A stretch of DNA of 64,000 bases from NCBI RefSeq assembly GCF_003345355.1, contig NZ_QQNB01000001.1:1054001-1118000 (forward strand). The letters are read 5' to 3'. Below the pieces are notes generated by a model. It was not told the DNA's origin and did no database searches. It saw nothing but the letters and a program-made list of their open reading frames with translations. Shown piece after piece: positions 1 through 64,000 of the stretch. Position numbers and translations under genes: made by a program. Position 1 is the first letter of the stretch. Every line of letters begins with the position of its first letter. The stretch is from Sphingomonas aracearum. Its GTDB lineage: Bacteria > Pseudomonadota > Alphaproteobacteria > Sphingomonadales > Sphingomonadaceae.

Positions 1-1
1 A

Positions 2-40
2 AGCGCCACCCGCGCGCTGGCGCAGTTCTACGCGAAATAG
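2..40 (+). CDS. possible 3' end of a gene that starts outside the window
   Basis: An open frame enters from the left edge and ends at a TAG at 38-40, giving the tail SATRALAQFYAK. It would converge on the response regulator gene 20 bases further on. Only twelve codons are visible, so neither the product nor the reality of the gene can be judged. Confidence 0.3.
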   Translation, partial: SATRALAQFYAK

Positions 41-60
41 CGCGTTCGCCGCGCCGGCGC

Positions 61-1383
61 TCAGCGCCGAAAGCTGGCGACGTCGATGCCCAGCCGGTTG
101 ACCTTGTCGTAGAAGGTCTTGCGCGGCAGCCCGAGCAGGTCGATCGCGCGGGTCACCTGTCCGCCGGTGCGGCGCAGCGCCTCCTCGATCGCGCCTGCCT
201 CGAACGCGGCGACGCGGGCGGCAAGCGGCGGCAGCGGCGCGGCCTCGCCCTGCGTCGCCCCCTCCATGCCCAGCACCACCGCAAAGGCATGGTTGCGCAG
301 TTCGCGCACATTGCCGGGCCAGTCATGCGTGCGCAGGCGATCGGCGGCGCCATCCGGCAAGCGCACCTCGCGGCCGAGCTCGGCCCGTGCCTCCGCGACA
401 AAGGCGGCGAACAGCAGCAGCACGTCGTCTCCCCGCTCCCGCACCGGCGGCACGCGCAGCCGCACCGTGCTCAGGCGGTACAGCAGGTCGGCGCGGAAGC
501 GACCCTGCTCGACCAGGGCCGACAGGTCGCTCTTGCTGGTCGCCACCACGCGCAGGTTCACCGGCTGCGGACGGTCGGCGCCGATCGGCTGGACTTCCCG
601 CTCCTCCAGCACGCGCAACAGTCGCGCCTGCATCGCCAGCGGCATGGAATCCACTTCGTCCAGCAGCAGCGTACCCCCGCTCGACGCGACGATGCGGCCG
701 TCGCGCGCCAGCCGCGAATGCGGCACGCTGTCGGCGGCGTGGCCGAACAGCTCGATCTCGGCGAGCCCCTCGGGCAGCGCGGCGCAGTTCACCGCCACGA
801 ACGGGCGCGCCCGGCGTGGCCCCTGCCGGTGGAGAAGGACGGACACCAGTTCCTTGCCCGTCCCCGTCTCCCCCTCCACCAGCACGTCGAGGTCCGCCCC
901 GGCAAGCTGGCGGATGCTGGCGCGCAGCCGGACCATGGCCGGGCTCGCGCCGATCAGCGGACTGTCCGCCTCGGCCGCCGCCATCGCCGCGCGCAAGGCT
1001 CGGTTGTCCAGCACCAGCCGTCGCCGTTCCACCGCACGGGTCAGCGAGGCGACGAGATGGTCGGCGGCGAACGGCTTGGCCAGGAAATCGAACGCGCCAT
1101 CGCGCAGGGCGGCCACCGCCATCGGCACGTCGCCGTGCCCGGTCACCAGGATCACCGGGATCTCGGCATCCACCCCGCGGATGGCGGCGGCGAGTTCCAG
1201 CCCGTCCATCCGCGCCATGCGAATGTCGGTGACCACCGCGCCGGCAAAGTCCGGCGTCACTGCCGCCAGCGCACTTTCCGCATCGGCAAAGGCGGTCACG
1301 TCGAAGCCGGCCAGTTCCAGCAACTGCACCGTCGCCGTGCGCAGGGCGTCGTCGTCCTCGACGAACAGCAAGGTTCCGGTCAT
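61..1383 (-). CDS. DctD-like response regulator of the NtrC family, lacking the GAFTGA loop
   Basis: A 440-residue transcriptional regulator paired with the sensor kinase just upstream. The receiver domain (about 1-118) has the acidic pocket at E9/D10/D11, the phosphoacceptor D53, T81 and K103. The AAA+ domain (about 140-365) has Walker A GETGTGKE at 171-178 and Walker B LLLDEV at 239-244. A Fis-type helix-turn-helix lies at the C-terminus (GGQVTRAIDLLGLPRKTFYD). Where family members carry the sigma-54-contacting GAFTGA loop, after ELFGH, this protein has AADSVPHSRL, so it may not work through sigma-54. The start at 1383 is chosen because the receiver domain begins there and ATGA overlaps the kinase stop. 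The longer frame running to 3063 is a shadow of the kinase. It probably controls dctA, divergently placed beyond the kinase. Confidence 0.88.
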   Translation of the reverse strand: MTGTLLFVEDDDALRTATVQLLELAGFDVTAFADAESALAAVTPDFAGAVVTDIRMARMDGLELAAAIRGVDAEIPVILVTGHGDVPMAVAALRDGAFDFLAKPFAADHLVASLTRAVERRRLVLDNRALRAAMAAAEADSPLIGASPAMVRLRASIRQLAGADLDVLVEGETGTGKELVSVLLHRQGPRRARPFVAVNCAALPEGLAEIELFGHAADSVPHSRLARDGRIVASSGGTLLLDEVDSMPLAMQARLLRVLEEREVQPIGADRPQPVNLRVVATSKSDLSALVEQGRFRADLLYRLSTVRLRVPPVRERGDDVLLLFAAFVAEARAELGREVRLPDGAADRLRTHDWPGNVRELRNHAFAVVLGMEGATQGEAAPLPPLAARVAAFEAGAIEEALRRTGGQVTRAIDLLGLPRKTFYDKVNRLGIDVASFRR

Positions 1384-3131
1384 GCGCGCCTCAAGGTGAG
1401 AAGGAAGCTCGCGCCGCCGCCGCCCGGCGCGAGGTGGAGGTCCCCGCCGAACTCGCGGGCGATGTCGCGCGCGATGGCCAGCCCCAGCCCCAGGCCGCCC
1501 GGCCGGGCGGTGGCGAAGGGCGTGAACAGGGTTTCGCGCACCTCCGCCGCCACGCCCGGGCCGTTGTCCGTCACCGCGACGCGGATCGTCTCCCCTTCGG
1601 CGCTTGCCGCGATCCTGACCGAGGCGTCCGGTACGCCCTCCACCGCGTCCAGCGCGTTGGTGACCAGGTTCACCAGCACCTGTTCCAGGCGGATGCGGTC
1701 GCCGCGCACGCGGGCGGTGCGCAGGTCGTCGGGCAACTCGACCCGCAGAACCGCGGCGGCCTGTTCGCCGAGCAGGAGGCGCATGCCGTCGATCACCGCG
1801 TTCAGCGGGGAGTCTCCGCCGGCCGGAGTGCGGCGGCGGGCAAACGCGCGCAGTTCGGCGGTGATTGCGGCGATGCGAACCGTGAGCTGAACGATATGGC
1901 CGAGGTTCTCGCGCGTCCGCTCCGGCCTGTCGCGGTCGAGAAAGGTTTCGCCGTTTTCGGCAAAGGTGCGGATCGCGGCGACCGGCTGGTTGATCTCGTG
2001 CGCCACCCCGGCGCTGATCTGGCCCAGCGTGCCGAGCCGGTTCGCCTGGGCCAGCTCCTCCCGCGCCGTCCGAAAGCGGCGCTCGGCCTCGGCGCGCTCC
2101 TGCGATTCCACGATCAGCGCCGCATTGGCATCGCGGAGTTCGGCCGTCCGCCGGGCGACTTCCTCCTCCAGCGCCGCGCGGGCCGCGTGCTGCATTCGAC
2201 GCGTCTCCGCCGCGCGCATGGCCAGCCCCGCCGCCCCGCCGACCAGCAGCAACGACATCGTGGCCCATAGCAGCGCCTGCGTGCGCGCCGCCGCCAGCGG
2301 CGGTCCCAGCGGCGCCAGGTGGATCAGATGCGATCCGACGAGCGGGGCCGCCACGCTCGCCACGCGAAAGCGCACCCGTCCGTCGCGCGCCTGGCCAGGG
2401 GCAAAGGCCAGCGGCAGCGGCCGCGGCGGCGCAGCGCCGAACTGCAACGTCGCGCGCGCATCGGCGATGGTCTTCGCATCGAGCGCGCCGGTCGCGCGGA
2501 AACGCCAGTCGGGCCGGCTGGTCACCAGCACCACGCCATGCCGGTCGGTGACGAAGCTGATGCCCGGCGCCCGCGCCCAGGCGCGCTCCACCGCATCGAA
2601 CTCGACCTTCACCACCACCACGCCGAGCGCCCGGCCGCCCCGGTCCACCCGGCGCGCGAGATAAAGGCCGGGTCGCCCGCTCACCGTGCCGAGCGCGAAC
2701 AACTCGGACGCGCCGCGCCGCATCGCCTCGCGGAAATAGGGGCGGAAGCCATAGTCCTGCCCGACGAAACTGGTCGGCAATCGCCAGTTGCTCGCCGCCG
2801 CGGTCCGCCCGCGCGCATCGATGGCGTAGAGCGCCGACGCATCGGTGCGCCGGGCGAGCAGTTCCAGCGTCCCGTCGAGCCGCCGGCCCGCCGCGGCATC
2901 CCCGCCCGCCAGCGCGGCGGCGACGTCCGGGTACTCCACCAGCACCAGAGGCAGCAGGCGGAACTTCTGAAGCTCGCTGGCGAGCAGCCCGACATGGGCG
3001 GCGGCGGCACTGTTGGCCGCTGCGGACGCGCTCGCCTCCGCCCGCGCTTCCGCCCAGCGCCACGTCGCAGCCGCGGCGGCGATCAACAGCAGCGCAGCGA
3101 CACAGAGGAGGAGAACGGAGCGGCGGTTCAC
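1380..3131 (-). CDS. dctB: DctB-like C4-dicarboxylate sensor histidine kinase
   Basis: A 583-residue membrane histidine kinase. An N-terminal membrane segment (about 5-23) leads to a periplasmic double-PAS sensor (about 25-285) with the DctB-type block [20 protein letters not shown] at about 114-133 and FALGT nearby. A second membrane segment lies at about 286-305, followed by a coiled-coil linker rich in E, R and A (about 310-365). The phosphoacceptor motif [10 protein letters not shown] contains H378. The ATPase domain has an N box ([12 protein letters not shown]) and G boxes (DNGPGV, GLGLAIA). In the Dct family such kinases sense succinate, fumarate or malate and phosphorylate DctD. Its 3' end overlaps the regulator by 4 bases, implying one operon. 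Ligand assignment rests on family resemblance and the nearby dctA. Confidence 0.88.
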
Positions 3132-3163
3132 GCGGGCGGCTTATCGCACATCGGCGATGTTCG

Positions 3164-3181
3164 TGTGCGGAAATTCACACA
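3164..3181. promoter_or_regulatory. palindrome between dctB and dctA, candidate regulator binding site
   Basis: TGTGCGGAAATTCACACA is an imperfect inverted repeat with TGTG/CACA ends and a central AATT-type core. It lies between the divergent dctB and dctA genes, about 165 bases before the dctA start. A further CGCACA half-site at 3145-3150 faces its TGTGCG half. The shape resembles operators of NtrC/DctD-type activators, from memory of that family. I found no convincing -24/-12 promoter between it and dctA. Confidence 0.45.
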
Positions 3182-3345
3182 TGCCGGGCAGGGCCGGACC
3201 ACGGCCTTGTCGCGCAAACATGAAGCTCCTCAACAACTTAGGCCGCCGATCCGCAAAAGGTGCGCGGCGATTGTCGCAGATTAGGATAGAGCCTCAAGGC
3301 CCGCCAAGAGGCCGGGCGCCGTTCCCCACGCGCCGAGAGAGGACC

Positions 3346-4710
3346 ATGATCGTACAGCAGCCCCCGGCGGACACCCGTCCGCTCCCGTTCTACCGCCACC
3401 TGTATTTCCAGGTGCTGTGCGCGATCGTGCTCGGCGCGGCTCTCGGCCATTTCGATCCGGTGCTCGGCGAGAACCTGAAGCCGCTGGGCGACGGGTTCAT
3501 CAAGCTGGTGAAGATGGTGATCGCGCCGGTGATCTTCCTCACGCTCGTTACCGGCATCGCCGGCATGCGCGAACTCGCCACCGTGGGCCGCGTCGCCGCC
3601 AAGGCGTTCGGTTACTTCCTGTTCTTCTCCACGCTGGCGCTGATCGTCGGCCTGATCGTGGCCAACGTGGTGCAGCCCGGCGCGGGGATGAACGTCGATC
3701 CCGCCACCTTGGATGCCGGAGCCGTCGCCGATTACGCGCACAAGGCGCACGAGACGAGCGTGGTCGGCTTTCTGCTCGGCATGATCCCCACCACCCTCGT
3801 GTCCGCACTGGCGCAGGACAACATCCTGCAGGTGCTGCTGGTGGCGATCCTGTTCGGCATTTCGCTGAGCCTCGTCGGTGAGCCGGCCGCACCGATCCTC
3901 GACCTGCTCGAGCGGATCACGCTGGTGGTCTTCAAGCTGGTCGGCATCCTGATGAAAGCGGCGCCGGTCGGGGCGTTCGGCGCGATCGCCTTTACCGTCG
4001 GCAAGTACGGCGCGGGCAGTTTGGTCAATCTCGGCGGGCTGGTGCTCACCTTCTACGCCACGTCGATCCTGTTCGTTCTTGTTGTGCTCGGCACGGTGGC
4101 GCGACTGCACGGCTTCTCCATCCTGCGGCTGATCGCGTATCTCAAGGCGGAGCTGCTGCTGGTGCTCGGCACCTCCTCGTCGGAGGCGGCGCTGCCGGCG
4201 CTGATCTCCAAGATGGAGGCGGCAGGCTGCGACAAGGGCGTGGTCGGCCTCGTCGTGCCGACCGGCTATTCGTTCAACCTCGACGGCACCAACATCTACA
4301 TGACGCTGGCCGCCCTGTTCATCGCGCAGGCGACCGGCGTGCACCTGTCGATCGGCGAGCAGCTGCTGCTGGTCGGCGTGGCGATGCTCAGCTCGAAGGG
4401 CGCCGCGGGCGTCACCGGGGCCGGCTTCATCACGCTGGCCGCGACGCTGTCGATCGTGCCGTCGGTGCCGGTCGCGGGCATGGCGCTGATCCTCGGCGTG
4501 GACCGCTTCATGAGCGAGTGCCGCAGCCTCACCAACTTCATCGGCAATGCGGTCGCCTCGATCGTGGTCGCGCGCTGGGAAGGCAAACTCGACCGGGCGG
4601 CACTGGCTGCTGCGCTCGGCACCAGGAACACCACCGCCAACAATGGCGGGGCACACACACAGGGAGAGTATCATGACGAAAAGGATCGCCCGCTCGGGCC
4701 TGCTCGCTAG
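3346..4710 (+). CDS. dctA: C4-dicarboxylate/proton symporter DctA
   Basis: A 454-residue inner-membrane symporter of the DAACS family, importing succinate, fumarate and malate with cations. Visible family marks are the serine-rich re-entrant loop [21 protein letters not shown], the substrate-region motif [29 protein letters not shown], and the late helix [20 protein letters not shown]. The length is typical for the family. The ATG at 3346 follows a GAGAGGA ribosome site. An upstream in-frame start at 3013 would run through the intergenic region and is rejected. The last 38 bases overlap the start of the TonB-dependent receptor, so the two are probably translationally coupled. Divergence from the dctB/dctD pair suggests control by it. 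Confidence 0.93.
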
Positions 4711-7700
4711 CGCCGCGCTCGGCGCGTGGGCGCCGGCCGCCTTTGCCCAGACCACGCCGGCACCGACGCCCTCCGAGGCGGTGCCCGGCCTGGCCGCATC
4801 GACGCAGGAGCCGGATACCGAGACCACTCAGCAGAAGCCGGCGGGCGAGGACATCGTCGTCGTCGGCTCGCAGATCAAGGGCAGCTCCGTCACCGCCGCG
4901 CTGCCGGTCACGGTGGTGGATGCCAACCAGATCGACGCCACCGGCGCGCTGTCCGGAGACGAGCTGATCCGCGCGATCCCGCAAATGGGCGACGTGACCT
5001 TCAACGAGGCGAACAACGCGCAGACCAGCAACGCGGCGCGCGGCGACGTCAACTCGATCAACCTGCGCAACTTAGGGGTAGGCAACACATTGGTGCTGCT
5101 CAACGGCCGCCGCCTGGTGCAGCATCCGACGAGCCAGGCCGGCGACGGCAACGTGCCGGTGCTCGGCTACAATTCCAACGCGCTGCCCGTCGCCGGGATC
5201 GAGCGGCTGGAAGTGCTGCGCGACGGCGGCGCGGCGATCTACGGCGCGGATGCGGTGGCCGGTGTGGTCAACACCGTCACCAAGAGCGACTTCGACGGCG
5301 GCAGCCTCGACTATCGCTATGGCTTTGCGGAGGGCACGCACCGCAAGGAACTGCAGTTCACCGGCACCTACGGCAGCAACTTCGCCGAAGGGCGCGGCAA
5401 CGTGTCGGTCTATCTCGATTACACCCGGCGCACCGCGCAGCTCGCCTCGGACCAGCCCTATACGGCGACCGACAACCTCCTGTCCTATTTCGACGGCGAC
5501 CCCGCCTTTGCCGGCAACCTGACCGCCGACGGCCGCGCGACACAGAGCCCGTGGGCGAACCTTGCCGTGGTCGGCGGTCCCGGCACGATCCGCCGCAGCC
5601 CGGGCAACCAGGCGCTCACCTCCTCGGCCGGCGCGTTCCACACGCAATCGGCCGCAAATCCCGGCTGCCTGGTCGTGGTGAACAGCAACGTCTGCTATGG
5701 CAGCGGCACGCGCGCGACCGGGACCACCTTGCGCAACGAGCGCTACGACACGCGCACCGGCACCACCGTCACCCCCTCGTTCAACCGCTACAACAGCTTC
5801 CTGACCGCGCATTACGACGTGTCGGACAGCCTGACGCTCTATACCGAGCTTGGCTATTACCGCGCCGACACGCACCGCTTGCAGCCGGCCACGATCAACC
5901 TCAACGCGATCGTGATCCCCGCCAGCAACTATTGGAACCCGTTCGGCCCCGTCACCTTCGCCAGCGGCGCCGCCAATCCGAACCGCATCGCCGGCCTCAC
6001 CAACGTGCCGGCGGCCGGCCTGCCGGTGCGCCTGTCGACCTACCGCTTCGTCGATGCGGGGCTGCAGAAGGTGGACGTGACCAACTGGCAGTCGCGCTTC
6101 CTCGGCGGCGCGCGCGGCAAGATCGGTTCGTTCGATTTCGACAGCGCGCTGCTTTATTCCGAGGCGCAGTCCACCGACGACAGCAACGCGATCAACATGA
6201 CCGCGCTGCAACGCAATCTCGCGCTCTCCACGCCCGAGGCGTACAATCCGTTCAGCGGCGGATGTTCGGCGACGCCCTCGGTGGGCGACTGCTCGCCGGC
6301 CAGCCAGACCACGATCGACAGCTTCCAGTTCCGCCTGCGCCGCCAGTCGAAGACCACGCTGGCATTGGCCGATTTCAAGCTCTCCAACGCCAGCCTGCTG
6401 GCGCTGCCCGGCGGCGACCTCGGCATCGCCATGGGCATCGAGGGCCGGCGCGAGACGCAGTCGGATCGCCGCGACGACAACCTCAACGGCACCAACACCT
6501 TCACCGATCTCGTCACCGGCGAGACCAACCTGTCCAACGTCGCCGCCGTCAGCCCCACCCCGTCCACCAGGGGCGAGCGCACCGTGCTGTCCGCGTTCGG
6601 CGAGCTGGCGATCCCGGTGATCGCGCCGGACATGAACGTGCCGCTGGTGCGCCGGGTGGATGTGCAGCTGGCCGGCCGGTACGAGCATTACAGCGACTTC
6701 GGGTCGGTCTTCAAACCCAAGGTCGCCGCCGCCTGGGATCTGGTGGAGGGCGTGCGGTTGCGCGGGTCCTATTCCAAGGGATTCCGCGCGCCCAATCTGG
6801 AGCAGACGCGCACCGTGCAATATTCGCGCCTCGGCTCGAACACCGATTTCCTGCGCTGCGAGGCGGACCTGCGCGCCGGCCGGATCGCGACTTTCAGCGC
6901 GTGCAGCCGCACCGTCAGCTACTCCATCTTCATCTCCGGCAACGAGGACCTGAAGCCGGAGAACAGCACCAACTGGACCGCTGGGCTGGTGCTGGAGCCG
7001 AACCTGTGGAATCGCAGCAAGTACGGCCGCCTCACCCTGACGGGCGATTTCTGGTCCATCCAGCAGGTGGGCATCGTCGGCCAGTTCGGTCCGCAGAACG
7101 CGCTGGTGCTCGATTATCTGCTTCGCCAGCAGGGTTCGTCCAATCCGAACGTGATCCGCGCCGCACCGACGGCGGACGACACGCCGCTGTTCACCGGCAC
7201 CGGCCTCGCACCCGCCGGTGCGGTGCTGCAGATCCGCGACCAGTTCACCAATCTCCTGCCGCAGACGGTGCAGGGCCTCGACCTTGCGCTGCTCTACAAC
7301 GTGCGAACGGACTTCGGTAAGTTCGACCTGGCGATCAACGGCGCGCGGCTCACCAAGTTCAGCCGCGACACGCCGCCCGCGGTGCAGGCGCTGTTCGATG
7401 CACGCGCCGCCGATCAGATCAACGCGGCAACCCCGCTCACCGATGCGCGCGACCTGCTGCAGGATCGCGGACGGCCGAAATGGCGGATCACCGGCTCGCT
7501 GACCTGGAGCCTCGACAATGTGCAGGTCGGTGGCTTCGCTAATTTCGTGGACACGGTGTACGACACCAACTTCCTGGACACGAACGGCAACCCCTACACG
7601 GTGGACGGCCAGACGACGTTCAACCTCTACGCGCAATACCGGTTCAGGAGCGACTATGGCTTCATGAACGGCACGCGGGTGCGCATCGGCGCGCGCAACA

Positions 7701-7801
7701 TCTTCGACAAGCAACCACCGATCACCGCCGACGGTTATCTGGGCTCGCTCTACGTGCCGTATGGCCGCTACTGGTATCTGACGATCGGCAAGACCTTCTG
7801 A
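4673..7801 (+). CDS. TonB-dependent outer-membrane receptor
   Basis: A 1042-residue outer-membrane receptor. It has a signal peptide ([20 protein letters not shown], cleaved near AFAQ), a TonB-box-like [12 protein letters not shown] region at about 60, a plug domain (about 70-190, with [19 protein letters not shown] and [24 protein letters not shown]), and a beta-barrel ending in phenylalanine ([10 protein letters not shown]). No STN or carboxypeptidase-like N-terminal extension is present, so no sigma/anti-sigma signalling is expected. The start at 4673 is taken because the signal peptide begins there behind AGGGAGAG. It lies between dctA and an SGNH hydrolase and touches both. The substrate is unknown. 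Context suggests an organic acid, ester or peptide that the following hydrolases process. Confidence 0.9.
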
Positions 7802-8700
7802 TGAGGAAAAGCATGTTCCTGCGTTCGCTTCTCACCGCCTCGCTCGCCTTCGCTGCCGTCCCCGCGGCGGCGCAGGAGCGGGCGGCGCCCCCCGTCACCG
7901 GCGCGCCGCGCACCATCCTGTTCGTGGGCAACAGCTTCACGCAGGGCGCGCATTCGGCGGTGCGCAACTACCGGGCGAACACCGTCACCGACCTCAACGG
8001 CGACGGCTATGGCGGTGTGCCGGCGTTGTTCAAGCGCTTCACGGAGGAGGCCGGGCAAAACTGGCAGGTCAGCCTGGAGACGCAGGGCGGCAAGTCGCTC
8101 GGCTTTCATTATGCCGAGCGTCGGCAGAAGCTGGGCGGGCGCTGGGACGCGGTGGTGCTGCAGGAATATTCGACGCTGGACCGCGAGCGTCCCGGCGACC
8201 CGCGCGACACGCTCCGCTCCACGCCGCTGCTGGCGCAGCTGTTCACCAGCGCGAACCCGACCGTGAACATCCAGCTGATGGCCACCTGGAGCCGGGCGGA
8301 TGCCACTTGGCAGCCCAAGGGCGACTGGTACGGCAAGCGCATCACGCAGATGGCGGCGGACCTGCGCGCGGGCATGAACCGGGTGCGCGCCGCGGTGCCG
8401 GCGGTGCGCGGCGTGCTGCCGGTGGGCGAGGCCTGGAACCGCGCTTTCGCCAAGGCGGTGTTCGATCCCAACCCGTATGACGGCATCACCTATGGCCAGC
8501 TCGATCCCTGGGCCTACGACCATTATCATGCGAGCGTCGCCGGCTATTATCTCGAAGCGCTTGTCGTGTTCGGGCGCATCGCGGGGGTGGATCCGCGCAG
8601 CCTAGGGCCGCAGGAAAAGGCGGCGGACGATCTCGGCCTGTCGGAACAGCAGACAAGCGCATTGCAGCAGATCGCCTGGGAGCAGTTGCAGGCGGGGTGA
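7801..8700 (+). CDS. secreted SGNH/GDSL-like hydrolase
   Basis: A 299-residue exported hydrolase. After a signal peptide (about 1-24, AAAQ), block I reads TILFVGNSFTQGA with the probable nucleophile S45. The C-terminal block DHYHAS provides the family's Asp and His (D240, H243). The central WDAVVLQEYSTL segment matches the SGNH fold's third strand. SGNH enzymes hydrolyse esters, including acyl and acetyl groups on sugars and lipids. The substrate cannot be read here. The ATG overlaps the receptor's stop codon by one base (TGATG), implying coupled translation and a shared task in the periplasm. Confidence 0.75.
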   Translation: MRKSMFLRSLLTASLAFAAVPAAAQERAAPPVTGAPRTILFVGNSFTQGAHSAVRNYRANTVTDLNGDGYGGVPALFKRFTEEAGQNWQVSLETQGGKSLGFHYAERRQKLGGRWDAVVLQEYSTLDRERPGDPRDTLRSTPLLAQLFTSANPTVNIQLMATWSRADATWQPKGDWYGKRITQMAADLRAGMNRVRAAVPAVRGVLPVGEAWNRAFAKAVFDPNPYDGITYGQLDPWAYDHYHASVAGYYLEALVVFGRIAGVDPRSLGPQEKAADDLGLSEQQTSALQQIAWEQLQAG

Positions 8701-8786
8701 GCCGGGGGCTCCAACGTGACCACGGACGTGTTCCGGGGTCCACGGTGCCGCAAGCCAGGAAGCATCCGGGATTGCAGCACGGTGGT

Positions 8787-8805
8787 TGCCGGAACAGGTC
8801 CGGCA
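8787..8805 (+). terminator. possible weak terminator hairpin after the SGNH hydrolase
   Basis: TGCCGGA and TCCGGCA form a 7-bp stem around a 5-base loop in the 159-base gap between the two hydrolase genes. No run of T follows, so it may instead be part of a dispersed repeat or an attenuating hairpin. Confidence 0.3.
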
Positions 8806-8859
8806 TGACGGCTCCAGGTGTGCGGTTGCCCCCTGCCCCGCCCCGCGCTAGCCTTGCAC

Positions 8860-9993
8860 ATGCTCCTGGCCCTTGCCGTCGCCACGATCGCGCAACCTGC
8901 CGCACAGGTGCGCGTCACCTTCAACCGCCGGGGAGAGACTTCGTCGCGTGCCAAGGGCATCGCCGATGCCACCGGCCGGGCGGCCACCCCGGACGATCCC
9001 GCACGGGTCGCCTCGATCTCGAAGCTCGTCACCGCTATCGGCGTGCTCCGCCTCGTCGAGCAGCACCGGCTCGATCTCGACGCCGATGTCTCGACGTTGC
9101 TGGGCTGGCGGCTGCGCAACCCGGCCTTTCCGGACGCGCCGATCACGCTGCGCCTGCTGCTGTCGCATCGCTCCAGCCTGACGGATGGCGTGGACTATGT
9201 CCTGCCGCTCGATGCCGACATGGCAAAGGTGCTCGCCGATCCCAAGGCCTGGGACCGCGCCCATGCTCCGGCCACGTTCTTTCGCTACATCAATATGAAT
9301 TTCCCCGTGGTCGCCGCGGTGATGGAGCGGGCGACGGGCGAGCGGTTCGATCGGCTGATGGAGCGGCTGGTGCTGAAGCCGCTTGGTCTCGACGCCTGCT
9401 ACAACTGGGCGAGCTGTTCGGACCGAACCGCCGCCCGCGCGCTCACCCTCTACCGCGACGGCAAGCCGGCGAAGGACGCATCCGACAACCGCCGGACGCC
9501 GTGCCCCGTCACGCCCGCAACGGATGGAAGCTGCGACCTCTCGCGCTGGGTGGCGGGCCGCAACGGCGCGCTCTTCGCGCCGCAGGGCGGTTTGCGCATC
9601 TCGGCGCGCGGCCTGGCGCGGATCGGGCAGATGCTGCTGAACGGTGGCCGGGTGGGCGGCACCCGCCTGCTCTCCCCCGCCTCGATCCGCGTGCTGGAAA
9701 CGCCGCTGTGGACCTTCGACGGCAGCAATGGCGAGACGGTGAACGGGTTCTACTGCAGCTACGGCCTGGCGGTCACCTTCACGGCGACGAAAGCGCCCGG
9801 CTGCCGTGACGATCCGGTCGGCGATGGCCGGCGGCGCATCGGCCATGCCGGGGACGCCTATGCGCTGAAATCCGGCCTGTGGATCGATCGCGAGCGCGGC
9901 ACCGGCGTCGCCTATCTCGCCACCGATATTCCCGACGCTACCGGAGCGCACAGCGCGTTCACCGCCATCGAGGAGGCGCTGTCTCGCCCATGA
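8860..9993 (+). CDS. periplasmic serine hydrolase, beta-lactamase/D-aminopeptidase fold
   Basis: A 377-residue class C beta-lactamase-fold protein with a short signal-like N-terminus ([12 protein letters not shown]). The catalytic SxxK is SISK at 52-55. A YxN-type motif follows in [11 protein letters not shown], and the C-terminal part has [12 protein letters not shown] at the place of the HxG triad. Family members include esterases, D-aminopeptidases and carboxypeptidases as well as beta-lactamases, so substrate prediction is weak. Next to D-amino-acid enzymes, a D-peptidase is plausible. The start at 8860 was chosen over 8818 because the hydrophobic leader begins there. It overlaps the LysR gene by ATGA. 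Confidence 0.75.
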
Positions 9994-10874
9994 ACCTGCG
10001 CCATATCGAAATCTTCCACGCCGTTTACGTCAACGGATCGGTCAGTGCCGCCGCCCGCGCGCTCAACATCTCCCAGCCGTCCGTCTCCAAGACGCTCCGC
10101 CACGCCGAATCGCTGCTCGGCTATCCGCTGTTCCAGCGGACCAACGGCCGGCTGGTCGCCACCGACGACGCGCATGCGCTGTTCGAGGAGGTGCGCGAAA
10201 TCCAGGACCGCGTCTATGCGCTGCGCGAGGCGAGCCGCAACCTGCGGCGCGGCGGCGGCGCCACCCTGCGCATTTCCGCGCTGCCCAGCCTTGCCTTGGG
10301 CGCCTTGCCGAGCGCGGTGGCCGGTTTCCTGAAGAACCACAGCAACGTGAAGTTCGATCTCCAGACCGTCCACCACGACGACCTCCTGCGCAAGCTCTAC
10401 GAGCGCGAGACGGACGTGGCGGTTGCATTCGAGGTGCCGCCGTCCACCCCGCTGGGCCACCAATGGCTGGGCGAAGGCGAGCTGGTGGTGCTCTATCGCG
10501 AAGAGGACATGCCCGATGCCCCGCCGCGGCTCGAACTGTCGGCATTGCAGGAGCGGCCGTTCATCAGCCTGGCGTCCAGCGGCCCGATCGGCACCTTGTT
10601 CACGCAGGAGCTGGAACGGCGCGAGGTGGTGCTGGACGAGGTGGTCTCCGCGCGCACCTTCTACATCGCCACCGCGCTCGTGCGGCAGGGCGTGGGCCTG
10701 ACGGTGGTGGACAGCTTCACCGCGCAGGCCGCGATGGCGCCCGGCCTCTCGATCCGTCCCCTGAAGCCGCGCATCACCTTCGACGTGCATGCCATGTATC
10801 TGCTGAACCGCCCACCCACGGCGCTCGCCAACGACTTCCTCAAGGCACTGGCCGCCGTAATCGACGAGTCGTGA
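9990..10874 (+). CDS. LysR-family transcriptional regulator
   Basis: A 294-residue regulator. The N-terminal winged helix-turn-helix (about 1-60) carries [35 protein letters not shown], the LysR signature. The C-terminal effector domain (about 90-294) has the periplasmic-binding-protein-like fold typical of the family. It is translationally coupled to the preceding hydrolase and lies just before dgcN-dgcA. An inverted repeat with a T-N11-A pattern follows its stop codon at 10884, so it probably regulates the downstream D-amino-acid genes. The inducer is unknown. N-acetyl-glutamate or D-glutamate would fit the context. Confidence 0.9.
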
Positions 10875-10883
10875 TCGGGCGCC

Positions 10884-10898
10884 ATAACGCGCGTTTAT
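10884..10898. promoter_or_regulatory. T-N11-A inverted repeat, candidate LysR-type operator
   Basis: ATAACGCGCGTTTAT has ATAA/TTAT arms and fits the T-N11-A pattern of LysR binding sites. It lies in the 81-base gap between the LysR gene and the DUF1611 gene, 58 bases before that start, where an activator would bind. Confidence 0.45.
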
Positions 10899-10955
10899 GC
10901 CCGCCGTCCGCAGCTTCATGCGGATGCTTGCCCGACGAATGATAGGCCTGCCCGA

Positions 10956-11951
10956 ATGATCCCAAGCCCTTACCTCCTCTATCTCGGCCACAGCGCGGAC
11001 TTCATCGGCATCAAGACCTCGCGCGGGCTCGCCACCTTCCGCCGCGACGATTGCGTGGGCGAGTTCCGCCACGACGACTGCCCGCTGACGCTCGATCTGC
11101 CCCGGCTTTCCATGGCGGATGCCGCCGCCCGGGGCGCGAAAACGATGGTGCTCGGCATCGCCAATGGCGGCGGCACGATGGGCGCGGACCTGGTGGCGGA
11201 CGCAGTCGCGGCACTGGAAGCGGGCATGAACGTCGCCTCCGGCCTGCACCAGCGGCTGCGCGACGTGCCGCGGCTCGCCGATCTCGCGCGCGAACGCGGG
11301 CTGCAATTGTTCGACGTGCGCGATCCGCCGGCGCACCTGCCCGTGGGCACCGGCAACCCGCGTCCGGGCAACCGCCTGCTGACCGTCGGCACCGACTGTT
11401 CGGTGGGCAAGATGTACGCCACCATCGCGCTGGCGGAGGGCCTGCGCGCGCGCGGGCTCGCCGCCGATTTCCGCGCGACCGGGCAGACCGGCATCCTGAT
11501 CGCGGGCGCGGGCGTGCCGGTGGACGCGGTGATCGCCGACTTCATCTCCGGCGCGATCGAGCAGCTGGCGCCCGCGCGCTCCGACCACGGCTGGGACGTG
11601 ATCGAGGGCCAGGGCTCCTTGTTCCACCCGAGCTTTGCCGGCGTCTCCACCGGGCTGCTGCACGGCGCGCAGGCGCAGGCGCTGGTGCTGTGCCACGAGC
11701 CCGGCCGCGCGCACATGCGCGGCATTCCCGGCCGCGCCCTGCCGGGCTTGCGCGAGACGATCGACATGAACCTTCAGGTGGCGAAGCTCACCAGCCCCGA
11801 CGTGCGGTTCGTCGGCGTATGCCTGAACACCTCCAGGCTGGAAGCGCAGGCGGCCGCCGACCTGTGCGGCCGGACCGCGGACGAGCTTGGCCTGCCCTGC
11901 ACCGATCCCCTGCGGATGGGGGTCGATGGCATTCTCGACCATTTGGCATGA
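10956..11951 (+). CDS. DUF1611 protein, DgcN-like (D-glutamate catabolism)
   Basis: A 331-residue cytosolic protein of the DUF1611 family. It has a P-loop-like motif GTDCSVGKM at 145-153 and the family blocks GIANGGG (67-73), ATGQTGI, IEGQGSLFHPSF and CHEPGRAHMRG. From memory of published work, DgcN in marine Proteobacteria acetylates D-glutamate, and its partner DgcA then racemises N-acetyl-glutamate. The epimerase gene overlaps it by ATGA, the same pairing. That this copy acts on D-glutamate is inferred from family and neighbour only. Confidence 0.8.
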   Translation: MIPSPYLLYLGHSADFIGIKTSRGLATFRRDDCVGEFRHDDCPLTLDLPRLSMADAAARGAKTMVLGIANGGGTMGADLVADAVAALEAGMNVASGLHQRLRDVPRLADLARERGLQLFDVRDPPAHLPVGTGNPRPGNRLLTVGTDCSVGKMYATIALAEGLRARGLAADFRATGQTGILIAGAGVPVDAVIADFISGAIEQLAPARSDHGWDVIEGQGSLFHPSFAGVSTGLLHGAQAQALVLCHEPGRAHMRGIPGRALPGLRETIDMNLQVAKLTSPDVRFVGVCLNTSRLEAQAAADLCGRTADELGLPCTDPLRMGVDGILDHLA

Positions 11952-12937
11952 CCCGCACCCTTTCGGCGCAGCATGACCGCTTCGCACTGAGCCGCCCGTT
12001 CCGCATCTCGCGCGGGGTGAAGGTGGCGGCGGACGTGGTGACGGTGACCGTCAACGGCGACGGGGCCACCGGGCGCGGCGAGGGCGTGCCCTACCCGCGT
12101 TATGGCGAAAGCATCGACAGCACGCTGGCGCAGATCGAAGGCATCCGGCCGGTGATCGAGGCGGGTGCGGACCGGCAGGCGCTGCTGTCGCTGCTGCCGC
12201 CCGGTGCGGCTCGTAACGCGATCGACTGCGCCTTGTGGGACTGGGACGCGCAGCGCGGCGGGCGGACGGTCGCCGCCCTGCTGGACGCGCCCGAGCCGGA
12301 GCGGCTGGCCAGCGCGCTCACGGTGGTGATCGACACGCCCGAGGCGATGGAGGCCGCCGCGCGCGAGATCGCCGGCGCGCCGCTCCTCAAGGTGAAGGTG
12401 GATGCGATCGACCCGGAAGCGCAATTGCGCGCGGTGCGCCGCGGTGCGCCCGCGGCCTCACTGATCGTCGATCCCAACGAAAGCTGGACCGAGTCTCTGG
12501 TGCGCGAGTTGCAGCCGCTGCTGGTCGAGATGAACGTGGCACTGCTTGAACAGCCCGTGCCGGCCGGCGAAGATGCGTGGCTGGAGGGCTTCACGCCCGC
12601 CGTGCCGATCTGCGCCGACGAAAGCGTGCATGTGGCCGACGATCTGGAGCAGGTCGCCCGTCGCTACCAGGCGGTGAACGTCAAGCTCGACAAGGCCGGC
12701 GGGCTCACCGCCGCGCTGGACCTGGCGGCGGCGGCGCGGGCACGGGGGCTGGGCCTGATGACCGGCTGCATGGTCTGCTCCTCGCTGTCGATCGCGCCGG
12801 CGCTGCACGTCGCCCGGCTCAGCGACCATGCCGATCTTGACGGGCCGGTCTGGCTCCGGGAGGATCGGCCCGGCGGCGTGCGGGACCGGGGCGGATGGCT
12901 CACCCCGCCCGATCGCGGCTTCTGGGGTAACGCATGA
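11948..12937 (+). CDS. dipeptide epimerase / N-acetyl-glutamate racemase-like, enolase superfamily (DgcA/YcjG-like)
   Basis: A 329-residue enolase-superfamily enzyme. The capping domain (about 1-115) precedes a barrel with the catalytic lysines in KVK at 148-150 and KLDK at 246-249, and metal ligands D175 (DPNESW), E201 (LEQP) and D224 (ADES). This KxK arrangement is that of L-Ala-D/L-Glu epimerases, which convert D-Glu-containing murein dipeptides, and of DgcA, reported as an N-acetyl-D-glutamate racemase. The start at 11948 overlaps the DUF1611 stop codon and the end overlaps the deacylase start, so the three are one translation unit. Substrate choice between dipeptide and N-acetyl-glutamate cannot be made from sequence alone. 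Confidence 0.85.
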   Translation: MTRTLSAQHDRFALSRPFRISRGVKVAADVVTVTVNGDGATGRGEGVPYPRYGESIDSTLAQIEGIRPVIEAGADRQALLSLLPPGAARNAIDCALWDWDAQRGGRTVAALLDAPEPERLASALTVVIDTPEAMEAAAREIAGAPLLKVKVDAIDPEAQLRAVRRGAPAASLIVDPNESWTESLVRELQPLLVEMNVALLEQPVPAGEDAWLEGFTPAVPICADESVHVADDLEQVARRYQAVNVKLDKAGGLTAALDLAAAARARGLGLMTGCMVCSSLSIAPALHVARLSDHADLDGPVWLREDRPGGVRDRGGWLTPPDRGFWGNA

Positions 12938-14505
12938 ACAAACGATCGCTGGCGCTGCTGCTCGGCCTGGCTGGCTGCTCCACGGGCCCACGCGCGCCCG
13001 CGCCGCCGGCCAGCGCCGATCTCGCGATCACCGGGGGGACGATCTACACCGGCGCCGACGCGCCGTTCACCGGCACGGTGGCGGTGTCGGGGGACCGCAT
13101 CACCTATGTCGGCACCGCCTCGGTGAAGGCCGGACGGACGATTGACGCGCGCGGCATGGTGGTGGCGCCGGGCTTCATCGACCCGCACACCCATGTCGGC
13201 GCGCAGCTTGCCAGCACGAAGGCCGAGGCGCGGCTGGTCCCCGCCTTCCTGATGCAGGGCGTGACCACCGCCTTTATCGGCAATGACGGCGGCGGCGAAC
13301 TGGACAGCGCGAAGGTGCTGGGCGCCGCTGCCGAGAAGCCGGTGGGCATCAACTACGCCACCTATGTCGGCTTCGGCAGCGTGCGCGGCGCGGTGGTCGG
13401 GGCGGAGAAGCGCGACCCTACGCCCGCCGAGCTCGACCGCGAGAAGGCGCTGGTCGCGGCGGCGATGTGCGGCGGGGCGATGGGCCTGTCCACCGGACTG
13501 TTCTACGCGCCGCAGAGCTTCTCCAAGACGGAGGAAGTGATCGCGCTGGCGGCGGAGGCGGGCAAGCGCGGTGGCTATTACGACAGCCATATCCGCGACG
13601 AATCCTCCTACACGGTGGGCCTCGGCGCGGCGATCGACGAGGCGATCCGCATCGGGCGCGAGGGCCACCTGCCCTCGCATATCAGCCACATCAAGGCGCT
13701 GGGCGTCGATGTGCAGGGCCAGGCCCCGGCGATCATCGCCAAGGTGAACGCCGCGCGCGCCGCCGGGCAGGACGTCACCGCCGACCAATATCCCTGGTCC
13801 GCCAGCGGCACGAGCCTGGTCGCCAGCCTGGTGCCCCTTTGGGCGCAGGACGGCGGGCGCCCGGCGCTGCTGAAGCGGTTCGACGATCCGGCGCTCGCCG
13901 CCCGACTCCACGTCGACATGGCGGAGGGCATGCGAAAGCGCGGCGGCGCGGCCACGCTGCTGATCGTGGAGGGTCGACACAAGGGCAAGCGCCTGTCGGA
14001 GGTCGCGCAGGCGCTCGGCAAGCCGCCGATCGACGCGGCGATCGCCGTGATCCGCGAGCACGATCCCGCGGTCGCCAGCTTCAACCAGTCGGAAGCCGAC
14101 ATCGCCGCCTTCATGCAGCAGCCCTGGGTGATGACAGGGTCGGACGCCTCCACCGGCCATCCGCGCGTGTTCGGCACCTTTGCCCGCAAATATCGCAAGT
14201 ACGTGGTGGAGGACCATGTGATCTCGCTGCGCGACTTCATCGAGCGCAGCTCGGCGCTGCCGGCCGACTGGTTTCATCTGGAAGGGCGCGGGCACCTGAA
14301 AGCCGGCGCGTTCGCCGACATGGTGGTGTTCGATCCCGCAACCTATGCACCGCGGGCGACCTATGAGGCGCCGGAGCAGCTCGCGACGGGCGTACGCACC
14401 GTGCTCGTCAACGGACGGGTGGCGGTGGACAACGGCGCGCTGACGGGCACCGCCGCCGGCCGCGCGCTGCCGCACACGCCGACGCCGGGTTCGTGCGGCA
14501 AGTGA
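12934..14505 (+). CDS. N-acyl-D-amino-acid deacylase-like amidohydrolase, lipoprotein
   Basis: A 523-residue member of the D-aminoacylase branch of the amidohydrolase superfamily. A lipoprotein leader ends in LAGC (C15), placing it at a membrane surface. The HxH metal motif is FIDPHTHVG (H85, H87). Further histidines stand in DSHIRDES and SHISHIKALG, with a late Asp in GSDASTGHPR. Characterised D-aminoacylases have GNCG with a metal-binding Cys; here the site reads GNDG (D118), so the metal centre may differ. The family releases free D-amino acids from N-acyl or peptidyl forms. It is coupled to the epimerase by ATGA. The substrate is unproven. Confidence 0.8.
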   Translation: MNKRSLALLLGLAGCSTGPRAPAPPASADLAITGGTIYTGADAPFTGTVAVSGDRITYVGTASVKAGRTIDARGMVVAPGFIDPHTHVGAQLASTKAEARLVPAFLMQGVTTAFIGNDGGGELDSAKVLGAAAEKPVGINYATYVGFGSVRGAVVGAEKRDPTPAELDREKALVAAAMCGGAMGLSTGLFYAPQSFSKTEEVIALAAEAGKRGGYYDSHIRDESSYTVGLGAAIDEAIRIGREGHLPSHISHIKALGVDVQGQAPAIIAKVNAARAAGQDVTADQYPWSASGTSLVASLVPLWAQDGGRPALLKRFDDPALAARLHVDMAEGMRKRGGAATLLIVEGRHKGKRLSEVAQALGKPPIDAAIAVIREHDPAVASFNQSEADIAAFMQQPWVMTGSDASTGHPRVFGTFARKYRKYVVEDHVISLRDFIERSSALPADWFHLEGRGHLKAGAFADMVVFDPATYAPRATYEAPEQLATGVRTVLVNGRVAVDNGALTGTAAGRALPHTPTPGSCGK

Positions 14506-14521
14506 CCTTGCGGCGTCTTTG

Positions 14522-14628
14522 CTCCCCTCCCTGGAAGGAAGGGGTCGGGAGTGGGGCGACCGGGGGCAGCCACCATCGTTTTCTCGCAGGCCGACCCTCC
14601 CCCCGCCGATCCCTTCCAGGGAGGGGAG
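14522..14628. repeat. palindromic repeat element with 17-bp inverted ends
   Basis: CTCCCCTCCCTGGAAGG at 14522-14538 is repeated exactly in reverse complement at 14612-14628 around 73 bases. It sits between the deacylase and the symporter gene, and its right end includes the symporter's ribosome site region. It resembles the element inside the E2 gene at 32626 in its CTCCCC ends and size. It could also fold in mRNA and separate expression of the two genes. Confidence 0.75.
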
Positions 14629-14638
14629 AAGAGACAGC

Positions 14639-15880
14639 ATGACCCGCTGGTTCGCCATTCCGCTGTGGCAGCGGGTGCTCGGCGCGCTCTTCCTCGGCCT
14701 GCTCTTCGCGCTCGTCGCGCCGGGCGCCACGCCGCACGTCCAGTTCCTGGGCGATCTGTTCGTGCGCGCGATCCGCATGCTGGTCGCGCCCATCGTGCTC
14801 GTCACCATCGCCAGCGGCATCACCGCTCTCGCCGATCCCAAGCGGCTCGGCAGCCTGGGCGGGCGCACGGTCGGGCTGTTCGCCGCCACCACCGCGATCG
14901 CCGTATCGGTGGGCATGCTGGTGGCAGGCCTCGTCCGGCCCGGCATCGGCGCCCCGCTCGGCACCGCGGCGCCCCATGCGCTCGGCACGCCCGTGACGCC
15001 CTATGACCAGTTGATCGGCATCGTGCCGCTCAACATCGTGGAGGCGCTGGCAAAGGGCGACATGCTGGCGCTGATCTTCGTCGCCATCCTGCTGGGGGTG
15101 GCCACCGTGCTGGCGGGCGAGGCGGGGGCGCCGTTCTCGCGCGGGCTACAGGCCTTGTCGGCGGTACTGCTGAAGATGGTCGCGCTGGTCATGGAAGCGA
15201 CCCCGCTCGGCGTGTTCGCGCTGATCGCCAACGCGGTGGCGGCGAACGGCGCGGCGGTGTTTGTCCATGTCGGCTGGCTCGCCCTTGCCGTGGTGATCGG
15301 CTCGCTGATCCAGATCGTGGTGGTGCACAGCCTGATGCTGCGCCTGCTTGCCCGATTGCCGGTGCTGCCGTTCTTCCGCGGCATCGTGGATGCGCTGGTG
15401 GTCGCCTTCTCCACCGCGTCCAGCTCGGCGACATTGCCGGTGGCGATGCGCGTGTCGGAGAAGAATCTCGGCCTCGGGCGGCCGGTCTTCTCCACCGTGC
15501 TGCCGCTGGGCGCGAGCATCGGCAAGGACGGCACCGCCATGTATGTCGGCCTGCTCAGCATGTTCGCGCTGCAGGCGTTCGCCGTGCCGCTGACGCCCGC
15601 CGTCTACGGCACGGTTCTCCTCACCGGGGCGCTGGCCGCCTTCGGCACCGCGCCGGTGCCCTCGGCCTCGCTGTTCATGCTGGCGGCGGTGCTCTCCGCC
15701 GTCGGCGTCGCTCCCGAACAGACGGCGCTGGTGGTCGGCTTCGTCCTCCCCTTCGACCGGCTGCTGGACATGACCCGCACCGTGCCCAGCGCCAGCGCGA
15801 ACCTCGCCGTGGCGACCACCGTGGCGCGATGGGAGGGGGAGCTGGACGAACCAGCCTACCGCGCGCGCGCCGACGCCTGA
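14639..15880 (+). CDS. dicarboxylate/amino acid:cation symporter (DAACS family)
   Basis: A 413-residue inner-membrane transporter, homologous to but distinct from dctA in this window. It shows about eight hydrophobic helices, a serine-rich loop FSTASSSATLPVAMRVSEKN, the binding-site region LPLGASIGKDGTAMY, and DRLLDMTRTVPSASANLAVATTVARWEG. These features fit glutamate/aspartate or dicarboxylate carriers (GltP-like). Downstream of D-glutamate-type enzymes, uptake of D- or L-glutamate or an N-acyl form is a reasonable inference. The ATG at 14639 is used. The 40 codons upstream in frame fall in the palindromic repeat and look non-coding. Confidence 0.88.
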   Translation: MTRWFAIPLWQRVLGALFLGLLFALVAPGATPHVQFLGDLFVRAIRMLVAPIVLVTIASGITALADPKRLGSLGGRTVGLFAATTAIAVSVGMLVAGLVRPGIGAPLGTAAPHALGTPVTPYDQLIGIVPLNIVEALAKGDMLALIFVAILLGVATVLAGEAGAPFSRGLQALSAVLLKMVALVMEATPLGVFALIANAVAANGAAVFVHVGWLALAVVIGSLIQIVVVHSLMLRLLARLPVLPFFRGIVDALVVAFSTASSSATLPVAMRVSEKNLGLGRPVFSTVLPLGASIGKDGTAMYVGLLSMFALQAFAVPLTPAVYGTVLLTGALAAFGTAPVPSASLFMLAAVLSAVGVAPEQTALVVGFVLPFDRLLDMTRTVPSASANLAVATTVARWEGELDEPAYRARADA

Positions 15881-15896
15881 CGGCCGGCAGGCGCGC

Positions 15897-16331
15897 CTAG
15901 AGACGCGAACGAAGGAAGTTCGCCGCCCAGCTCCGCGATCCGGCCCGCGCGAGGCAGCTGACGGTGGACAGCGCCCGGTTGGTGCGAAAGGTCTCGCATG
16001 TCCCCGTCGCCGCAAAGGAGGCGCCGTTCCGCAGCGTCACGCGGCTGACCGTCATCCGGTCGCCCGCCATGTCGCCGCTGAAGCGGGCCATGGATCCCCA
16101 GCTGCGTTGCGCGAAGTCGATCGTCGCCGCGCCTTGCTCCCGGCTGATCGATACCGTGTCGCACAGGATGAGCGCGGTTTCGTGCCGAAAGCGCGCAACA
16201 CGATCGGAATATTGGCAGCGCCCGCTCAGCACCATGGAAGAGGGCGCCTCCGGCACTGCGTCCTGCGCGCTCGCCCCCGCGGAAAGCGCCATGGCAGCGA
16301 GGGCCGGTGCTATCGATCTCTTGCCCGACAT
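15897..16331 (-). CDS. secreted protein of unknown function
   Basis: A 144-residue protein that I do not recognise. The leader (MSGKRSIAPALAAMALSAGASAQ) is a signal peptide. The mature part has four cysteines (GRCQYS, ILCDTV, GTCETF, VSCLAR) and alternates short polar and hydrophobic stretches as in a small beta-rich periplasmic domain. The ATG at 16331 was chosen because the signal peptide starts there. The upstream extension to 16682 overlaps the amidohydrolase gene in another frame. It lies 55 bases downstream of that gene on the same strand and may share its transcript. Confidence 0.6.
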   Translation of the reverse strand: MSGKRSIAPALAAMALSAGASAQDAVPEAPSSMVLSGRCQYSDRVARFRHETALILCDTVSISREQGAATIDFAQRSWGSMARFSGDMAGDRMTVSRVTLRNGASFAATGTCETFRTNRALSTVSCLARAGSRSWAANFLRSRL

Positions 16332-16386
16332 GGACGAACTATGATCGCGATCGGCCCGCCCGGCAACCGCGCGGAGGCGCCCGCCT

Positions 16387-18261
16387 TCAGTAGAAACGCA
16401 CGTCGCCCAGCTCGAGCCACGCCTTGCCACCGCGCTCACCGGACAGGCGGAACATGACGGCGCGCAGGCGGTCGAGCCGCAACTCCGCGCTTGCATCCCC
16501 GCTGCGGAAGCCCTCGAACGGCAGGCGGATCTCCTGCGCCGCTTCCCCGGCGGTGAACTCGGCGGAGAAGCCGCGGTCGGGTTGCAGGCCGTAGCTGTCC
16601 AGCAGCAGCCGATAGGTGCCCGCACCGCGCGCGCGAAAGGCGATGCCGGTGAAGCCGCGCGCATCGGCCAGCTGGATCGCACCCCGTGTGAGCGGCAGGA
16701 TCAGCTGCGCAAAGGGCTGCGGCGCGGAGCCCATGGTGGCGGCCAGGAAGATGCGCGGCGGCGGGGGCGCGGCCTCGCGCACCGTTTGCAGGTGGCTGTG
16801 GTCGACCCCTGCCTCCGTGCTCTCCACCGGCAGCGTATCGAGATCGGTGCGGCCGTCCGCCCGCTGCACCGTGTCGATCGGCCCGGCCATGCGGTGCAGC
16901 GGCAGCGCGGTCATGTCCTCCGACGCGATCATCGCGCGCAGCCGGTCCAGCGGCACCTCGCGCCCGGCGACGAACACCTGGCGCACTTTCCACAAGGCCT
17001 CGATGTCGCGATCGGGATCGCCGTCCACCAGCACCAGATCGGCGCGCTGGCCCACCGCGATGCGGCCATGGTCCTTCGCCTGGCCGAGGATGTCGGCGCT
17101 GACCGACGTGGCCGATGCCAGCGCCTCCGCCGGCGTCAGGCCGAGCTTCGTCAGCCAGGTGATCTCGCGCAAGGTGGAGGGGCCGTGATAGACGCCGCCG
17201 ATCCCCGCATCGGTGCCCACGCCGATGCGGATGCCGGCGGCCTTCAGCCGCGCGATGTTGTCGCGCATGATCTGCCAGCGCTTCGCATCATAGGGCAGGA
17301 TCGGGTCGGGCGCGTCATCCATCCGCCGCTGCTCGCGCGCCTGCACCGCGGGATTGAAAGCCTGCCACTCGCCGCGCGTGAACGTGCGGTCCTGTTGCGG
17401 CTCGTAGACGACCAGGGTGGCGATATAGGCCATGTGGTGCGTGCGCATCAGCGCGATCAGCTCGTCGTCGATGGGGGCATCGCCCACGCCATGCCCCACC
17501 GCGTCCACCCCCGCGCGCGCGGCGATCTTGGCGCCTTCCAGCGTCACCGTATGGGTGATGACCGGCAGGCCGGCCCTGTGCGCGTCCTGCACGATGGCGG
17601 CGAGCGTCGGCTCGTCCATGCTGTTGAGGTCGGCGTCCCGGCCATAGCGCCAGCCGTCGGTGAACACCTTGATGACGTCCGGGCGGTAAGGCAGCGCGCG
17701 GCGCATCATCAGGTGCGCGGAACGCGGCGTGTTCGCCTCCAGCGTGAAGAAGTTGCCCCAGCCGAACTCGGTGCCGTGCCCCCCCGGCACGCCGAGCCGC
17801 ACGGCCAGCTGCAGGTGCGGGGCATACAGGCGCCCCGGCCCGGCAAAGCCCGGATCGGTCATCTCGCGGATCGGGCCGAGCATCTCGCCCGACACCGAAT
17901 AATCGTTCACCGTCGTCACGCCATTGGCGAGATAGCCGGCATAGGCGCGGCCGAGATCCTCCGGGGCGTTGTAGCCGGGCGAGCGCAGGTGCGTATGGAG
18001 GTCATGCAGGCCGGGGATCAGCGTCCGGCCGCGGGCACGGACCACGCGGGCGCCCCAAGGGGCCTTCACCTCCGGCCCCACCGCGACGATGCGATCGCCC
18101 CGCACCAGCACGTTGGCCACCTGCGCCGGCGCGCCGGTGCCGTCGAACACGCGCGCGCCCTGGATGAAGACCGGCCCGTCGGGACGCGTCGCCGCGCCTG
18201 CCACTGCCGCCAGGGCGCTCGCTGCGGCGATCGCCGCGCGTATCCAGGTCATTGCTCGCAT
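16387..18261 (-). CDS. exported amidohydrolase with C-terminal beta-sandwich domain
   Basis: A 624-residue amidohydrolase-superfamily protein. After a signal peptide (about 4-25), the metal motif is HDLHTHLRS. Further elements are VITHTVTLEGAKIAARAGVDAVGHG and the metal Asp in GVGTDAGIGG, followed by the usual LTPAEALASATSVSADILG and GRIAVGQRADLVLVDGDP. This pattern is that of imidazolonepropionase-like and Xaa-Pro or aryl dipeptidases. The last about 150 residues (FAQLILPLTRGAIQLADARG onward, ending LELGDVRFY) resemble the CIA30-type sugar-binding-like sandwich, an uncommon addition. The start is 18261 or the ATG at 18252. It is divergent from dacB, with a 146-base shared promoter region. 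Confidence 0.8.
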   Translation of the reverse strand: MRAMTWIRAAIAAASALAAVAGAATRPDGPVFIQGARVFDGTGAPAQVANVLVRGDRIVAVGPEVKAPWGARVVRARGRTLIPGLHDLHTHLRSPGYNAPEDLGRAYAGYLANGVTTVNDYSVSGEMLGPIREMTDPGFAGPGRLYAPHLQLAVRLGVPGGHGTEFGWGNFFTLEANTPRSAHLMMRRALPYRPDVIKVFTDGWRYGRDADLNSMDEPTLAAIVQDAHRAGLPVITHTVTLEGAKIAARAGVDAVGHGVGDAPIDDELIALMRTHHMAYIATLVVYEPQQDRTFTRGEWQAFNPAVQAREQRRMDDAPDPILPYDAKRWQIMRDNIARLKAAGIRIGVGTDAGIGGVYHGPSTLREITWLTKLGLTPAEALASATSVSADILGQAKDHGRIAVGQRADLVLVDGDPDRDIEALWKVRQVFVAGREVPLDRLRAMIASEDMTALPLHRMAGPIDTVQRADGRTDLDTLPVESTEAGVDHSHLQTVREAAPPPPRIFLAATMGSAPQPFAQLILPLTRGAIQLADARGFTGIAFRARGAGTYRLLLDSYGLQPDRGFSAEFTAGEAAQEIRLPFEGFRSGDASAELRLDRLRAVMFRLSGERGGKAWLELGDVRFY

Positions 18262-18407
18262 CCGCACATCGCCGGGGCTTAGTGCCCCAAACCGGCGCGG
18301 CAAGCACCCCGGGAAATCGCCGCATGGCCGATGGTTATGCCCTTCCCCGCCAGTTGAATGACCCGGACCGGCTTGCCCGTGCGGTTCGCGGGCGTACGCT
18401 GCACGGC

Positions 18408-19844
18408 ATGCGCCTCCTTGTTCTTGCCGCCGCCCTTCTTTCCGCGCCCGTATTGGCCCAGGCGACCGCGCAAGGCGATGTGGCGGCGATCCTCGCCGCG
18501 GCGGGGCCGGGCACCCGGTTCGGGCTGATGGTGGTGGACGATGGCGGGCGCACCATTGCCGAGGTCAACCCGGACGAGCGGTTCATTCCCGCCTCCAACA
18601 CCAAGATGTTCACCACCGCGGCGGCCTATGCGACGCTCGACATGCAGGCGCCCGCCGGCACCGGGGCCTCGGTGCGGCTGGAGCCGGACGGCCGCGGCGC
18701 ACCGGGCGTGGTGCTGGTCGGCGGGGGCGACGCCCGCCTGTCGAGCGCGCCCGACTGCGCGGCCGATTGCCTTTCCACGCTGGCCGATGCGGTGGCCGCG
18801 CGAACCCGCATCGTCGGCGACGTGGCGGGGGACGACAGCGCCTTTCCCGACCAGCGCTGGAGCCCGGGCATGAGCTGGAACAACATCCCGACCCGCTCGG
18901 GAACGGGCGTGTCCGCGCTGACGCTGGACAACAACGAAGCGGTGCTGACCGTCACGCCGGGCGCGGCGGGCACCATGCCGGCTGTGGCGAGCGACGGCTA
19001 TTACACGGTCGACAACCGCGTGCTGACCGTTGCGGGGGCGAAAAACGCGCTCAGTTACGATCGTGCGCCGAACAGCCGCGTGGTGCGGCTGACCGGCACG
19101 ATCGCGGCCGGCGCCGAGCCGCAGCGCCTGCGGATGGGGATCGACGATCCGGCATATCACGCGGCGTGGCGGTTTGCGCAACTGCTGCGCGCGCGCGGCG
19201 TGCGGGTGACCGGCGCGATCACCGCGCGCCACCGTCCCCTGACGCCCGCCGACGATCCCGCGATGCGCGAGGGCGCGCCCGCAGCCCGCCCGCCCGCCGA
19301 GCCGGCGCTCGCGACGCTGACGCCCGGGCCGCTCGCCGCGGACGTGGTGACCATCAACAAGACGAGCCAGAACCTCCATGCCGAACTGCTGCTGCGCCTG
19401 GTCGGCGCGCGCGACGGCAGCGGATCGATCGCGGACGGACAGGCGCAGGTGGGCGCGATGCTGGCGCGCGCCGGCGTGCCGCGCTGGGCCTATGACTTTT
19501 CGGACGGGTCCGGTATGTCCAGCTACAACCGGATCAGCCCGCGCGGCGCCGTGACCTTTCTCCGCTGGGTGGCCGCGCAGCCATGGGGCGCCGAGTGGCG
19601 GGCCAGCCTGCCGGTCGGCGGGCAGGACGGCACGCTGGCCCGCGCCTTTCGCGGCACCGCGCTCGACGGCAGGATCTTCGCCAAGACCGGCACCCTCAAC
19701 GCCACCAACGCGCTGGCCGGCTATCTGGTGGGGGCCAGCGGGCGCACGCTGACCTTCGCCTTCTATGCCAACGACGTGCCGCAGGATGCGGGCGCCGCCG
19801 CCGTCATGTACAAGGCCTTGCTGAAGGTCGCCGCCGCGAACTGA
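18408..19844 (+). CDS. dacB: D-alanyl-D-alanine carboxypeptidase/endopeptidase, PBP4 type
   Basis: A 478-residue periplasmic penicillin-binding protein of the S13 family. A signal peptide (about 1-18) precedes the three catalytic motifs: SNTK at 63-66, SYN at 372-374 and KTG at 426-428. The long insert between the first and second motifs is typical of PBP4. The enzyme cleaves terminal D-Ala and DD-crosslinks in peptidoglycan. The start at 18408 is where the signal peptide begins; the frame extends 52 codons upstream without a gene-like character. Its place among D-amino-acid and muropeptide genes supports a shared murein-processing role. Confidence 0.92.
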   Translation: MRLLVLAAALLSAPVLAQATAQGDVAAILAAAGPGTRFGLMVVDDGGRTIAEVNPDERFIPASNTKMFTTAAAYATLDMQAPAGTGASVRLEPDGRGAPGVVLVGGGDARLSSAPDCAADCLSTLADAVAARTRIVGDVAGDDSAFPDQRWSPGMSWNNIPTRSGTGVSALTLDNNEAVLTVTPGAAGTMPAVASDGYYTVDNRVLTVAGAKNALSYDRAPNSRVVRLTGTIAAGAEPQRLRMGIDDPAYHAAWRFAQLLRARGVRVTGAITARHRPLTPADDPAMREGAPAARPPAEPALATLTPGPLAADVVTINKTSQNLHAELLLRLVGARDGSGSIADGQAQVGAMLARAGVPRWAYDFSDGSGMSSYNRISPRGAVTFLRWVAAQPWGAEWRASLPVGGQDGTLARAFRGTALDGRIFAKTGTLNATNALAGYLVGASGRTLTFAFYANDVPQDAGAAAVMYKALLKVAAAN

Positions 19845-19972
19845 CGGGCACCGGACGGAACCCGTTGATCCATTTCAACCGGATTTCCGGGCTTCAGCGC
19901 CTTGGCCATGGACCATTCGATAGGGCCGCTGCGTTCTGCCGCCGGTTTCCCGTCAGCCGAGGGTCCACGGAC

Positions 19973-20473
19973 ATGATGCAATTGGCGGACTTCCTCAAGG
20001 CGATCGGGCCGAACGCCTCCATCGTCTTCGCCTCGTGGATCTTCATGGGGTTCCTCCAGCAACGCTATGACGGGGCCGTCAACCGCTACCGCGAGGCGGT
20101 GGGCGACTACCGCTCCAACGAGCATGGGCGGGACCGGGGCGAGAACCTGATGGACCAGGTGACCGCCTATCATCGCCGCTGCCGGCTGATGGAAGCCGCG
20201 ACGCTGGTCGGCCTGTGCGCGGCGATCCTGCTGATCCTGTCGCTGCTGATCGGGGGGCTGGACGTGCTGGTGCCGCATGTGCCGGCGATCGCCGTGGCGG
20301 GCGTCGCCTCCGCCAGCCTGGGGCTGGCGCTGGTGATCGTGGCGGCGGCGATCGTGATCTGGGAAGGCGTACTGATCCGCCGCCAGCTCAACAACGAACT
20401 CCGGGACCTGCCGGACCTCGCCCACCGCACCGGAAATAACGCGGGAAGCGTGCTGAGCGGCGAACGCCACTGA
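19973..20473 (+). CDS. small integral membrane protein, DUF2721-like topology
   Basis: A 166-residue membrane protein. A short hydrophobic N-terminal stretch (SIVFASWIFMGFL) is followed by a charged cytosolic segment (about 30-75) and two strong membrane helices (about 78-102 and 106-132), then a charged tail with RRQLNNELRDL. The arrangement is like DUF2721 proteins, but I cannot confirm the family. Two ATGs in tandem (19973 and 19976) could start it. It lies 128 bases after dacB on the same strand. I do not know its role. Confidence 0.6.
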   Translation: MMQLADFLKAIGPNASIVFASWIFMGFLQQRYDGAVNRYREAVGDYRSNEHGRDRGENLMDQVTAYHRRCRLMEAATLVGLCAAILLILSLLIGGLDVLVPHVPAIAVAGVASASLGLALVIVAAAIVIWEGVLIRRQLNNELRDLPDLAHRTGNNAGSVLSGERH

Positions 20474-20503
20474 CGCGCACGCCCCTGCTCCGAAGGATGG
20501 CGG

Positions 20504-20626
20504 CTAGCGCGCCGCCAGCGTGACCGCGGGCGCCGGATCGGCCGCGGAGGGCATTCCGGCATGACTGGCCGCTGCGTCCACCACCAGCAACGCCGCGCCG
20601 ATGAAAAAGGCCGTGCTGATCTTCAC
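20504..20626 (-). CDS. small exported peptide, 40 residues, unknown
   Basis: A GTG at 20626, preceded by GGGAGAG at a good distance, opens a 40-codon frame. The product is a positively charged start, a hydrophobic core (TAFFIGAALLVVDAAA) and a likely cleavage site at SHAG, leaving about 16 residues rich in Pro and Ala. Such very small exported peptides are often missed. It could be a real microprotein or a decayed leader. Its ribosome site and signal-like design are the only support. Confidence 0.45.
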   Translation of the reverse strand: MKISTAFFIGAALLVVDAAASHAGMPSAADPAPAVTLAAR

Positions 20627-20691
20627 GACTCGCTCTCCCTTTTGTTCTTGTCGGGATGGTACCGCAGCGGACCCGTTTGGCAAGCCTTTGT

Positions 20692-21714
20692 TCAGCTCTG
20701 TTTTTCCTCGCGACTGTCCCATGCTGCGATCACCGAATCGCCCGTTGCGGGCCGCAGGTCGAAGATGCCGCTGTTGAAATGGCGGCTCGGGTGCACCCGG
20801 TTGGTCAGCAAGGTCCAGGCGATCTCCCTTTCCCAGTCGATCCAGAGGCCCGTGCCGGTGAAGCCGGTATGGCCGATCGTGTCGGCGGAACAGCTCTGCC
20901 CACCCGACCAGCCGGGAAAGCGCACTTCCCAGCCGCAGGTGCGATGCTCGTATTGCGGCGTGCGGATCGCCTCGCGCATCGCCGGCGAGCCGATCTCCCC
21001 CGCCATCAGCCGTCGCGCGAACCCCAGCACGCCGTCCACCGTGCCGAACAACCCGGCATGGCCGGTCTGCCCGCCCATTGCCCAGCAATTCTCGTCATGC
21101 ACCTCGCCCTTCATCACGCGCCCGCGCCAGGGATCGAATTCGGTGGCGACGGCGGGTCCGGGTGGCGGGCCGTAGGACAGGCCCTCGCCCAGCGGCCAGT
21201 CGCCGAGCGGCCGCCCCGTGATCCGCTCGATCGCGATGCCCAGGTAGAGGAAGTTTATGTCCGAATAGACCGGCGGCCCTTGCCGCCATTCGCGCTGGAG
21301 CACGAACGCGCGCAGCCGCGCCGGATCGTCGCCATAGGTGTAGATCGGCTCCACCGCCGGCAGAAAGGTGCGGTGCGCCAGGCAGTCGCGGAACGTCAGC
21401 CGCCGCTCGGCCGCGCCCGCCACGTCATATTGGCGCAGGTCCGGGATGGCGGTGGTGAGCGGCGCGTCGAGATCCAGCCGGCCCTGGTCAGCGAGCGTCA
21501 GGACCATCGTCGTGGTGGCGATCACCTTGGAGACGGAGGCCAGGTCGAACCAATGGTCGAGGGTCAGCGCTTCCTCTTCCGGCACCCGCGCCGCGAGCCC
21601 GGCATGGCGGACCCAGCGATCGCCGTTCGCGCACACCACGCCCAGCGTCGCGCCCGGGATGCGGCCGTCGAACACGGCCGCGGCGGCGGGGGCGAAGGCC
21701 GCGTCAATGTCCAT
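20692..21714 (-). CDS. serine hydrolase, beta-lactamase fold
   Basis: A 340-residue class C beta-lactamase-fold protein without an obvious signal peptide. SVSK at 60-63 is the nucleophile motif, YSDIN the YxN motif, and GHTGFTGTG near the C-terminus the HxG motif. Proteins of this group act as esterases, transpeptidase-like enzymes or D-peptidases. The first 11 bases overlap the end of ampG, so the two genes are cotranscribed. With AmpG bringing muropeptides into the cytosol, a cytosolic hydrolase for muropeptide-derived peptides or anhydro-sugars is possible, but this is inference. Confidence 0.8.
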   Translation of the reverse strand: MDIDAAFAPAAAAVFDGRIPGATLGVVCANGDRWVRHAGLAARVPEEEALTLDHWFDLASVSKVIATTTMVLTLADQGRLDLDAPLTTAIPDLRQYDVAGAAERRLTFRDCLAHRTFLPAVEPIYTYGDDPARLRAFVLQREWRQGPPVYSDINFLYLGIAIERITGRPLGDWPLGEGLSYGPPPGPAVATEFDPWRGRVMKGEVHDENCWAMGGQTGHAGLFGTVDGVLGFARRLMAGEIGSPAMREAIRTPQYEHRTCGWEVRFPGWSGGQSCSADTIGHTGFTGTGLWIDWEREIAWTLLTNRVHPSRHFNSGIFDLRPATGDSVIAAWDSREEKQS

Positions 21715-23224
21715 CGTCGGCCCTCGCCTGCACGCGCGCGACCAGCGGAAGGAACGGAATGGCCGCCAGGCTCACCGCGCCGGAGATCAGGAAGAAATTG
21801 TCATAGCCGATCCGCTCCACCAGCGATCCGCCCGCCCCCGACAGCAGCCGCGGCAGCAGGAACGCGAAGCCCGACAGGAACGCATATTGCGCCCCCGGGT
21901 AGCGCGGGTTCACCAGCAGCGAGAGATACACCACGAACACCGCGCCCGCCATGCCGTTGCCGAACTGGTCCGCCGCCGTGGCGACATAGAGCAGGCCCTC
22001 GCCCGTCGGCTGATGGGCAAGCCAGACGAAGCCGAAATTGCCGAGCGCAGCGAACACCGCGCCGACCGCCAGCGCAAGGCTCATCGGCCATTTCGCGGCC
22101 ATCCACCCGCCCAGTCCCACGCCCACCATGCTGGAAACCAGCGCCACCACGCTGTCGGCCCGGCCAATCTGCGACAGGCTGTAGCCCAGCCCCTTGATCA
22201 TCGGCTTGGACAGGTTCAGCGCCAGCACGTCGCCCATGCGGTAGACGGAAACAAAGGCGAGCAGCAGCAGCGCGCCGAACGCATAGCGCCAGAAGAAATC
22301 CACATAGGGCCCGACCGCCGCCGATCGCCGCGCCGGCGCGCCCGGCCCCAGGCGGACGATCCACGGCAGCCCCGCCGCCATGGCCACGAACGGCAGCATG
22401 GCCAGGACCAGCACCGGCGTCAGCACGTTGGTCTGCGCGGTGACGCCCACCCCCGCCGCCACCGCAAGCAGAGCCCAGCCGACCGCCGCCGTGACCGCCG
22501 TTGCCGCCAGCAGGATCGCCACGCTGGCGATCAGCCCGGTGACCAGCGCCGTGCCGCGCCCACCGCCATGCCCTTGCGCCGGCCGTCCGAGCGCGAGGAT
22601 CGGAAAAGGCAGAAAGGCCGCCGCCGCGATCGCCAGATAGGCGCCGGTCCAGCTCCATTCCGGCTGGTCCGCGATCAGCAGCGCGCCGCTGCCCGCCGCC
22701 ACCATGGCGGTGCGATAGCCCCACAGGTTCGCCGCGGCGAGCGGCCCCTGCGCCTCCGCCGTGGGCGCCAGCTCGATGCGCCAGGCATCGGCGGCGATCT
22801 CCAGCGTGGTCGTCCAGAAGGCGAGCAGCACGGCGAACAGGGCGGTCACCGCCAGGCTCGCATCCGATGCGGTCAGCGCCATGGCGACCATCGCCGTGAA
22901 GATGCCGAGCTGCGCCAGCAGGATCCACCCGCGCCGCTTGCCCCAGAAACGGCCAAAGCCGGGAACGTCGAACCGGTCCAGCAGCGGCGCCCACAAGAAC
23001 TTGAACGTCGGCAGCAGCTGCACCCAGGCAAAGAAGCCGAGCACCGCCAGCGCCACCCCATGCGCCTGCAGCCGGAGCGTGAGCACGGTGGAGAACATGT
23101 AGAACGGAAGGCCGGCGGAGAAGCCGAGCAGCAGATAAAGGGCCATGGCGCGCCGGTCGCGCCCCGGTCCCTCCCGCTGGATGGCGGCGGCCTCCTCCCT
23201 TGCCTCGATCGGTACTGCCGTCAC
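21704..23224 (-). CDS. ampG: AmpG-like muropeptide permease, major facilitator superfamily
   Basis: A 506-residue inner-membrane transporter with about 12-14 hydrophobic helices. The start of the first helix (ALYLLLGFSAGLPFYMFSTVLTLRLQAHGV), the loop FKFLWAPLLDRFDVPGFGRFWGKRRGWI, and LIASVAIL are characteristic of AmpG, which imports anhydromuropeptides released from the wall. The length agrees with AmpG. It is the first gene of a two-gene leftward operon with the serine hydrolase and is divergent from the second TonB-dependent receptor, so outer- and inner-membrane uptake may be coordinated. Confidence 0.88.
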   Translation of the reverse strand: MTAVPIEAREEAAAIQREGPGRDRRAMALYLLLGFSAGLPFYMFSTVLTLRLQAHGVALAVLGFFAWVQLLPTFKFLWAPLLDRFDVPGFGRFWGKRRGWILLAQLGIFTAMVAMALTASDASLAVTALFAVLLAFWTTTLEIAADAWRIELAPTAEAQGPLAAANLWGYRTAMVAAGSGALLIADQPEWSWTGAYLAIAAAAFLPFPILALGRPAQGHGGGRGTALVTGLIASVAILLAATAVTAAVGWALLAVAAGVGVTAQTNVLTPVLVLAMLPFVAMAAGLPWIVRLGPGAPARRSAAVGPYVDFFWRYAFGALLLLAFVSVYRMGDVLALNLSKPMIKGLGYSLSQIGRADSVVALVSSMVGVGLGGWMAAKWPMSLALAVGAVFAALGNFGFVWLAHQPTGEGLLYVATAADQFGNGMAGAVFVVYLSLLVNPRYPGAQYAFLSGFAFLLPRLLSGAGGSLVERIGYDNFFLISGAVSLAAIPFLPLVARVQARADDGH

Positions 23225-23431
23225 CCACGTCTCCTCACCCCGGAGGCTCGGGCCTGTGCCGTACCTCCGTCAACCCCTGCGCTGTTGCAACACGGCCACG
23301 CCGCTGCGGCAATCTTGTCGGCAGGTTATGACCACTGACACAAAAACTATAGCGCAGTGCAACAAATCTGTTTCTTAATGTCGGCCGGAAACGACGCGCT
23401 GGGAGGCGCGGGTTCGGGGGATTTCAACAAC
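23225..23431. promoter_or_regulatory. divergent promoter region between ampG and the TonB-dependent receptor gene
   Basis: This 207-base gap turns AT-rich after 23320, unusual here. TATAGC near 23349, preceded by TTATGA 16 bases upstream, could be the receptor promoter. A perfect 10-bp palindrome TGTTGCAACA lies at 23283-23292 on the ampG side, and GTGCAACAAA recurs near the receptor start, so a common regulator might bind both. No coding frame is convincing here. Confidence 0.35.
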
Positions 23432-26400
23432 ATGCGCGCTTTCACGCTTCGTACCATGCTGACCGGCGGCACGGCGTTTGCCGCGCTGGCGATCGCCACG
23501 CCGGCCTTTGCCCAGACCCTGCCGGGCCAGGAAACGCCGCCGGCCGAAACACCGACGGGCGCCGCCACACCGATCCAGGACGCCGGCACCGCCGGCGGCG
23601 GCACGCAAGACGCCGATACCGGTCGCGAGATCCTGGTCACCGGTTCGCGCATCAAGCAGGACCCGAACAACTCCGCATTGCCGCTCCAGATCATCACCAA
23701 CCAGGAGCTGGAACGCAACGGCATCTCCAGTCCCGAACAGCTGATTCAGTTCCTGTCCACCAACGGATCGGGCGCGGACAACCTTGCTTCGAACGCGGAC
23801 GTGACGTCCGGCGCGCAACGCGGCACCAACGGCCTGTCGGCGGCCAACCTTCGTGGTCAGGGCTCCGCCGCCACGCTGGTCCTGCTGAACGGCCGCCGCG
23901 TTGCCGCGCACGGCCTTTCGGGCTCTGCAGTGGACGTGAACCAGATCCCGTTCGCCGCCATCGAGCGCGTTGAAGTGCTGAAGGACGGCGCCTCGGCGAT
24001 CTACGGCACGGACGCGATCGGCGGCGTCATCAACTTCATCACCCGCAAGGACTACAAGGGCTTCGGCCTCCAGGGCTTTACCGACACCACCGAGCAGGGC
24101 GGCGGCGAGATCAAGCGCGTGTCGGGGATCGCCGGCTATGGCGATCTCGACAAGAACGGCTTCAACGTGATGGGCGCGGTTGCCTATAGCTGGAACGACA
24201 TCCTGCGCGGCAGCCAGCGCGACTTCGTCAACGCCAACCAGCCAAACCGCGGCCTTTCCGCCGACACGCGCGGTACGCCGATCGCGACGATCTTCCCGCT
24301 GAACCCGAGCGCGCTCTATTTCCCGGGCGGAACGCTGCTGGGCGGCACCAGCGGCACCAACATCCTGCCCGGCCTCGTCTTCCCCGGCACAACGGTGCGC
24401 GCCGACGGCGGCGTCAACACGCTGGACCTGCCGGGCGGCGCCGGATGCGGCACGGTGGACGGAAGCTTTGCCTATGACGAACAGCTCTGGAACACGCCGG
24501 GCGCGCGCTATGCCTGCGCCTATGACACGGGCCGCGTCGCGGTGCTCCAGCAGCCGCTGAGGACGCTGACCTATTACGGTCGGGGCGTCGCGCGCATCCT
24601 CGGCCAGCATGATCTGTCGGTGGAGGTGACCGGCTCGGATGCGAAGTCGGCCAAGAGCTTCTCCGAGGCGCAGATCTCGCCCAACACCACCACCCAGCCG
24701 CTCGCCTACCCGCTCAATCCAACGACCGCGGCGACCTACAACGCCATCTACAGCCAGCTGCTCACGCAATTCCCGGCGCTGGCGGCGAATTACGGCAAGC
24801 CGATCTCCTATCGCTGGCGCTGCATCGTCTGCGGCCCGCGCGAGTACAACACGGAAACCAAGACGCTGCGGGTCGCGCTGGCCGCCGAAGGCCCGATCGC
24901 CGGCCGCTGGGACTATCGCGCGGGCGCCTCCTATGCGCGATCGGAATCGGCTTCCAACCTCGGCACCGGCTATTACTACCGCGGCACGCTGACCAACGGC
25001 GCGCCCGATCCGAATGCGCCCATCGCCACCGGCGCGACGGTCCCCGGCATCATCGGCCTGCTCAACGCCGGCATCCTGAACCCGTTCTCGATCACGCAGA
25101 CCGATGCGGCGCGCGCCGCCCTCGGGCAGGTCTCGGCCTATGGCGAGACGCTGTACGGCGGCAAGTACGAGGTGAAGCAGCTCGATTATTCGATCAGCGG
25201 CCCCTTGTTCCACATGTGGGGCGGCGACGTGCAGGCGGCCTTGGGCATCGATTACCGCCGCGAGACCTATTCGTTCAACGGCTCGCCCGCGGCCGCCGCG
25301 ACCCAGCCGGTCATCCTGCTCGCCGCGTTCGACAACGTGAATGCGCTGACGCCCAAGAACCGCACGGTGAAGGCGGCCTATGCCGAGGTGCTGTTCCCGA
25401 TCGTCACCGGCCTGGAAGTGACCGGCGCGGTGCGCGCGGACGATTATACCGGCTTCGGCACCACGGTGAATCCGAAGGTATCGGTCAAGTTCCGGCCATG
25501 GGAACCGCTGATGTTCCGCGGTTCGTACAACACCGGCTTCCGCGTGCCCACCTTCAACCAGATCTTCAACGGCGCCACCGAAAGCCCCTATGCCGGCAAG
25601 GACCTTGCCGATCCCACGCGTTGCCCGGGCGGCGTGCCCAACGCCACCGATCCGGCCTGCGTGGCGATCACGCCGATCATCGTGACCGGCGGCAATTCGC
25701 AGCTCGGCCCGGAAAAGGCCAAGCAGGCGAGCGCCGGCGTGGTGTTCCAGCCGGCGCCGCGGTTCAGCGCCTCGGTTGACTGGTGGATGATCAACGTCGA
25801 CGACACCATCCAGCTGCTCACGCTGCGCCAGCTGATCGACAACGCCTCGCTGTTCACCGACCGCTTCATCCGCGACGGCTCGAACAACGTGGTGGCGATC
25901 GACGACCGCTGGATCAACGCGGGTTCGCGCCGCACGCAGGGCCTGGAAGTCGCGCTGCGCGGCGGGATCGAGGGCGCCGGGGGCGTATTCTCTGCCGGCC
26001 TCGACGGCACCTACCTGCTCAAGAAGCGCGAGAAGCTGACGCCCACCTCCGCTTATGGTCCCAGCCTGATCGGGGCGTTCACCTTCGCCGGTGATCTCGG
26101 CCTGCGCTGGAAGCACAATGCGTTCATCAACTACAGCAACGACGATTTCACCCTGTCGCTGACGCAGCTCTTCCGGTCGGGTTATGACAATCAGGTGCTG
26201 CCCGGCATCCTGAACGGCACGGTTTCCCGGCCGGACTTCAACTACAAGGTGGACGATTACATCATCTACAACGCCGCCCTGGCGTTCAACGGCATCGAAG
26301 GCTTCAAGTTCACGTTGGGCGTGCGCAACCTGTTCAACACCGATCCGCCCTTTGCCGTCACCTATGACTCCAACACCGGCGCCGGCAGTTCGTGGGACCC

Positions 26401-26458
26401 GCGCGTGGCGGACCCGCGCGGTCGCTCCTACACCTTCAACGTCGAGGTGAAGTTCTAG
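23432..26458 (+). CDS. TonB-dependent outer-membrane receptor
   Basis: A 1008-residue receptor. The signal peptide (about 1-27, PAFAQ) is followed by an acidic and Pro/Thr-rich linker, a TonB-box-like REILVTGSRIKQD (about 70), a plug domain ([62 protein letters not shown]), and a long barrel ending in RSYTFNVEVKF. It lacks an STN extension. It is of the same broad type as the receptor at 4673 but differs in sequence. The start at 23432 was chosen for the signal peptide; the frame opens at 23357. Divergence from ampG suggests a muropeptide or peptide ligand, which is not proven. Confidence 0.9.
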   Translation: MRAFTLRTMLTGGTAFAALAIATPAFAQTLPGQETPPAETPTGAATPIQDAGTAGGGTQDADTGREILVTGSRIKQDPNNSALPLQIITNQELERNGISSPEQLIQFLSTNGSGADNLASNADVTSGAQRGTNGLSAANLRGQGSAATLVLLNGRRVAAHGLSGSAVDVNQIPFAAIERVEVLKDGASAIYGTDAIGGVINFITRKDYKGFGLQGFTDTTEQGGGEIKRVSGIAGYGDLDKNGFNVMGAVAYSWNDILRGSQRDFVNANQPNRGLSADTRGTPIATIFPLNPSALYFPGGTLLGGTSGTNILPGLVFPGTTVRADGGVNTLDLPGGAGCGTVDGSFAYDEQLWNTPGARYACAYDTGRVAVLQQPLRTLTYYGRGVARILGQHDLSVEVTGSDAKSAKSFSEAQISPNTTTQPLAYPLNPTTAATYNAIYSQLLTQFPALAANYGKPISYRWRCIVCGPREYNTETKTLRVALAAEGPIAGRWDYRAGASYARSESASNLGTGYYYRGTLTNGAPDPNAPIATGATVPGIIGLLNAGILNPFSITQTDAARAALGQVSAYGETLYGGKYEVKQLDYSISGPLFHMWGGDVQAALGIDYRRETYSFNGSPAAAATQPVILLAAFDNVNALTPKNRTVKAAYAEVLFPIVTGLEVTGAVRADDYTGFGTTVNPKVSVKFRPWEPLMFRGSYNTGFRVPTFNQIFNGATESPYAGKDLADPTRCPGGVPNATDPACVAITPIIVTGGNSQLGPEKAKQASAGVVFQPAPRFSASVDWWMINVDDTIQLLTLRQLIDNASLFTDRFIRDGSNNVVAIDDRWINAGSRRTQGLEVALRGGIEGAGGVFSAGLDGTYLLKKREKLTPTSAYGPSLIGAFTFAGDLGLRWKHNAFINYSNDDFTLSLTQLFRSGYDNQVLPGILNGTVSRPDFNYKVDDYIIYNAALAFNGIEGFKFTLGVRNLFNTDPPFAVTYDSNTGAGSSWDPRVADPRGRSYTFNVEVKF

Positions 26459-26474
26459 GTCGACGCCACCTGTG

Positions 26475-26502
26475 CCCTCGCGAAGGCGGGGGCCCAGAGC
26501 CA
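26475..26502. repeat. copy of a dispersed palindromic repeat
   Basis: The 28 bases CCCTCGCGAAGGCGGG... to ...CCCAGAGCCA match the left arm of the element at 50305 in most positions, and a partial right arm follows at about 26513. It sits just after the receptor stop codon. It is probably a REP-type intergenic element. Confidence 0.55.
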
Positions 26503-26572
26503 AGGGCGAGACCATGGCTGCGCGATCCGGAGAACACGATCCCGCATCCAGCTCACCTCATCACCGACGAAG

Positions 26573-26604
26573 AAGGGGCGGCTCGCACAAGCGGGCCGCC
26601 CCTT
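26573..26604. terminator. bidirectional rho-independent-type terminator
   Basis: GGGGCGGC at 26575-26582 and GCCGCCCC at 26595-26602 form a strong hairpin, extended by AA/TT at its base. It lies between the convergent ends of the receptor gene and emrB. The T run is short, but location and stem strength fit a shared terminator. Confidence 0.7.
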
Positions 26605-26623
26605 CCCTTGCCTGGGATGGCGC

Positions 26624-28174
26624 TCAATCCGCCGCCGCGTGCGCCGCGCCGCCGCCGCTCGGGCGCCGGGTGAACCACACGCCGACCAACAGCACCGCGC
26701 ACAGGATCGCGGAAACGCGGAACAGGTCGGTGGAGGCGAGCAGATAGGCCTGGCCGACCAGCTGGCGGGTGATCGCGCCTGCCGCCTGCGTGTCGCTCAG
26801 CCCCATCCGCATCAGGCCCTCGCGCGCCATCTGGAACGGCATGCCCTGGCCCACCGCCTCGGCGAGGTGCTGCTGGTGCATGGTCTCGCGCCGGTCCCAC
26901 ATCGTGGTGATGATCGAGGCGGCGAAGGAGCCCGCCACGATGCGCGCGAAGTTGGAGATGCCGGTGGCCGACGGGATCTTCTCCGGCGGGATGCCGTCCA
27001 GCGCGATCGTCACCATGGACAGGAAGAAGGTGCTCATCGCGATCCCCTGCACCATCTGCGGCAGGATCAGGTTCCACAGGCTCGCCGACGTGGTCAGCTC
27101 CGAGCGCAGGAAATAGGAGCCGAAGAAGCAGACGAACGCCACGCTGGCCAGCAACCGCGCATCGACCTTGCCCGCCGCCCGCGCCACGAACGGCGTCAGC
27201 ACCACCGCCACCGCCCCGCCCGGCGCCGCCACCAGGCCGGACCAGGTCGCGGTATAGCCGAGCTGCGTCTGCAACCAGAGCGTCAGCAGCAGGATGTTGG
27301 CGAAGAACACCGCATAGCCAAGCGAGAACGCGATGTTGCCGATCGCGAAGTTGCGATGCCTGAACAGCGACAGATCGACCACCGGATGCTCGTCGGTCAG
27401 CTCCCAGATCACCCAGGCGATGAAGCCGACGACCGCGATCAGCGTGCACACGACGATGCGGGTGGAATTGAACCAGTCGTCGTTCTTGCCGAGGTCCAGC
27501 ATGATCTGGAGCGCGCCGACCCAGACGACCAGCAGCGCCAGCCCCATCGTGTCGATCGGCAGCTTGCGCGTCGGCGTCTCGCGATCCTTCAGGCCGTTCC
27601 AGGCGACGAACCCCACCAGCAGGCCCACCGGCACGTTGATGAGGAAGATCCAGCTCCAATGGTAATTGTCAGAGATGTACCCGCCCAGCAACGGGCCGGC
27701 GATCGGCCCCACCAGGGTCGTCATCGACCAGACGCCCAGCGCGGTGGAGCGCTTGTCCGGCGGGAAGATCGAGATCAGCAGCGCCTGGCTGCCCGGCATC
27801 ATCGGACCGGAGAACGCGCCCTGCAGCACGCGAAAGAAGATCAGCGACGGCAGATCCCAGGCGATGCCGCACAGAAACGAGGCGAGCGTGAACAGGATCA
27901 CCGCCGAACAGAAGGTCTTCACCACCCCGAACCGCCCCATCAGGAAGCCGGTGAGCGGCACGCCGATGCCGTTAGCCACGGCAAAGGCGGTGATGACCCA
28001 GGTGGAGTTGTCGCTGGACACGCCCAGATTGCCCGCGATCGTCGGCAGGGACACGTTGGCGATGGTGGAGTCGAGCACCATCATGAACGTGCCCATCGCC
28101 AGCGCCAGCGCGACGATCGCGCGCTTGCCGCCCTCCAGCGGCGGCGGCGGGGCCATGGCGGCGGCCCCGGCCAT
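26624..28174 (-). CDS. emrB: EmrB/QacA-type multidrug efflux transporter (DHA2 family)
   Basis: A 516-residue inner-membrane transporter with 14 predicted helices. The first helix carries the DHA2 signature (MVLDSTIANVSLPTIAGNLG), followed by WVITAFAVANGIGVPLTGFLMGRFG, FRVLQGAFSGPMMPGSQALL and the motif C region LGVWSMTTLVGPIAGPLLGG. These proteins export hydrophobic drugs with protons and work with an EmrA periplasmic adaptor and an outer-membrane channel, both encoded upstream. The start overlaps the emrA stop by one base (TGATG). Confidence 0.93.
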   Translation of the reverse strand: MAGAAAMAPPPPLEGGKRAIVALALAMGTFMMVLDSTIANVSLPTIAGNLGVSSDNSTWVITAFAVANGIGVPLTGFLMGRFGVVKTFCSAVILFTLASFLCGIAWDLPSLIFFRVLQGAFSGPMMPGSQALLISIFPPDKRSTALGVWSMTTLVGPIAGPLLGGYISDNYHWSWIFLINVPVGLLVGFVAWNGLKDRETPTRKLPIDTMGLALLVVWVGALQIMLDLGKNDDWFNSTRIVVCTLIAVVGFIAWVIWELTDEHPVVDLSLFRHRNFAIGNIAFSLGYAVFFANILLLTLWLQTQLGYTATWSGLVAAPGGAVAVVLTPFVARAAGKVDARLLASVAFVCFFGSYFLRSELTTSASLWNLILPQMVQGIAMSTFFLSMVTIALDGIPPEKIPSATGISNFARIVAGSFAASIITTMWDRRETMHQQHLAEAVGQGMPFQMAREGLMRMGLSDTQAAGAITRQLVGQAYLLASTDLFRVSAILCAVLLVGVWFTRRPSGGGAAHAAAD

Positions 28175-29364
28175 CAGCGGTTCGCCGCGATGATCTGGCG
28201 GATGCGCGCCTCGATCTCGGGGTTGTTCGCGTCCGTCGCCTGGCCCTGATAGGCAGCGCGGGCAGGCGCGCCGACACGCTGGCCGCCGGTGTTCGCCGTA
28301 TCCACCGTCGCCGTCACCGACAGGCCGATGCGCAAGGGGTTGGCGCGCAGCTCGTCACTGCGCAGCTGGATGCGCACGGGCACGCGCTGCACCACCTTGA
28401 TCCAGTTGCCGCTGGCATTCTGCGCCGGCAGCAGGGCAAACGCGCTGCCCGAACCCGCGCCGACGCCGATCACCCGGCCATGATAGACGATATCGCCGCC
28501 ATAGACGTCCGCGGTGATCGTCGCCGGCTGGCCGATGCGCAGGTCCTTGAGCTGCGTTTCGCGGAAGTTCGCATCCACCCACAGCTTTTCCAGCGGCACC
28601 ACCGCCATCAGCGGGGCGCCGGGCGCGACCTGCTGGCCGAGCTGCACCGTGCGCTGCGCCACCACGCCGTCGATCGGCGCGACGATGCGCATGTGCCCGC
28701 GGGTGATCGAGGCCTGGCGGTACTTGGCGATCGCCGCCAGCACCGCCGGGTTGGTGTTCACGTCCGTGCCCTGCACGGTGGTGCGCGCCTGCGCCGCCTG
28801 CGCCTGCGCGAGTTGCAGGTTGGCCCGCGCGACCTTTACCGCATCGGCAGCGTGGCTCAGTTCCTCGCCGGACACCGCGCCCTCGGCCGCTGCCCCGCGG
28901 CGGCGGCGATAATCGTCGCTCACCCGCGCCAGCTCGGCGCGCGCCTGCACGACCGTGGCATCGGTCTGCCCGATGCGGGTGAAGTCGCCGCGGGTGGCGC
29001 GCACCGCACGGGCGAGTTCCGCCGAGGCAGCCGCGAGGTTCACGTCGGCGGTGGCCGCGTCCAGCTCAATCAGCGGCTGGCCGGCCTTCACCGTCTGCGT
29101 GTTGTCGGCATGGATCGCCAGCACCTGCCCCGGATCGCGCGCGGTGATCGCCACCACGTCACCGGCGACATAGGCGTCGTCGGTTTCCTCCTCCGGCCTG
29201 GCGAGCAGGAAGTGGAACACCGCCCAGACGATCGCACCGACCACCACGATCACCGCCAGCACGCCCAGCCAGCGGCGACGTGCACGCGGATTGCCGCGCT
29301 CCACGGCGACGGCGTTCCGGCCGGCCGCAGGGGCGGCCATGTCGTTGGCCTGGGTGTCGGTCAT
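28174..29364 (-). CDS. emrA: EmrA-like periplasmic adaptor (membrane fusion protein)
   Basis: A 396-residue adaptor. One membrane anchor (about 32-54) follows a short cytosolic N-terminus. Then come the lipoyl-like half-motif (DDAYVAGDVVAITARDPGQV), a long alpha-hairpin (about 95-205, rich in A, R and Q), the second lipoyl half (IVAPIDGVVAQRTVQLGQQVAPG) and a beta-barrel domain. It links EmrB to the NodT-type channel. The ATG at 29364 overlaps the preceding stop by 4 bases and is preferred because the anchor follows; the frame upstream to 30621 is a shadow of the channel gene. Confidence 0.93.
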   Translation of the reverse strand: MTDTQANDMAAPAAGRNAVAVERGNPRARRRWLGVLAVIVVVGAIVWAVFHFLLARPEEETDDAYVAGDVVAITARDPGQVLAIHADNTQTVKAGQPLIELDAATADVNLAAASAELARAVRATRGDFTRIGQTDATVVQARAELARVSDDYRRRRGAAAEGAVSGEELSHAADAVKVARANLQLAQAQAAQARTTVQGTDVNTNPAVLAAIAKYRQASITRGHMRIVAPIDGVVAQRTVQLGQQVAPGAPLMAVVPLEKLWVDANFRETQLKDLRIGQPATITADVYGGDIVYHGRVIGVGAGSGSAFALLPAQNASGNWIKVVQRVPVRIQLRSDELRANPLRIGLSVTATVDTANTGGQRVGAPARAAYQGQATDANNPEIEARIRQIIAANR

Positions 29365-30752
29365 TGCTGCGCTCCGGAGGTAAAGCCGCCGCCGAGCGCG
29401 AGAACCAGCGCCACGCGCTGGCGCGCCTGGTCGGCGGCGAGATTGGCATCGGCCAGCTCGGCATCGAGCTGGCGCACATCGGTGTCGATCAGGCCCAGCC
29501 GGCTTTCCAGCCCGCTGGCCACGCGAATGTTGTTCAGGCGGTTGGTTTCGGCCAGGCCGGTCAGCACGTCGCGCTGGCGCTGGCGCTGCTCGCCCAAATT
29601 GCCGACCAGGGCGACGGCGTCCGCCACTTCGCGCACCGCCCCGACGACGCGGTCGTTGTAATCGGCGGTGGCGAGGTCCAGCGCCGCGGTCGCGCCGGCC
29701 AGGTCCGCTTTCAGTCGGCCATTGTCGAAGATCGGCAGGTGCAGCGCGGGTCCGGCGCCGACCGTGCCGGAATCGAGGTTGAACAGATTGCCGATGCCCA
29801 CCGCCTGAAAGCCGGCCAGCGCGGCCAGGTTGATGTTGGGATAAAAGGCGCGCCGCGCGACCTGCCGCCCTGCGGCGGCCGCATCGATCCGCGCCAGCGC
29901 CGCGGCGATGTCCGCCCGCCGCGAGAGCAGGTCCGCCGGAACGCCTGCGGGCACCGGCAGGCCGGCGTCGAAGCGCATCGTCACGGGCGCCAGCGTCGCC
30001 GCATAGTCCGGCCCGCGCCCGGCCAGCGCCGCCAGCGCGTTCGCCGCCACCGCGCGCTGCCCCTCGGCCCGCGTCAGCGCGGTGCGCGCCTGCGCCAGGA
30101 TGGTCTGTGCCGCCGTGGTATCCAGCCGCGTGCCCAGCTTGTTGCGTTCGCGCGCCTGCACCAGGCGAAGCGAGCGCTCGCGCGTGGCAATGGTGCGCCG
30201 GGCGATCGCCGCCACTGTCTCGGCGCGGGCAAGCTCCACATAGGTCTGCGCCACCGATCCGGCGAGCGCCAGCCGCGCCGCCGTCACGTCCAGCACCGCC
30301 GCCCGGGCGCCCGCCCGCGCGCCTTCGATCGCCGCGCGCTGGCGCCCGAACAGATCGAGGTTCCAGTTGAGGTTGGCCGCCGCCGTGCCGACGAAGCGGA
30401 CGGTGCCGGCATAAGGCGGCGGAATGGTGTAGCGCCCCGACAGGCGCGCTTCCTGCGCCTGCGCGTCCAGCGTCACGCTCGGGCCGTTGTCGGCCGATCG
30501 CGACGACAGCACCGCCTCCGCCTGACGCACGCGCGCCAGCGCGGCGTCCAGCGTCGGGTTGCCGGTCAGCGCATCCGCGACCACACGATCGAGCTGCGGA
30601 TCGTTGAAGCTCTTCCACCATTCGCCGTCGATCAGCGGCGTCGGCGCGACGGCCAGGCCGAGCTGCGCCGGCGCGACCGGCTCCAGCGCCGGCCGGCTCG
30701 CCGGCACGGCACAGCCGCCGAGCAGCAGCGCGGTCACGAATATCCTTCTCAC
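29361..30752 (-). CDS. NodT-family outer-membrane efflux lipoprotein
   Basis: A 463-residue TolC-like channel subunit. The lipoprotein leader ends in LLGGC. The mature protein has EWWKSFNDPQLDRVVADALTGNPTLDAALARVRQAEA near its start, typical of the NodT/OprM family, and a second internal repeat (DYNDRVVGAVREVADAVALVGNLGEQ). Long helical stretches with heptad-like alanine and leucine spacing correspond to the periplasmic tunnel. It is the first efflux component downstream of marR, with 4 bases between, and is coupled to emrA. Confidence 0.92.
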   Translation of the reverse strand: MRRIFVTALLLGGCAVPASRPALEPVAPAQLGLAVAPTPLIDGEWWKSFNDPQLDRVVADALTGNPTLDAALARVRQAEAVLSSRSADNGPSVTLDAQAQEARLSGRYTIPPPYAGTVRFVGTAAANLNWNLDLFGRQRAAIEGARAGARAAVLDVTAARLALAGSVAQTYVELARAETVAAIARRTIATRERSLRLVQARERNKLGTRLDTTAAQTILAQARTALTRAEGQRAVAANALAALAGRGPDYAATLAPVTMRFDAGLPVPAGVPADLLSRRADIAAALARIDAAAAGRQVARRAFYPNINLAALAGFQAVGIGNLFNLDSGTVGAGPALHLPIFDNGRLKADLAGATAALDLATADYNDRVVGAVREVADAVALVGNLGEQRQRQRDVLTGLAETNRLNNIRVASGLESRLGLIDTDVRQLDAELADANLAADQARQRVALVLALGGGFTSGAQQ

Positions 30753-30756
30753 CTGT

Positions 30757-31239
30757 TCAGTCTCCCCGATCGACCGACTGGGTCTGATCGACCACGTTCA
30801 GCATCTGGTCGCGCAGCTTCTGCAGCGTCGCGACGGTCCGCTCGATCTCGTCATGGTCCCAGTCGGCCAGCCACGCGTTCCAGGCCGCGATCACGCGGTC
30901 GCGCGTGCGCATCGCCACCGCCTGGCCCTCGGGCGTGAGCGCGAGATTGATGATGCGCCGATCGTTCGTGTCGCGCGTGCGCTCGATCCAGCCCTTCTGC
31001 TCGATCGTGTCGATCAGCCGGGTCATCGCGCCCTTGTCGTGCGACATCTCGCGCGCCAGCGCGGCACTGGTTCGCCCGCGGCCGAAATGGATCGCCACCA
31101 GCGCCGACCATTGCGGGCCGGTGACGCCTTCCTCGGCAAAGATCGGCTCCAGCGCCCCCAACCCGAGCTGGTGGATCCGCTTGGCCAGATAGCCGATCGA
31201 GCAATCAGGCTCGAAGTTCGAGTCGCAATAATAGACCAC
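30757..31239 (-). CDS. MarR-family transcriptional regulator of the efflux operon
   Basis: A 160-residue winged-helix repressor. The recognition region RTSAALAREMSHDKGAMTRLIDTIEQKGWIERTRDTNDRRIINLALTPEG has the MarR winged helix-turn-helix and the DRR wing motif. The start is taken as GTG at 31239, preceded by AAGGCAG, because the N-terminal helix YCDSNFEPDCSIGYLAKRIHQL then begins as in relatives. An in-frame start at 31371 would add 44 unlikely residues. It is the promoter-proximal gene of the efflux operon and probably represses it until a drug-like ligand binds. The region 31240-31300 has TTGCC/GGCAA repeats that could be its operator. Confidence 0.88.
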   Translation of the reverse strand: MVYYCDSNFEPDCSIGYLAKRIHQLGLGALEPIFAEEGVTGPQWSALVAIHFGRGRTSAALAREMSHDKGAMTRLIDTIEQKGWIERTRDTNDRRIINLALTPEGQAVAMRTRDRVIAAWNAWLADWDHDEIERTVATLQKLRDQMLNVVDQTQSVDRGD

Positions 31240-31416
31240 GACGCTGCCTTGGCAATGGTTGCCTCGGCAGTCAATGTCATTTTGTTGCTCGCATCCCCTG
31301 CCCCCGTTGACCGCGTCCGCGTGCAACCCGCCGACGTTTGGGAAGAACTCCCGACACATGGCGTCGCTCACAAGTGTAATCGAGCTAAGTGCTTGATGTT
31401 ACGACTGCGAGGTGTT

Positions 31417-31431
31417 TGGCACGGCTAATGC
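31417..31431 (+). promoter_or_regulatory. strong match to a sigma-54 (-24/-12) promoter
   Basis: TGGCACGGCTAATGC matches the TGGCACG-N4-TTGC consensus except for one base of the TTGC, with the key GG and GC at the correct 10-base spacing. Transcription would start near 31443 and lead into the small secreted protein gene at 31486. I found no enhancer site nearby. Confidence 0.5.
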
Positions 31432-31485
31432 ACTTGGACCGGTGCCGGCGAAGACCGGCCAGCAATTCAGCAGAGGAACACCACC

Positions 31486-31725
31486 ATGACCGTCTCCAAG
31501 CTCGCCGCCACCGCTCTCCTGTCCGCCGGCCTCGCCCTGTCCGCGCCGGCTTTCGCCAAGACGCGCGTCATCACGCTGCCCTCCACCACCTTCAAGACGC
31601 CGGAAACCAAGCTGTGCATGCTGGCCGAGTCCGCCGGCATCAAGGTGGAGAAGGGCGCGCCCAAGACGATGTGCCTCACCCGCGCCGACTGGGAAGCGCA
31701 GGGCGTCACCTTCAAGCTGAAGTGA
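31486..31725 (+). CDS. small secreted protein, 79 residues, unknown
   Basis: An exported protein that I do not recognise. The signal peptide (MTVSKLAATALLSAGLALSA) is cleaved near AFAK, leaving about 55 residues. The mature part contains two cysteines (LCMLAE and TMCLTR), about 24 residues apart, which may form a disulphide. The ribosome site AGAGGAA lies about 8 bases before the ATG. A sigma-54-like promoter precedes it and no other gene follows on its strand, so it is probably monocistronic. A stress or envelope role is only a guess. Confidence 0.7.
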   Translation: MTVSKLAATALLSAGLALSAPAFAKTRVITLPSTTFKTPETKLCMLAESAGIKVEKGAPKTMCLTRADWEAQGVTFKLK

Positions 31726-31758
31726 TCGACCGGAACGGAGCCGGGCCCCGGCCCGGCT

Positions 31759-33150
31759 TCAGTCCGCGAAGAGGAGGACCGGGGTTTCCAGCACGCGCTT
31801 CAGGGCCTGCACGAAGCTTGCCGCGTCCCAGCCGTCGACCACGCGATGGTCGCAGCTGATGGAGAAGTTCATCAGCTTGGCGCGGACGATGTCCTCCCCG
31901 TGGAAAGCCGGCCGCTCGACGATGCGGTTCGGCCCCAGGATGGCGACTTCCGGCCGGTTGATCACCGGCGTGGTGGCGATCCCGCCCAGCGGCCCCAGCG
32001 AGGTGACCGTGATGGTCGAGCCCGACAGTTCGGCCGACGTCGCCTTGCCCGTCCGCGTCGCCTCCGCCAGCCGCCCGATCTCGGTGGCCAGCTGCCAGAC
32101 GTTGCGGCTTTCGGCGTTGCGGATCACCGGCACCATCAGCCCGCCATCGGTCTGCGTCGCCATGCCCAGATGCACCGCACCCGAGCGGGCAACGACGTTC
32201 GCCTCGTCGTCATAGCGCGCATTGAGCATCGGAAAGTCGGGCAGCGTGCGGCAGATCGCGACGATCAGCAGCGGCAGCATGGTCAGCTTCGGCCGTTCTC
32301 CGCGGTTCGCGTTCAGATCGGCGCGCAGCTCCTCCAGCCTGGTGACGTCGATTTCCTCGACATAGGTGAAGTGCGGGATGTGCCGCTTGGCCGCCGCCAT
32401 GTTCTCCGCAATGCGCCGGCGCAGGCCGACCACCTTCACCTGCTCGTCCGCGCGCGTGCGGCTCGCGTGCGGCGCATGGTAGCCCTGCCCGCTGCCATAG
32501 CGCAGGAACGCGTCGAGATCGGCGTGGCGGATGCGCTCGCCCGGCGCGACCTTCACGTCGGCGAGATCGACGCCGAGGTCCCGCGCGCGAGCACGAACGG
32601 CGGGCGAGGCGAGGACGAGCCGATCCCTCTCCCCTTGTGGGAGAGGGAGGGAGCCGCCGGAGGCGGCGGAAGGGTGAGGGGCCGTTTGGGCCACGTCGCC
32701 CGCCTCACTCCCGCTCACCTTCCCACTCGGCGGCGCCGAGCGGGCCCCTTCCTCTCCCACAAGGGGAGAGGAGGCTTGCACCTCTTCCACCCCCGGGTTT
32801 TCCGCCTCGAACTGTTCCTCTTCCGGCTCCTGCGGCGCGGAGGAGACCGCTTCCTCCGGCCGGTCCGTCTCGTCCAGCGGCGCGCTCTCCAGCTCGCCAC
32901 CGGCCGCCGCGTCGGTCTCGATCACCACCAAGGCCGAGCCGATCGGCACCATGTCGCCGACCTCCCCGGCCAGCTCGACGACTGTGCCCGACACGGGAGA
33001 TTCCATCTCCACCGTGGCCTTGTCGGTCATCATGTCGGCGATCTGCTGGTCTTCCTCCACGCGCGCGCCCACGGCGACGTGCCAGGCGACGATCTCCGCC
33101 TCGGAAATGCCTTCGCCGATGTCCGGCAGGCGAAAGGTAAAGCGTGCCAT
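31759..33150 (-). CDS. bkdB: branched-chain 2-oxoacid dehydrogenase E2 (dihydrolipoyl acyltransferase)
   Basis: A 463-residue E2 subunit. The N-terminal lipoyl domain (about 3-80) has the lipoylation site MMTDKATVEM (K44). An acidic linker follows and contains a repeat-derived insert (residues about 127-175). The peripheral-subunit-binding domain is at 179-216 (LASPAVRARARDLGVDL). The acyltransferase domain (about 235-463) ends with SCDHRVVDGW (catalytic H435, D439). It transfers acyl groups from E1 to CoA in breakdown of Val, Leu and Ile. The start at 33150 is set by the lipoyl domain. It is the last gene of the operon, 5 bases after E1 beta. No E3 gene is in the window. Confidence 0.92.
   Translation of the reverse strand: MARFTFRLPDIGEGISEAEIVAWHVAVGARVEEDQQIADMMTDKATVEMESPVSGTVVELAGEVGDMVPIGSALVVIETDAAAGGELESAPLDETDRPEEAVSSAPQEPEEEQFEAENPGVEEVQASSPLVGEEGARSAPPSGKVSGSEAGDVAQTAPHPSAASGGSLPLPQGERDRLVLASPAVRARARDLGVDLADVKVAPGERIRHADLDAFLRYGSGQGYHAPHASRTRADEQVKVVGLRRRIAENMAAAKRHIPHFTYVEEIDVTRLEELRADLNANRGERPKLTMLPLLIVAICRTLPDFPMLNARYDDEANVVARSGAVHLGMATQTDGGLMVPVIRNAESRNVWQLATEIGRLAEATRTGKATSAELSGSTITVTSLGPLGGIATTPVINRPEVAILGPNRIVERPAFHGEDIVRAKLMNFSISCDHRVVDGWDAASFVQALKRVLETPVLLFAD
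32626..32771. repeat. palindromic element inserted in frame in the E2 linker
   Basis: A 21-bp sequence at 32626-32646 (CCTCTCCCCTTGTGGGAG...) occurs again as a perfect inverted repeat at 32751-32771. Two further hairpins lie between them (GCCGCC-GGAGGCGGC and CTCGGCGGCGCCGAG). On the coding strand it reads SSPLVGEEG...SLPLPQGER, composition unlike the acidic linker around it. The ends resemble the intergenic element at 14522. Confidence 0.8.
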
Positions 33151-33155
33151 GCGTG

Positions 33156-34235
33156 TCAGTCCTTCAGAATCTTCTTGAGCGCCTGTCCGATCCGCACCGG
33201 ACCCGGGAAATAGGCCCATTCCAGGCTGTGCGGGTAGGGCGTGTCGAAGCCGGTGACGCGCTCCACCGGCGCTTCCAGGTGGTAGAAGCAGCGCTCCTGC
33301 ACCAAGGCCGCCAGCTCCGCGCCGAAGCCGCCGGTGCGCGTCGCCTCGTGCACCACCATGCAGCGGCCGGTCTTCCTGACCGACGCCTCGATCGTCTCGA
33401 TGTCGAGCGGCACCAGCGTGCGCAGGTCGATCACCTCGGCATCCACGCCCATGTCCGCCACCGTTTGCAGCGCGACGTGCACCATGGTGCCATAGGCCAG
33501 GATGGTCACCGCCTCGCCGGCGCGCACGACATTCGCCTTGCCCAGCTCGATGCGATAATAGCCGGTCGGCACCTCGCCGGCGGGATGCCTCGACCAGTTT
33601 TCCGCCGGGCGATCCCAATGGCCGTTGAACGGGCCGTTGTAGATTCGCTTGGGCTCGAAGAAGAGCACCGGGTCATTGTCCTCGATCGCCGCGATCAGCA
33701 GCCCCTTGGCATCGTAGGGCGTGGACGGGGTCACCGTCTTGATGCCGGACACGTGCGTGAAGATGCCTTCGGGCGACTGCGAGTGCGTCTGCCCGCCGAA
33801 AATGCCGCCGCCGAACGGCGAGCGCACGGTGATCGGCGCGGTGAACTCGCCCGCCGAGCGATAGCGCAGCCGCGCCGCCTCGCTGACGAGCTGGTCGAGC
33901 GCCGGGTAGATATAATCGGCGAACTGGATTTCCGGCACGGGGCGCAGGCCATAGGCGCCCATGCCCACCGCCACGCCGACAATGCCGATCTCGCTGATCG
34001 GGGTGTCGAACACGCGGGTCTTGCCGTATTTCGCCTGGAGGCCCGCCGTCGCGCGGAACACGCCGCCGAAATAGCCGACATCCTCGCCCATCACGGTGAC
34101 GGTGGCGTCGCGATCCATCACCACGTCCAGCGCGGAGTTGATCGCCTGGATCATGTTCATGCGCGTGGTGGCCCCGGACTGTTCCGCCGCCTCCCCTTCA
34201 AGCGCCTGCGCCTGCACTTCGCTCACCACCGACAC
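33156..34235 (-). CDS. bkdA2: branched-chain 2-oxoacid dehydrogenase E1, beta subunit
   Basis: A 359-residue E1 beta subunit. The family blocks are MNMIQAINSALDVVMDRDATVTVMGEDVGYFGGVFRATAGL, RVFDTPISEIGIVGVAVGMGAYGLRPVPEIQFADYIYPA, GGIFGGQTHSQSPEG and the C-terminal domain from AYGTMVHVAL to TRTGGFGAELAAL. With E1 alpha it forms the thiamine-diphosphate-dependent heterotetramer that decarboxylates branched-chain 2-oxoacids. It lies 4 bases after E1 alpha and 5 before E2. The EIQFADY and HSQSPEG motifs favour the branched-chain rather than pyruvate enzyme. Confidence 0.92.
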   Translation of the reverse strand: MSVVSEVQAQALEGEAAEQSGATTRMNMIQAINSALDVVMDRDATVTVMGEDVGYFGGVFRATAGLQAKYGKTRVFDTPISEIGIVGVAVGMGAYGLRPVPEIQFADYIYPALDQLVSEAARLRYRSAGEFTAPITVRSPFGGGIFGGQTHSQSPEGIFTHVSGIKTVTPSTPYDAKGLLIAAIEDNDPVLFFEPKRIYNGPFNGHWDRPAENWSRHPAGEVPTGYYRIELGKANVVRAGEAVTILAYGTMVHVALQTVADMGVDAEVIDLRTLVPLDIETIEASVRKTGRCMVVHEATRTGGFGAELAALVQERCFYHLEAPVERVTGFDTPYPHSLEWAYFPGPVRIGQALKKILKD

Positions 34236-34239
34236 TCCG

Positions 34240-35520
34240 TCACTTCCGGTCCCACGGCCGACCGCTCGCCGTTTCCTCGTCCAGCATCATCTGGCGCTGC
34301 TCCCGAAGGTGCCAGGGCATTTCCTCGAACACGCCGTCGAACAGCGTGTCGAGCGGCTGGTGCAGGCCATGGCCAAGAATGCCGTTGCCCTCCGCAGCCT
34401 TCTGCGCCGCGCGCACCTGCTCGGCCAGTTCGCGGTCCATTGCCGCGTGGCGCTCCTCGTCCCATTCGCCCATGCCGATCAGATGATCCTTCAGGCGCTG
34501 GATCGGATCGCCCAGCGGCCAGGCGGTCGGCTCTCCGGCGGAACGGTATTGCGAGGGGTCGTCGGAGGTCGAGTGGCCCTCCACGCGATAGGTGAAATGC
34601 TCGATGAGCGTCGGTCCCTGGTTGGTCCGCGCCCGCTCCGCGGCCCAGGCGGTGGCGGCATACACCGCCAGGATGTCGTTGCCGTCCACCCGGAGCCCCG
34701 CCATGCCATAGCCCACTGCGCGCGCCGCGAACGTCGTCGCTTCCGCCCCGGCGAACCCGGAAAAGCTCGAAATCGCCCACTGGTTGTTGACGACGTTGAA
34801 GATCACCGGCGCGCGGTAGACGGTGGCGAAGGTCAGCGCCGAGTGGAAGTCGCCCTCCGCCGTGGAGCCCTCGCCGCACCAGGTGGCGGCGATGCGGGTG
34901 TCGGCCTGCGCGGCGCTCGCCATCGCCCAGCCCACCGCCTGCGGATATTGGGTGGTGAGGTTGCCGGAGATCGAGAAGAAGCCGAAGCGCTTTTCCGAAT
35001 ACATGATCGGAAGCTGCTTGCCCTGCAGCTTGTCGCCCGTGTTCGAATAGATCTGGTTCATCATGTCGACCAGCGGGCAGTCGCGCGCGATCAACAGCCC
35101 CTGCTGTCGGTATGACGGGAAGCACATGTCGTCGCGATCCAGCGCAAAGGCCGCGCCGATCGCCACCGCTTCCTCGCCGGTGCATTTCATGTAGAAGCTT
35201 GTCTTGCCCTGCCGCTGCGCACGGAACATGCGTTCGTCGAAGGCGCGGGTCAGCGCCATGCTGCGGAGCATGCGACGCAACGTCTCGGGGGACAGCTTCG
35301 GATCCCACGGACCGGTCGCCCGGCCGTTCTCGTCCAGCACGCGCACCAGGGTATAGGCCAGGTCGCGGAACTCGCCGGCGGCCTCCGCCGTGTCCGGCCG
35401 TCGCGCGGCGCCCGCCGCCGGGATCTCGACCCCGGCGAAGTCCACCGCATCGCCCGGCCGGAACTGCGGCTCGGGTACGTGCAGCGCCAGTCGCGGCAGG
35501 TTGGTGCGGTCGCCCGGCAT
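34240..35520 (-). CDS. bkdA1: branched-chain 2-oxoacid dehydrogenase E1, alpha subunit
   Basis: A 426-residue E1 alpha subunit. The first about 80 residues (FRPGDAVDFAGVEIPAAG) are the extra N-terminal arm found in branched-chain enzymes. MLRSMALTRAFDERMFRAQRQGKTSFYMKCTGEEA opens the catalytic domain. The thiamine-diphosphate motif runs GEGSTAEGDFHSALTF to NNQWAIS, and the phosphorylation-loop-like YRVEGHSTSDDPSQYR is present. The ATG at 35520 follows GGAGAGAG. A start at 35658 would add residues that lack family character. It is the first gene of the three-gene operon and is divergent from a small membrane protein gene. Confidence 0.92.
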   Translation of the reverse strand: MPGDRTNLPRLALHVPEPQFRPGDAVDFAGVEIPAAGAARRPDTAEAAGEFRDLAYTLVRVLDENGRATGPWDPKLSPETLRRMLRSMALTRAFDERMFRAQRQGKTSFYMKCTGEEAVAIGAAFALDRDDMCFPSYRQQGLLIARDCPLVDMMNQIYSNTGDKLQGKQLPIMYSEKRFGFFSISGNLTTQYPQAVGWAMASAAQADTRIAATWCGEGSTAEGDFHSALTFATVYRAPVIFNVVNNQWAISSFSGFAGAEATTFAARAVGYGMAGLRVDGNDILAVYAATAWAAERARTNQGPTLIEHFTYRVEGHSTSDDPSQYRSAGEPTAWPLGDPIQRLKDHLIGMGEWDEERHAAMDRELAEQVRAAQKAAEGNGILGHGLHQPLDTLFDGVFEEMPWHLREQRQMMLDEETASGRPWDRK

Positions 35521-35672
35521 GCTCTCTCCACTTCGTGCCGCTCTTTCCGGCTCCGCACGATCATGGACCGCTTGGAATAAAATTTCAAACGACTTTGCGA
35601 TCGTTACGCACGCAGGAGAACTGCCCGTTAACCATTCGCTGGCAGAACGAGTCGGCACAAGGGAGAACAGCG

Positions 35673-35897
35673 ATGTACATGGCCCCGATCACCCGCGCCA
35701 AGGCGCCGCCCTCGGCCATCGTGCGCCGCACCGTTGGCGCGATCGCCGTGCCTGTGGCGGGCGTCGTGATGGTACCCTTCCTCGCCGGCTATGCGCTTTA
35801 TGCCGGGACCGTCCTCGCGCTGCGCGGGCTCCGCGCGGCCCCGCGGGCCGTAGGCGAAATCGTGGACTATGCGGGCGAGGTGCTGGTCGGGCGCTGA
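35673..35897 (+). CDS. small membrane protein, 74 residues, unknown
   Basis: A short protein with a basic N-terminus (TRAKAPPSAIVRRTV) and one or two membrane-spanning stretches (GAIAVPVAGVVMVPFLAGYALYAGTVLAL, about 25-53), followed by an amphipathic tail. I do not recognise the family. GGGAGA lies 7 bases upstream of the ATG at 35673. It is divergent from bkdA1 and lies 71 bases before the NUDIX-DUF47 gene on the same strand. Confidence 0.55.
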   Translation: MYMAPITRAKAPPSAIVRRTVGAIAVPVAGVVMVPFLAGYALYAGTVLALRGLRAAPRAVGEIVDYAGEVLVGR

Positions 35898-35968
35898 TCC
35901 CGCTTTCTGCTCCTTGCCGACTTTCCCCATGTGATTGACGTCGCCCGTCCCGCCCTTACGATCGCGGG

Positions 35969-37099
35969 ATGAAGGTGCGGCAGCAGATCGGGGCGCTCCC
36001 CTACCGTGCGGGTGCGGAGGCGGAGGCGGAGGCGAGCCTGCAGGTCCTGCTCATCACCTCGCGCGACACGGGCCGGTGGATCCTGCCCAAGGGCAATCCG
36101 ATTCGCGGGCTCTCGCCCCATGAGGCCGCCGCGCAGGAAGCCTGGGAGGAGGCCGGCGTGCGCGGCATCCCCTGCCCCGTGGCGATCGGCCGCTACTCCT
36201 ATGCGAAGCGCCGGCGCACCGGGCGAACCGTGCCGATGGACGTGTCGGTCTTCCCGCTCAACGTGGTGGAACTGCTCGACAACTGGCCCGAGCGCCACGA
36301 ACGCACGCGCCGCTGGTTCACGCCGGAGGAGGCCGCCGGCCTCGTGGCTGAAACGGAACTGCAACAACTCATCGCTGGCTTTCGGCCGCCGGCTGCGCCA
36401 TCGGCGCTCGTGCAACGCGTGTTGCCGGCCTTCCGCGCCGGCCTGGGGAGACGTTTTCCGATGCTCGGCTGGTTCCAGTCGCTTATGCCCAAGCAGGGCC
36501 GCTTCTTCGACCTGTTCGAGGCGCATGCCGCAACCCTGGTGGCCGGTGCCGACGCGCTTGCGCGCCTGCTGCACGGCGAGCAGGTGGAGCGCCATGTCGC
36601 CGAGATCGTCGCGCGCGAGCATGAAGCGGACGACATCACCCGCGACGTGCTGCAGGACGTGCGCCGCGTGTTCGTCACCCCGTTCGATCGCTCCGCCATT
36701 ACCGGCCTGATCGGCGTGATGGACGACGCCATCGACCAGATGAACAAGACCGCCGGCACCGTCACCCTGTACGGCGTGACGGGGTTCGAGCCGCAGATGC
36801 GCGACATGGCCGGGATCATCGTGGAATGCGCGCGGGTAACCGCCGAGGCGATCCCGCTGCTGCGCTCCCTCAATGCCAACGCAGCCCGGCTCAACGAGCT
36901 GACCGAGCGGCTGGTCAGCCTGGAAGGCGACGCCGATCGCCTCAACGAGGAGGGCCTGAAGGCCTTGTTCGCCGCCAATCGCGAGCAGCCGATGGAGTTC
37001 ATCGTCGGCCGCGAAATCTACCGCCATCTGGAACAGGTGGCCGACCGGTTCGAGGACGTGGCCAACGAGATCCAGGGTCTCGTGATCGACCACGCCTGA
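35969..37099 (+). CDS. fusion protein: NUDIX hydrolase plus DUF47 (PhoU-like) domain
   Basis: A 376-residue protein made of two units normally encoded apart. Residues 1-150 are a NUDIX domain of the diphosphoinositol-polyphosphate/dinucleoside type, with GRWILPKGNP and the box GLSPHEAAAQEAWEEAGV (47-64). The core REUxEE appears as QEAWEE, and one upstream conserved Glu is replaced by Leu. Residues 165-376 are a DUF47 domain of PhoU-like helical bundles (GWFQSLMPKQGRFFDLFEAHA, AREHEADDITRDV, FVTPFDRSAITGLIGVMDDAIDQM, GREIYRHLEQVADRFEDVANEI). DUF47 proteins regulate PiT phosphate carriers; the PiT gene follows after 12 bases. The junction holds M165 with a GGGGAG ribosome site, so DUF47 alone may also be made. 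Confidence 0.88.
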   Translation: MKVRQQIGALPYRAGAEAEAEASLQVLLITSRDTGRWILPKGNPIRGLSPHEAAAQEAWEEAGVRGIPCPVAIGRYSYAKRRRTGRTVPMDVSVFPLNVVELLDNWPERHERTRRWFTPEEAAGLVAETELQQLIAGFRPPAAPSALVQRVLPAFRAGLGRRFPMLGWFQSLMPKQGRFFDLFEAHAATLVAGADALARLLHGEQVERHVAEIVAREHEADDITRDVLQDVRRVFVTPFDRSAITGLIGVMDDAIDQMNKTAGTVTLYGVTGFEPQMRDMAGIIVECARVTAEAIPLLRSLNANAARLNELTERLVSLEGDADRLNEEGLKALFAANREQPMEFIVGREIYRHLEQVADRFEDVANEIQGLVIDHA

Positions 37100-37111
37100 G
37101 GCGGCCGCACC

Positions 37112-38113
37112 ATGGAACTCTCCTATCCCCTGCTGATCGGACTGATCGGCATCGCGCTGCTGTTCGACTTCCTGAACGGCCTGCACGATGCGGCGAACTC
37201 GATCGCCACGGTGGTCGCCACCCGCGTGCTGAAGCCGCATCATGCGGTTCTGTGGGCGGCGTTCTTCAACTTCATCGCTTTTGCCGTGTTCGGCCTCCAT
37301 GTCGCGCAGACGGTGGGCAAGGGCATCGTCGATGCGCAGGTGATCGACGCCGCGGTGATCTTCGGCGCGCTGATCGGCGCGATCTTCTGGAACGTGCTCA
37401 CCTGGGTGCTCGGCATCCCCTCCTCGTCCAGCCATGCGCTGATCGGCGGGCTGCTCGGCGCCGGGCTTGCCAAGGCGGGGTTCGACGGGATCGTCTGGTC
37501 GGGCGTGCTGAAGACGGTGGCCGGCATCTTCGTCGCCCCGCTCACCGGCATGGTGTTCGCGCTGTTGCTCGTCCTGTTCGTCGCCTGGACCTCGCTGAAG
37601 CTAACCCCGATCGCCGTCGACCGGCGCTTCCGCAAGCTGCAGCTGATCTCGGCCGCCGCCTATTCGCTGGGGCATGGCGGCAACGACGCGCAGAAGACGA
37701 TGGGGATCATCGCCGTGCTGCTCTATTCGCAGGGGCTGCTGGGCGGCGAGTTCCACGTGCCGTTCTGGGTGGTGATCTCCTGCCAGGCGGCGATCGCGCT
37801 CGGCACGCTGTCGGGCGGGTGGAAGATCGTCCACACCATGGGCTCGAAGATCACCAAGCTTACGCCGCAACAGGGCTTCTGCGCCGAAACCGGCGGCGCG
37901 ATCACGTTGTTCATCGCCAATGTCGGCGGTATTCCGATCTCGTCGACCCACACCATCACCGGCGCGATCGTCGGCGTGGGCGCGGCGCGCCGCATGTCCG
38001 CCGTCCGCTGGAACGTGGCGTCCAGCATCGTCACCGCCTGGTTCATCACCCTGCCCGCCGCCGGCATCGTCGGCGCGCTCTGCTACGGCGCGACGCGGTT
38101 GATCGCGGGCTGA
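37112..38113 (+). CDS. pit: PiT-family inorganic phosphate transporter
   Basis: A 333-residue inner-membrane phosphate carrier. The two inverted family repeats are seen as DFLNGLHDAANSIATVVATRVLKPHHAVLWAAFFNF near the N-terminus and SLGHGGNDAQKTMG in the second half. GIPSSSSHALIGGLLGA and GIPISSTHTITGAIVGVG are the paired signature loops. Around ten membrane helices are visible. It uses cation-coupled uptake of phosphate, usually as metal phosphate. It is 12 bases after the NUDIX-DUF47 gene, an arrangement in which DUF47 is expected to control it. No PHO-box-like site was recognised. Confidence 0.95.
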   Translation: MELSYPLLIGLIGIALLFDFLNGLHDAANSIATVVATRVLKPHHAVLWAAFFNFIAFAVFGLHVAQTVGKGIVDAQVIDAAVIFGALIGAIFWNVLTWVLGIPSSSSHALIGGLLGAGLAKAGFDGIVWSGVLKTVAGIFVAPLTGMVFALLLVLFVAWTSLKLTPIAVDRRFRKLQLISAAAYSLGHGGNDAQKTMGIIAVLLYSQGLLGGEFHVPFWVVISCQAAIALGTLSGGWKIVHTMGSKITKLTPQQGFCAETGGAITLFIANVGGIPISSTHTITGAIVGVGAARRMSAVRWNVASSIVTAWFITLPAAGIVGALCYGATRLIAG

Positions 38114-38142
38114 GCCTTCTCACCGCCGCTTGCCAAATCCCA

Positions 38143-38176
38143 TCTCCCGAGTAGGATTACTCATCTGCTCGGGAGA
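38143..38176 (+). promoter_or_regulatory. hairpin that can cover the ribosome site of the DUF4349 gene
   Basis: TCTCCCGAG at 38143-38151 pairs with CTCGGGAGA at 38168-38176, a perfect 9-bp stem with a 16-base loop. The right arm overlaps the ribosome-binding site GGGAGAGGG, which lies directly before the ATG at 38182. A competing small hairpin, GAGTA/TACTC at 38149-38162, uses part of the left arm. It could repress translation or act as a weak terminator after pit; no T run follows. Confidence 0.45.
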
Positions 38177-38181
38177 GGGTC

Positions 38182-38987
38182 ATGCGGGGAATTCGCGTAG
38201 CACTTGCGTGCGTGGTGCTGGCGGCTTGCGGCAAAGCACCGGATGGCGCCGGCCCCGGCGAGACGGCCAGCGCGGCCAGCGGCGTCGCCTTCTCCTACCG
38301 CTACGACTTCCGGCTGCCCTCCCCCCGCATCGCCGATGCGCAGGAAGCGCAGGCCCAAGCCTGCGAACGGCTCGGCGCGGAGCGCTGCCGCATCACCGGC
38401 ATGCGCTATCGTCTCGATGGCTCGGGCCAGGTCTCCGCTGGCCTGGACGTGCGCGTGGCGGCGCCGATCGCCCGGCGCTTCGGCCGGAACTGCGTGCAGC
38501 AGGTCGAGCAGGCAGGCGGCACGCTGACCGGCGCCGAGATCCTCGGCACGGACACGGCCCCGCAAGCCGAAGCGGCGCAGCGCAGCGCAGCACGGCGGAC
38601 GCGCGGGCCGATCTCGCGGAAGTCGATCGGCAACTCGCCCAGCCCACCGTACCGGCCGGCCTGCGCCGCGACCTCGTTGCCCGCCGCGCTGCGCTGGTCG
38701 ATGCCGCGCGCGCCGCTGCGCAGGGCGTGGCCGACAACAAGGCAAGCGTCACGACCACGCCGATCACCTTCACCTATCGCGCGGGTACCGGCACGGGCCT
38801 GGCGGCGCGGCTCGAGGAAGCGGCCGAAGCCGGCTATCTCTCGCTTACCTGGACACTGGCGACCGTGCTCGGCCTGCTCGCCTATCTCGGGCCGCCGGCC
38901 ATTCTGCTGCTGCTGCTCGCTTTGTTGTGGCACCATCTCGGCCGCCGTTGGTGGCACCGCGCCTTTCCGGACCGGCCAATCGCCTGA
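38182..38987 (+). pseudogene. DUF4349 lipoprotein gene disrupted by a 5-bp repeat expansion
   Basis: The first part reads as a lipoprotein leader (CVVLAACGKAP) and a periplasmic domain (FSYRYDFRLP, GMRYRLDGSGQVSAGLDVRV) like DUF4349 proteins. At 38576-38593 the sequence contains a tandem GCGCA repeat. With three copies the frame shifts and later translation is nonsense. With two copies it would continue as AEAAQRSTADARADLAEVDRQL and end at 38987 after a coiled-coil segment and a membrane helix (LAYLGPPAILLLLLALLW). The repaired protein would have 266 residues. The gene may be inactive, phase-variable, or affected by a sequencing error. Confidence 0.75.
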
Positions 38988-39130
38988 TCGATCGCGGGGA
39001 ATGCGGTGAACGGCGGCAAGCGACCGCGCCATCTCGCACCCGCCGGATCCGGCAAACTCCGGCTCGCGCATCGTCCGGCGATCGGTGGAAGATGCCGGAC
39101 CCGCCGCCCCCTGCCTCCGGAGATTGGCTG

Positions 39131-39652
39131 ATGCACCTCACTTCGATCCCGATGTTGCTGGCCGCGGCAATCGCCCCCTTGCAAACGCCGTTGCACCTGG
39201 TGACGACCCATTTCGCATCGGCGCCACGCACCTGTGCCGTGCTGCAAGCCGCTTATACTGCCGCCAGCAAAGGCCAAACGCCGATCTATCCGCGAGATGT
39301 CCGATCCGATACGCGCGTGCTGCGCCTCGACGAGTTCGTGCCGGAGTACCGCGCGAAGCTGGCCCTGTCGGCCGCAGAGTTCGCCGGGTTGACGGCGCGT
39401 CAGGCGCAGTCCGACTTCCCCCATTTCAGGCCGGCCTGTGCGTGGAAGGGCGATCCCGGGCCCGCCGTCGATGACGAGGGACATGCCACCTTCGTCACCT
39501 TCACAAGCCCGATCTTCTCGGCCAACCGGAAGCTCGCCATGGTAGAGGTTTCGTTTCGCGAAGAAGGCACCTTCGCCTACGGCCTGATCTGCGTGGTGCG
39601 GCAAGGGCGAGGCGGCTGGGCAGCGCAGTGCCGGGGCAGTTGGATAACGTGA
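39131..39652 (+). CDS. secreted protein of unknown function, 173 residues
   Basis: An exported protein that I do not recognise. A hydrophobic leader (MHLTSIPMLLAAAIAP) is followed by a mature part with cysteines in RTCAVLQ, PACAWKG, LICVVR and AQCRGS, likely two disulphides. Segments such as TFVTFTSPIFSANRKLAMVEVSFREEGTFAYGLICVVRQGRGGW look like a beta-sheet domain. The ATG at 39131 is preferred over one at 39092, which would precede the leader with a Pro-rich stretch. It lies about 140 bases after the DUF4349 gene and is convergent with the pentose phosphate operon. Confidence 0.6.
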   Translation: MHLTSIPMLLAAAIAPLQTPLHLVTTHFASAPRTCAVLQAAYTAASKGQTPIYPRDVRSDTRVLRLDEFVPEYRAKLALSAAEFAGLTARQAQSDFPHFRPACAWKGDPGPAVDDEGHATFVTFTSPIFSANRKLAMVEVSFREEGTFAYGLICVVRQGRGGWAAQCRGSWIT

Positions 39653-39743
39653 CCGCGCGCTGCCGGACGGCTCGGTTCGGTCGCCGGACGACTGACAGGT
39701 CAGTTCCCCTTCGCCTTGCCAGCGCGCGGCGAGCGATGGGCCC

Positions 39744-40559
39744 TCAGCCCTCCGCCGCGACCAACACGAAGCGGTCGATCGCGTCGGCCACGCCGTCTTC
39801 CTCGTTCGACCTTGCCACATGCGTCGCCGCGGCCCGCACTTCGTCCGGCGCCTGGCCCATCGCCACCGACAGGCCGGCACGGGCGAACATGGGCAGGTCG
39901 TTGCGCTGGTCGCCCAGCACCGCCACCGCCTCCAGCGGCACGCCATAGGTCGCCGCCAGACGCGCGATCCCGTCTCCCTTGTTGGCCTGGGGGGCGGTGA
40001 TGTCGAGATAATAAGGCTGCGACCGCGCCACGGTGGCCTCGCGCCCCAGCGCATCGGCCACCTGCTGCTCCAGCGCGGCCAGCAGGTCATGGTCGTCGCA
40101 TACGCCGACGATCTTGTCCGCCTTGCCCAGCAGTTCCTTCCACTCGGCGCCGACCACCGGCTCCTGGTTCGCCGACTGGATCTCGCGCGCATTGTGCGGA
40201 TTGTCCGTCGCCTCGGCATACCAGCGGCCGTCCGCGAACAGCCAGCGCGTGACCTCGGGCCGGTCGAGCAGGTCCAGCGCAGCCTGCGCCACGCGCTCGC
40301 CCAGCCGCTCGGCCGACACGATCGTCCCGTCCGCCTCGAACAGCGTGCCGCCGTTGAAGGCGCCGAACGGCCCGTCGATGCCCAGCTTCTCGGCGATCCA
40401 CTGCATGCCGCTGGGCGGCCGCGCGCTGATGAGGGAAACGGGCACACCCGCCTCCACCACCCGGCGCACCGCCGCCACCACGCCGTCCGACAACGACTTG
40501 TCGTCGCGGACCAGCGTGCCGTCGATGTCGGAGATCAGCAGCTGGACGGGGCCCGTCAC
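39744..40559 (-). CDS. HAD-family phosphatase (Cof-type, class IIB)
   Basis: A 271-residue phosphatase. The four HAD motifs are visible: [10 protein letters not shown] (nucleophile Asp), [21 protein letters not shown], and [14 protein letters not shown] class IIB cap domain lies between the second and third motifs (about 85-190). These enzymes dephosphorylate sugar phosphates and related small molecules. The GTG start at 40559 overlaps the gnd stop by four bases (GTGA). As last gene of the pentose phosphate operon, it may remove damaged or by-product sugar phosphates such as those formed by gnd or tkt, which is inference. Confidence 0.85.
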
Positions 40560-41533
40560 TGCGCCGTCTCGACATGCCCGCCGAAGCCGAAGCGCATCGC
40601 CGACAGCAGCTTGTCGCCGAACGTCGTGTCCACGCGGCTGCGATAGCGGGCGTAGAGCGCGGCGGTCAGCACGTTGGCGGGCACCGCCTCCTCCATCGCC
40701 GCCTCGATCGTCCACTTGCCCTCGCCGCTGTCGGCGACATGGCCGCTATAGCCTTCGAGCATGTGATCCTTGGCCAGGCCGATGGCGCACAGGTCCAGCA
40801 GCCAGGAGGAGATCACGCTGCCGCGCCGCCATACCTCGGCGACATCGGGCAGGCTGATATCGAAGCGCTGGTCCTCGTTGAGCTTGTCCGACGACTTGCC
40901 CTTCAGCACGTCGAAGCCTTCGGCATAGGCCTGCATCAGGCCATATTCGATGCCGTTGTGCACCATCTTCACGAAGTGCCCGGCACCGGCGGGGCCCGCA
41001 TGCATATAGCCCTTCTCCGCCCGCGGATCGAGCGTGTCGCGGCTCGGCGTCCGCGCGACGGTGCCGTATCCGGGCGCCAGCGCGTCGAAGATCGGGTCGA
41101 GCAGGTCCACCGTGTCCTTGTCCCCGCCGATCATCATGCAGAAGCCGCGTTCCAACCCCCAGACGCCGCCGGACGTGCCGACGTCCACATAGCGGATCTG
41201 CTTGTCGGCCAGCTCCTTCGCGCGGCGGATGTCGTCCTTGTAGAAGGTGTTGCCGCCATCGATGATGATGTCGCCGGGCGACAGGTGCCCGGCGAGTTCC
41301 GCGATCGTGTCCTCGGTCGGAGCACCTGCGGGCAGCATCACCCACAGGATGCGCGGCGCTTCCAGCCTGGCGACCACATCCTCCAGCGAGGACGCGGCGG
41401 TGGCGCCGTCCTCCGCCAGCTTCTGCACCGTTTCGGCGCTGCGATCATAGCCGACGATTTCGTGGCCGTGCTGCATCAGCCGGCGGGAAATGCCCGCCCC
41501 CATCCGGCCGAGGCCGATCATTGCAAGACGCAT
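40556..41533 (-). CDS. gnd: 6-phosphogluconate dehydrogenase, decarboxylating (short form)
   Basis: A 325-residue enzyme of the pentose phosphate pathway, converting 6-phosphogluconate to ribulose 5-phosphate and CO2. The Rossmann motif is [31 protein letters not shown] and [19 protein letters not shown] follow. The catalytic Lys and His-Asn are in [19 protein letters not shown]. At 325 residues it is the short GndA/YqeC type rather than the 470-residue enteric form; short forms often prefer NAD, which is not decided here. It lies 27 bases after tal-pgi and overlaps the HAD phosphatase gene by 4 bases. Confidence 0.93.
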
Positions 41534-41560
41534 TGGAAAACTCCCTTGGAGAACCGAGGA

Positions 41561-44359
41561 TCAGCCCTGCACGGCGGCGGCGACCGCCTCGACCAGCGCC
41601 GGCAGGCCGCGACCACCCTTTTTCAGATGAACCCGCATCACCCGCTGGCCGCGCGCCGCCAGCACGTCGGTGTCGCCGCGCGCCTGGGCGATCTGCACCG
41701 TGCCGAAGCTGGCGCGATGGCCGGGCACCGACAGGTCCGGATCGGGGTCGCGGGTGACGACCAGGAAGTCGCCCACCGCCGGCCCGCCCTTGTACGCCTG
41801 GCCGGTGGAATGGAGGAACCGCGGCCCGAAGCCGGCCACCGTCGCCACCTGGTACGCCTCGCGCACCGCCAGCCGCATGTCGGTCATGTCACCGGAATGC
41901 GCCTCGTTCCGCTCGAGATAGGCGAGAAAGCCGGCATAGTCGCCGGGCGAAAGGCTGGCGAAGTGCAGGCGCAGCAGCTCCACCGGGTCGGCGGAAGCGA
42001 ACTCCGCATTGCCCGGCGCGAACAGCGCGAAATCCGCATTGTGCGCGATCGGGGTCTCGTCCTCCAGGCTGCCGGCCTGCTCATAAGCGTCGACGAGCTT
42101 GCGCGTGGCGACCTTGGCGTCCTCCACGTCGGGCTGGTCGAACGGATCGATGCCGATCACCGCGCCGGCCACCGCCGTGGCGATCTCCCAGCGGAAGAAT
42201 TCCTGGCCGATCAGCTCGGGCCGGGCCAGGGTGATGCGGACGATCGGGTGCCCGGCCTCCGCCAGCGCCTCCAGCCCATCCGGCTCCTCCTCGCTCGCGA
42301 GCCCGAACCAGGCGAACACGCGGTCGGTGCCATAATCCTCGGGCGCACCCAGCGGCTCCAGGTCGACCGGCACGATGCCGCGCCCCTGCTTGCCGGTCGA
42401 TTCAGCGATCAGCTGCTCCAGCCAGCTGCCCAGCGGCGCCAGCTGCGGCGACGTGAGGATCGTCAGCTTGTTGCGGCCGGCAAGCGCCGCCTCGCCGAGG
42501 ATCGCCCCCAGGCGGAAACCGGGATTCTCGGCCGGCGGCACGTCGCCGCCGCATGAGAAGACCATGGGCGCGGTCGCCTCGAAAAAGGCGTGCGTGTCGA
42601 TGCCGATCGCCGCCGCCGGCACCATGCCGAACACGGACAACACCGAATAGCGGCCGCCGATCTGCGGGTCGCCGTGGAACAGGTGCGCATAGCCGTCCTT
42701 GCGCGCGGTCGCCTCCAGCTTGGAGCCGGGATCGGTCACCGCAACGAAGTTCGCGCCCTGCCCGCCCGAGGCATCCCAGAAATATGCGCGCAGCAGCTCC
42801 GGCTCCATGGTCGAGCCGGACTTGGAGGAGACGATGAACAGCGTCTCCTTCGGATCGATCGGGCCCGCGACCTTGGCGATCTGGTCCGGATCGGTGGTGT
42901 CGAGGACGTGCAGCCTGGGCGAGCCCTCGCCCGAGCCGAGAATCAGCGACAGCACTTCCGGCCCGAGGCTCGATCCGCCCATGCCGAGCAGCACCGCATG
43001 CTTGAAGCGCCTCGCCTCACCGGCAAAGGCCTCGAGCCCCTGCCCTGCCACCTGATCGCCGCGCGCCGCCGCGATCCAGCCGAGCCACTTGCCCTCGTCC
43101 TTGCCGGTCCACAACGAGGCGTCCGCCTTCCACAGGCGGCGCGACCAAGCTTCGCTGCGCGCCGTTTCCAGCCGCGCCTTCACCGCTTCGGCCAGGGCCT
43201 CCGGAAGCACTTCCTCGGCCGCGTTCAGGCGATCGCCGAGCAGCTTCACCCGCTTGCCCGCGACCCCGCCCAGCAGCGCATCGGCCGCGTCGGCGAACGA
43301 CTTCACGCCGTCCAGCACCAGCTTGTCGGTGATGCCGGGCAGATCCAGCCCGAGCCGGTCGGCCTCGGCCAGCACGTGGCGGGCCTCGTCCACATTCTCC
43401 GTCAGCGTCTGCTTCACGGTGCCGCGCTCGCGAAACGCGTCCATCGTGGCGGGCGGCATGGTGTTCACCGTGTCAGGCCCGATCAGCGTGTCGACATAGA
43501 GCGTGTCCGGATAGGCCTTGTCCTTCACGCCGGTGGACGCCCAGAGCAGCCGCTGCGGCATGGCGCCCGCGGCCTTCAGCTTCTGCCAGCGGTCGGACGC
43601 GACCAGTTCCTCATACCAAGCATAGGCCGCCTTCGCGTTGGCGATCGCCACCTTGCCCCGCAGCGCCTTCAGCGCGTCCGCTTCCGGATCGCCGTCCGCA
43701 ACGCGGGTGTCGATCTTCTTGTCGATCTGCGCATCGATGCGGCTGACGAAGAAGCTGGCGACGCTGGCGATGCCATCCACCGCCTCGCCCTTCTTCACCC
43801 GCGCTTCCAGCCCTTCGACAAAGGCCAGCGCCACCGCCTGGTACGCTTCCTGCGAGAAGAGCAGCGTGACGTTGATGTTGATCCCGTCCTCGATCAGCTG
43901 GCGGATCGCCGGACCGCCCGCCTTGGTGCCGGGCACCTTGACCATCAGGTTCGGCCGATCGACCGCCTTCCACAGGCGGCGCGCTTCCTCGATCGTCTCT
44001 TCCGTGCCGTCGGCGAGATAGGGCGACACCTCCAGGCTGACATAGCCGTCCTTGCCGCCGAGCCGGTCGTAGACCGGCCGCAGGTCGTCGGCCGCCGACT
44101 GGATGTCGAGGATCGCCTGTGCCTCGTAGGTATCCTGCACGCTGGCGTCCGCCTTGCCCAGGAACTCGGAGAAGCCCGCGTCATAGGTGTCGCCGGCGCC
44201 CATCGCCTTCTCGAAAATCGACGGGTTGGAGGTGACGCCGGTCAGGCCGTCCTCGGCGACCAGCTTCTTCAGCCCGCCTTCCTTCAGGTACTTGCGGTCG
44301 ACGAAATCCAGCCACACCGCGGTGCCGGCCTCGCCCAGCTGCTTCAGAAGATCGCTCAC
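41561..44359 (-). CDS. bifunctional transaldolase / glucose-6-phosphate isomerase
   Basis: A 932-residue fusion enzyme. Residues 1 to about 370 are transaldolase, with GVTSNPSIFEKAM, the Schiff-base lysine in NLMVKVPGT, INVTLLFSQEAY and ASVASFFVSRID. From about 385 to the end is glucose-6-phosphate isomerase, with LGMGGSSLGPEVLSLI, FIVSSKSGSTMEPELL and YSVLSVFGMVPAA. Such Tal-Pgi fusions occur in several bacterial groups and join the sugar-rearranging step to the fructose/glucose 6-phosphate equilibrium. The start is at 44359, overlapping the tkt stop by four bases. No separate pgi or tal gene is in the window. Confidence 0.93.
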   Translation of the reverse strand: MSDLLKQLGEAGTAVWLDFVDRKYLKEGGLKKLVAEDGLTGVTSNPSIFEKAMGAGDTYDAGFSEFLGKADASVQDTYEAQAILDIQSAADDLRPVYDRLGGKDGYVSLEVSPYLADGTEETIEEARRLWKAVDRPNLMVKVPGTKAGGPAIRQLIEDGININVTLLFSQEAYQAVALAFVEGLEARVKKGEAVDGIASVASFFVSRIDAQIDKKIDTRVADGDPEADALKALRGKVAIANAKAAYAWYEELVASDRWQKLKAAGAMPQRLLWASTGVKDKAYPDTLYVDTLIGPDTVNTMPPATMDAFRERGTVKQTLTENVDEARHVLAEADRLGLDLPGITDKLVLDGVKSFADAADALLGGVAGKRVKLLGDRLNAAEEVLPEALAEAVKARLETARSEAWSRRLWKADASLWTGKDEGKWLGWIAAARGDQVAGQGLEAFAGEARRFKHAVLLGMGGSSLGPEVLSLILGSGEGSPRLHVLDTTDPDQIAKVAGPIDPKETLFIVSSKSGSTMEPELLRAYFWDASGGQGANFVAVTDPGSKLEATARKDGYAHLFHGDPQIGGRYSVLSVFGMVPAAAIGIDTHAFFEATAPMVFSCGGDVPPAENPGFRLGAILGEAALAGRNKLTILTSPQLAPLGSWLEQLIAESTGKQGRGIVPVDLEPLGAPEDYGTDRVFAWFGLASEEEPDGLEALAEAGHPIVRITLARPELIGQEFFRWEIATAVAGAVIGIDPFDQPDVEDAKVATRKLVDAYEQAGSLEDETPIAHNADFALFAPGNAEFASADPVELLRLHFASLSPGDYAGFLAYLERNEAHSGDMTDMRLAVREAYQVATVAGFGPRFLHSTGQAYKGGPAVGDFLVVTRDPDPDLSVPGHRASFGTVQIAQARGDTDVLAARGQRVMRVHLKKGGRGLPALVEAVAAAVQG

Positions 44360-46443
44360 TTGGCCTTCTCCATCACCTCACGGGCGACCTTGACGACATT
44401 GTCGACGGTGAAACCGTATTTTTCCTGCAACTTGGCGATCGGTGCGGAGGCGCCGAAGGTGGACATGGTGATGGTCGCGCCGCCGCTGGTGACGTAGCGG
44501 TCCCAGCCCATCGACCCGCCCTGCTCCACCGCGACGCGCGCCGTCACGGCCGGCGGGAACACGCTTTCGCGGTACGCCTGGTCCTGCTTCTCGAAGAGGT
44601 ACCAGCTCGGCATCGAGACCACGCGCGACTTCACGCCCTCGGCCGTCAGCTTCTCGTGCGCGGCCACCACCATCGGCAGTTCGGAGCCGGTGCCGATCAG
44701 GATCACCTCCGGCTCCTCGGCCCCGCCCAGCACATAGGCGCCCTTTTCCAGTTCCTCGGCCGACGCATATTTCTCTCGGTCCAGCGTCGCGATCGCCTGG
44801 CGCGAGAAGACGAGCACGCTTGGCTCATGCGTGTGCGTCAGCGCGACCTTCCAGGCCTGCGCCACCTCGTTCGCATCGCCCGGACGGATCGTGTCCAGGC
44901 CGGGGATCGCGCGCAGCGTGGCGAGATGCTCAATCGGCTGGTGCGTCGGCCCGTCCTCGCCCACGCCGATGCTGTCGTGGGTGAACACGAAGACCACCGG
45001 CAGCTCCATGATCGCCGCCAGCCGGATCGGCGCGCGCATGTAATCGGCGAACACCAGGAAGGTGGCGGTGTAGGAGCGCAGATAGGACAGCGCCATGCCG
45101 TTGGCGATCGAGCCCATCGCATGTTCGCGCACGCCGAAATGCATGTTCTGGCCGGCATAGTTGTTCGGCTCGAACGAGGGCAGGCCCTTGATGTCGGTCT
45201 TGGTGGATGGCGAGAGGTCCGCCGCGCCGCCCATCAGCGCCGGGATCTTCGGCGCCAGTGCGTTCAGCACCTTGCCGCCGGAATCACGGCTCGCCAGTCC
45301 CTTGGCGTCGGCCGGGAAGCTGGGCACCGCCTCCTGCCAGCCATCGGCGATCTTGCCATGGCGCAGATCGTCGATCTGCTGCGCCTCGGCCGGGAACTCC
45401 TGCCGGTAGCGCTCGAACAGCGCTTCCCATTCCTCGCGCGCGGGCTTGCCGCGATCGGCCACCGCGGCGGTGAAGGCCTCCTTCACGCCGTCGGGCACCA
45501 GGAACTGCGCGTCCTCGGGCCAGCCATAGGCCTTCTTCGTGGCGCGCACGGCATCCTCGCCCAACGCCTCGCCATGCGCCTTCTCGCTGCCGGCCTTGGG
45601 GCTGCCCCAGCCGATCACCGAATGCACCTGAATGAAGGTCGGCCGGTCGGTGCAGGCTTTGAACGCATCCAGCGCCTTCGCGAACGCAGCGGTGTCGTTG
45701 GCGTCGTCGACGTGGATCACCTGCCAGCCATAGGCCTCGAAGCGCTTGCCCACGTCCTCGTCGAAGGCGAGATCGGTGCCGCCCTCGATGGTGATGTGGT
45801 TGCTGTCATACACCCAGCACAGGTTGGACAGCTTCAGGTGGCCGGCGACCGACGCCGCCTCGCCCGACACGCCTTCCATCATGTCGCCGTCGCCGCTCAG
45901 CACATAGACGTCATGGTCGAACAGGTTGAAGCCCGGACGGTTGTACTTCGCCGCCAGCGCCCGCTCGGCGATCGCCATGCCCACGGAATTGCCGCAGCCC
46001 TGGCCCAGCGGCCCGGTGGTGGTCTCCACGCCCGTCGTCATGCGGTATTCGGGATGGCCCGGCGTCTTGGAGTCGAGCTGGCGGAACTGCCTGATATCGT
46101 CCAGGCTCACGGCCGGCTTGCCCGTCTTCTGGCCGTCCGCGCCGATCTCCACCACGCCCGCCAGGTGCAGCACCGAGTAGAGCAGCATGCTGGCATGGCC
46201 CACCGACAGCACGAAGCGGTCGCGGTTGGGCCAGTCCGGCGTTTCCGGATCGTAGCGCAGGTAATCGCGCCACAGCGTGTAGGCGATCGGCGCCAGCGCC
46301 ATGGGCGTGCCGGGATGCCCGCTGTTCGCCTTCTGCACCGCGTCCATGGACAGCGTGCGGATCGTGTCGATCGCCAACCGCTCGGGCGAGCCGTCCTCGT
46401 GAAAGCCCTGGCTCGGGGTAACGGTCGCGGAAGCGTCGGTCAT
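44356..46443 (-). CDS. tkt: transketolase
   Basis: A 695-residue thiamine-diphosphate enzyme that moves two-carbon units between sugar phosphates. Family marks are LAIDTIRTLSMDAVQKANSGHPGTPMALAPIAYTLW, the cofactor motif SGDGDMMEGVSGEAASVAGHLKLSNLCWVYDSN, GVREHAMGSIANGMAL and FVFTHDSIGVGEDGPTHQPIEHLA. The length is slightly above the usual 660-670. The ATG at 46443 follows GGGAA; a TTG start at 46458 would add five residues and is less likely. It is coupled to tal-pgi by ATGA and lies 54 bases after rpiA. Confidence 0.95.
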   Translation of the reverse strand: MTDASATVTPSQGFHEDGSPERLAIDTIRTLSMDAVQKANSGHPGTPMALAPIAYTLWRDYLRYDPETPDWPNRDRFVLSVGHASMLLYSVLHLAGVVEIGADGQKTGKPAVSLDDIRQFRQLDSKTPGHPEYRMTTGVETTTGPLGQGCGNSVGMAIAERALAAKYNRPGFNLFDHDVYVLSGDGDMMEGVSGEAASVAGHLKLSNLCWVYDSNHITIEGGTDLAFDEDVGKRFEAYGWQVIHVDDANDTAAFAKALDAFKACTDRPTFIQVHSVIGWGSPKAGSEKAHGEALGEDAVRATKKAYGWPEDAQFLVPDGVKEAFTAAVADRGKPAREEWEALFERYRQEFPAEAQQIDDLRHGKIADGWQEAVPSFPADAKGLASRDSGGKVLNALAPKIPALMGGAADLSPSTKTDIKGLPSFEPNNYAGQNMHFGVREHAMGSIANGMALSYLRSYTATFLVFADYMRAPIRLAAIMELPVVFVFTHDSIGVGEDGPTHQPIEHLATLRAIPGLDTIRPGDANEVAQAWKVALTHTHEPSVLVFSRQAIATLDREKYASAEELEKGAYVLGGAEEPEVILIGTGSELPMVVAAHEKLTAEGVKSRVVSMPSWYLFEKQDQAYRESVFPPAVTARVAVEQGGSMGWDRYVTSGGATITMSTFGASAPIAKLQEKYGFTVDNVVKVAREVMEKAK

Positions 46444-46497
46444 GATGGTTCCCGTCAATGCGCCGCCGGAATCGGCGGCTGATGATCGAATGGCGCG

Positions 46498-47211
46498 TCA
46501 ACTCGCATGTTCGTTTCGGCTCGGCAACTTCCGTGTCCGGCACTCCACGCCGCTGGTCCCGGCGACATAAACGGCATCGATCTCGCTTACGAACAAGCCA
46601 TGCCCGAGTATCCCCGGAACGGCCGAAAGAGCGGCGGCCAATGCCGCCGCGTCCTCAATGGGTCCGAACGAAGCATCGAGGATCGGGTTGCCTCCGTCCG
46701 TCGCGATCGGCGCACCGGCGGCATCCGTGCGCAGCACGGCCGCGCCGCCCAGCTCCGCGATCGCCCGGGCGACAAACGCGCGCGCCAGCGGCAGCACCTC
46801 CAGCGGCACCGGACGCGCGCCCAGTTGCTCCACCGGCTTGGACGCATCGGCGATCGCCACCATCCGGCGCGCCGCCGCCGCGATCACCTTTTCGCGCAGC
46901 ATCGCGCCGCCGGCACCTTTGATCGCGTGGCACCAGGGGTCGATCTCGTCCACCCCGTCGATGGCAAGGTCCAGAGCGGCGACCTCCCCCATGTCGATCA
47001 CGCGGATGCCCGCCGCCGCCGCCGCCGCCGCGGTCCGCTCGGAGGTGGCGACGGCAGTGATCGCCAGGCCGTCACGCACCCGCCTGCCCAACGCCTCGAT
47101 CGCGAACGCGGCCGTGCTGCCGGTGCCAAGGCCCACCACCATGCCGTCAGCCACCTCGGCCACCGCCGCTCCTGCCGCGGCCCGCTTCTGGTCCTCGGCC
47201 GCCATGTTCAT
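46498..47211 (-). CDS. rpiA: ribose-5-phosphate isomerase A
   Basis: A 237-residue isomerase that interconverts ribose 5-phosphate and ribulose 5-phosphate. The phosphate loop is VVGLGTGSTAAFAIEAL. The catalytic region is DLAIDGVDEIDPWCHAIKGAGGAMLREKVIAAAARR, with the expected Asp and Lys. GNPILDASFG and GILGHGLFV also match the family. It overlaps the end of the GH130 gene by 4 bases and continues into tkt, completing the non-oxidative branch except for ribulose-phosphate 3-epimerase, which is not in the window. Confidence 0.93.
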   Translation of the reverse strand: MNMAAEDQKRAAAGAAVAEVADGMVVGLGTGSTAAFAIEALGRRVRDGLAITAVATSERTAAAAAAAGIRVIDMGEVAALDLAIDGVDEIDPWCHAIKGAGGAMLREKVIAAAARRMVAIADASKPVEQLGARPVPLEVLPLARAFVARAIAELGGAAVLRTDAAGAPIATDGGNPILDASFGPIEDAAALAAALSAVPGILGHGLFVSEIDAVYVAGTSGVECRTRKLPSRNEHAS

Positions 47212-48548
47212 TCCATCAGGGCGAGGAGATCGGCGACGGGAATGGTCGCAAAGGACGTGAAATTGTCCGCCACGCCGTAAGGCAGGAGCAGCACGTCCTC
47301 GAACACCAGCCCGCCGCAGCTATAGACGACATTGGGCACATAGCCGGCGCGCTCCTCCGGGCTTGGCCGCAGGATCGGCTTCGGCGTGCGCGCCAGCACC
47401 TTGCTGGGGTCCGCCTTGTCCAGCAGGCAGGCGCCGAGACAATAATTGCGCACCATGCCCACGCCATGGGTGAGCACCAGCCAGCCCTCGTCGATCTCGA
47501 TCGGCGATCCGCAATTACCCATCTGGATGAACTCCCAAGGGAAGCGCGGCGACACCAGCTTGGCGGCATCGTTCCATTCGGTGAGGCTGTCCGACTGGAG
47601 CAGCCAGATGCTCTCGTTGTCCTGGCGCCCGAGCATCGTGTACTGGCCGTTCACGCGGCGCGGAAACAGGGCCGTGCCCTTCGTTTCGGCGATCACCCCG
47701 TGCATGGAGCGCATGAGGAATCGGTTGAAGCTTTCCGCCTGCAACAGCTCGGACCGCGTCGCCGAGCCGCTAAACGCGGTGTAGGTGCCGAGATACCGGA
47801 CGCTGCCGTCCTCTTCCGTGAAGTTGACGAGGCGCACGTCCTCGATGCCCTGCTTCTGGCTGGGCGCCACGGGGAACAGCACGGTTTCGGACAGTTCCTG
47901 GCTGTCGTCGCACACCAGCCAGAAGGAATCCTCCTTGTCGTCGTCGTCCAGCGCGAGCACCTGCGGCGGCACGGCGCGGTCGCTCAGCGGATCGATCTCC
48001 ACCTCGCCCGTCGGCCCCCAGGTGCCCGAGCGGAAGGTAACGGAGGAAACATGCCCCTCGCCGATCCCGCGCAGGGACATGGCGAAGCGGATGCGCCCCT
48101 CGGGCAGCCCGCTCTGGTCGATATGCGCGACGATGCTCGGATTGAACAGGGCCGCGGCCTCGAACGAATATTCCTCGCATAGATAGGCGCCGATCAGCAT
48201 GGCGCAGCTGTCCGACGTGGTCCCGTCTCCCAGCAGCGGCAGCACTTCCTCGTATCGTCGCTTCAGCAGCGCCTCGACATTGCGGTGACGTTCGGAAAGG
48301 CCGGCGATCACCGCGTCGAGCTGCGATCGCGACTGCGCCTCGGACAGCGAGCGCACGCGTTCGGCGATGCGGCGGACGCGCGGCGTTTCGGAGGCAAAGG
48401 CGGCGGGGTCGCCGGGCACGAACGGTCGGATCACCGTGCGTGAGGGATCGGGCCGCAGCGACACGGCGGAATGCTTCAACGTTGATGCCACGTTTGTACC
48501 CCGACAAGCCTGCTTGAGTCCGGCATCATAATCGCTGACCGCCGCCAA
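47208..48548 (-). CDS. glycoside hydrolase family 130 protein (mannoside phosphorylase/mannosidase-like)
   Basis: A 446-residue protein with the five-bladed propeller of GH130. The C-terminal half carries the most diagnostic run: MGNCGSPIEIDEGWLVLTHGVG, NYCLGACLLDKADPSKVLART, and GYVPNVVYSCGGLVFED. The family contains beta-mannoside phosphorylases and some beta-1,2-mannosidases; the phosphate-binding residues cannot be judged by eye, so the mode is open. A long N-terminal segment (about 1-100) is helical and unlike the core. Possible starts are 48548 and a GTG 19 codons later. It is the first gene of the pentose phosphate operon, coupled to rpiA, so released mannose or mannose 1-phosphate may feed it. 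Confidence 0.8.
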   Translation of the reverse strand: MAAVSDYDAGLKQACRGTNVASTLKHSAVSLRPDPSRTVIRPFVPGDPAAFASETPRVRRIAERVRSLSEAQSRSQLDAVIAGLSERHRNVEALLKRRYEEVLPLLGDGTTSDSCAMLIGAYLCEEYSFEAAALFNPSIVAHIDQSGLPEGRIRFAMSLRGIGEGHVSSVTFRSGTWGPTGEVEIDPLSDRAVPPQVLALDDDDKEDSFWLVCDDSQELSETVLFPVAPSQKQGIEDVRLVNFTEEDGSVRYLGTYTAFSGSATRSELLQAESFNRFLMRSMHGVIAETKGTALFPRRVNGQYTMLGRQDNESIWLLQSDSLTEWNDAAKLVSPRFPWEFIQMGNCGSPIEIDEGWLVLTHGVGMVRNYCLGACLLDKADPSKVLARTPKPILRPSPEERAGYVPNVVYSCGGLVFEDVLLLPYGVADNFTSFATIPVADLLALME

Positions 48549-48612
48549 CGTTCCCCTTCCGTAACGGCGCGGCGTCCCTATCTGCCCGTGCGATCCCAGC
48601 AGGAGAATGCGC

Positions 48613-49479
48613 GTGAGCCAGTCCGCCGATTACCAGCCGCCCGAGGTCTGGACCCCCAAGGAAGGCAATGGCGGCGCCTTTGCCAACATCAACCGGCCGG
48701 TCGCGGGCGCCACCCACGACAGGGATCTGCCGGTCGGGCGCCACCCGTTCCAGCTCCATTCGCTCGCGACGCCCAACGGGGTGAAGGTCACCATCCTGCT
48801 CGAGGAGCTGCTCGCCGCCGGGCACGAGGGCGCCGAATATGATGCCTGGCCGATCCGCATCGGCGAGGGCGAACAGTTCGGGTCGGGCTTCGTCTCCATC
48901 AACCCGAACAGCAAGATTCCCGCCCTGCTCGACCGCGGCACCAGCCCGCCGACGCGCGTGTTCGAGTCGGGCGCGATCCTGGTCTATCTGGCGGAGAAGT
49001 TCGGCGCCTTCCTGCCGACCGATCCCGCAGCGCGGGCGGAATGCCTGTCCTGGCTGTTCTGGCAGATGGGCTCCGCGCCCTTTGTCGGCGGCGGCTTCGG
49101 CCATTTCTACGCCTATGCGCCGGTGAAGATCGAATATGCGATCGACCGCTACGCCATGGAAACCAAGCGCCAGCTCGACGTGCTCGACCGGCAACTGGCC
49201 GATCACGAGTTCGTCGCCGGTGCTCAGTACACCATTGCCGACATGGCGATCTGGCCCTGGTACGGGCAGCTCGTCCTGGGCCAGCTCTACAATGCGGCGA
49301 CCTTCCTGTCCGTGCAGGAATACACCAACGTGCGCCGCTGGGCCGAGCAGGTCGCGGCGCGGCCGGCGGTGCAGCGCGGGCGCATGGTCAACCGCCTGTT
49401 CGGCGATCCGGCGGAGCAGCTCCACGAGCGCCACGACGCCGGCGATTTCGACACGCGCACGCAGGACAAGCTGGGCTAG
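48613..49479 (+). CDS. yghU: glutathione S-transferase family protein, YghU type
   Basis: A 288-residue transferase-like protein close in length to E. coli YghU (288). The conserved N-terminal block PPEVWTPKEGNGGAFANINRPVAGATHDRDLPVGRHPFQLHSLATPNG is diagnostic. The thioredoxin-like domain with NPNSKIPALLD and ESGAILVYLAEKF is followed by the helical domain (ADMAIWPWYGQLVLGQLYNA). YghU binds two glutathiones and has disulphide-bond reductase activity. The GTG at 48613 is preferred, since AGGAG lies 7 bases before it; an ATG at 48607 is too near that site. It is divergent from the GH130 gene. Confidence 0.9.
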   Translation: MSQSADYQPPEVWTPKEGNGGAFANINRPVAGATHDRDLPVGRHPFQLHSLATPNGVKVTILLEELLAAGHEGAEYDAWPIRIGEGEQFGSGFVSINPNSKIPALLDRGTSPPTRVFESGAILVYLAEKFGAFLPTDPAARAECLSWLFWQMGSAPFVGGGFGHFYAYAPVKIEYAIDRYAMETKRQLDVLDRQLADHEFVAGAQYTIADMAIWPWYGQLVLGQLYNAATFLSVQEYTNVRRWAEQVAARPAVQRGRMVNRLFGDPAEQLHERHDAGDFDTRTQDKLG

Positions 49480-49520
49480 CGGCCGCTGCCACCAACCGCC
49501 GGTTCGCGCGTTTGGGCGGC

Positions 49521-49928
49521 ATGCGTATCCTGCTTGCCGCCCTGGCCCTTTCCGCGCCCCTCCTGTCCGGCTGTGCCGCCACCGCCGCGGATGTCGCGCG
49601 CGACCGGCAACGCGCCGCATCCGCCGAGGAGCGGCTGTCGCGCGAGCTGGCCGGGCTGACCCGCGGCGAGGCGCGCAGCTGCCTTCCCTACACCCGCACC
49701 AACCAGACGCGCGGCTATGGCGACGCCATCGTCTATGTCGTCAGCCCGCGCCTGAAATATGTGACGCGGGCGCCGGGCTGCGAGGCCCTTGCAGGGGGCG
49801 ATACGTTGGTTACGGTGCAGACTGCCGGTCAGTTGTGCCGGGGTGACAGTGCTCGCACGATCCATGCCGTCAGCCGCCTGCCCACGGGCGTGTGCTCGCT
49901 GGGTGATTTCACGGAGTATCGCAAATGA
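49521..49928 (+). CDS. lipoprotein of unknown function with four-cysteine domain (paralogue 1)
   Basis: A 135-residue protein with a lipoprotein leader (LLSGC). After a charged helical spacer (about 25-50), the C-terminal domain has cysteines in RSCLPYTRT, PGCEAL, LCRGD and VCSLGDFTEYR. The order C-P, C-x-L, LC-x-GD, LP-x3-CS-x-GxFTxY is shared with the next gene, so the two are tandem paralogues. The ATG at 49521 directly precedes the leader. It overlaps the next gene by ATGA. Function unknown. Confidence 0.65.
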   Translation: MRILLAALALSAPLLSGCAATAADVARDRQRAASAEERLSRELAGLTRGEARSCLPYTRTNQTRGYGDAIVYVVSPRLKYVTRAPGCEALAGGDTLVTVQTAGQLCRGDSARTIHAVSRLPTGVCSLGDFTEYRK

Positions 49929-50278
49929 AGGCGCTTCTTGCTCTTCTGCCCCTGCTCGCAACGGCCGCCGCCGACGATCCGCTGGCGGGCCTGACGCCCG
50001 GCCAGCCGGTCAACTGCATTCCTGCCACCAACGTCCTGTCACCCGAGATCCTCGGGCCAACCAGCATCCTCTACCGCCAGTCGCAGAACCGCACCTGGCA
50101 GGTGGCGCCGCAGCGCACCTGCTCGCCGCTCAACGTGCGCAGCCGCCTCGTGGTGCGGCCGTCGCGCGATCGCTATCTGTGCAGCGGCGACAAGTTCTAC
50201 GTCTTCACGCGCGACAGCCACCTGCCCAGCGCGACGTGCAGCTTCGGTGCGTTCACCCCCTACGAGCGCCCGGCATAG
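49925..50278 (+). CDS. secreted protein of unknown function with four-cysteine domain (paralogue 2)
   Basis: A 117-residue exported protein: a signal peptide (MKALLALLPLLATAAA) and one domain with cysteines in VNCIPATN, RTCSPLN, LCSGDKFY and ATCSFGAFTPYE. It aligns with the C-terminal domain of the gene before it over the whole cysteine pattern, but lacks a lipobox, so one copy would be anchored and the other soluble. It is coupled to that gene by ATGA. Unknown function. Confidence 0.65.
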   Translation: MKALLALLPLLATAAADDPLAGLTPGQPVNCIPATNVLSPEILGPTSILYRQSQNRTWQVAPQRTCSPLNVRSRLVVRPSRDRYLCSGDKFYVFTRDSHLPSATCSFGAFTPYERPA

Positions 50279-50304
50279 CCTCGATCCCGTCAGCCCGGCC
50301 GTGT

Positions 50305-50374
50305 CCCCGCGCTGGCGGGAACCCAGAGCCACAGGCGTCGCCGCTCGTGGCTCCGGACTCCCGTGTTCGCGGGG
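50305..50374. repeat. dispersed palindromic repeat, complete copy
   Basis: An arm at 50305-50332 (CCCCGCG...CGGGA...GAGCCAC) is imperfectly repeated in reverse at 50347-50374 (GTGGCTC...TCCCG...CGCGGGG). The left arm is related to 26475-26502. It lies between the convergent ends of the four-cysteine gene and hslU, where it may also act as terminator. Confidence 0.65.
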
Positions 50375-50402
50375 GTACGGGAGCCCCAGCCCGAGGCTCC
50401 GA

Positions 50403-51707
50403 TCAGAGCACGTAGCGCGACAGGTCGGTGTTGCGCACCACGCCGGCCAGCTGCTTGTCGACATAGGCCGCATCGACCACCAGGGTCTCGCCGCGCCGGT
50501 CCTCCGCCTCGAAGCTGATTTCCTCCAGCAGCTTCTCCATCACCGTCTGCAAGCGGCGGGCGCCAATATTCTCGATCTCGCCGTTCACCTGCGCGGCGAG
50601 CCGCGCCACCGCGCGGATGCCCTCGCCGGTGAAGTCCACCGTCACGCCCTCGGTGGCGATCAGCGCCTGATACTGCGCCGGCAGCGAGGCCTTGGTGTCG
50701 GACAGGATGGAAACGAAGTCCTCCTCCGTCAGCCCCTTCAGCTCGACGCGGATCGGCAACCGGCCCTGCAGTTCGGGCAACAGGTCGCTCGGCTTGGCCA
50801 CGTGGAACGCGCCGGAGGCGATGAACAGCACATGGTCCGTCTTCATCGGCCCGTATTTGGTCGCCACCGTGGTGCCCTCGATCAGCGGCAGCAGGTCGCG
50901 CTGCACGCCCTCACGGCTGACGGAGCCGCCGCGCACGTCGGACACCGCGATCTTGTCGATCTCGTCCAGGAACACGATGCCGTTCGCCTCGGCATCGGCC
51001 AGCGCCACGCGCGCGACATCCTCCTGGTCGAGCCGCTTGTCGGCTTCCTCCTCGACCAGCTTGGCCCAGGCCGCCGGCACGGTGAGCTTGCGCCGCTTCA
51101 GCTGCTGCGCGCCGCCGAACGCCTTGCCCATCATTTCCGACAGGTTGATCATCTGCGGCGCGCCGCCGGGAATCTCGAACGGCATGGAGGGCGCGGCCTC
51201 CACCTCGATCTCGATCTCGATCTCGGTGCCGTCCAGATGCCCGTCGCGGAAGCGCTGGCGGAACGCCTCGCGCGTGGCCTGGCTCGAGTCCTTGCCGGTC
51301 AGCGCATCGAGCAGGCGGTTCATCGCCGCCTCCTCCGCCTTGTCCTTCACCGCGGCGCGGCGGCGCTCCTTTTCCAGCCGGATCGCTTCCTCCACGAGGT
51401 CGCGCGCGATCTGCTCCACGTCGCGCCCGACATAGCCGACCTCGGTGAACTTGGTCGCCTCCACCTTCACGAACGGCGCGTCGGCCAGCTTGGCGAGGCG
51501 CCGGCTGATCTCGGTCTTGCCGCAGCCGGTCGGCCCGATCATCAGGATGTTCTTGGGCGTCACCTCGTCGCGCAGGTCCGCGCCGAGCCGCTGCCGCCGC
51601 CACCGGTTGCGCAGGGCGACGGCCACCGCCTTCTTGGCATCGGTCTGGCCGATGATGTGCGCGTCCAGCGCCTGGACGATCGCCTTGGGGGTCAGTTGGT
51701 CGTTCAT
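50403..51707 (-). CDS. hslU: ATP-dependent protease ATPase subunit HslU
   Basis: A 434-residue AAA+ unfoldase that feeds proteins to Hsl[17 protein letters not shown] opens the protein, Walker A is [11 protein letters not shown], Walker B is [12 protein letters not shown], and the C-terminal part has the sensor and the end RYVL, whose last residues insert into HslV. The I-domain with an acidic stretch ([16 protein letters not shown]) is in the middle. The start is at 51707. It lies 38 bases after hslV in a two-gene operon. Confidence 0.96.
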
Positions 51708-51745
51708 GTTCTTCTCTGAAAAGGAGCGGTCGGGAGGAGGCAGGC

Positions 51746-52294
51746 TCAGGCCGCGTCCAGCCCCTCGATCGTCAGCCGATCGTTGGTGTAGACGCATACC
51801 TCCGCCGCGATCGCCATGGCCTTGCGGCAGATCGTCTCGGCATCGGCCTCGTAATCGGCCAGCGCGCGGGCCGCGGCGAGCGCATAGTTCCCGCCCGAAC
51901 CGATTGCCGCGATCCCGGCCTCGGGCTCCAGCACGTCGCCATTGCCGGTCAGGATCAGGGTCACGTCCTTGTCGGCGACGATCATCATCGCCTCCAGGTT
52001 GCGCAGATACTTGTCGGTGCGCCAGTCCTTGGCCAGTTCCACCGCGGCACGCAGCAGCTGCCCCTGATGCGCCTCCAGCTTGCGCTCCAGCCGCTCGAAC
52101 AGGGTGAAGGCATCCGCGGTCGCACCGGCGAACCCGCCGATCACCGAGCCGTCCCCCAGCCGCCGGACCTTGCGGGCATTGGGCTTCATCACCGTCTGGC
52201 CCATGGAAACCTGCCCGTCGCCGGCGATGATGACGCGGCCGTTTCTGCGCACGGACAGGATCGTCGTTCCGTGCCAAGTCATGTCGTTGCTCAT
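51746..52294 (-). CDS. hslV: ATP-dependent protease peptidase subunit HslV
   Basis: A 182-residue proteasome-like peptidase. MSNDMTWHG precedes [10 protein letters not shown], so the catalytic threonine is probably T10, exposed after removal of a 9-residue propeptide, which is longer than in E. coli. [25 protein letters not shown] and [19 protein letters not shown] are the family blocks, and [14 protein letters not shown] is near the C-terminus. The start at 52294 is used; upstream codons to 52357 are unlikely. It is the first gene of hslVU. Confidence 0.96.
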
Positions 52295-52411
52295 GGCCGC
52301 GATGTAGGCAGCCGGAACGCGGGCGCAACGTCTTCCCGCTTGCACGACCGCACCCACGTGATAGCCTCCCCTTCGAGAAGCGCCTCCAGGCGCTCGGACA
52401 GGAGAGACGCC

Positions 52412-52456
52412 ATGGCCCTGTTTTCGGCCGAAATGTCCGCCCCGGTGACGCGATGA
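52412..52456 (+). CDS. possible short leader peptide, 14 residues
   Basis: ATG at 52412 follows GGAGAG at an ideal distance and encodes [14 protein letters not shown] before a TGA at 52454-52456. That stop overlaps the ATG of the next gene (52453) as ATGA. The next gene has no good ribosome site of its own, so this frame may deliver ribosomes to it. Confidence 0.45.
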
Positions 52457-52800
52457 TCGCGGCGCTTCTTGCGCTCGCCGCCGCGCAGGCCGCGGTGCCG
52501 GCCGATCCCGCCACCCCTTCCGACGACATCGTCGTGCTCGCCCGCAAGCTCACCCAGGTGCGCTGGACCTATGCCGTGCGGACGGACGGCAGCGTGAAGC
52601 ACTGCTCGGTGAAGCGGTCGAGCGGCGATACGGAAGTGGACGGGCTGGTGTGCGAGGCGACGCGGCAGTGCGGCGCGGAGTTCTCCGGCGCCGCCGCGCC
52701 GGTCACCGCCTGCCTTCGGCCCCGGGCGCTCGCGCTGGTGGAGCGGCTGAAGGAACGTCGCTCGGCAACTGGCCCCGAAACGGTGCTCGCCGCACGCTGA
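52453..52800 (+). CDS. secreted protein of unknown function, 115 residues
   Basis: A small exported protein with a short leader ([14 protein letters not shown]). The mature domain begins [36 protein letters not shown] and has four cysteines ([18 protein letters not shown]). It shows no further recognisable motif. Its ATG overlaps the stop of the 14-codon leader. It lies upstream of the GGDEF-EAL gene on the same strand with 52 bases between and may be cotranscribed. Confidence 0.6.
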
Positions 52801-52852
52801 ACGACCTCCGGCTTCAACGTTCCGTCAACCTGGCCCGCGCTAGAGTGGCACG

Positions 52853-55210
52853 GTGAGCTCCCAGCCCTCCTCCCAGTTCGCCCGCCCGCGTGTCGACGCG
52901 CGTGCCCTGCTCGGCCTCTACGACCCTAAGGACGCGACGGATTGGGGGCCGATCCGCGCGGCGCAGTTGCAGGCGGGCGGGCAGCTCGCCCTGTTCCTGA
53001 TGGCCGCCAACGTGATCGGCGCGGCGCTGGTCGTCATGATTCTCGCCGGCAGCGCGCCGCTATGGGCGCTGGCGGCCTGGGGCGCCACGGTGGCGGCCGT
53101 CGCTGCCGCCGTCACCTTCCGCCGGTTGGAGGCGCGCACCGGCACGGAACGCACCGCCAGCGTTCGCCAGATCCGCGACACCGTGCTGGAAGGGATCGGG
53201 CTTGGCGCCATCTGGTCGGTGCCGCCACTGGCGTTCGGGGCGGCGGCGGGGCCGGGCGTCGGGTTCGGCCTGTGGATGGTGCTCACCACGCTGATGCTCG
53301 CCTCCGGGGTGGCGACGGCGGCGCTGCCGCTGGCGACGCTCAGCTTCATGCTCGTGCTCGGGCTGTCGGCCGCGACGATGCTGGTGTTCGTCGCCGGCCC
53401 CGTTGTCGCCGCGGCCGCCTTGCTGATGACCGGCTTTCTGATGATCGGCACGTTCACCCGCGCCCGCGCGCTGGTGGTCGGCCGCATCCAGGAGATCGCG
53501 CTGGCGGAGCGCGACGAAACGGTGAGCCTGCTGTTGCGCGAGTTCGAGGAGCACGAAGCCGACTGGCTGTGGGAAACCGATGCGAATCGCCGCGTGGTGC
53601 GCGCCTCCGCGCGCTTCGCCCGCGCGGTGGGGCTGGATCTGGTCACGATCAACAACATGCCGTTTCTTCAGGTGCTGGCCGGGCCGACCTGGGAAGCGGG
53701 CAATTTCTCCGCCGGGCTCCGCCTGCTGGCCGAGAAGCTGAAGACACGCGAAGCGTTTCGCGACCTGCGCCTCCCGGTGATCGTGGACGGCGAGGAGCGC
53801 TGGTGGGAGATCGCGGCCAGCCCGCGACACGACGATCGCGGCGCGTTTATCGGCTTTCGCGGCGTGGGCTCCGACGTGACGGAGCAGCGCAAGTCCGCCG
53901 ACAAGATCAACCGCATGGCCCGGTTCGACACGCTCACCGGCCTGCCCAACCGGCTCTACATCAACGAGGCGCTGGCGCAGGCGATGTCGGAGGCCGATAA
54001 ATGGGGCTCGCGCTGCGGGTTCATGATGATCGACCTCGATCGCTTCAAGGCGGTGAACGACACGCTGGGCCACCCGATCGGCGACCGCCTGCTGTCGCGC
54101 GTCTCCGAACGCCTGCAGCAGCTCGTTACGGACAACGAGACGATCGGGCGCCTGGGCGGGGACGAGTTCGCCGTGGTCATGCGCGACGCCAGCGACACGA
54201 TGCAGGTGCAGCGGCTGGCACAGTCGATCATCGACCAGCTTTCGCGCCCGTACGAGCTTGACCAGCACACGCTGTATATCGGCGCCTCGGTCGGCGTGGC
54301 GGTGGGGCCGCGCGACGGGCGCACGTCCGACGCGCTGATCCGCTCGGCCGACCTGGCGCTGTACCGTTCCAAGGATGCCGGCGGCGGCGTGTTCCATGCC
54401 TATGAGCCGCAGCTCCACGTCCAGGCGGAGGAGCGCCGCGTGCTGGAAATGGCGCTGCGCCAGGCCTTGGCCAAAGGCGAGTTGCACCTGAACTACCAGC
54501 CGGTGGTAGAAACCACGACAGGCTCGCTGAGCGGTTTCGAGGCGCTGCTGCGCTGGACGCATCCGGAGCATGGCGCGATCTCGCCGGCCAAGTTCGTGCC
54601 GCTGGCGGAGGAAGCGCGGCTGATCGCGCCGATCGGCGAATGGGTGCTGCGCACCGCCTGCAAGGAGGCGGCGCGCTGGGACATGCCGGTGCGCGTGGCG
54701 GTGAACGTCTCGCCGGAACAGCTGCATTCGCCCAATTTCGTGACGGTGGTGGCGCAGGCGCTGGCGCAGAGCGGGCTGCCCGCCAGCCGGCTGGAGCTGG
54801 AAGTCACCGAAAGCGTGTTCCTGCGCGAGGGAACGGGCGCGCTCACGGTGCTGGAGAAGATCCTCGACCTCGGCGTGCGGCTCAGCCTCGACGATTTCGG
54901 CACCGGCTATTCCTCCCTCGGGTACCTCTCGCGCACCCGCTTTTCCTCCATCAAGATCGACCGCAGCTTCGTGCAGGGCGCGTCCAGGGGCGTGAAGGAA
55001 TGCATTGCGATCATTCGCGCGGTGGTCGCGCTGGCCCAGTCGCTCGGCATGGCCACCACCGCCGAGGGCGTGGAAACGGAGGCCGAGCTCGGCCTGATCC
55101 AAGAACTGGGCTGCAGCAAGGTGCAGGGCTATTATTTCGGCCGCCCGCTGCCGGTGGAGGAAGCGCGCACGGTGGCCAGCCATGCCCGCCGCTCGGCGCA
55201 GGCCGCGTGA
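52853..55210 (+). CDS. membrane GGDEF-EAL protein, cyclic-di-GMP turnover
   Basis: A 785-residue signalling protein. Five or six membrane helices occupy about 40-205, followed by a PAS-like domain (about 225-350, ADWLWETDANRRVVRASARFARAVG). The diguanylate cyclase domain contains GGDEF at 435-439 (intact). The phosphodiesterase domain has EAL at 563-565 (FEALLRW) and DDFGTGYSSLGYL, with the expected catalytic residues. Both active sites look intact, so the net direction is unknown and may depend on the PAS sensor. It starts with GTG at 52853. Confidence 0.92.
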   Translation: MSSQPSSQFARPRVDARALLGLYDPKDATDWGPIRAAQLQAGGQLALFLMAANVIGAALVVMILAGSAPLWALAAWGATVAAVAAAVTFRRLEARTGTERTASVRQIRDTVLEGIGLGAIWSVPPLAFGAAAGPGVGFGLWMVLTTLMLASGVATAALPLATLSFMLVLGLSAATMLVFVAGPVVAAAALLMTGFLMIGTFTRARALVVGRIQEIALAERDETVSLLLREFEEHEADWLWETDANRRVVRASARFARAVGLDLVTINNMPFLQVLAGPTWEAGNFSAGLRLLAEKLKTREAFRDLRLPVIVDGEERWWEIAASPRHDDRGAFIGFRGVGSDVTEQRKSADKINRMARFDTLTGLPNRLYINEALAQAMSEADKWGSRCGFMMIDLDRFKAVNDTLGHPIGDRLLSRVSERLQQLVTDNETIGRLGGDEFAVVMRDASDTMQVQRLAQSIIDQLSRPYELDQHTLYIGASVGVAVGPRDGRTSDALIRSADLALYRSKDAGGGVFHAYEPQLHVQAEERRVLEMALRQALAKGELHLNYQPVVETTTGSLSGFEALLRWTHPEHGAISPAKFVPLAEEARLIAPIGEWVLRTACKEAARWDMPVRVAVNVSPEQLHSPNFVTVVAQALAQSGLPASRLELEVTESVFLREGTGALTVLEKILDLGVRLSLDDFGTGYSSLGYLSRTRFSSIKIDRSFVQGASRGVKECIAIIRAVVALAQSLGMATTAEGVETEAELGLIQELGCSKVQGYYFGRPLPVEEARTVASHARRSAQAA

Positions 55211-55252
55211 CGCACCGGCGCGTGTTCCCGCTTGCCGGCGGGCGCGCGTCAC
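55207..55252. terminator. strong inverted repeat, possible terminator of the GGDEF-EAL gene
   Basis: GTGACGC at 55207-55213, which includes part of the stop codon, pairs with GCGTCAC at 55246-55252. Inner arms CCCGC/GGCGGG can extend the fold. No clear T run follows. It separates the GGDEF-EAL gene from the tRNA gene 21 bases further on. Confidence 0.45.
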
Positions 55253-55272
55253 GCTAAAGCCCGCGGCCGCAC

Positions 55273-55349
55273 AGGGGTGTAGCTCAGTTGGTTAGAGCGT
55301 CGGTCTCCAAAACCGAAGGCCCTCGGTTCGAGTCCGAGCTCCCCTGCCA
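55273..55349 (+). tRNA. trnW: tRNA-Trp (anticodon CCA)
   Basis: A 77-base cloverleaf. The acceptor begins AGGGGTG and ends CTCCCCT before the discriminator G and an encoded CCA (with one mismatched pair). The D arm contains AGCTCAGTTGGTTAGAGC. The anticodon arm is TCGGT-CTCCAAA-ACCGA, giving CCA. The T loop is GGTTCGAGTCC. It stands upstream of secE-nusG as in many Proteobacteria. Confidence 0.95.
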
Positions 55350-55361
55350 CTTTCCGCCAGA

Positions 55362-55903
55362 TCAGTTCTTCGCGGCGGCCGCGAAATAGGCCTTCACCGC
55401 GCGCGTGCCGTGGCCGACCTGGTCGATGGCGGCCTGCAACTGTGCCCGGTCGACGCCGAACTTCTTGGTCCAGTACGCCACCTCGTGCGCCTGTGACAGG
55501 GCGATATGCGCCGCATCCCGCGCGCCGCGCACCGCCGGATTGTCCGACCGCGCCGCCTTGCGCTTGCGCGGGGCAGCGGCGCCGATCCCTTCCCGTCTGC
55601 CGCCGACTTGCGCCCGCCGGAGGCTTTCGCGGTCCCTTTCGCAGCATTGCCCTTGCGACCGCCGCGTGCGCCCCGCCCGGCGCTTTCGCGGCCGCGGGCG
55701 CTCAGCAACGCGGCGACGCCTGCACCGGCGGCCACCAGCGCCGCCACGCCGAGCACCACGCCGAAGGTCCGCTTGTCCCCGGCCGCGCCCTTGCCAGCGC
55801 CCTTGCTCTCGACCTTCACGGGAGCCGGGGACTTGGCGTGCGGCGCTTCCTTCAACGGAAAGGGCGACTGGTTGCCCTGCGGGACGGGTGGCTCATGGCT
55901 CAT
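55362..55903 (-). pseudogene. DUF3606-containing protein gene with an apparent frameshift
   Basis: The first part (MSHEPPVPQGNQSPFPLKEA) leads to a membrane segment (RTFGVVLGVAALVAAGAGVAAL) and a Lys/Arg/Gly/Ala-rich stretch. In a different frame the 3' part encodes SDNPAVRGARDAAHIALSQAHEVAYWTKKFGVDRAQLQAAIDQVG, a DUF3606-type domain, and stops at 55362. The two frames meet near 55573-55590 in GC-rich sequence; the total length is one base short of a whole number of codons. No good start codon exists for the DUF3606 part alone. It lies antisense between the tRNA and secE. Confidence 0.6.
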
Positions 55904-56143
55904 GATTGTCTCCTCGATGGAAGCGCCGGCGTCGCCGCACCGGCTTCGGCACGCTTCTGAAACGAGTTGCCGGCGGCCACGTTCCGCCGCCTGCGGCCGT
56001 GCCCCCGGCACCCGGCTTGCAATGCGCCGCCGCTCCCGCTATCTCCGGCGCCAATCCGACATCGAGAATGGGTTGAGCCGCTTCGCAGAGCGGGCAGCGG
56101 ACCCGTGCCCGGTAGTTGGCGACCATTCGTGAAGGCGAGCAAC

Positions 56144-56341
56144 GTGGCGAAGACGACCCCGACCGAGTTCATCCGTCAGGTACAGGCCGAAACCAAGAAG
56201 GTCGTGTGGCCGACCTGGAAGGAAACCTGGATGACGGCGGTGATGGTCACCATCATGACCACCATCCTGGCGCTGTTCTTCCTGCTGGTCGATTCGGCGT
56301 TCGAGGCGCTCGTCCAGTTCCTGCTGTCGCTGGCCAAGTAA
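56144..56341 (+). CDS. secE: protein translocase subunit SecE
   Basis: A 65-residue SecE of the short, single-helix type. The family block PTEFIRQVQAETKKVVWPTWKET is followed by one membrane helix (TAVMVTIMTTILALFFLLVDSAF). The GTG at 56144 gives the usual VAKTTP start; an upstream GTG at 56129 would add five residues. With SecY and SecG it forms the export channel. It lies 18 bases before nusG. Confidence 0.93.
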   Translation: MAKTTPTEFIRQVQAETKKVVWPTWKETWMTAVMVTIMTTILALFFLLVDSAFEALVQFLLSLAK

Positions 56342-56359
56342 AAGAGAGACGCGAAGACA

Positions 56360-56896
56360 ATGGCGCGCTGGTACATCATTCACGCTTATTCCGGCTTCGA
56401 GGGCAAGGTCCGCGACGCGATCATGGCGGAGGCGACCCGCCTGGGCCTGGAGCAGCTCGTCGAGCAGATCGAGGTGCCCACCGAGACCGTGACCGAGGCG
56501 CGCCGCGGCAAGAAGATCTCGGTCGAGCGCAAGTTCATGCCGGGCTATGTGCTCGCCAAGCTGAGCATGAACGACGACGTCTACCACCTCGTCAAGAACA
56601 CGCCCAAGGTGACCGGCTTCCTGGGCGCGATGGGCAAGCCGCAGGCGATCAGCGAGGCGGAGGCCGCGCGCATGCTCCAGTCCAAGGAGGAAACCGCCGC
56701 GGCGCCCAAGACCAAGGTCAAGGTCGATTACGAGATCGGCGACTCGGTCAAGGTGCTGGACGGTCCGTTCGCCAGCTTCAACGGCCTGGTGGAGGAGCTG
56801 GACTTCGACAAGTCGAAGGTGAAGGTCTCCGTGTCCATCTTCGGTCGCGCGACGCCGGTCGAGCTGGATTTCGAGCAGGTCGAGCGCTCGAAGTAA
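56360..56896 (+). CDS. nusG: transcription termination/antitermination factor NusG
   Basis: A 178-residue NusG. The N-terminal domain starts MARWYIIHAYSGFEGKVRDAI and has RKFMPGYVLAKLSMNDDVYHLVKNTPKVTGFLG. The KOW domain is DSVKVLDGPFASFNGLVEELDFDKSKVKVSVSIFGR. NusG binds RNA polymerase and Rho and couples transcription to translation. A 9-bp hairpin overlaps the stop codon. Confidence 0.96.
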   Translation: MARWYIIHAYSGFEGKVRDAIMAEATRLGLEQLVEQIEVPTETVTEARRGKKISVERKFMPGYVLAKLSMNDDVYHLVKNTPKVTGFLGAMGKPQAISEAEAARMLQSKEETAAAPKTKVKVDYEIGDSVKVLDGPFASFNGLVEELDFDKSKVKVSVSIFGRATPVELDFEQVERSK

Positions 56897-56911
56897 GCCT
56901 TCGGCTTACTT
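56891..56911 (+). terminator. hairpin at the nusG stop codon
   Basis: AAGTAAGCC and GGCTTACTT form a perfect 9-bp stem with a TTC loop; the stop codon TAA is in the left arm. No T run follows, so it may be attenuating or mRNA-stabilising rather than terminating. More short repeats follow to 57060, where no gene is seen on this strand. Confidence 0.4.
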
Positions 56912-57061
56912 CGCAAGCGAAGCGACGCGAGCGCAAAGCGAAACCGGCCGGCCGGTCGCCCATGCGACCCGACCGACGACGCGGCTTTGCCGCGGCGGCT
57001 CGCCAGTCTGTTCTTCGACTTCGCTCGGGACGAACGGACGGAGGCGAGAGCGGTCTCGCCC

Positions 57062-57601
57062 TCACGGCACCGCCACCGGCTGCTGCATCACGCGCGGATA
57101 CGCCCGCAGCGCCGCGCGCGCGAGCCCCGGCGCCAGCACGCCCGGTGTGTCGCCGGCACTGCCTTCCGCCTTCACCGACACGGCCTCGCCGCGCCATACA
57201 TTCCGGGTACTGCCGCGCGGGGAAATCTCGATCACCAGTTCGGTGACGAACAGCGTGCGCAGCGCCTTCTTGCCGGTGGGCAACGCCACCTGCACGCCGC
57301 CGCCCCAGTTCCCCAGCGCCGCCGTCGGCCCGCTCCTGCCGACCGGGCCGGTGACGATGCCCCTGGGCGTCCGGATCAAGGTCATCCGCGCGACATACCT
57401 GCCCTGCCCGTGCGGCAGCGCCAGGAAGCCGTTTTCCAGCAGCGCGGCCGACACCGCCTCGGCAAAGGCCTCCCGCGTGTCCGGCGGGGCGGCGGCGGCC
57501 GGCAGCGGCTCCACCGTGATCGTTCCATGCCCTTCCTGCGCATGCGCCGGCAGCGCCAGCGCAAGCGCGCACATCACCCCGGTTCCCACCCACGCCCGCA
57601 T
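57062..57601 (-). CDS. secreted protein of unknown function, 179 residues
   Basis: An exported protein that I do not recognise. The signal peptide (MRAWVGTGVMCALALALPAHA) is followed by GTITVEPLP and a domain beginning REAFAEAVSAALLENGFLALPHGQGRYVARMTLIRTPRG, with further strand-like repeats up to VFVTEL-type segments and a helix at the end (LARAALRAYP). It may belong to a DUF4136-like periplasmic fold, but I cannot tell. It is read antisense between nusG and rplK. Confidence 0.6.
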   Translation of the reverse strand: MRAWVGTGVMCALALALPAHAQEGHGTITVEPLPAAAAPPDTREAFAEAVSAALLENGFLALPHGQGRYVARMTLIRTPRGIVTGPVGRSGPTAALGNWGGGVQVALPTGKKALRTLFVTELVIEISPRGSTRNVWRGEAVSVKAEGSAGDTPGVLAPGLARAALRAYPRVMQQPVAVP

Positions 57602-57704
57602 GTTCTTGCCTCCCGCGCGCTCATCGGCTATGCGCGCCGGCTTCCAACGCCCGAAACGATGGAAAGACGCGGGAGAACCCTCGGGTTCGTCCGAACCGCT
57701 AAAC

Positions 57705-57733
57705 TTGAACCGGTTGTGCCCTTAGCCGGGTAT
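57705..57733 (+). promoter_or_regulatory. possible promoter of rplK-rplA
   Basis: TTGAAC at 57705-57710 is followed after 17 bases by GGGTAT at 57728-57733, then the leader of rplK (ATG at 57756). The hairpin GGTTCG/CGAACC lies just upstream. The -10 match is weak. A separate promoter is needed because an antisense gene lies between nusG and rplK. Confidence 0.35.
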
Positions 57734-57755
57734 GGCCGCAACAGAGTGAGTTGCA

Positions 57756-58187
57756 ATGGCAAAGAAGATCACAGGCTATATCAAGCTGCAGGTGCCCGCG
57801 GGCGCCGCCAACCCGTCGCCGCCGATCGGCCCTGCTCTGGGTCAGCGCGGCGTGAACATCATGGAATTCTGCAAGGCGTTCAACGCGTCGACCGGCGACC
57901 TGGAGAAGGGCTCGCCCATCCCCACCGTCATCACCGTCTATGCCGACCGTTCGTTCTCGTTCGAGACGAAGACGCCGCCGGCCACCTTCCTCATCAAGAA
58001 GGCGGTGAACCTGAAGTCGGGTTCCAAGGAGCCGGGCAAGACCTCGGCCGGAACCATCAAGCGCTCGCAGCTGTCGGAAATCGCGCAGGTCAAGATGAAG
58101 GACCTGAACGCCAACGACATCGACGCGGCAACGAAGATCATCGAAGGCTCCGCTCGCGCGATGGGCCTCCAGGTTGTGGAGGGCTGA
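57756..58187 (+). CDS. rplK: 50S ribosomal protein L11
   Basis: A 143-residue L11, beginning [44 protein letters not shown]. The C-terminal RNA-binding domain has [12 protein letters not shown] and [13 protein letters not shown]. It binds the GTPase-associated region of 23S rRNA. It lies 4 bases before rplA. Confidence 0.97.
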
Positions 58188-58191
58188 TCCG

Positions 58192-58890
58192 ATGGCCAAG
58201 CTGACCAAGAAGCAGAAGAACCTCGCCACCGCGGTTGACCGCGAGAAGCTGTACGGCGTGTCGGAGGCGATCAGCCTTGCCAAGGCGAACGCGACCTCCA
58301 AGTTCGACGAGACCATCGAGGTTGCGCTGAACCTGGGCGTCGATCCACGCCACGCCGACCAGATGGTCCGCGGCGTCGTCACCCTGCCCAAGGGCACCGG
58401 CAAGACGGTGCGCGTGGGCGTGTTCGCCAAGGGCGCCAAGGCCGACGAGGCCCGCGCGGCGGGTGCCGACGTGGTCGGTGCCGAGGACCTGATGGAGACG
58501 ATCCAGGGCGGCACGATCGATTTCGACCGCTGCATCGCGACGCCGGACATGATGGGCGTCGTCGGTCGGCTGGGCAAGGTGCTGGGTCCCAAGGGCCTGA
58601 TGCCGAACCCCAAGCTCGGCACCGTGACGATGAATGTCGCCGAGGCGGTGAAGGCGGCCAAGGGCGGCCAGATCGAATATCGCGTCGAGAAGGCGGGCAT
58701 CATCCACGCCGGCATCGGCAAGGCGAGCTTCGGCGCCGAGGACCTGCGCGCGAACTTCGACGCGCTGGTCGACGCGGTGGTCAAGGCCAAGCCGTCGGGC
58801 GCCAAGGGCAAGTATGTCCGCAAGGTCGCCGTGTCGTCCACGATGGGCGCCGGCATCAAGGTGGACACCGCCGAGGTCGCCGGAGCCTAA
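58192..58890 (+). CDS. rplA: 50S ribosomal protein L1
   Basis: A 232-residue L1 with [64 protein letters not shown] and a matching C-terminal end. L1 forms the mobile stalk of the ribosome and can repress its own operon by binding mRNA. The ATG at 58192 gives the standard [10 protein letters not shown] start. A 9-bp hairpin (58895-58923) and then a terminator follow. Confidence 0.97.
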
Positions 58891-59000
58891 CGGCTCCGCG
58901 CCCGCGCGAAGCGAGGGCGCGGACCGAGGCCGGCCAGCGCGGCTCGGGGCCGCGTCTGACGTCACGGGGTTCAGCCCCGTGACGGCCGCCAAGCACAAGA

Positions 59001-59029
59001 GGCCGGGGGAGCGATCCTCCGGCCTTTTT
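59001..59029 (+). terminator. rho-independent terminator of rplK-rplA
   Basis: GGCCGGGGGA at 59001-59010 pairs with TCCTCCGGCC at 59015-59024 and is followed by TTTTT. The intervening region 58891-59000 holds another GC-rich hairpin but no gene. Confidence 0.85.
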
Positions 59030-59152
59030 GCACACCTGATCCAAAGCTCCGCGCAGTTCGCCGCCGCGAACGCGAAGATGTCGTCGCCAGCGTGGCGACT
59101 TGCCAAGGCAGCGCCGCTCGTTAAGCCTCTTGCGACTTGCAGGGGGAGCACC

Positions 59153-59974
59153 ATGGTTTCGGCAATCGTCGCATTGATCCTGGCCACAGCCACGCAGCAG
59201 GCCGACGCCAGGCCTCCCGCCCCGGCCCCTTCCGCGACGAACGCGCCTTCCGACGAGCAGCGTATCGCCCAATCCGCCAGTCTCGGCCGCTTGCTCTACA
59301 CCTTCGATCGCGCGGCCTGGGTCAGCTCGGACGCGTTGACGGACACCGTTCCCAAGGATCGATTGACCGGCATCGGCGGCTATGTCGTCGAGCCATCGGA
59401 TGCCCAGACGTTGCGGGTCACCTATTATCGCGGGTCCGCCGCCGCCGCCCAGGCCTTTTTCGTGGCCGAGGTGCGGGAAGGCAAGGTCGTGCGCAAGGAA
59501 TTGCTGGCCACGCCCGTGGCGCTGACGGCGGCGCAGGTGAGGCTCGCGCGGGCACGAGAGGTGGCGGCGGACCGAGCCCGCGAGCGCTCGTACAAGCCAT
59601 GCACTCCGGTGCCCTTCAACACCGTCGTCCTGCCGTCGCGCGACGACGGCCCCGTCGCGGTCTACCTCCTGTCGGCGCAGCAGGATGCGAAAACCTATCC
59701 GATGGGCGGAAACTATCGCGTCATCGTGGGTCCGGACGGAAAAGTGCTCGCGTCCCGCCCGTACAGCGTGAGCTGCCTCAACCTGACGGTGCCGCAGCTA
59801 CCGGCAGGGGCAAAGCCGGTCGGGTTCATGGTCAATCACCTTCTCGACCCGGTGCCCACCGAATTGCACGTCCTTGCCTCCTACCATCTGCGCATGCCCG
59901 TGTTCGTGACCACGCCCGACAAGCGCAGCTGGCAGGTTCAGGGGAGCAGTATCCGGCAGGCCGCACCGAAATGA
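59153..59974 (+). CDS. secreted protein of unknown function, 273 residues
   Basis: A protein with a weak signal peptide (MVSAIVALILATATQ). The mature part has a helical region with charged repeats (ALTAAQVRLARAREVAADRARERS), then a beta-rich part from PCTPVPFNTVVLPSRDDGPVAVYLLSAQQ to YRVIVGPDGKVLASRPYSVSCL and a last stretch ending PVFVTTPDKRSWQVQG. Two cysteines (KPCTP and VSCLN) may pair. I do not recognise the family. The ATG follows AGGGGGAG. It is after the rplA terminator and has its own promoter region, not identified. Confidence 0.6.
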   Translation: MVSAIVALILATATQQADARPPAPAPSATNAPSDEQRIAQSASLGRLLYTFDRAAWVSSDALTDTVPKDRLTGIGGYVVEPSDAQTLRVTYYRGSAAAAQAFFVAEVREGKVVRKELLATPVALTAAQVRLARAREVAADRARERSYKPCTPVPFNTVVLPSRDDGPVAVYLLSAQQDAKTYPMGGNYRVIVGPDGKVLASRPYSVSCLNLTVPQLPAGAKPVGFMVNHLLDPVPTELHVLASYHLRMPVFVTTPDKRSWQVQGSSIRQAAPK

Positions 59975-60036
59975 TGGGTGCACACCTGTTGCGCACCTGC
60001 GCCGGCTACTGACCTGTCCGGCTCTGCTGACCGAGC

Positions 60037-60288
60037 CTACCGCCGCAACCGCGACGCCAGCAGCAGCCCCGCCCCCAGCTGCACCAGCCCATAAGCCCGC
60101 CGCCGCCCCGGCCGGCCGCCGAACGGCTTCACCAGCGCGTCCACGGCCTTCACCTCGGACCGCCACAGGCCGACATGCCGTTCGGGTTGCGTGATTCCCA
60201 GCAGCCCGTCGCCGATCATGAACAACGCCGCCATCTCCGCCGCGCGGCGAATGCCGATCGCCGCCCCGCTCTCGTTCGTGTCGCTCAT
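60037..60288 (-). CDS. small protein, 83 residues, unknown
   Basis: A short protein. A hydrophobic segment (MAALFMIGDGLLGI) near the middle and another at the C-terminus (AYGLVQLGAGLLLASRL) suggest a membrane-associated protein with basic ends. It is coupled to the alpha/beta hydrolase by a 4-base overlap and is the second gene of that operon. Unknown function. Confidence 0.5.
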   Translation of the reverse strand: MSDTNESGAAIGIRRAAEMAALFMIGDGLLGITQPERHVGLWRSEVKAVDALVKPFGGRPGRRRAYGLVQLGAGLLLASRLRR

Positions 60289-61391
60289 CGCCGTTCCTCC
60301 ACTGCCTCGATCAATGCCGCCCCAAAGCGCGCGGGGTCCTCGACCTGCGGCGCGTGGCCGAGTCCGGCGAGCCGCACCAGCCGCCCTTGGCGGAACGCCC
60401 GCGCCGCGCTCTCCGCCGCCTCCGGCACGGCGCGCACGTGCGCCCCTGCCGCTGCGGTGTTGCCGCGGAACGCCGTTTTGTCCTCCTGCCCGATCAGCAG
60501 CGTCACAGGCTGTCGCACCCGCGCCAGCTCGGCGGCGACCGGCTGCGTCTCGATCATCTCCGACAGCCGCGCCTGCGCCTCGCGCACCACGCCGCCATCC
60601 CCGCCCGCATATTGCCCGGCGAGCATCTGCACCCAGCGGTCGTAGGCCGGGCGCCAGGCCCCGTGATAATAGTTCTTCAGCTGATAGCCCCTGATCGTCG
60701 CCGCACTGGTCTTCGCCTCCTCGGCGCGGAGCTGCGCGAGACCGGCATAGGGCACGCCTTCGGCCAGCGTGTCGTTGAGGCCGAGCGGGTTGACCAGTGC
60801 GAGGCTCCGCACCTCCGCCGGCCAGAGCAGCGCATAGCGGATCGCCAGCACGCCGCCGGTGGAATGGCCGATCAGGGTCACCGGCCCGGCCCCCGCCTGG
60901 TGCAGCAGCTGCCGGGTGAGGCTCGCCAGCGCGGCGAAGCTGTACTGGAAGCCCGCCGGCTTGGACGACTTGCAGAACCCGACCTGGTCGGGCGCGATCA
61001 CCCGGTAGCCGCGCGCGGCCAGCGCCCGCGCCGTTTCCTCCCAGGTCACCGCGCAGAAATTCTTGCCGTGCAGCAGCACCAGGGTGCGGCCGTTGGCGCG
61101 GCCCTGCGGTGCAAAGTCGAGATAGGCCATGCGCAGGCCGTCGGCTTCGAACCAGCGAAGCTCCGGCGGGTAGGCGAAGCGCTCGAGATTGGCACCGAGC
61201 GGGATCGTCTGCGCGGCGGCTGGCGTGGCCAACAGCGCCGCGACTCCGAACGCCACCCCGGCCCCTCCGACGAAGCGCAGGACAGGCCCGTGCGGGGGTC
61301 CACGCCGCCGCCTACTCGAACGCCGGCGCGCTTGCGGGCCGGTGAATGGCGGAAAGGGTCCGGCAGGACGGGGAAAGGAGAACCAGCGCAT
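60285..61391 (-). CDS. alpha/beta hydrolase, exported or membrane-anchored
   Basis: A 368-residue alpha/beta hydrolase. A long basic and Pro-rich N-terminus precedes a hydrophobic segment (VLRFVGGAGVAFGVAALLATPAAAQ, about 37-61), probably a signal or anchor. The oxyanion block is LVLLHGKNFCAVTWEE, the nucleophile elbow is LIGHSTGGVLAI, the acid LLIGQEDKTAF, and the histidine AGLGHAPQVED. Substrate unknown. The true start may be nearer the hydrophobic segment, since the first 35 residues are low-complexity. It lies 66 bases after the PhoX-type gene. Confidence 0.8.
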   Translation of the reverse strand: MRWFSFPRPAGPFPPFTGPQARRRSSRRRRGPPHGPVLRFVGGAGVAFGVAALLATPAAAQTIPLGANLERFAYPPELRWFEADGLRMAYLDFAPQGRANGRTLVLLHGKNFCAVTWEETARALAARGYRVIAPDQVGFCKSSKPAGFQYSFAALASLTRQLLHQAGAGPVTLIGHSTGGVLAIRYALLWPAEVRSLALVNPLGLNDTLAEGVPYAGLAQLRAEEAKTSAATIRGYQLKNYYHGAWRPAYDRWVQMLAGQYAGGDGGVVREAQARLSEMIETQPVAAELARVRQPVTLLIGQEDKTAFRGNTAAAGAHVRAVPEAAESAARAFRQGRLVRLAGLGHAPQVEDPARFGAALIEAVEERR

Positions 61392-61406
61392 CCGCCCCCA
61401 ACGAAA

Positions 61407-61434
61407 CAGGACCGGGGATCGCTCCCCGGCCCTG
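61407..61434 (-). terminator. rho-independent-type terminator of the PhoX-type gene
   Basis: CCGGGGA and TCCCCGG, extended by CAGG/CCTG, form a strong hairpin 24 bases after the stop codon. On the leftward strand it is followed by TTTCGTT. It lies just upstream of the start of the alpha/beta hydrolase gene. Confidence 0.7.
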
Positions 61435-61457
61435 CTCCGTGACGAAGATCAAGCAGC

Positions 61458-63992
61458 TCAGACGCCGACGATGCCGCCGTCCGTGCGCGTGATGACGATG
61501 GTCGCCGAGCGCGGCCGGTTGGAGCCGGTGGTGGCGCCCGTCTGGGTGTAGGGCCAGCTGCTGGTGATGTTGGCCGGACCGCCATTTTCACCGGGGTGCT
61601 GGATGTTCACGAACAGCGAGCGGCCGTCCGGCGTCGAATGGATGCCGGTGATCTCGCATTCCTTCGGGCCGACCAGGAAGCGCTTCAGCTTGGCGCCCGG
61701 CGCCGCGCCGACACGGGTCTGCACCGTGCTGCGCGTGGTGGTGTTGGCCGGGGTGGTCAGGGTGTTGTTGATGGTGCGCGTGCCGCCGTCTCCCACCGTG
61801 CCCGGGATGGAGGCGAGCAGCATGCAGTTCGTCACGTCGGTATAGGCGCCGTCGTCCGTCTCGATCCACATCAGCGGCGTGGCCTGGCCGGTGGTGTTGC
61901 TCGGCAGGCCGAACCACAGGCCGTCCGGCGACGAGAAGTCGTTGTCGGCGGTCAGGCCCGAGATGTTGATGTTGGTCGCATCCAGGTCGGAGCCCGAACC
62001 GAAGGCATAGATGTCCCAGGTGAAGGCGGTCGCCTCCGTGGTGTCGCCGGTCTCGCGCAGGCGGATGATGTGGCCGTTGGCGTTGCCGCGGGTGGCCTGC
62101 GAGCTCGTGGGCGGATCGGCGTTGACGACGTCGCCCTGCGGCAGCTTGGGATCGGTGTACGCACGCGGGTTCGGCGCGTCGGTGGTGGCCGGCGTGCGCG
62201 AGCTGTTGTTGGTCAGCGTGCAGTACATCTCGCCGGTCACCGGGTTCACCGCGGTCCATTCCGGGCGGTCCATGCGGGTCGCGCCCAGGATGTCGGCGGC
62301 GAGGCGCGCGTTGATGAGCACGTCGGCCTGATCGGCGAACGGATAGACGCTGCTGCCGGACGTCAGGCCGTTCTGGCCGAACACCAGCGGCAGCCACTGG
62401 CCCGAGCCGTCGGCATTCAGCTTCGCCACGTAGAGCGTGCCCGCGTCGAGATACTTGTCGCCCACGGCCAGGCGATCGGTGCGCGTCGCATCGGCGGCGA
62501 CCCACGGCGTGTTCGACACGAACTTGTAGATATATTCGTTCTGCGCGTCGTCGCCCATGTAGAAGGCCGGGCGGACGCCGGCGACCATGCGGCCGTTCTG
62601 GCAGCCTTCATGGTTCATGCGGCCCAGCGCGGTGCGCTTGCGCGGGGTGGAGGCGGGATCGAACGGGTCGATCTCGACCACCCAGCCATACTGGAAGATC
62701 TCGTTGCGGAAATCCTGCGTGCCGTCGGCCGCGCCGGTGGCGGAGGCGGTGATGTTCCACTTGGCGAAGCGGGTGTCGGTGGCGTTGCTCGGCGTCACGG
62801 TGGTCCAGAAGTAATTGCCACCCGGGCTTCCCGAAGTTCCCGTGAGCGCAACTTCGGAGCGGCCGTAGCGGGCGAGCGAGACGTTCTGCTTGGCCAAGCC
62901 GTTCGCGGTGCGCACCGCGGCATCACCGGTGTTGCGACGGAAATAGCCTACCCAGTTTTCTTCGTTCGTCAGGTAGGTGTTCCACGGCATGGTGCCGTTG
63001 GCGCAGTTGTTGATCGTGCCGCGGCCGTCGGTGCCGGCGGGCGAGTAGACGGTGCGCAGCTGTGCATTGCCGCGCACCGGGCCGTTGAAGGTCATCGGCG
63101 TGTTCGGCGTGAAGCGGCGGTTGAGCGCGGAAGTCGGGTTGTACGCCCAGGTGCCGTTGGTGCGCGTGATCTCGATCACCGAGACGCCGTGGCACTCGAT
63201 CTCCTTGAGCGCTTCCGCTTCCGGGCGGGCAGTGCTGCCGCCGGTGGGGCCGTTGGGGTGCAGATAGCTCTGGTTGATGTTCTCGTGGTTGAGCACGAGG
63301 AGACCGCGCGTGCTGCTGGACGGGTCCGGCGTGTTGGCGCTGGCGGCGAGGCCGAAATAGCTCATGCCGTCGTGATGGTCGCCGGCGCGCTGCGCGAAAT
63401 TGGTGTCGCTGCCGTTGTTGGCAAAGGCGGCGACGCCCTGCGCGATCGGATCGCCGAGGCGATACAGCACGGTGACGTTGTAGCCGGTCGGCACGGTCAC
63501 CACGTCGGCCAGGTTCTTGGCGACGGCGGTGAAGGCGAGCACGGCCGGGCTGACGTTGACGGTGGTCGAGGCGTTGCCAGTGCCCACATCCCCGTTGCTG
63601 GTATAGGTGAACACCAGCGCAGTGGCGGTGCTGACCGCCGGCGCGGTGAAGGTGACGACGCCGGGCGTCGTGCTGGTCAGGGTGACGGTCGGGCCGCTGG
63701 TCTGCGTCCAGGTGCCGCCGCCGGCATTGCCGTTGACCGACGCGTTCAGCGTGACCGGCTGGCCGGAGCTTGCCGCCGTGGTGCCGCCCACGGTGACCGA
63801 CGCCACCGGCGGCGTGTTGTCATCCGAATCGTCGCCGCAGGCCGCCAGCAGCGAGCTGCCGAACACTGCCGTCGCCGCCGCGGAAACGCCGCCGCGCAGC
63901 GTCTGCCGGCGCGAATAGCGGCTGGCGATCAGGTCGTTGAGATGCGGCGAGTTGTTCGACCGGTTGGTGTCGATGTCGCCATCATCGTACAT
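61458..63992 (-). CDS. PhoX/DUF839-family phosphatase with an Ig-like insert, Tat-exported
   Basis: An 844-residue protein of the PhoX family of calcium- and iron-dependent alkaline phosphatases. A twin-arginine signal is SRRQTLRGG, followed by LLAACG. Residues about 60-155 are a Ser/Thr/Val-rich immunoglobulin-like domain (ASVTVGGTTAASSGQPVTL to STTVNVSPAVL) not part of the core. The propeller has HDGMSYFGL, LLVLNHENINQSYLHP, ECHGVSVIEI, TYLTNEENWVGYF, LGRMNHEGCQ and SPDGLWFG. The start lies 8 bases from the window end; an upstream start cannot be excluded. A phosphate-starvation role would suit the pit gene, but they are 24 kb apart. Confidence 0.88.
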   Translation of the reverse strand: MYDDGDIDTNRSNNSPHLNDLIASRYSRRQTLRGGVSAAATAVFGSSLLAACGDDSDDNTPPVASVTVGGTTAASSGQPVTLNASVNGNAGGGTWTQTSGPTVTLTSTTPGVVTFTAPAVSTATALVFTYTSNGDVGTGNASTTVNVSPAVLAFTAVAKNLADVVTVPTGYNVTVLYRLGDPIAQGVAAFANNGSDTNFAQRAGDHHDGMSYFGLAASANTPDPSSSTRGLLVLNHENINQSYLHPNGPTGGSTARPEAEALKEIECHGVSVIEITRTNGTWAYNPTSALNRRFTPNTPMTFNGPVRGNAQLRTVYSPAGTDGRGTINNCANGTMPWNTYLTNEENWVGYFRRNTGDAAVRTANGLAKQNVSLARYGRSEVALTGTSGSPGGNYFWTTVTPSNATDTRFAKWNITASATGAADGTQDFRNEIFQYGWVVEIDPFDPASTPRKRTALGRMNHEGCQNGRMVAGVRPAFYMGDDAQNEYIYKFVSNTPWVAADATRTDRLAVGDKYLDAGTLYVAKLNADGSGQWLPLVFGQNGLTSGSSVYPFADQADVLINARLAADILGATRMDRPEWTAVNPVTGEMYCTLTNNSSRTPATTDAPNPRAYTDPKLPQGDVVNADPPTSSQATRGNANGHIIRLRETGDTTEATAFTWDIYAFGSGSDLDATNINISGLTADNDFSSPDGLWFGLPSNTTGQATPLMWIETDDGAYTDVTNCMLLASIPGTVGDGGTRTINNTLTTPANTTTRSTVQTRVGAAPGAKLKRFLVGPKECEITGIHSTPDGRSLFVNIQHPGENGGPANITSSWPYTQTGATTGSNRPRSATIVITRTDGGIVGV

Positions 63993-64000
63993 GGTGATGT

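Follow-up and report, generated by a model that had tools for sequence, protein, structure and literature searches.

A palindromic repeat inside the E2 gene bkdB and its likeness to the joined ends of elements carrying a DUF559 gene

A strongly palindromic DNA segment lies, in frame, inside bkdB, and the locus raises the question of what this segment is, what could have moved it, and how it came to be part of a protein gene. The window considered here is the whole stretch of DNA that was analysed (64 kb), which belongs to the genome under study, G000, with contigs C6, C7 and C8; the element in bkdB lies at C6:1086626. The host gene and the segment are as follows:

31759..33150, minus strand: bkdB, encoding the E2 acyltransferase of the 2-oxoacid dehydrogenase complex (463 aa), host of the element; continuous ORF with Pfam support
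32626..32771, minus strand: palindromic element of 146 bp, encoding residues 127-175 in frame; perfect 21-bp inverted ends, genome copies at 80-82% identity

The bkdB product contains the Pfam domains Biotin_lipoyl (5-77), E3_binding (179-212) and 2-oxoacid_dh (234-461), and the two ORFs immediately upstream of bkdB on the minus strand are read, from their sequence, as E1-beta and E1-alpha. Residues 127-175 fall between the lipoyl and E3-binding domains and the frame is unbroken across them, which agrees with the claim of a preliminary description that the E2 linker tolerates the element; the segment is probably translated as part of E2, since its reading frame is open. Within the element, four smaller features can be distinguished:

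32626..32646, strand not given: left 21-bp end, a hairpin by itself, CCTCTCCCCTTGTGGGAGAGG
32751..32771: right 21-bp end, the exact reverse complement of the left end, a hairpin by itself
32653..32667: inner hairpin 1, GCCGCC GGA GGCGGC
32722..32744: inner hairpin 2, CCCACTCGGC GGC GCCGAGCGGG

The perfect 21-bp inverted ends and the two hairpins had been described earlier as lying in frame inside bkdB, and they are present there; the inverted arms of the element reach 54 nt, with 76% complementarity. When the 20-mer core was searched with up to 3 mismatches, it was found at just two places in the 64-kb window, namely the two ends of the element, while shuffled sequences gave an expectation of 0. 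The folding energy of the element strand as RNA is -111.5 kcal/mol, compared with -79.3 ± 4.35 kcal/mol for shuffles (z -7.4), and folding of the same strand as DNA gives a z of -6.5 against shuffles.

The segment had also been taken for a dispersed palindromic repeat, a view borne out by two further full copies in the genome. One complete copy (C7:375270-375405) lies in frame inside ileS, the isoleucyl-tRNA synthetase gene, and the other (C6:682547-682680) is intergenic, between two convergent genes. The element in bkdB is 146 bp long and the other two are 134-136 bp; like a REPIN, each of the three is a pair of REP palindromes in inverted orientation, separated by a short spacer. In G018 and G034, the inverted pairs are about 95 bp long. 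The frame common to bkdB and ileS was considered as a sign of frame choice and discarded: each genic element has three open frames out of six, and therefore the common frame needs no special explanation.

These copies bear on the reading of the locus as the GC-rich coding DNA of an ordinary linker, with a palindrome that is incidental or has been retained for some function of the RNA or the linker. E2 linkers are of low complexity and evolve fast, and the bkdB linker is plain in some relatives (L063, L073), as this reading would have it; it is nevertheless extremely improbable, given that the genome has similar DNA in two unrelated locations, of which one is intergenic, and that the bkdB linker holds an inverted repeat in 20 of 29 species versus 5 of 677 control windows. 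The corresponding figures for the ileS loop are 20 of 30 species versus 5 of 521 control windows, and for both genes the occupancy is biased upward, as the samples were the best-scoring 30 per gene and the queries contained the element. As an account of origin the ordinary-linker reading is refuted by the genome copies, though a function may have been acquired later. The age of the element is another matter. Absence from close relatives, which would mark a recent insertion, was not upheld, as its nearest relatives in the sample (L048, L049) have an element of this type in diverged form; two distant E2 linkers of the order that were readable (L254, L258) are plain, of Pro/Ala/Lys type and without the element.

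The relationship of the segment to other elements becomes clear when its two halves are considered separately:

32624..32680, plus strand: half A, an interrupted triplex-type motif with hairpin CCTCTCCC..GGGAGAGG, inner hairpin and third strand GGGTGAGGGG
32714..32774, minus strand: half B, an inverted second triplex-type motif with inner hairpin

Both halves were defined by a motif scan with a spacer of up to 50, in which they are the sole triplex-type motifs of the window; with a spacer of up to 8 the scan gave no motif of the TM_ECO/PIT type in the window, and matches need the inner hairpin in the second loop. The bkdB element is described here as two interrupted triplex-type motifs in inverted orientation. 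Half A resembles the ends of a DUF559 element at C6:1026814, and half B resembles the end of another at C8:465657 (BLAST match 95-154, 90%). At C6:1026814-1027305 and C8:465657, the same half-ends flank small DUF559 (PF04480) ORFs in the order half A, DUF559, half B, and the flanked ORFs score 93.3 and 125.2 bits against the PF04480 profile, whose curated cut-off is 20.6. Taking the gene out of the C6:1026814 element and joining its two 60-bp ends gives a sequence that agrees with the bkdB element in 102 of 118 aligned positions, and the short elements resemble two DUF559-element ends joined without the gene. The bkdB segment is a palindromic element of a kind associated with DUF559 genes, and it is probably a REPIN-like non-autonomous repeat mobilised by DUF559, with full-length relatives that carry a central DUF559 gene.

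A whole-genome search with PF04480 gave five small DUF559 genes, together with a single larger protein. Inverted palindromes stand on both sides of four of the five small genes and on one side of the fifth; the gene of the larger protein has no flanking palindromes. In the genus, DUF559 was found in 57 of 61 genomes at E<=1e-10, and an inverted palindrome pair, counted at a score of at least 18, occurs at 30 of 35 DUF559 loci (six from this genome, the rest being the best-scoring match of other genomes) and is lacking at 5 of 35, compared with 0 of 360 control positions (0/300 in the window and 0/60 in bkdB loci). Similarly, a scan seeded with sphingomonad DUF559 supplied eighty named loci as its best matches, of which 76 were usable, and a pair was present at 62 of these 76 versus 1 of 559 control positions in the same loci; one further hit, L208, was excluded for a run of N. 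The named loci come from Alpha-, Beta-, Gamma- and Deltaproteobacteria, Chloroflexi, Omnitrophota and others, and the tested DUF559 loci throughout are best-scoring matches and no random draw. The pattern sought in a separate scan combined pyrimidine and purine arms with a mirror-symmetric third strand, the second loop being allowed up to 8 or up to 50. A triplex-type motif was found on at least one side of the DUF559 gene at 81 of 109 loci with short loops and at 104 of 109 with a second loop of up to 50, while single 350-bp control windows contained one in 12 of 835 and 21 of 835 cases, respectively, rates that imply about 3% and 5% expected for two flanks. The two equal-scoring DUF559 genes of G029 were considered as within-genome duplicates and rejected, being of different subfamilies, so that they offer no case of self-duplication of the nuclease gene.

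Nuclease and palindrome also appear to be paired by type. Across 92 loci, the similarity of DUF559 proteins correlates with that of their flanking palindromes (Mantel r=0.25, with 0 of 5000 permutations as high, p=2e-4), and the correlation is weaker outside sphingomonads (r=0.17, p=0.016); these p-values are optimistic because the loci are related by descent, and the pairing, inflated in this way, is support and not proof. Judged by eye, the dispersed copies in about ten genomes match the third-strand base, T or A, of the flanks of their own DUF559 genes, and G004, G010 and G054 hold both the T and the A type.

The DUF559 proteins found here have about 110-150 aa, with invariant residues E26, D54, E65, D67 and H71 and a near-invariant D78. 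Their sequence profile matches 3HRL and also, at E 4e-4, the mobile-intron protein I-Bth0305I. An AlphaFold2 model (mean pLDDT 89.4) superimposes on 3HRL with Z 14.2 and an rmsd of 1.4 over 93 residues, on the homing endonuclease I-Bth0305I with Z 12.1 and 2.5 over 94 residues, and on Vsr with Z 10.2 and 2.3 over 98 residues. By its modelled fold and its conserved acidic and histidine residues, DUF559 is a predicted nuclease of the EDxHD/Vsr fold. The EDxHD family has been described (PMC3943268), and a DUF559 gene has been filed under EDxHD in one paper (PMC9403480). I-Bth0305I is related to DUF559 in fold and sequence and differs from it in being a mobile-intron protein with DNA-binding extensions, whereas the DUF559 proteins are small and palindrome-flanked. 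An alternative role is mismatch repair, which has been proposed for a DUF559 protein of Caulobacter; VsrA of Caulobacter (CCNA_02930) holds a DUF559 domain and has been linked to DNA damage upon methyltransferase deletion (PMC12907096). A defence role was rejected, as the PADLOC matches, to DpdF, are weak (E about 0.006).

Association, pairing of types and fold together point to mobilisation by DUF559, for which the following course can be proposed. The nuclease would recognise its cognate palindrome as a hairpin, triplex or duplex and would nick or cut it, and repair would copy the element into the cut site, preferably where a palindrome already resides; in E2, a stop-free copy in a usable frame would survive, because the site is a flexible linker, and would be translated. 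The same fold lends itself to another reading, in which palindromes that already exist, and have spread by other means, are invaded in their central loop by DUF559 as a homing gene; the bkdB element would then be a target not yet invaded and no deletion derivative. DUF559 does have the EDxHD homing-endonuclease fold, its gene occupies the loop between the two halves, and the fabI-aroC site holds different DUF559 proteins in G000 and G043 and none in G044 and G001. Homing into palindromes is nonetheless unlikely, since it offers no account of how the repeats spread in genomes that lack RAYT and predicts a weaker matching of palindrome and nuclease types than is observed. No clean empty site was found at fabI-aroC, where relatives without the element have other genes. 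In G008 (L241), the DUF559 gene at this site is in pieces and in two frames, and appears to be a decayed copy of the G000 element.

Turning to how the sites are occupied, a palindromic element of some kind is found at the bkdB site in most sampled species, often of another family, and in the ileS loop, too, the palindrome families vary from species to species. In murD, G024 (L244:573-705) and G058 (L245:2481-2637) have palindromes of different families at the same point, both in frame, and the murD flanks of these two close species are 91% and 94.5% identical. In E. coli, the ypfG-tkt site (L221:1500-1545, L222-L227) contains a triplex-type motif in some strains and a BIME-like repeat in others; no clean empty site was found there, as the remaining strains read carry the BIME-like repeat. 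The pairs examined showed neither a transposition event nor a target-site duplication, and none offered a clean empty site. Elements thus seem to replace one another in place at the E2 linker, the ileS loop and murD; replacement in place is the observed pattern, and its mechanism is hypothetical. It is conceivable, though doubtful, that DUF559 nucleases and their palindromes make up a class of mobile DNA of their own, one that crosses phyla and spreads by exchange, with resident palindromes being cut and replaced. If so, replacement would take place even inside essential genes, and a few protein loops would be lasting parking places for changing selfish DNA. Peptides of other repeat families, of VRPEPVEG type and PAEAGAQ/TPAFAGVT type, were also seen in bkdB and ileS loops (L050, L059, L051, L060, L118), and in the ileS loop of G029 (L126) one palindrome is apparently nested within another.

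The closest known parallel in organisation is the REPIN-RAYT system (PMC3116915), in which, as here, inverted doublets of REP-like palindromes are dispersed in the genome, the enzyme gene stands among matching palindromes, and several different enzymes occur per genome; the enzyme there is a Y1 (HuH) transposase, while here it is a DUF559 protein of the EDxHD/Vsr nuclease fold. This inverted doublet architecture is also what would favour mobilisation of the repeats by RAYT/IS200-type transposases, with DUF559 as a bystander. Such mobilisation is highly improbable: a search with the PF01797 profile found no RAYT in G000 or in eight of nine relatives, several of which have the repeats in tens of copies, and at most loci it is DUF559 itself that stands between the palindromes. 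With no cognate RAYT, the bkdB element can therefore be said to work like a RAYT REPIN, not to be one.

In the structure of its halves, the element resembles the TM_ECO/PIT motif (PMC4666352), which is built of a pyrimidine arm, a purine arm and a purine third strand and at times occurs as inverted pairs. The TM_ECO/PIT copies of E. coli are reported to be intergenic, with no mobility gene nearby, whereas the motifs described here are found on the flanks of DUF559 genes and within genes as well, and the bkdB motif differs further in being interrupted by an inner hairpin. It has been reported that the intrastrand triplex motif has 23 copies in E. coli MG1655 and is present in more than 260 genomes, and that its authors never found transposase or integrase remnants around it (PMC4666352). 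E. coli has a DUF559 gene, ycjD, between sapF and fabI, and motifs resembling TM_ECO stand beside it, on the fabI side only, where the strict triplex scan does not score them; of 5426 genomes, 3333 contain at least 80% of the length of the ycjD region. With a linked nuclease of known fold that is present in laboratory E. coli as ycjD, the origin of triplex-type repeats becomes directly testable.

Among the open-access papers listed, which were the part of the literature covered, none was seen to link DUF559 to palindromic repeats, and an earlier description in subscription papers is possible. DUF559 is a first candidate mobilising enzyme for a widespread bacterial repeat family, and its role in mobilisation, if true, would also indicate what this widespread domain of unknown function may do. 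Repeat DNA has repeatedly been taken up into loops of core enzymes, namely E2, IleRS and MurD. In Rickettsia, palindromic elements are inserted in frame. The Rickettsia elements resemble those described here, by description, as palindromic repeats in protein genes (PMC2635572); they differ in belonging to another taxon, and a linked nuclease is identified here. The RU repeats of enterobacteria are likewise MITE-like, have open frames and lie inside annotated genes; they are other repeat families, and the abstract of their description names no linked nuclease (PMC2759123). DUF559 genes with flanking palindromes, which may be a link to the Rickettsia elements, were observed in Rickettsiales bacterium AM-377-L16 (L192, L205).
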